A stretch of 10,220 bases of DNA from Candidatus Desantisiibacteriota bacterium. GTDB lineage: Bacteria > JACRDZ01. The notes beneath the pieces are model-generated. The model made no database searches, was not told where the DNA came from, and saw only the letters and a list, made by a program, of their open reading frames with translations. The translations under genes were made by a program, and so were the position numbers. Of this stretch, positions 1-10,220 are shown one piece after another (position 1 is the stretch's first letter; every line of letters begins with the position of its first letter). The stretch lies in contig JACQWU010000020.1 in the NCBI GenBank assembly GCA_016209155.1, forward strand, positions 1 to 10,220, written 5' to 3'.

Positions 1-74
1 AAATACCTGACCTTATTAAAAGAATAAACGATATGGAAGAAAAAATTAAAAAGCTTGAAAACGAGGAGAAATAA
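1..74 (+). CDS. lpxD: C-terminal tail of probable UDP-3-O-acylglucosamine N-acyltransferase (partial)
   Basis: Only the last 23 codons are inside the window, in the frame starting at base 3 and ending with TAA at 72-74. The peptide begins IPDLIKRINDMEEKIKKLEN, a charged amphipathic helix with heptad spacing. LpxD proteins usually end in such a helix, with a Leu-Pro-(Glu/Asp)-Leu lead-in, after the left-handed beta-helix, and lpxD often precedes lpxC. LpxD adds the second acyl chain to UDP-3-O-acyl-glucosamine in lipid A synthesis. The assignment rests on this short tail and on the neighbouring lpxC. Any other protein ending in a coiled coil is possible. Confidence 0.5.
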   Translation, partial: IPDLIKRINDMEEKIKKLENEEK

Positions 75-87
75 ATAAAAAATTAAA

Positions 88-936
88 ATGGAAAAAAAGA
101 AACAAAAAACAATAAAAAAATCAATAACTTCTGACGGGATAGGACTTCATACAGGAAAATCTATTAAAGTAAATTTCAAATCCGCTCCTTGTAATTCAGG
201 AATAATTTTTAAAAGAATCGATCTACCTAAAAGTCCAATGATCAAAGCTGAATACAAAAATGTTGTAAACAGCAAAAGAGAAGTAACTTTAAAAATTGAT
301 TCTATTGAAATTCATACGATAGAACATCTACTTGCCACTCTTTCTGCTATGGGAATTAATAATTTATTAGTAGAAATGGATGGCCCGGAACTTCCTATCG
401 GGGATGGAAGTTCTCATCATTTTTGTGAAATATTAAAAGAAGCCGGAACTTGTGAGCAGGAAGAAGTGCAAGATGTACTAATTTGTAAAGAACCGATATT
501 TATTAATGACGGGGAAAAATATCTTATTGCTCTGCCTTCAAACAAAGAAGAATTCAAAATCAGTTTTACGGCAGATTTTGATCATCCTATCGGAACTCAG
601 TTTGCTTCTTATCTGATTAACGAAGAAACCTTTTTAAACGAAATTTGTAAAGCAAGAACATTCGGCTTTTTGCATGAAGTGAAAGAACTCTGGGCAAACA
701 ACTTAGCGCAGGGAGGGAATCTGAATAATGCTGTTGTCATAGGCAAAAACAATATCTTAAACGGAGAGCTTCGTTACGATAATGAGTTGGTAAGGCATAA
801 AATTCTTGATTTAATGGGAGATTTATATCTTGCGGGGAAGCCTATCATTGCAGATATTATTGCTATTAAGTCCGGACATTGTATAAATATAAAACTGGTT
901 GAAAAACTTTTACAAAATTTAATGACAAATTCTTAA
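88..936 (+). CDS. lpxC: UDP-3-O-acyl-N-acetylglucosamine deacetylase LpxC
   Basis: This is the zinc-dependent deacetylase that makes the first committed step of lipid A synthesis in the cytoplasm. The 282-residue length is close to the usual ~300. Family motifs are clear: GIGLHTG at residues 17-23, an EHLLA motif with the catalytic Glu79 and zinc ligand His80, the GPELPIGDGSS block at 99-109, ARTFGF at 189-194, and RHKILDLMGDL at 236-246 with zinc ligands His237 and Asp241. His264 in the late SGH motif matches the conserved active-site histidine. Both halves of the duplicated fold are present and no lesion is seen. The ATG at 88 is the only normal start downstream of the in-frame stop at 76-78. 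The GAGGAG at 63-68 lies rather far upstream, so translation may be partly coupled to the preceding gene. Confidence 0.97.
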   Translation: MEKKKQKTIKKSITSDGIGLHTGKSIKVNFKSAPCNSGIIFKRIDLPKSPMIKAEYKNVVNSKREVTLKIDSIEIHTIEHLLATLSAMGINNLLVEMDGPELPIGDGSSHHFCEILKEAGTCEQEEVQDVLICKEPIFINDGEKYLIALPSNKEEFKISFTADFDHPIGTQFASYLINEETFLNEICKARTFGFLHEVKELWANNLAQGGNLNNAVVIGKNNILNGELRYDNELVRHKILDLMGDLYLAGKPIIADIIAIKSGHCINIKLVEKLLQNLMTNS

Positions 937-949
937 AAGGATTATTACA

Positions 950-1432
950 TTGAAAATTGAAGATATCTGTACAAAAACTTTAATTACAGTAAATAAAAAT
1001 ACACCTGCTAAAGCCGCAGCAAAACTGATGCTTAAACATGATATCGGATCTTTAGTTGTTGTATCAATGAATCAACCCATAGGGATAGTTACTCGCGGAG
1101 ATATGATAACAAAAGTTATCGGGAAAAAAAATATGGAAGCAGTGGTATTAGATGATATAATGAGCAACAAACTGATAAAAACGGAAGAAAACAATGAAGT
1201 ACTGGAAGCAGCAAAACTTATGGCAGACCATAATGTCAAACATATTCTTGTTATAAAAAGCAAACTTCCTCAAAAAATTACACGCATAGCCCATTTGAAT
1301 TTATTTGAACAAAAACCTGAAAACTCAGTTCAAATTACACCCCCAATGGTAGGAATAATATCTGCCTCAGACATATTGAAACGTCTGGAAATTTTAAATA
1401 TGAAAAAGAAAGAACAAAATTTTTCTTTATAA
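950..1432 (+). CDS. Tandem CBS-domain (CBS pair) protein
   Basis: The 160-residue protein consists of two CBS motifs and no other recognised domain. CBS 1 covers about residues 1-60 and ends in GIVTRGDMI (45-53). CBS 2 covers about 65-150 and ends in GIISASDIL (135-143). CBS pairs generally bind adenosine nucleotides such as AMP, ATP or SAM and act as energy or ligand sensors. Between the strands of CBS 2 there is an insertion of about 30 residues (104-133) with no resemblance to the standard fold. The start is TTG at 950, chosen because AAAAGG at 935-940 sits 9 bases upstream and because the peptide MKIEDICTKTLITV is a normal CBS opening. It begins 13 bp after lpxC and is probably cotranscribed. 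Its target is unknown; a link to lipid A or to the following kinase is only contextual. Confidence 0.88.
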   Translation: MKIEDICTKTLITVNKNTPAKAAAKLMLKHDIGSLVVVSMNQPIGIVTRGDMITKVIGKKNMEAVVLDDIMSNKLIKTEENNEVLEAAKLMADHNVKHILVIKSKLPQKITRIAHLNLFEQKPENSVQITPPMVGIISASDILKRLEILNMKKKEQNFSL

Positions 1433-1451
1433 TAATATGCTTGGATTATAA

Positions 1452-3091
1452 ATGTCTTTAAATTTTTTTTGGGAAATTATTGGAAAAATATCGATAATAT
1501 TGATTTCTATTTATCTTTTAACTCAGCACAAATGGTTTTATTATCTTTTTGCTTCATTAAATTCAAACTATTTAAAAATTTATTATAACACAATTTTTAT
1601 TATTCTGGGGCTTGCCGGTTTATTACTCTCAACGAATCTAAATGGTTTTATAATTAACAATATTCATCTTAGTATTGTTTTATCCGGACTTTTAGGGGGA
1701 CTTGATTCTGCTTTAATAACAACTTTTGCTCTTGATATTATTATTTTCATTTTTAATTTTAATCATCCTCCTCTCGGGATAATAATATCAACTTCTATAC
1801 TGGGAATATTTTGCGGTTTTTATAATAAAATTTATGATGTAAAACGAACCGAAATAAAAAAAATACTACCGATTATTGTTGTAACTTTTTTATTGCAAAT
1901 ATTGACTAATCTAATACGCTTAAAAGTAACTTCCTTTTCTATAACGCAAATATGGACGCTTTTATATAAAGAAATTTTAGCTATAATTATAAATATTGCT
2001 TCCGGTACATATATAACTTTAAAAATAATAAAAAATACTTTTAACAGCTATCAAAATATGGAAGCACTGCATGCACATGACACTTTAAAAATTGCCGACA
2101 AAACACTTCCTTATTTAAGAACTGGGCTTAATCCTGAAACAGCTTTAATGACCGTAAAATTAATTATGGATATTACAGATGTTGAAGCGGTTGCAATAAC
2201 CGATAAGGAAAAGGTTCTGGCTTTTGAAGGTATAGGTTCTGATCATCACAAAAGCGGAGCATATATATTAACAAGTTCTACAAGAAACGTGCTAAAAAAA
2301 GGGCATGCTTATATAATCAGCAATAAAAAAGATATTGGTTGTCCGGTTGAGGACTGCCCTTTGGTATCAGCGGTAGTAGCTCCGCTTAAATGTAAAAATG
2401 AGGTTGTCGGAACACTGAAATTATATCAAAGTAGACAGAAAGAAATAAATCCAAGTAAAGTTAGTCTTGCTATGGGACTTGCAAATCTTTTAAGTATACA
2501 GATGGAATTATCAGAGGTGGGAAAACTTGAAAAACTTACTGTTCAGGCTGAATTACGGGCATTACAAGCGCAAATTAATCCGCATTTTTTATTCAATACA
2601 CTAAATACTATTGCCAGCTTTTCACGCACTCAGCCTGATGAAGCAAGGCAGCTTCTAATTAAATTTGCTGACTTTTTTAGAAAAAAATAAAAAAAGATAT
2701 TGAGTCGAATACGTTAAATATTACAATCCCTGTTTTAATTTTGCAGCCGATAATTGAAAATGCAATTCAGCATGGAGTATCTCAAAAAATTGAAGGCGGT
2801 TGTGTTGAAATTATTTCTAAAATGCAAAAAGATTTTATTAAAATAATAATAAAAGATAATGGGATAGGGATTCCTCCCGGAGAATTAAAAAAAATACTTA
2901 CACCGGGATATGGAAAAGGGATGGGTGTTGGATTAAGTAATATAAATGACCGGTTAAAAATTATTTATGGGAAAGAATTTCAGGTTAAAATTTTCAGCGT
3001 ATTAGAAAAAGGGACTGAAGTTCATTTGCAAATCCCATTAGTAAGTATAAGCTATCAAATGGAAGCTTTCGGAAAAAAAATGAAAGTGTAA
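1452..3091 (+). pseudogene. lytS: LytS-family sensor histidine kinase, disrupted by internal deletion and frameshift
   Basis: The first frame (1452-2690, 412 aa) has a hydrophobic multi-span N-terminus of the 5TMR-LYT type (about residues 1-195) and a GAF-like domain (about 210-350) with the cysteine pair CPVEDCPL. It then has a LytS-type H-box, QINPHFLFNTLN, with phospho-acceptor His378. It stops at TAA 2688-2690. The ATPase part continues in the -1 frame from about 2681 to 3091: LQPIIENAIQHG (N-box), DNGIGIP, and GKGMGVGLSNINDRL (G-box). Joined across the A-rich junction, the protein goes straight from DFFRKK to KKDIESNTLNITIPVLI. The usual 35-45 residues between these blocks (the helix with LEEEL..YL.IEK.RF) are missing. 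So there is both a deletion and a frame change. All catalytic motifs survive, which points to a recent event, an assembly collapse, or an unusual recoded kinase. The cognate regulator follows at 3212. Confidence 0.82.
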
Positions 3092-3100
3092 TTTATGTAA

Positions 3101-3186
3101 AAGGCGGATAGGCTGAAGGTGGAAGGCTTTTGGGTACAAATAATGCGCACCAACTAATATACTTCAGCCTTCAGTCTAAACACCTA
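3101..3186 (+). repeat. Intergenic imperfect palindromic repeat between lytS and the LytTR regulator
   Basis: Two ~25-base arms, 3101-3125 and 3162-3186, are inverted copies matching at about 18 of 25 positions. The 9-base core AGGCTGAAG (3110-3118) pairs perfectly with CTTCAGCCT (3162-3170). CTGAAGG-type units also recur within each arm, giving a mixed direct/inverted structure. The composition is richer in G and C than the surrounding genes. It looks like a REP- or MITE-like dispersed intergenic element rather than coding DNA, and it lacks a T-tract typical of a terminator. Copy number elsewhere in the genome cannot be seen here. Confidence 0.6.
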
Positions 3187-3211
3187 AATGGTTATTAAAA
3201 AGGGGAAAATA

Positions 3212-3985
3212 TTGGAAATAAAAATTATAATTGTAGATGATGAAAAACCTGCCAGACAGGAAATATCTTTCTTGCTTGGTAAAATGAAAAATATTAAAAT
3301 TGTCGGAGTATGCGCCTCCGGGGAAGAGGCTTTAGCTCTTGCTAAAAAAGAACCGTTTGATGCTGTTTTTCTTGATATTCATATGCCTGCAATGAACGGA
3401 ATCGACCTTGCCCTAAGGCTTCAGGAAATTTCAAATTATAATGCATTAATAGTATTTATAACTGCATACGATGAATATGCTGTTTCTGCTTTTGAAACAA
3501 ATGCGATCGATTATATATTAAAGCCATTTGAAGAAGAACGGCTGCTTAAGGCTATTCAAAAAATAACAAAACTTTTGGAGAACAAAAATACCGCGTATAA
3601 TATAAATGACGGGAATACTGATAATAAACTTTTTAATATTGGTACTCTCATAAGGGACAAGCTTGTAGCTGAGAAGGGCGGGAAAGTTATATTAATAGAT
3701 ATAAATACAATTATTTATATTTCCACAGAAGACGGCGGTACGTTTATAAAAACATATGACTCTCAATATATAACAAAATATAACCTTACGCAACTTGAAA
3801 AAAGACTAACTCCAATGTCTTTTTTCCGCACCCATAGAAGTTTTTTGGTAAATTTTAATCATGTCATTGAGATTATCCCTTTTTTCAATGGCACATATAT
3901 GCTGCTTATGAATGATAAAGAGCATAACAAAATTCCAGTAAGCAGAATTCAGACAAAAAAATTGAGGCAAATTTTTGATATTTAA
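3212..3985 (+). CDS. LytTR-family response regulator (LytR/AlgR type)
   Basis: A cytoplasmic DNA-binding response regulator of about 257 residues. The receiver domain (about 1-120) has the acidic pair Asp9/Asp10, phospho-acceptor Asp55 in FLDIHMP, Thr84 and Lys104 in ILKP. A linker of about 35 residues leads to a C-terminal LytTR DNA-binding domain (about 155-257) with the typical FFRTHRSFLVN and PVSR motifs. The TTG at 3212 is preferred as start because AGGGG at 3201-3205 lies 6 bases upstream and the protein then opens MEIKIIIVDDEKPAR, as these regulators normally do. An ATG at 3188 would add 8 residues but sits at the edge of the palindromic repeat without a good Shine-Dalgarno. It is the natural partner of the upstream LytS kinase. 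The regulator is intact while the kinase is broken. Confidence 0.93.
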   Translation: MEIKIIIVDDEKPARQEISFLLGKMKNIKIVGVCASGEEALALAKKEPFDAVFLDIHMPAMNGIDLALRLQEISNYNALIVFITAYDEYAVSAFETNAIDYILKPFEEERLLKAIQKITKLLENKNTAYNINDGNTDNKLFNIGTLIRDKLVAEKGGKVILIDINTIIYISTEDGGTFIKTYDSQYITKYNLTQLEKRLTPMSFFRTHRSFLVNFNHVIEIIPFFNGTYMLLMNDKEHNKIPVSRIQTKKLRQIFDI

Positions 3986-4044
3986 TATATATAATATATT
4001 GAAACTTTTATGTATATTTTTTGTATTATATTATAGGAGCATAT

Positions 4045-4680
4045 GTGAACATAAGCGGCGATAAAGCAGAAGATCTGATTTTGGTTCAAGAATGCCTTAA
4101 TGGTGATAAAGAAGCTTTTAATAAACTCATAAAAAAATATGAATTGCCCATATACAATTTAGCTTTTAGAATGATGGGCTCTAATGAAGAAGCTCTGGAT
4201 GCTGCGCAGGAGTCTTTTTTACGTGCATATAAGGCATTGAAAAGCTTTCGTCTGGAATATAGCTTTTTTACATGGCTTTATACTATTTCTATTAATGTGT
4301 GCAGAAATTGCTTGAAAAGGAAAAAAATATTAAATTTTTTATCGATTAGCTCTTCTTCTAAACAGACAGAAGAGAATAATCATGCTGATATTGAGTTACC
4401 TGACAATAGAATGAATCCTGAAATCATTTATGAAGAAAAAAAACGATCAGAAATAATTCAAACAGCAATAATGAAGCTTCCTGATAAATATAAAGGTATT
4501 GTAATTGCAAGGTATGTGGAAGGCTTAGCCTATGAAGAAATAGCTAAAATAGAAAATATACCGCTCGGAACTGTAAAAACGCAAATTCATAGAGCAAAAA
4601 AAATATTAATACGCCATATAAAAAATGCAAAAAAGATGCATGATGATAAATTGGCGCATGGCATAATGAAAATAACGTAA
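4045..4680 (+). CDS. ECF-type RNA polymerase sigma factor (RpoE-like, sigma-24)
   Basis: A 211-residue group 4 sigma factor. Region 2 occupies about residues 5-85, with the DAAQESFLRAYKALKSF stretch that binds core polymerase and the -10 element, and a FTWLYTISINVCRN block. A variable linker of about 50 residues follows. Region 4 (about 140-195) has LPDKYKGIVIARYVEGL and the helix-turn-helix YEEIAKIENIPLGTVKTQIHRAKK. The start is GTG at 4045, with AGGAG at 4035-4039 five bases upstream; a TTG at 4021 in the same frame has no such site. The gene after it encodes a ZAS-type anti-sigma factor, the usual arrangement for a sigma factor held at the membrane until an envelope signal releases it. ECF sigmas are often autoregulated, but I could not identify a convincing promoter match in the 59 bp upstream. 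Confidence 0.95.
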   Translation: MNISGDKAEDLILVQECLNGDKEAFNKLIKKYELPIYNLAFRMMGSNEEALDAAQESFLRAYKALKSFRLEYSFFTWLYTISINVCRNCLKRKKILNFLSISSSSKQTEENNHADIELPDNRMNPEIIYEEKKRSEIIQTAIMKLPDKYKGIVIARYVEGLAYEEIAKIENIPLGTVKTQIHRAKKILIRHIKNAKKMHDDKLAHGIMKIT

Positions 4681-4737
4681 AAAATACTTTACAAAAAATC
4701 AAATAAAGAATATAATCATCCAAAGGGAATTCGTAAC

Positions 4738-5433
4738 ATGAAAATGAAAACATGTGAAAAAATTCAAAATTACATAAATATTTATTATGACAATGCTCTA
4801 TGCGAAAAAGAGAAAAAGGAACTTTTTGCACATATAGAGCAATGTCATGATTGCAAAATATTTTATTCTGAACTGGAAAATATTGAAAAAGATCTGCACT
4901 CTTTACCCAAATTAATTCCTCCATCTGATTTCAGCAATAAAGTAATGCAGGCTCTACCTCAAAAATCACCCGGCATAGGATTAGGTGAAAAAATACATGA
5001 AATTTTCATGTCTCCCGTATCTCTTCGCTTAAATGCCGCACTGATAACAATTTTATTATTTTTTCTGGCATTACGTCCTAATCGTGAAGTTGTAATTAAT
5101 AAAACAACCGCGATAGCCCCTGAAACAAATAGCACTAATACTATGGATTTAAGTTTAGGCAGCCAAATTGTGAATACTAAATTTTATCTAAGTTTACCGC
5201 TTAACACTCCTATTCAAAGTGTATCAGTGGTTGGAGATTTTAATGACTGGAATGTAAATACTTTTAAGCTCAAATATAAAAGCGACGGAATATGGGAAGG
5301 GACATTTCCTGTTAGACCGGGTAAACATGAATATATGTTTGTAATAAACGGTGAAAAATGGATCCCTGATCCCAAAGCCCGTGAATATAAAGAAGATGGT
5401 TTTGGAGGTAAAAATTCAATACTTGTTCTTTAG
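4738..5433 (+). CDS. Membrane anti-sigma factor (zf-HC2) with extracytoplasmic glycogen-binding CBM48/E-set domain
   Basis: A 231-residue protein in three parts. Residues 1-60 form a zinc-binding anti-sigma (ZAS/zf-HC2) domain with the Hx3Cx2C signature His32, Cys36, Cys39, expected to bind the sigma factor encoded just upstream. A single membrane segment lies at about 96-112 (LNAALITILLFFLALRP). After a Thr/Asn-rich linker, residues 148-231 form an E-set/AMPK-beta-like domain. It contains SVSVVGDFNDW (Trp171), DGIWEGTF (Trp186), RPGKHEYMFVINGEKW (Trp208) and PDPKA. In AMPK-beta and CBM48 domains equivalent Trp and Lys residues bind alpha-glucans. With the N-terminus inside, this domain would face the periplasm and could be the sensor; that is inference. 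The ATG at 4738 is preceded by AAAGGGA at 4722-4728. The gene lies 57 bp after the sigma gene. Confidence 0.9.
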   Translation: MKMKTCEKIQNYINIYYDNALCEKEKKELFAHIEQCHDCKIFYSELENIEKDLHSLPKLIPPSDFSNKVMQALPQKSPGIGLGEKIHEIFMSPVSLRLNAALITILLFFLALRPNREVVINKTTAIAPETNSTNTMDLSLGSQIVNTKFYLSLPLNTPIQSVSVVGDFNDWNVNTFKLKYKSDGIWEGTFPVRPGKHEYMFVINGEKWIPDPKAREYKEDGFGGKNSILVL

Positions 5434-5470
5434 ATTAATAAAAAGCTAAATTTGTAAGGAGATGATTTAA

Positions 5471-6040
5471 ATGAAAAAAATACTTAGTCTTATTATAATT
5501 GCATTATTGCTTGCTCTCTCTGCTCAAATACTTATAGCAGACGAAAAAGAAAATGAAATACGCAGGCTGGGAAGATATGTTAATACCGGCGAATCTGATG
5601 AACTTGTTAAATTTCTGCTTAAAGCAAAAGAGGATGGGCTGCCTATCGATGGAATGCTAAATAAAGTTAAAGAAGGTTCGGCAAAACAGGTTGAATCAGA
5701 AAAAATATTATCTGTATTATATGCCAAAAAAAGCTTATTGGAAAGAGCACGGATGCTTATAAAGGAAAATGAAAAAGAAGGTTTAAGAGTATGGGAAAAT
5801 GATCGGGAAGAAAGTATTGAAAAGCTGGCACAATCTTTAGAAGACGGAGTAGGAGCGCATGAATTGAAAGAATTTATCAAAAAAATTATTGAAAATAATG
5901 AGGATATTCGCTATCTGGTTCAAAGTTCATCTGCTTATGCCGCTATGTTAAGAGCAAAATTAGAACGTTCAGAAGTAAAGAAACTTATAACAATGGCTAT
6001 TGAAAAAAGAATTAATGCCTTGATGTTTTTAATAAATTAA
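5471..6040 (+). CDS. Secreted alpha-helical protein of unknown function (3' end probably frameshifted)
   Basis: I do not recognise the family. The 189-residue product opens with a signal peptide (Lys-Lys, a hydrophobic run of about 18 residues, likely cleavage after ILIA near residue 23). It continues as a charged, almost wholly helical protein with no cysteines and no enzyme motif. AAGGAG at 5456-5461 lies 9 bases before the ATG, a strong site. It starts 37 bp after the anti-sigma gene, so it is probably cotranscribed with the sigma/anti-sigma pair and may be a periplasmic partner or target. The reading frame ends at TAA 6038-6040 with an abrupt LMFLIN. In the -1 frame coding-like sequence continues to TAA 6103-6105. 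One extra T in the T5 run at 6026-6030 would join the two and give a protein of about 210 residues. Confidence 0.75.
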   Translation: MKKILSLIIIALLLALSAQILIADEKENEIRRLGRYVNTGESDELVKFLLKAKEDGLPIDGMLNKVKEGSAKQVESEKILSVLYAKKSLLERARMLIKENEKEGLRVWENDREESIEKLAQSLEDGVGAHELKEFIKKIIENNEDIRYLVQSSSAYAAMLRAKLERSEVKKLITMAIEKRINALMFLIN

Positions 6041-6111
6041 AACAGGGGATTAGTGAAGAAAAGGATATTAGAACTGTTATCTTTGATATTAAATTAGCAC
6101 GATAATTATGT

Positions 6112-6145
6112 AGGGGGCAACCCTTGCAGTTGCCCTTCTTTATAA
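6112..6145 (+). terminator. Probable intrinsic terminator / GTAGGGG-type palindromic element
   Basis: A perfect 7-bp stem, GGGCAAC (6115-6121) with GTTGCCC (6129-6135), and a 7-base loop. A T-rich tail, TTCTTTATAAT, follows on the + strand. It lies between the end of the secreted-protein gene and the convergent acyltransferase, where a terminator is expected. On the minus strand the hairpin is not followed by a T run, so it should act mainly on + strand transcripts. The wording of the element (TAGGGGGCAACCC...) resembles intergenic palindromes that I recall as dispersed in several bacterial genomes; this is not verified. Confidence 0.6.
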
Positions 6146-6163
6146 TAGTATGTTGATTTTATT

Positions 6164-6874
6164 TTAAGGGTAATATCCGCCTCTGCATTCTTCCCATATT
6201 CGATTTAATTCTTTTTCAACCATTATCTGATATTTTTTTAATTCTTCAGTACTACAATTTTGAGGTATTTCAATCGGATTCCCGTATATGAGCATTCCTC
6301 TGGAAAATGGGAAAGGCATAAAAAATTTATCCCAGCTTTTAAAATATTTCCCTTTACGAGAACTGAAACTTATCGGAATAATAGGACAACCTGTCCTTTG
6401 TGATAATAAAAGCACCCCCTCTTTTAAAACATGCCGCGGTCCACGCGGCCCATCAGGAGTAATTCCTGCATCATAGCCTTCTTTTAAAGCATTAATCATC
6501 TTTAAAAGCCCTTTTAACCCTCCGCGGCTTGAAGACCCTCTTAAAGACCTGAATCCCAATTTTTCTATAGTTCTCGTTATATATTCTCCATCCTTACTCT
6601 CACTCACAAGCACATTAATATTTCTATTGCGGTAATAATAAACAAAAAAAAGCTGTGAATCATGCCAAAACGTAAATATCACTCGTTTCCCTTTTTTATA
6701 GTAATTTTCCAAAACTTCTTCTCCTTTGACTTTTATTAGAATGGTAGAACATAATCCATAAACTATCAACCATCCAATACCGGAAACGAAAGAAAGTAAT
6801 ATTCTATCTTTATAAATTCTAAAATGCGATATAAATTTCTTATAATTTGAATGTAGGTATTTTGCATTTTTCAT
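6164..6874 (-). CDS. DUF374 lysophospholipid-acyltransferase-like protein (possible lipid A late acyltransferase)
   Basis: A 236-residue protein of the DUF374 family, related to glycerolipid acyltransferases. Visible motifs in order: an N-terminal hydrophobic segment (about residues 22-42); FWHDSQ, corresponding to the acyltransferase H-x4-D block; SKDGEYI; RGSSSRGG; TPDGPRGPR; and SWDKFFMPFPFS. The family includes LpxJ-type enzymes that add secondary acyl chains to lipid A, and the lipid A gene lpxC is in the same window, so this role is plausible but not proven. It would act at the cytoplasmic face of the inner membrane. The start is ATG at 6874: GGAG lies 8 bases upstream on the minus strand. 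The longer frame from TTG 6910 has no such site. The gene stands alone and converges on the + strand block. Confidence 0.88.
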   Translation of the reverse strand: MKNAKYLHSNYKKFISHFRIYKDRILLSFVSGIGWLIVYGLCSTILIKVKGEEVLENYYKKGKRVIFTFWHDSQLFFVYYYRNRNINVLVSESKDGEYITRTIEKLGFRSLRGSSSRGGLKGLLKMINALKEGYDAGITPDGPRGPRHVLKEGVLLLSQRTGCPIIPISFSSRKGKYFKSWDKFFMPFPFSRGMLIYGNPIEIPQNCSTEELKKYQIMVEKELNRIWEECRGGYYP

Positions 6875-6921
6875 CTGAAAATCTCCATAATTTATTAATA
6901 ATATTTTCAAACTATTATTTA

Positions 6922-6950
6922 CTTATATAAGTTTAAACATAAAACTACAA
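6922..6950 (-). promoter_or_regulatory. Candidate sigma-70 promoter for the DUF374 acyltransferase
   Basis: On the minus strand TTGTAG (6945-6950) and TATAAG (6922-6927) are separated by 17 bases. The -10 matches the consensus at five of six positions; the -35 matches at only three. Transcription would begin near 6915, leaving a leader of about 40 bases before the ATG at 6874. In DNA this AT-rich such pairs arise by chance, so this is tentative. Confidence 0.35.
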
Positions 6951-7166
6951 ATCGTTTTTCAGTTCCATTTTGAACTTTAATCTGTCATTTTACATTTTAA
7001 TTTATTTCCTCTAAAATATCTATATTTTTTGTACTTGTTTGTGTTAATTTACTGGCATGGATATTTAATTTTGTAATCATTTACAAAATGAATATAATTT
7101 AAAATACTTTGTATTTAATTTTTTTTCATGAGGGTTCTCTCTTTTACTATTGCACTTTCTGTAGCC
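6951..7166. other. Non-coding intergenic stretch
   Basis: No credible gene lies between the acyltransferase and pgeF. The DNA is very AT-rich. It holds a perfect 9-4-9 palindrome at 7068-7089, an 8-base T run near 7119-7126, and little else I can name. A minus-strand open frame overlapping 7077-7286 crosses the palindromic repeat, has no domain and reads as chance. No tRNA, riboswitch or CRISPR structure was recognised. Confidence 0.6.
7068..7089. promoter_or_regulatory. Perfect 9-bp inverted repeat (operator-like or hairpin)
   Basis: ATTTTGTAA (7068-7076) and TTACAAAAT (7081-7089) are perfect reverse complements around a 4-base centre TCAT. It lies about 80 bp upstream of the pgeF promoter candidate. 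The symmetry fits either a dimeric regulator site or a weak AT-rich hairpin. No known operator consensus was recognised. Confidence 0.35.
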
Positions 7167-7195
7167 TTGACATAATATTATCAATATGATACTGT
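7167..7195 (+). promoter_or_regulatory. Sigma-70-like promoter reading toward pgeF
   Basis: TTGACA (7167-7172) is a perfect -35. Seventeen bases later TACTGT (7190-7195) is preceded by TGA, giving an extended -10 (TG-N) that can offset the weaker hexamer. The expected transcript start near 7202 would give a leader of about 120 bases holding the palindromic repeat at 7226-7303 before the Shine-Dalgarno at 7308-7312. Confidence 0.55.
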
Positions 7196-7225
7196 ATTCC
7201 TTTGTCCTTGTCCAATATCGAAGAT

Positions 7226-7303
7226 TAAATGGGAAATAGGAAATAAGGAAATGGGAAATTAAGTTGAAAATTTTTTCGCTTCCCATTTTTCACTTCCCAT
7301 TTA
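7226..7303 (+). repeat. GGGAAAT-rich palindromic repeat in the pgeF leader
   Basis: An outer perfect inverted repeat of 10 bp, TAAATGGGAA (7226-7235) and TTCCCATTTA (7294-7303), encloses an inner 9-bp pair, AAATGGGAA (7249-7257) and TTCCCATTT (7280-7288). ATGGGAA-like units recur directly on the left and TTCCCAT units on the right. It resembles a dispersed intergenic repeat of REP/MITE type. As RNA it could form a nested hairpin ending 4 bases before AGGAG at 7308-7312, so it may affect translation of what follows. Confidence 0.55.
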
Positions 7304-7341
7304 TTATAGGAGAAATATAATTGATAATTGACAATATATAA

Positions 7342-8163
7342 ATCAGCTGGCATGAAAAAGACGGTATTAAATATTTAAAATTTATTAATCTTGAACTCTC
7401 CGGAGTTATATCTCATGGAGTAACCACGCGAATTGGAGGAGTGAGTTCTCTGCCTTATGCCGGTTTGAATCTGGGATATTTTGTCGGTGATAACGACAAA
7501 AACGTTGCTGAGAATAGAAGAATAATGCGTAAATCTCTGAATCTTCAACAGACCAGAATGATAACTGCTGACCAGGTACACAGCAATAAAGTATCTGTTA
7601 TTAACGAGAAATCAAATATAAGCGGGTGGGAAGATCCGCGCAGGTCAATACGATTGACTGATGCACTTATTACAAACCTGCAAAATTTAACTTTAGTTAT
7701 TACAGTTGCGGATTGTGTTCCGGTGCTTATATATGATACTAAAAATAAGGTGATTGCCGCCGTTCATGCCGGATGGAAAGGTACGGGGCTTGGTATTGTA
7801 AAAAGAACCCTGGATCAAATGAAAGACAGCTTTAAATCAAATCTGGAAAACTGCCAGGTTGGAATTGGACCTTCTATTGGTATTTGCTGCTATTCAGTTG
7901 ATATAAAAGTAATTGATTTTTTCCGGTCAAAATTTTCATATTGGCGTGAAATTTTTAATTTAGAGAAAAACACATTCGGTAAATTAAATCTTGTTGAGGC
8001 TAATAAAAGACAGCTTATTGAAGCAGGTGTTCCGGCACAAAATATTTCTTCCAGTGATATATGCACTTCCTGCAATAATGATTTATTTTATTCCTTCCGA
8101 AAAGAAAATGGCGTTACAGGGAGACAAATAGCATTTATTTCACTTAATAATAAAACCTTGTAA
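7342..8163 (+). CDS. pgeF: Peptidoglycan editing factor PgeF (YfiH/YlmD, multicopper-oxidase-like laccase-domain family), 5' end uncertain
   Basis: Homologous sequence runs without interruption from about 7345 (SWHEKDGIKYLKF) to TAA at 8161-8163. It includes the family's HGVTTRIGGVS at 7414-7446, the metal-site residues His in DQVHSN (codon 7579), Cys in VADCVP and His in AAVHAGWKG, then GIGPSIGICCY and the C-terminal SSDICTSC. PgeF (YfiH) removes wrongly incorporated amino acids from UDP-MurNAc precursors; the fold is also linked to purine nucleoside phosphorylase activity in the related LACC1/FAMIN. The start is a problem. AGGAG at 7308-7312 points to TTG at 7321, but after six codons there is an in-frame TAA at 7339-7341. 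Between it and GTG 7441 no ATG, GTG or TTG occurs in frame, and starting at 7441 would cut off the conserved HGVTTR segment. A nonsense change, a lost start or a rare ATT/ATC start are the options. Confidence 0.85.
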   Translation: MSWHEKDGIKYLKFINLELSGVISHGVTTRIGGVSSLPYAGLNLGYFVGDNDKNVAENRRIMRKSLNLQQTRMITADQVHSNKVSVINEKSNISGWEDPRRSIRLTDALITNLQNLTLVITVADCVPVLIYDTKNKVIAAVHAGWKGTGLGIVKRTLDQMKDSFKSNLENCQVGIGPSIGICCYSVDIKVIDFFRSKFSYWREIFNLEKNTFGKLNLVEANKRQLIEAGVPAQNISSSDICTSCNNDLFYSFRKENGVTGRQIAFISLNNKTL

Positions 8164-8167
8164 AATG

Positions 8168-9049
8168 CTAATATTTCAAATTTCCTTCTTTTGCAAATTC
8201 AGCTATTAAATCTTTTTGTTTCTCATTTATTTTTTTAGGGGTCTCAATTTTTATTTTTATAAATTGGTCACCTTTACCGCCTGAAGGTATTTTTACTCCC
8301 TGCCCGTGTATACGCAATATTGTATCATTCTGAGTAAAAGGCGGAATTTTAATAATTATTGAACCTGAAATTGTTTTTACTTTTACTTTTGAACCGAGAA
8401 TGGCTTGAGCAATATTAATATATATTTTACAATAGATATCATATCCCCCTTTACCAAAACATTTTGGGCAGGGCTTTTTAAATGCAAAACCACCCTGATT
8501 AATAACTATAGAACCTGAACCTTTACAACTGGTGCAGGTTTTTGCAGAAGTTCCCTGTTTTGCCCCGCTTCCCCCGCAAGCAGGGCATTGACCTTTAGAG
8601 GGTATAGTAATTTTAGTTTTTCCGCCTGTGATTGATTGTTCAAAAGGAATAGTTATTTCGTAATTTACATCTTCACCTTTAAAATTTCCGCGGGAATCCT
8701 GCCTTGAACTTTCTCTATTTCCAAAAATGGAACTGAAAATATCTCCGAAATTAAGATCACTAGAGCCTCCAGCCTCGTATCTGCCATGGGATTTATCCTC
8801 TCCAAATACATTTGAAAAATCAAATCCGCGAGCTTCTGCATCTTTCATCTGATCATACTGTTTTCGCTTTTCTTTATCTCCCAGAACTTCATAGGCTTCA
8901 TTAATTTCCTTGAATCGCTCTTCTGATCTTTTATTCCCGGGATTAGCATCAGGATGAAATTTTTTAGCTAATGTACGAAATGTCCTCTTTATATCCTCAT
9001 CTGAAGTATCTTTTTTTAAACCTAATATTTCATAATAGTCTTTAGGCAT
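8168..9049 (-). CDS. dnaJ: Chaperone DnaJ, internally deleted (lacks fourth zinc motif and C-terminal domain I)
   Basis: Hsp40 co-chaperone that stimulates DnaK ATPase. The product is 293 residues against the usual ~375. The J domain (1-66) has HPD at 32-34. A Gly/Phe-rich stretch (about 75-115) follows, then the zinc region with CPACGGSG, CTSCKGSG and CPKCFGKG, but the fourth CxxCxGxG is absent. Directly after GKGG the sequence jumps to YDIYCKIYINIAQAILG, which matches the late part of the substrate-binding region (DLYCEI...QAALG). It then runs normally through IPPFTQND and the C-terminus. About 85 residues are therefore missing in frame, with the junction near 8441-8456. Zinc site I (motifs 1 and 4) would be incomplete. 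Start ATG 9049 is backed by AAAGGTGA just upstream; the GTG at 9058 lies inside that site. It converges on pgeF with a 4-bp gap. Confidence 0.93.
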   Translation of the reverse strand: MPKDYYEILGLKKDTSDEDIKRTFRTLAKKFHPDANPGNKRSEERFKEINEAYEVLGDKEKRKQYDQMKDAEARGFDFSNVFGEDKSHGRYEAGGSSDLNFGDIFSSIFGNRESSRQDSRGNFKGEDVNYEITIPFEQSITGGKTKITIPSKGQCPACGGSGAKQGTSAKTCTSCKGSGSIVINQGGFAFKKPCPKCFGKGGYDIYCKIYINIAQAILGSKVKVKTISGSIIIKIPPFTQNDTILRIHGQGVKIPSGGKGDQFIKIKIETPKKINEKQKDLIAEFAKEGNLKY

Positions 9050-9135
9050 TTTAGTCACCTTTTAGATAACAAAGATTAGGGTTGTCCTCTATTTTATAAA
9101 AGTTAAAGGTTACAAAGGCTTAAAATAAAGAGTTG

Positions 9136-9168
9136 TAAAAAAAGGAAGGTTATTCAATTTCTTCCTTT
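9136..9168 (-). terminator. Intrinsic terminator overlapping the end of gcvH
   Basis: On the minus strand AAAGGAAG (9161-9168) pairs perfectly with CTTCCTTT (9141-9148) across a 12-base loop that contains the gcvH stop codon. A run of seven T (9137-9143 read in reverse) overlaps the end of the stem. The hairpin is AT-rich but correctly placed to end gcvH transcription before dnaJ, which then needs its own promoter in 9050-9135. I could not identify a convincing one there. Confidence 0.6.
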
Positions 9169-9539
9169 ATCATTGCTGCATATTCTTCAACAGACATCAG
9201 GAGATCCAGTTCACTGGGATCAGATATTTTCACGGTGATCATCCAGCCATCTCCGTAAGGATCTCTGTTTATAACTTCCGGGTTATCAAATAAATCTTCA
9301 TTTACCTGCAAAACTTCCCCGCTTACCGGAGCATAAAGATCCGAAGATGTTTTAGACGATTCGATTACTCCAAATTCAGTCATATGTATTACTTCAGTCC
9401 CAACTTCCGGCAATTCGATAAAAACTATTTCCCCTAATTCTTTTTGAGCATAACTTGTAATACCAAATGTAGCTGTATTCTTCTTTACACTTACCCATGT
9501 ATGCTCTTTTGTATATTTTAGATTTTCTGGAAATTGCAT
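9150..9539 (-). CDS. gcvH: Glycine cleavage system H protein (lipoyl carrier)
   Basis: The 129-residue length is typical of the family. The H protein carries the aminomethyl group from glycine decarboxylase (P protein) to the T protein on a lipoyl arm. The lipoylated lysine is Lys63 in GVIESSKTSSDLYAPVSGEV. Other family marks are YTKEHTWV (9-16), GITSYAQKELGEIVFIELP (26-44), NRDPYGDGWM and the C-terminal EEYAAMI. The start at ATG 9539 has AAAGGAGG about 11 bases upstream. No gcvT or gcvP is visible here, so the rest of the system must be elsewhere, or the protein may serve mainly as a lipoyl carrier. A TTGACA element upstream overlaps the mobA stop codon. Confidence 0.97.
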   Translation of the reverse strand: MQFPENLKYTKEHTWVSVKKNTATFGITSYAQKELGEIVFIELPEVGTEVIHMTEFGVIESSKTSSDLYAPVSGEVLQVNEDLFDNPEVINRDPYGDGWMITVKISDPSELDLLMSVEEYAAMIKEEIE

Positions 9540-9586
9540 CTTTTTTCAAGCCTCCTTTCAAAAAAATTATTTTAAAGTATGCTCTT

Positions 9587-9615
9587 AATTAACACACGCT
9601 TAAATAGTTTGTCAA
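9587..9615 (-). promoter_or_regulatory. Candidate promoter for gcvH overlapping the mobA stop codon
   Basis: On the minus strand a perfect TTGACA lies at 9610-9615 and includes the mobA TGA stop (9612-9614). Seventeen bases on is TTAATT (9587-9592), a weak -10. The position, ahead of a strong gcvH Shine-Dalgarno, supports a promoter, but the poor -10 keeps this tentative. Confidence 0.4.
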
Positions 9616-10220
9616 GTATTTTTTATATTATATAAATATTCTTCAGGTGTGTTTATATTATTAAAACTTTTTAATTCAGGATCTAGTATGATAATTTCTT
9701 GTTCATAAACCTTTTTAACCTTCACATTTGGAAAAAAATCGGTTATACGATACATTGAGTTATTTAATGATTTCTCTATCCAGGGGATACATTTTTTGGA
9801 ATATACAGCGGTTAAAGGCTGGTAATTATTTTTCAAAAATGGAATTATAACATCATAGTTTTTTCCATTAAATGCAATAGATAAAAGATATTCAACTACG
9901 CTTTCCATTATAAAAGGTGAATCGCAGGCAGTGATAAAATTTATTTCAGAAAAAGAGGAATTAAGTCCGTACAAAATTCCGAAAAGAGGCCCCATGTATT
10001 TAATTTTATCTTCAACTATTTTTGTATCCTTTATATCCAGATACAGAGATTTATTATCAGTAACAATAATTACCTGATCACAGAATTTATGATGCAATTT
10101 CAGTAATAATTCTATTGCGTATCTTCCGCCAAATTGAAGAAATGCCTTGGGTTTTCCATCCATACGCGAGTTCTTTCCTCCGGACAAAATTATTACTGTA
10201 GTTTCTTTTTTATTATTCAT
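9612..10220 (-). CDS. mobA: Molybdenum cofactor guanylyltransferase MobA
   Basis: A 202-residue nucleotidyltransferase of the MobA/GlmU-like Rossmann family. It transfers GMP (or CMP in MocA relatives) from the nucleotide to molybdopterin, making the dinucleotide cofactor of molybdo- and tungstoenzymes. Motifs: VIILSGGKNSRMDGKPKAFL, a variant of the LAGGxSSRMGxDKA nucleotide-binding loop (9-28); GPLFGI (77-82); ACDSPF (97-102), with the Mg-binding aspartate; QPLTAVY; and NINTPEE near the C-terminus. The ATG is exactly at the window edge (10218-10220). The N-terminus looks complete, but a start further out cannot be excluded. No lesion is seen. gcvH follows on the same strand, 72 bp after the stop. 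Confidence 0.9.
   Translation of the reverse strand: MNNKKETTVIILSGGKNSRMDGKPKAFLQFGGRYAIELLLKLHHKFCDQVIIVTDNKSLYLDIKDTKIVEDKIKYMGPLFGILYGLNSSFSEINFITACDSPFIMESVVEYLLSIAFNGKNYDVIIPFLKNNYQPLTAVYSKKCIPWIEKSLNNSMYRITDFFPNVKVKKVYEQEIIILDPELKSFNNINTPEEYLYNIKNT

Follow-up and report, generated by a model that had tools for sequence, protein, structure and literature searches.

A zinc anti-sigma factor with a CBM48 ectodomain in an apparently undescribed ECF sigma operon

The window, the whole 10,220-nucleotide stretch of DNA analyzed here, carries an ECF sigma factor gene with an anti-sigma gene closely downstream, followed by a gene for an exported helical protein. The features are listed with the evidence for each in parentheses.

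4021..4680, + strand: ECF sigma factor, SigW/RpoE-like, 219 aa as listed (Sigma70_r2, r4_2, NCBIfam)
4738..5433, + strand: anti-sigma factor with a zinc anti-sigma (ZAS) domain, transmembrane helix and CBM48, 231 aa (ORF call, Pfam, phmmer, hydropathy, AlphaFold model)
4753..4854, + strand: zinc anti-sigma domain core, residues 6-39, H32-x3-C36-x2-C39 (zf-HC2, RsiW match, motif)
5017..5073, + strand: transmembrane helix, residues about 94-112 (hydropathy 2.17; model helix 93-111; positive-inside bias of the family)
5164..5430, + strand: predicted periplasmic CBM48/AMPK-beta-like domain, residues 143-231 (Pfam, model, residue alignment)
5471..6040, + strand: exported all-helical protein without a Pfam family, motif P-x9-E-G-x2-K (family alignment, model, linkage)

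The product of 4021..4680 contains both Pfam sigma domains, Sigma70_r2 and r4_2, and its top NCBIfam match is SigW (E 3e-43, under that model's own cut-off). The start codon is more likely GTG 4045, which has AGGAG ahead of it at 4035-4039. Across 56 loci, we found no conserved RpoE/SigW-type promoter 5' of the sigma gene: a GAAC...CGT-type pattern occurred 4 or 5 times against 3.7 or 4.3 expected and was therefore not enriched. A TGAAAC-N16-tGTA-like stretch precedes the window's sigma gene, as judged by eye. Its spelling falls outside the GAAC...CGT-type pattern, so the count says nothing about it, and sigma autoregulation is neither shown nor excluded. Further upstream, a LytS-type histidine kinase (5TM-LYT, GAF, His_kinase; 1452-2690) is split from its ATPase domain (2741-3091), which points to a frameshift or an assembly error in that gene, and a LytTR regulator follows at 3188-3985. 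The window's source genome is incomplete (79%).

The ORF call places the anti-sigma gene at exactly 4738-5433 on the + strand, with a 231-residue product. Pfam zf-HC2 covers residues 6-39 (E 7e-6; 26.5 bits against a cut-off of 22.2), and the HxxxCxxC zinc motif is complete at H32, C36 and C39. Residues 6-76 match the solved RsiW anti-sigma domain (ASD) 5wuq in a phmmer search of PDB sequences (E 1.8e-4; 5e-8 with the family profile). A single hydrophobic helix at about residues 94-112 separates this domain from a C-terminal region in which CBM_48 (residues 160-207, E 3e-7) and AMPK1_CBM (residues 160-216, E 2e-6) both score above their gathering cut-offs, and which matches pullulanase, GlgB and AMPK-beta among PDB sequences. 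We built an AlphaFold model from four homologues. Its confidence is high only for the C-terminal domain, with pLDDT of about 80-94 from residue 141, and this domain superimposes on the AMPK-beta CBM with Z 12.6 and an rmsd of 1.8 over 80 residues (TM-score 0.83-0.85, by target length). These results bear out the zinc anti-sigma domain, the single membrane helix and the E-set/CBM48 fold proposed in the first-pass annotation, including the comparison with AMPK-beta that it had called for. With a zf-HC2 (RsiW-like) domain above cut-off next to an ECF sigma gene, and with the fold, the Pfam score and the W100 and W133 equivalents of CBM48 (AMPK1_CBM), the protein is, by the features tested, a ZAS-type anti-sigma factor with a CBM48 ectodomain. 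The K126 equivalent is missing, but that residue is not needed for CBM48 membership and is likewise absent from AKINbeta2 (PMC4032982).

In 58 of the 59 homologues, the helix is scored as membrane-spanning. Lys and Arg residues flanking it number 188 on the N-terminal side, predicted to be inside, versus 107 on the C-terminal side, and this positive-inside bias supports the N-in topology expected of a protein with a cytoplasmic anti-sigma domain. The CBM48 domain would thus lie outside, as had been proposed. By analogy with RsiW, RseA and RsgI, sigma release may proceed through regulated intramembrane proteolysis. All four genomes of the phylum have a gene for an RseP-type M50 protease, which proves little because such proteases are near-universal.

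The first-pass annotation had called for a survey of this architecture across phyla. The window's phylum is represented by four genomes. In the other three, the gene for the homologous anti-sigma factor (30-36% identity) likewise has an ECF sigma gene beside it and a gene for a similar exported protein after it; a sigma homologue lies immediately 5' of the anti-sigma gene in all four. A scan of named genomes recovered the same architecture, with an ECF sigma gene upstream, in MAGs of Nitrospira, Chitinispirillaceae, Gemmatimonadota, Aliifodinibius, Krumholzibacteriota, Eisenbacteria, Deltaproteobacteria and Myxococcales, so the operon is known from at least eight bacterial groups besides the window's own. 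Recurrence beside an ECF sigma gene in 4/4 phylum genomes and in many phyla argues that the architecture did not arise by chance. An anti-sigma family profile (E 1e-25 or better) matched 93/150 Gemmatimonadota genomes and 29/100 genomes of the Nitrospira phylum, 22 of the 29 essentially at full length and the rest in the CBM48 part only. The architecture is therefore common, and a CBM48 on the envelope side is not the oddity that it had seemed.

We then collected 80 anti-sigma loci: 4 from the window's phylum, 16 from the named genomes, 40 from Gemmatimonadota (a sample ranked by score, so that these are the better matches), 16 from Nitrospirota and 4 from the Krumholzibacteriota group. An ECF sigma gene is present in 77/80, and the three loci without one have only 39-232 bp of upstream DNA. 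Together with the Sigma70_r2/r4_2 gene upstream in the window, this confirms the adjacent ECF sigma factor of the first-pass annotation. The zinc ligands are retained in 5/59 anti-sigma homologues and the N-termini are short in many Gemmatimonadota; sigma binding is thus not assured in some relatives, which may bind sigma in a different way. Neighbor clustering over 57 loci detected no recurrent sugar enzyme beside the operon. It returned the module genes, shadow ORFs, neighbors shared by close relatives and a lipoprotein-like family near the operon in 8/57 loci (L014:6426-7178, L024:2569-4191 and six more), which looks like DUF4382. In one phylum member (L092:1-7400, genome G002), the operon immediately follows a row of type IV pilus/type II secretion-like genes for an ATPase, PilM/N/O-like proteins, a secretin-like protein and pseudopilins, and the order is the same in L093 (G003). 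Pilin-like genes lie downstream of the operon in L018.

The helical protein gene is found in 75/80 anti-sigma loci within scan range. Four of the five misses are at or near contig ends; in the fifth (L021), the helical protein gene itself is present, between the sigma and anti-sigma genes. Among whole genomes, the helical family occurs in 22/22 with the anti-sigma factor versus 0/22 without it, and it is absent from 60/60 control CBM48 loci. Copy numbers of the two families agree in multi-copy genomes (three and three in each of G012, G013 and G018), and two helical-family copies lie in or beside one operon at L208:1592-3322, L209:5293-7032, L153 and L154. The homologues begin with signal-peptide-like sequences. 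P58, E68, G69 and K72 are invariant in an alignment of 18 divergent members, and no Pfam family matches the protein. Its model is all-helical (pLDDT 91.5). Its closest PDB matches, at E 0.3 in Foldseek and at Z 7.0 to designed repeats in VIA, are not convincing, which does not prove that the predicted fold is new. In the window, the C-terminus of the protein is probably cut by a frameshift near 6015-6030 or by an assembly error in the MAG: homology appears to continue in another frame after about 6020, to about 6105. The anti-sigma factor had been read as a plausible one-protein glycan sensor; that reading is incomplete, and self-sufficiency is not supported, since every contig that extends far enough also encodes an exported partner.

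A second CBM48 gene, on the same strand, lies close by in 58/80 loci; its product resembles an outer-membrane barrel or is a small lipoprotein. The barrel-like form comes from Gemmatimonadota, Myxococcales, Aliifodinibius and Krumholzibacteriota loci, where an exported protein of 360-500 residues ends in the CBM48; Nitrospirota loci encode a small protein, with a lipobox in several. We call the larger proteins barrel-like on the basis of their signal peptides and strand-like alternation; beta-type alternation scores are positive in most and weak in several, and no Pfam beta-barrel model matches their N-terminal parts. In a tree of 87 columns, the outer-membrane CBM48s mostly cluster (88/84), and the CBM48s of the module are set apart weakly from others (87/80). 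The window's phylum yielded no second CBM48 on an exported protein. Apart from the anti-sigma factor, the 98% complete genome G003 encodes CBM48s only in enzyme-length ORFs, an HTH-CBM48 protein and a stand-alone CBM48. The operon core is therefore the sigma factor, the CBM48 anti-sigma factor and the helical protein, with the outer-membrane CBM48 frequent and not obligatory.

Other CBM48 arrangements were seen along the way. The XRE-type HTH-CBM48 fusion of G003 (L112:1258-1755) and the stand-alone CBM48 (L115:1474-1758) are presumably cytosolic and retain the K126-type lysine, and each gene lies directly 5' of a GT4-like glycosyltransferase gene; G002 is similar. G001, from the same phylum, encodes a ParA-type ATPase with a C-terminal CBM48 (L111:1462-2622, - strand). 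Proteins of about 600-1400 residues with several tandem CBM48s, possibly exported, are encoded at G009:C14:20345-34646 and in many genomes of that phylum.

Work on AMPK-beta1 has shown that W100, K126, W133 and N150 contact carbohydrate (PMC4032982); glycogen binding is lost in the W100G and K126Q mutants and reduced in W133L (PMC6274970). We aligned the window's domain to AMPK and found that W171 corresponds to W100, W208 to W133, F222 to L146 and N226 to N150, whereas M200 replaces K126. Across 57 anti-sigma CBM48s, W100 is kept in all, W133 in 55 and N150 in 43, and the L146 position is Phe or Tyr in every one. By contrast, the K126 position is Lys or Arg in 0/57 of these domains, compared with 60/67 other CBM48s from enzymes and stand-alone proteins; it is Lys or Arg in 2/24 barrel CBM48s. 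As read from the alignment, the anti-sigma face keeps its aromatic platform and has one ligand residue systematically changed. Three tryptophans at positions that looked conserved had been singled out in the first-pass annotation. W171, W186 and W208 are indeed invariant in 4/4 members of the phylum, but W186 corresponds to no AMPK ligand residue. The proposed check of carbohydrate-binding residues likewise gave a divided answer, with the W100 and W133 equivalents kept and K126 replaced.

Carbohydrate binding by the anti-sigma CBM48 is plausible on these grounds, and glucan binding by a face without K126 has a precedent in plant AKINbeta2, which binds starch without K126 and N150 (PMC4032982). 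Specificity for alpha-glucan or glycogen is not supported, given the loss of the K126 equivalent in 57/57 domains and the effect of K126Q on AMPK-beta1 (PMC6274970). Because the K126 equivalent is never Lys or Arg, a non-glycogen glycan or a protein appears a likelier ligand than glycogen.

Several known systems resemble this operon. RsgI anti-sigma-I factors of Clostridium thermocellum carry extracellular CBM3, CBM42, PA14 or GH10 domains and signal through regulated intramembrane proteolysis (PMC12203970), and the window's protein shares with them a single membrane pass, an extracytoplasmic carbohydrate-binding-type domain and, we infer, the proteolytic step. RsgI differs in its N-terminal domain, its autocleaving periplasmic domain and its sigma-I partner, whereas the present system combines a zinc anti-sigma domain, an ECF sigma factor, CBM48 and an exported helical partner in diderms. 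No RsgI model matches the window's anti-sigma factor in Pfam up to E 1. RpoE-RseA-RseB (and RsiW) share the order of sigma factor, single-pass anti-sigma factor and exported third protein, as well as the RsiW-like N-terminal domain. Here the third protein is predicted to be all-helical, has no RseB-type Pfam match and thus does not qualify as an RseB homologue, and the ectodomain is a CBM48. Since the defining features of both are absent, we reject membership in either family; the system may work like RsgI or RseA/RseB yet belongs to neither. FecI/FecR and Bacteroides SusC-type ECF signaling also pair an ECF sigma factor with an anti-sigma factor, and many relatives of the window's operon co-encode an outer-membrane protein, but that protein bears a C-terminal CBM48, and no FecR domain or TonB-dependent receptor was matched by Pfam in the anti-sigma factor or the co-encoded barrels examined. 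Finally, AMPK-beta shares the fold and the W100, W133 and N150 equivalents, and differs from the window's domain at K126 (Met), L146 (Phe) and T148 (Gly) and in being a cytosolic kinase subunit rather than the exported side of a membrane protein.

We propose, with confidence and doubt in about equal parts, that this is an envelope-signaling operon in which the anti-sigma factor takes a non-glycogen glycan input together with its helical partner. The RsiW-like domain and the gene order suggest that an inner-membrane anti-sigma factor would hold the upstream-encoded ECF sigma factor through its cytoplasmic zinc domain. The periplasmic CBM48 would be the input, binding a cell-envelope glycan, not plain glycogen, through a W171/W208/F222 platform, and binding would be coupled to the exported helical protein. 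This protein, RseB-like in position and export, may shield the anti-sigma factor from proteolysis or present it to it. When occupancy by the ligand or the partner changes, regulated intramembrane proteolysis (RseP-type M50) would gain access to the anti-sigma factor, and sigma would be freed. In many relatives, the second CBM48 at the outer membrane, on a barrel C-terminus or a lipoprotein, probably reads the same ligand or passes it on. The domains, the fold, the operon, its strict association with the helical protein and the conserved residues are shown here and speak for this mechanism, as do the RsgI (PMC12203970) and AKINbeta2 (PMC4032982) precedents. Against it we count the loss of K126, the lack of recurrent sugar enzymes and of a conserved promoter, the near-universality of M50 proteases, the loss of zinc ligands in most homologues and the lack of an outer-membrane CBM48 in the window's phylum.

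Some of the same evidence would suit a CBM48 that is a protein-docking E-set domain for the helical partner and, in other phyla, for the outer-membrane CBM48 protein. The signal would then be a change in the complex during envelope assembly or damage, with no sugar sensed. All 57 anti-sigma CBM48s and 22/24 of those on barrels have lost the K126 equivalent, the helical protein is very tightly linked, and sugar enzymes do not recur nearby. Pure docking need not require the two stacking tryptophans and the aromatic residue at the L146 position, which are nearly always kept, and AKINbeta2 shows that starch can be bound without K126 and N150 (PMC4032982). We regard docking as a serious but somewhat unlikely explanation.

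A self-sufficient alpha-glucan or glycogen sensor governing glucan use, close to the first-pass reading, draws on a fold and closest sequence relatives that are alpha-glucan binders (AMPK-beta, a pullulanase and GlgB). Loss of K126, an operon without recurrent sugar enzyme genes alongside and the exported partner encoded on every contig that extends far enough make it improbable. We consider it similarly doubtful that CBM48 merely sets the periplasmic size for protease access, with the helical protein and outer-membrane barrel as regulated products. ECF regulon products are often co-encoded, and a small, compact ectodomain would fit such gating of intramembrane proteolysis, but a mere spacer would not keep specific ligand-face residues, and the fold stays the same from phylum to phylum although the linker and the N-terminus differ.

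Returning to the glycan-input reading, we offer a broader version tentatively, as one that is rather less probable than not. The operon would be an undescribed, widespread envelope-sensing module in which the ECF anti-sigma factor in the inner membrane and a protein in the outer membrane bear matched CBM48s and are bridged by an obligate exported helical protein, so that the cell would compare or relay an envelope glycan, or contact between its two membranes, across the periplasm. Both CBM48s lack the canonical lysine and would for that reason share a non-glycogen-type face.

We found no paper on an ECF anti-sigma factor with CBM48, or on this operon, in the open-licence literature; this is no proof of novelty, and the signaling operon is apparently undescribed. 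For many ECF sigma factors no signal is known; here, a sensor domain is defined and has a binding face that can be tested. The set of sigma factor, CBM48 anti-sigma factor, helical protein and, often, outer-membrane CBM48 is recurrent and clearly delimited in Gemmatimonadota, Nitrospirota and other phyla, and it points to an uncharacterized protein family that is always co-encoded with the CBM48 anti-sigma factor. It would extend the RsgI principle of carbohydrate modules on anti-sigma factors to the ECF systems of diderm bacteria.
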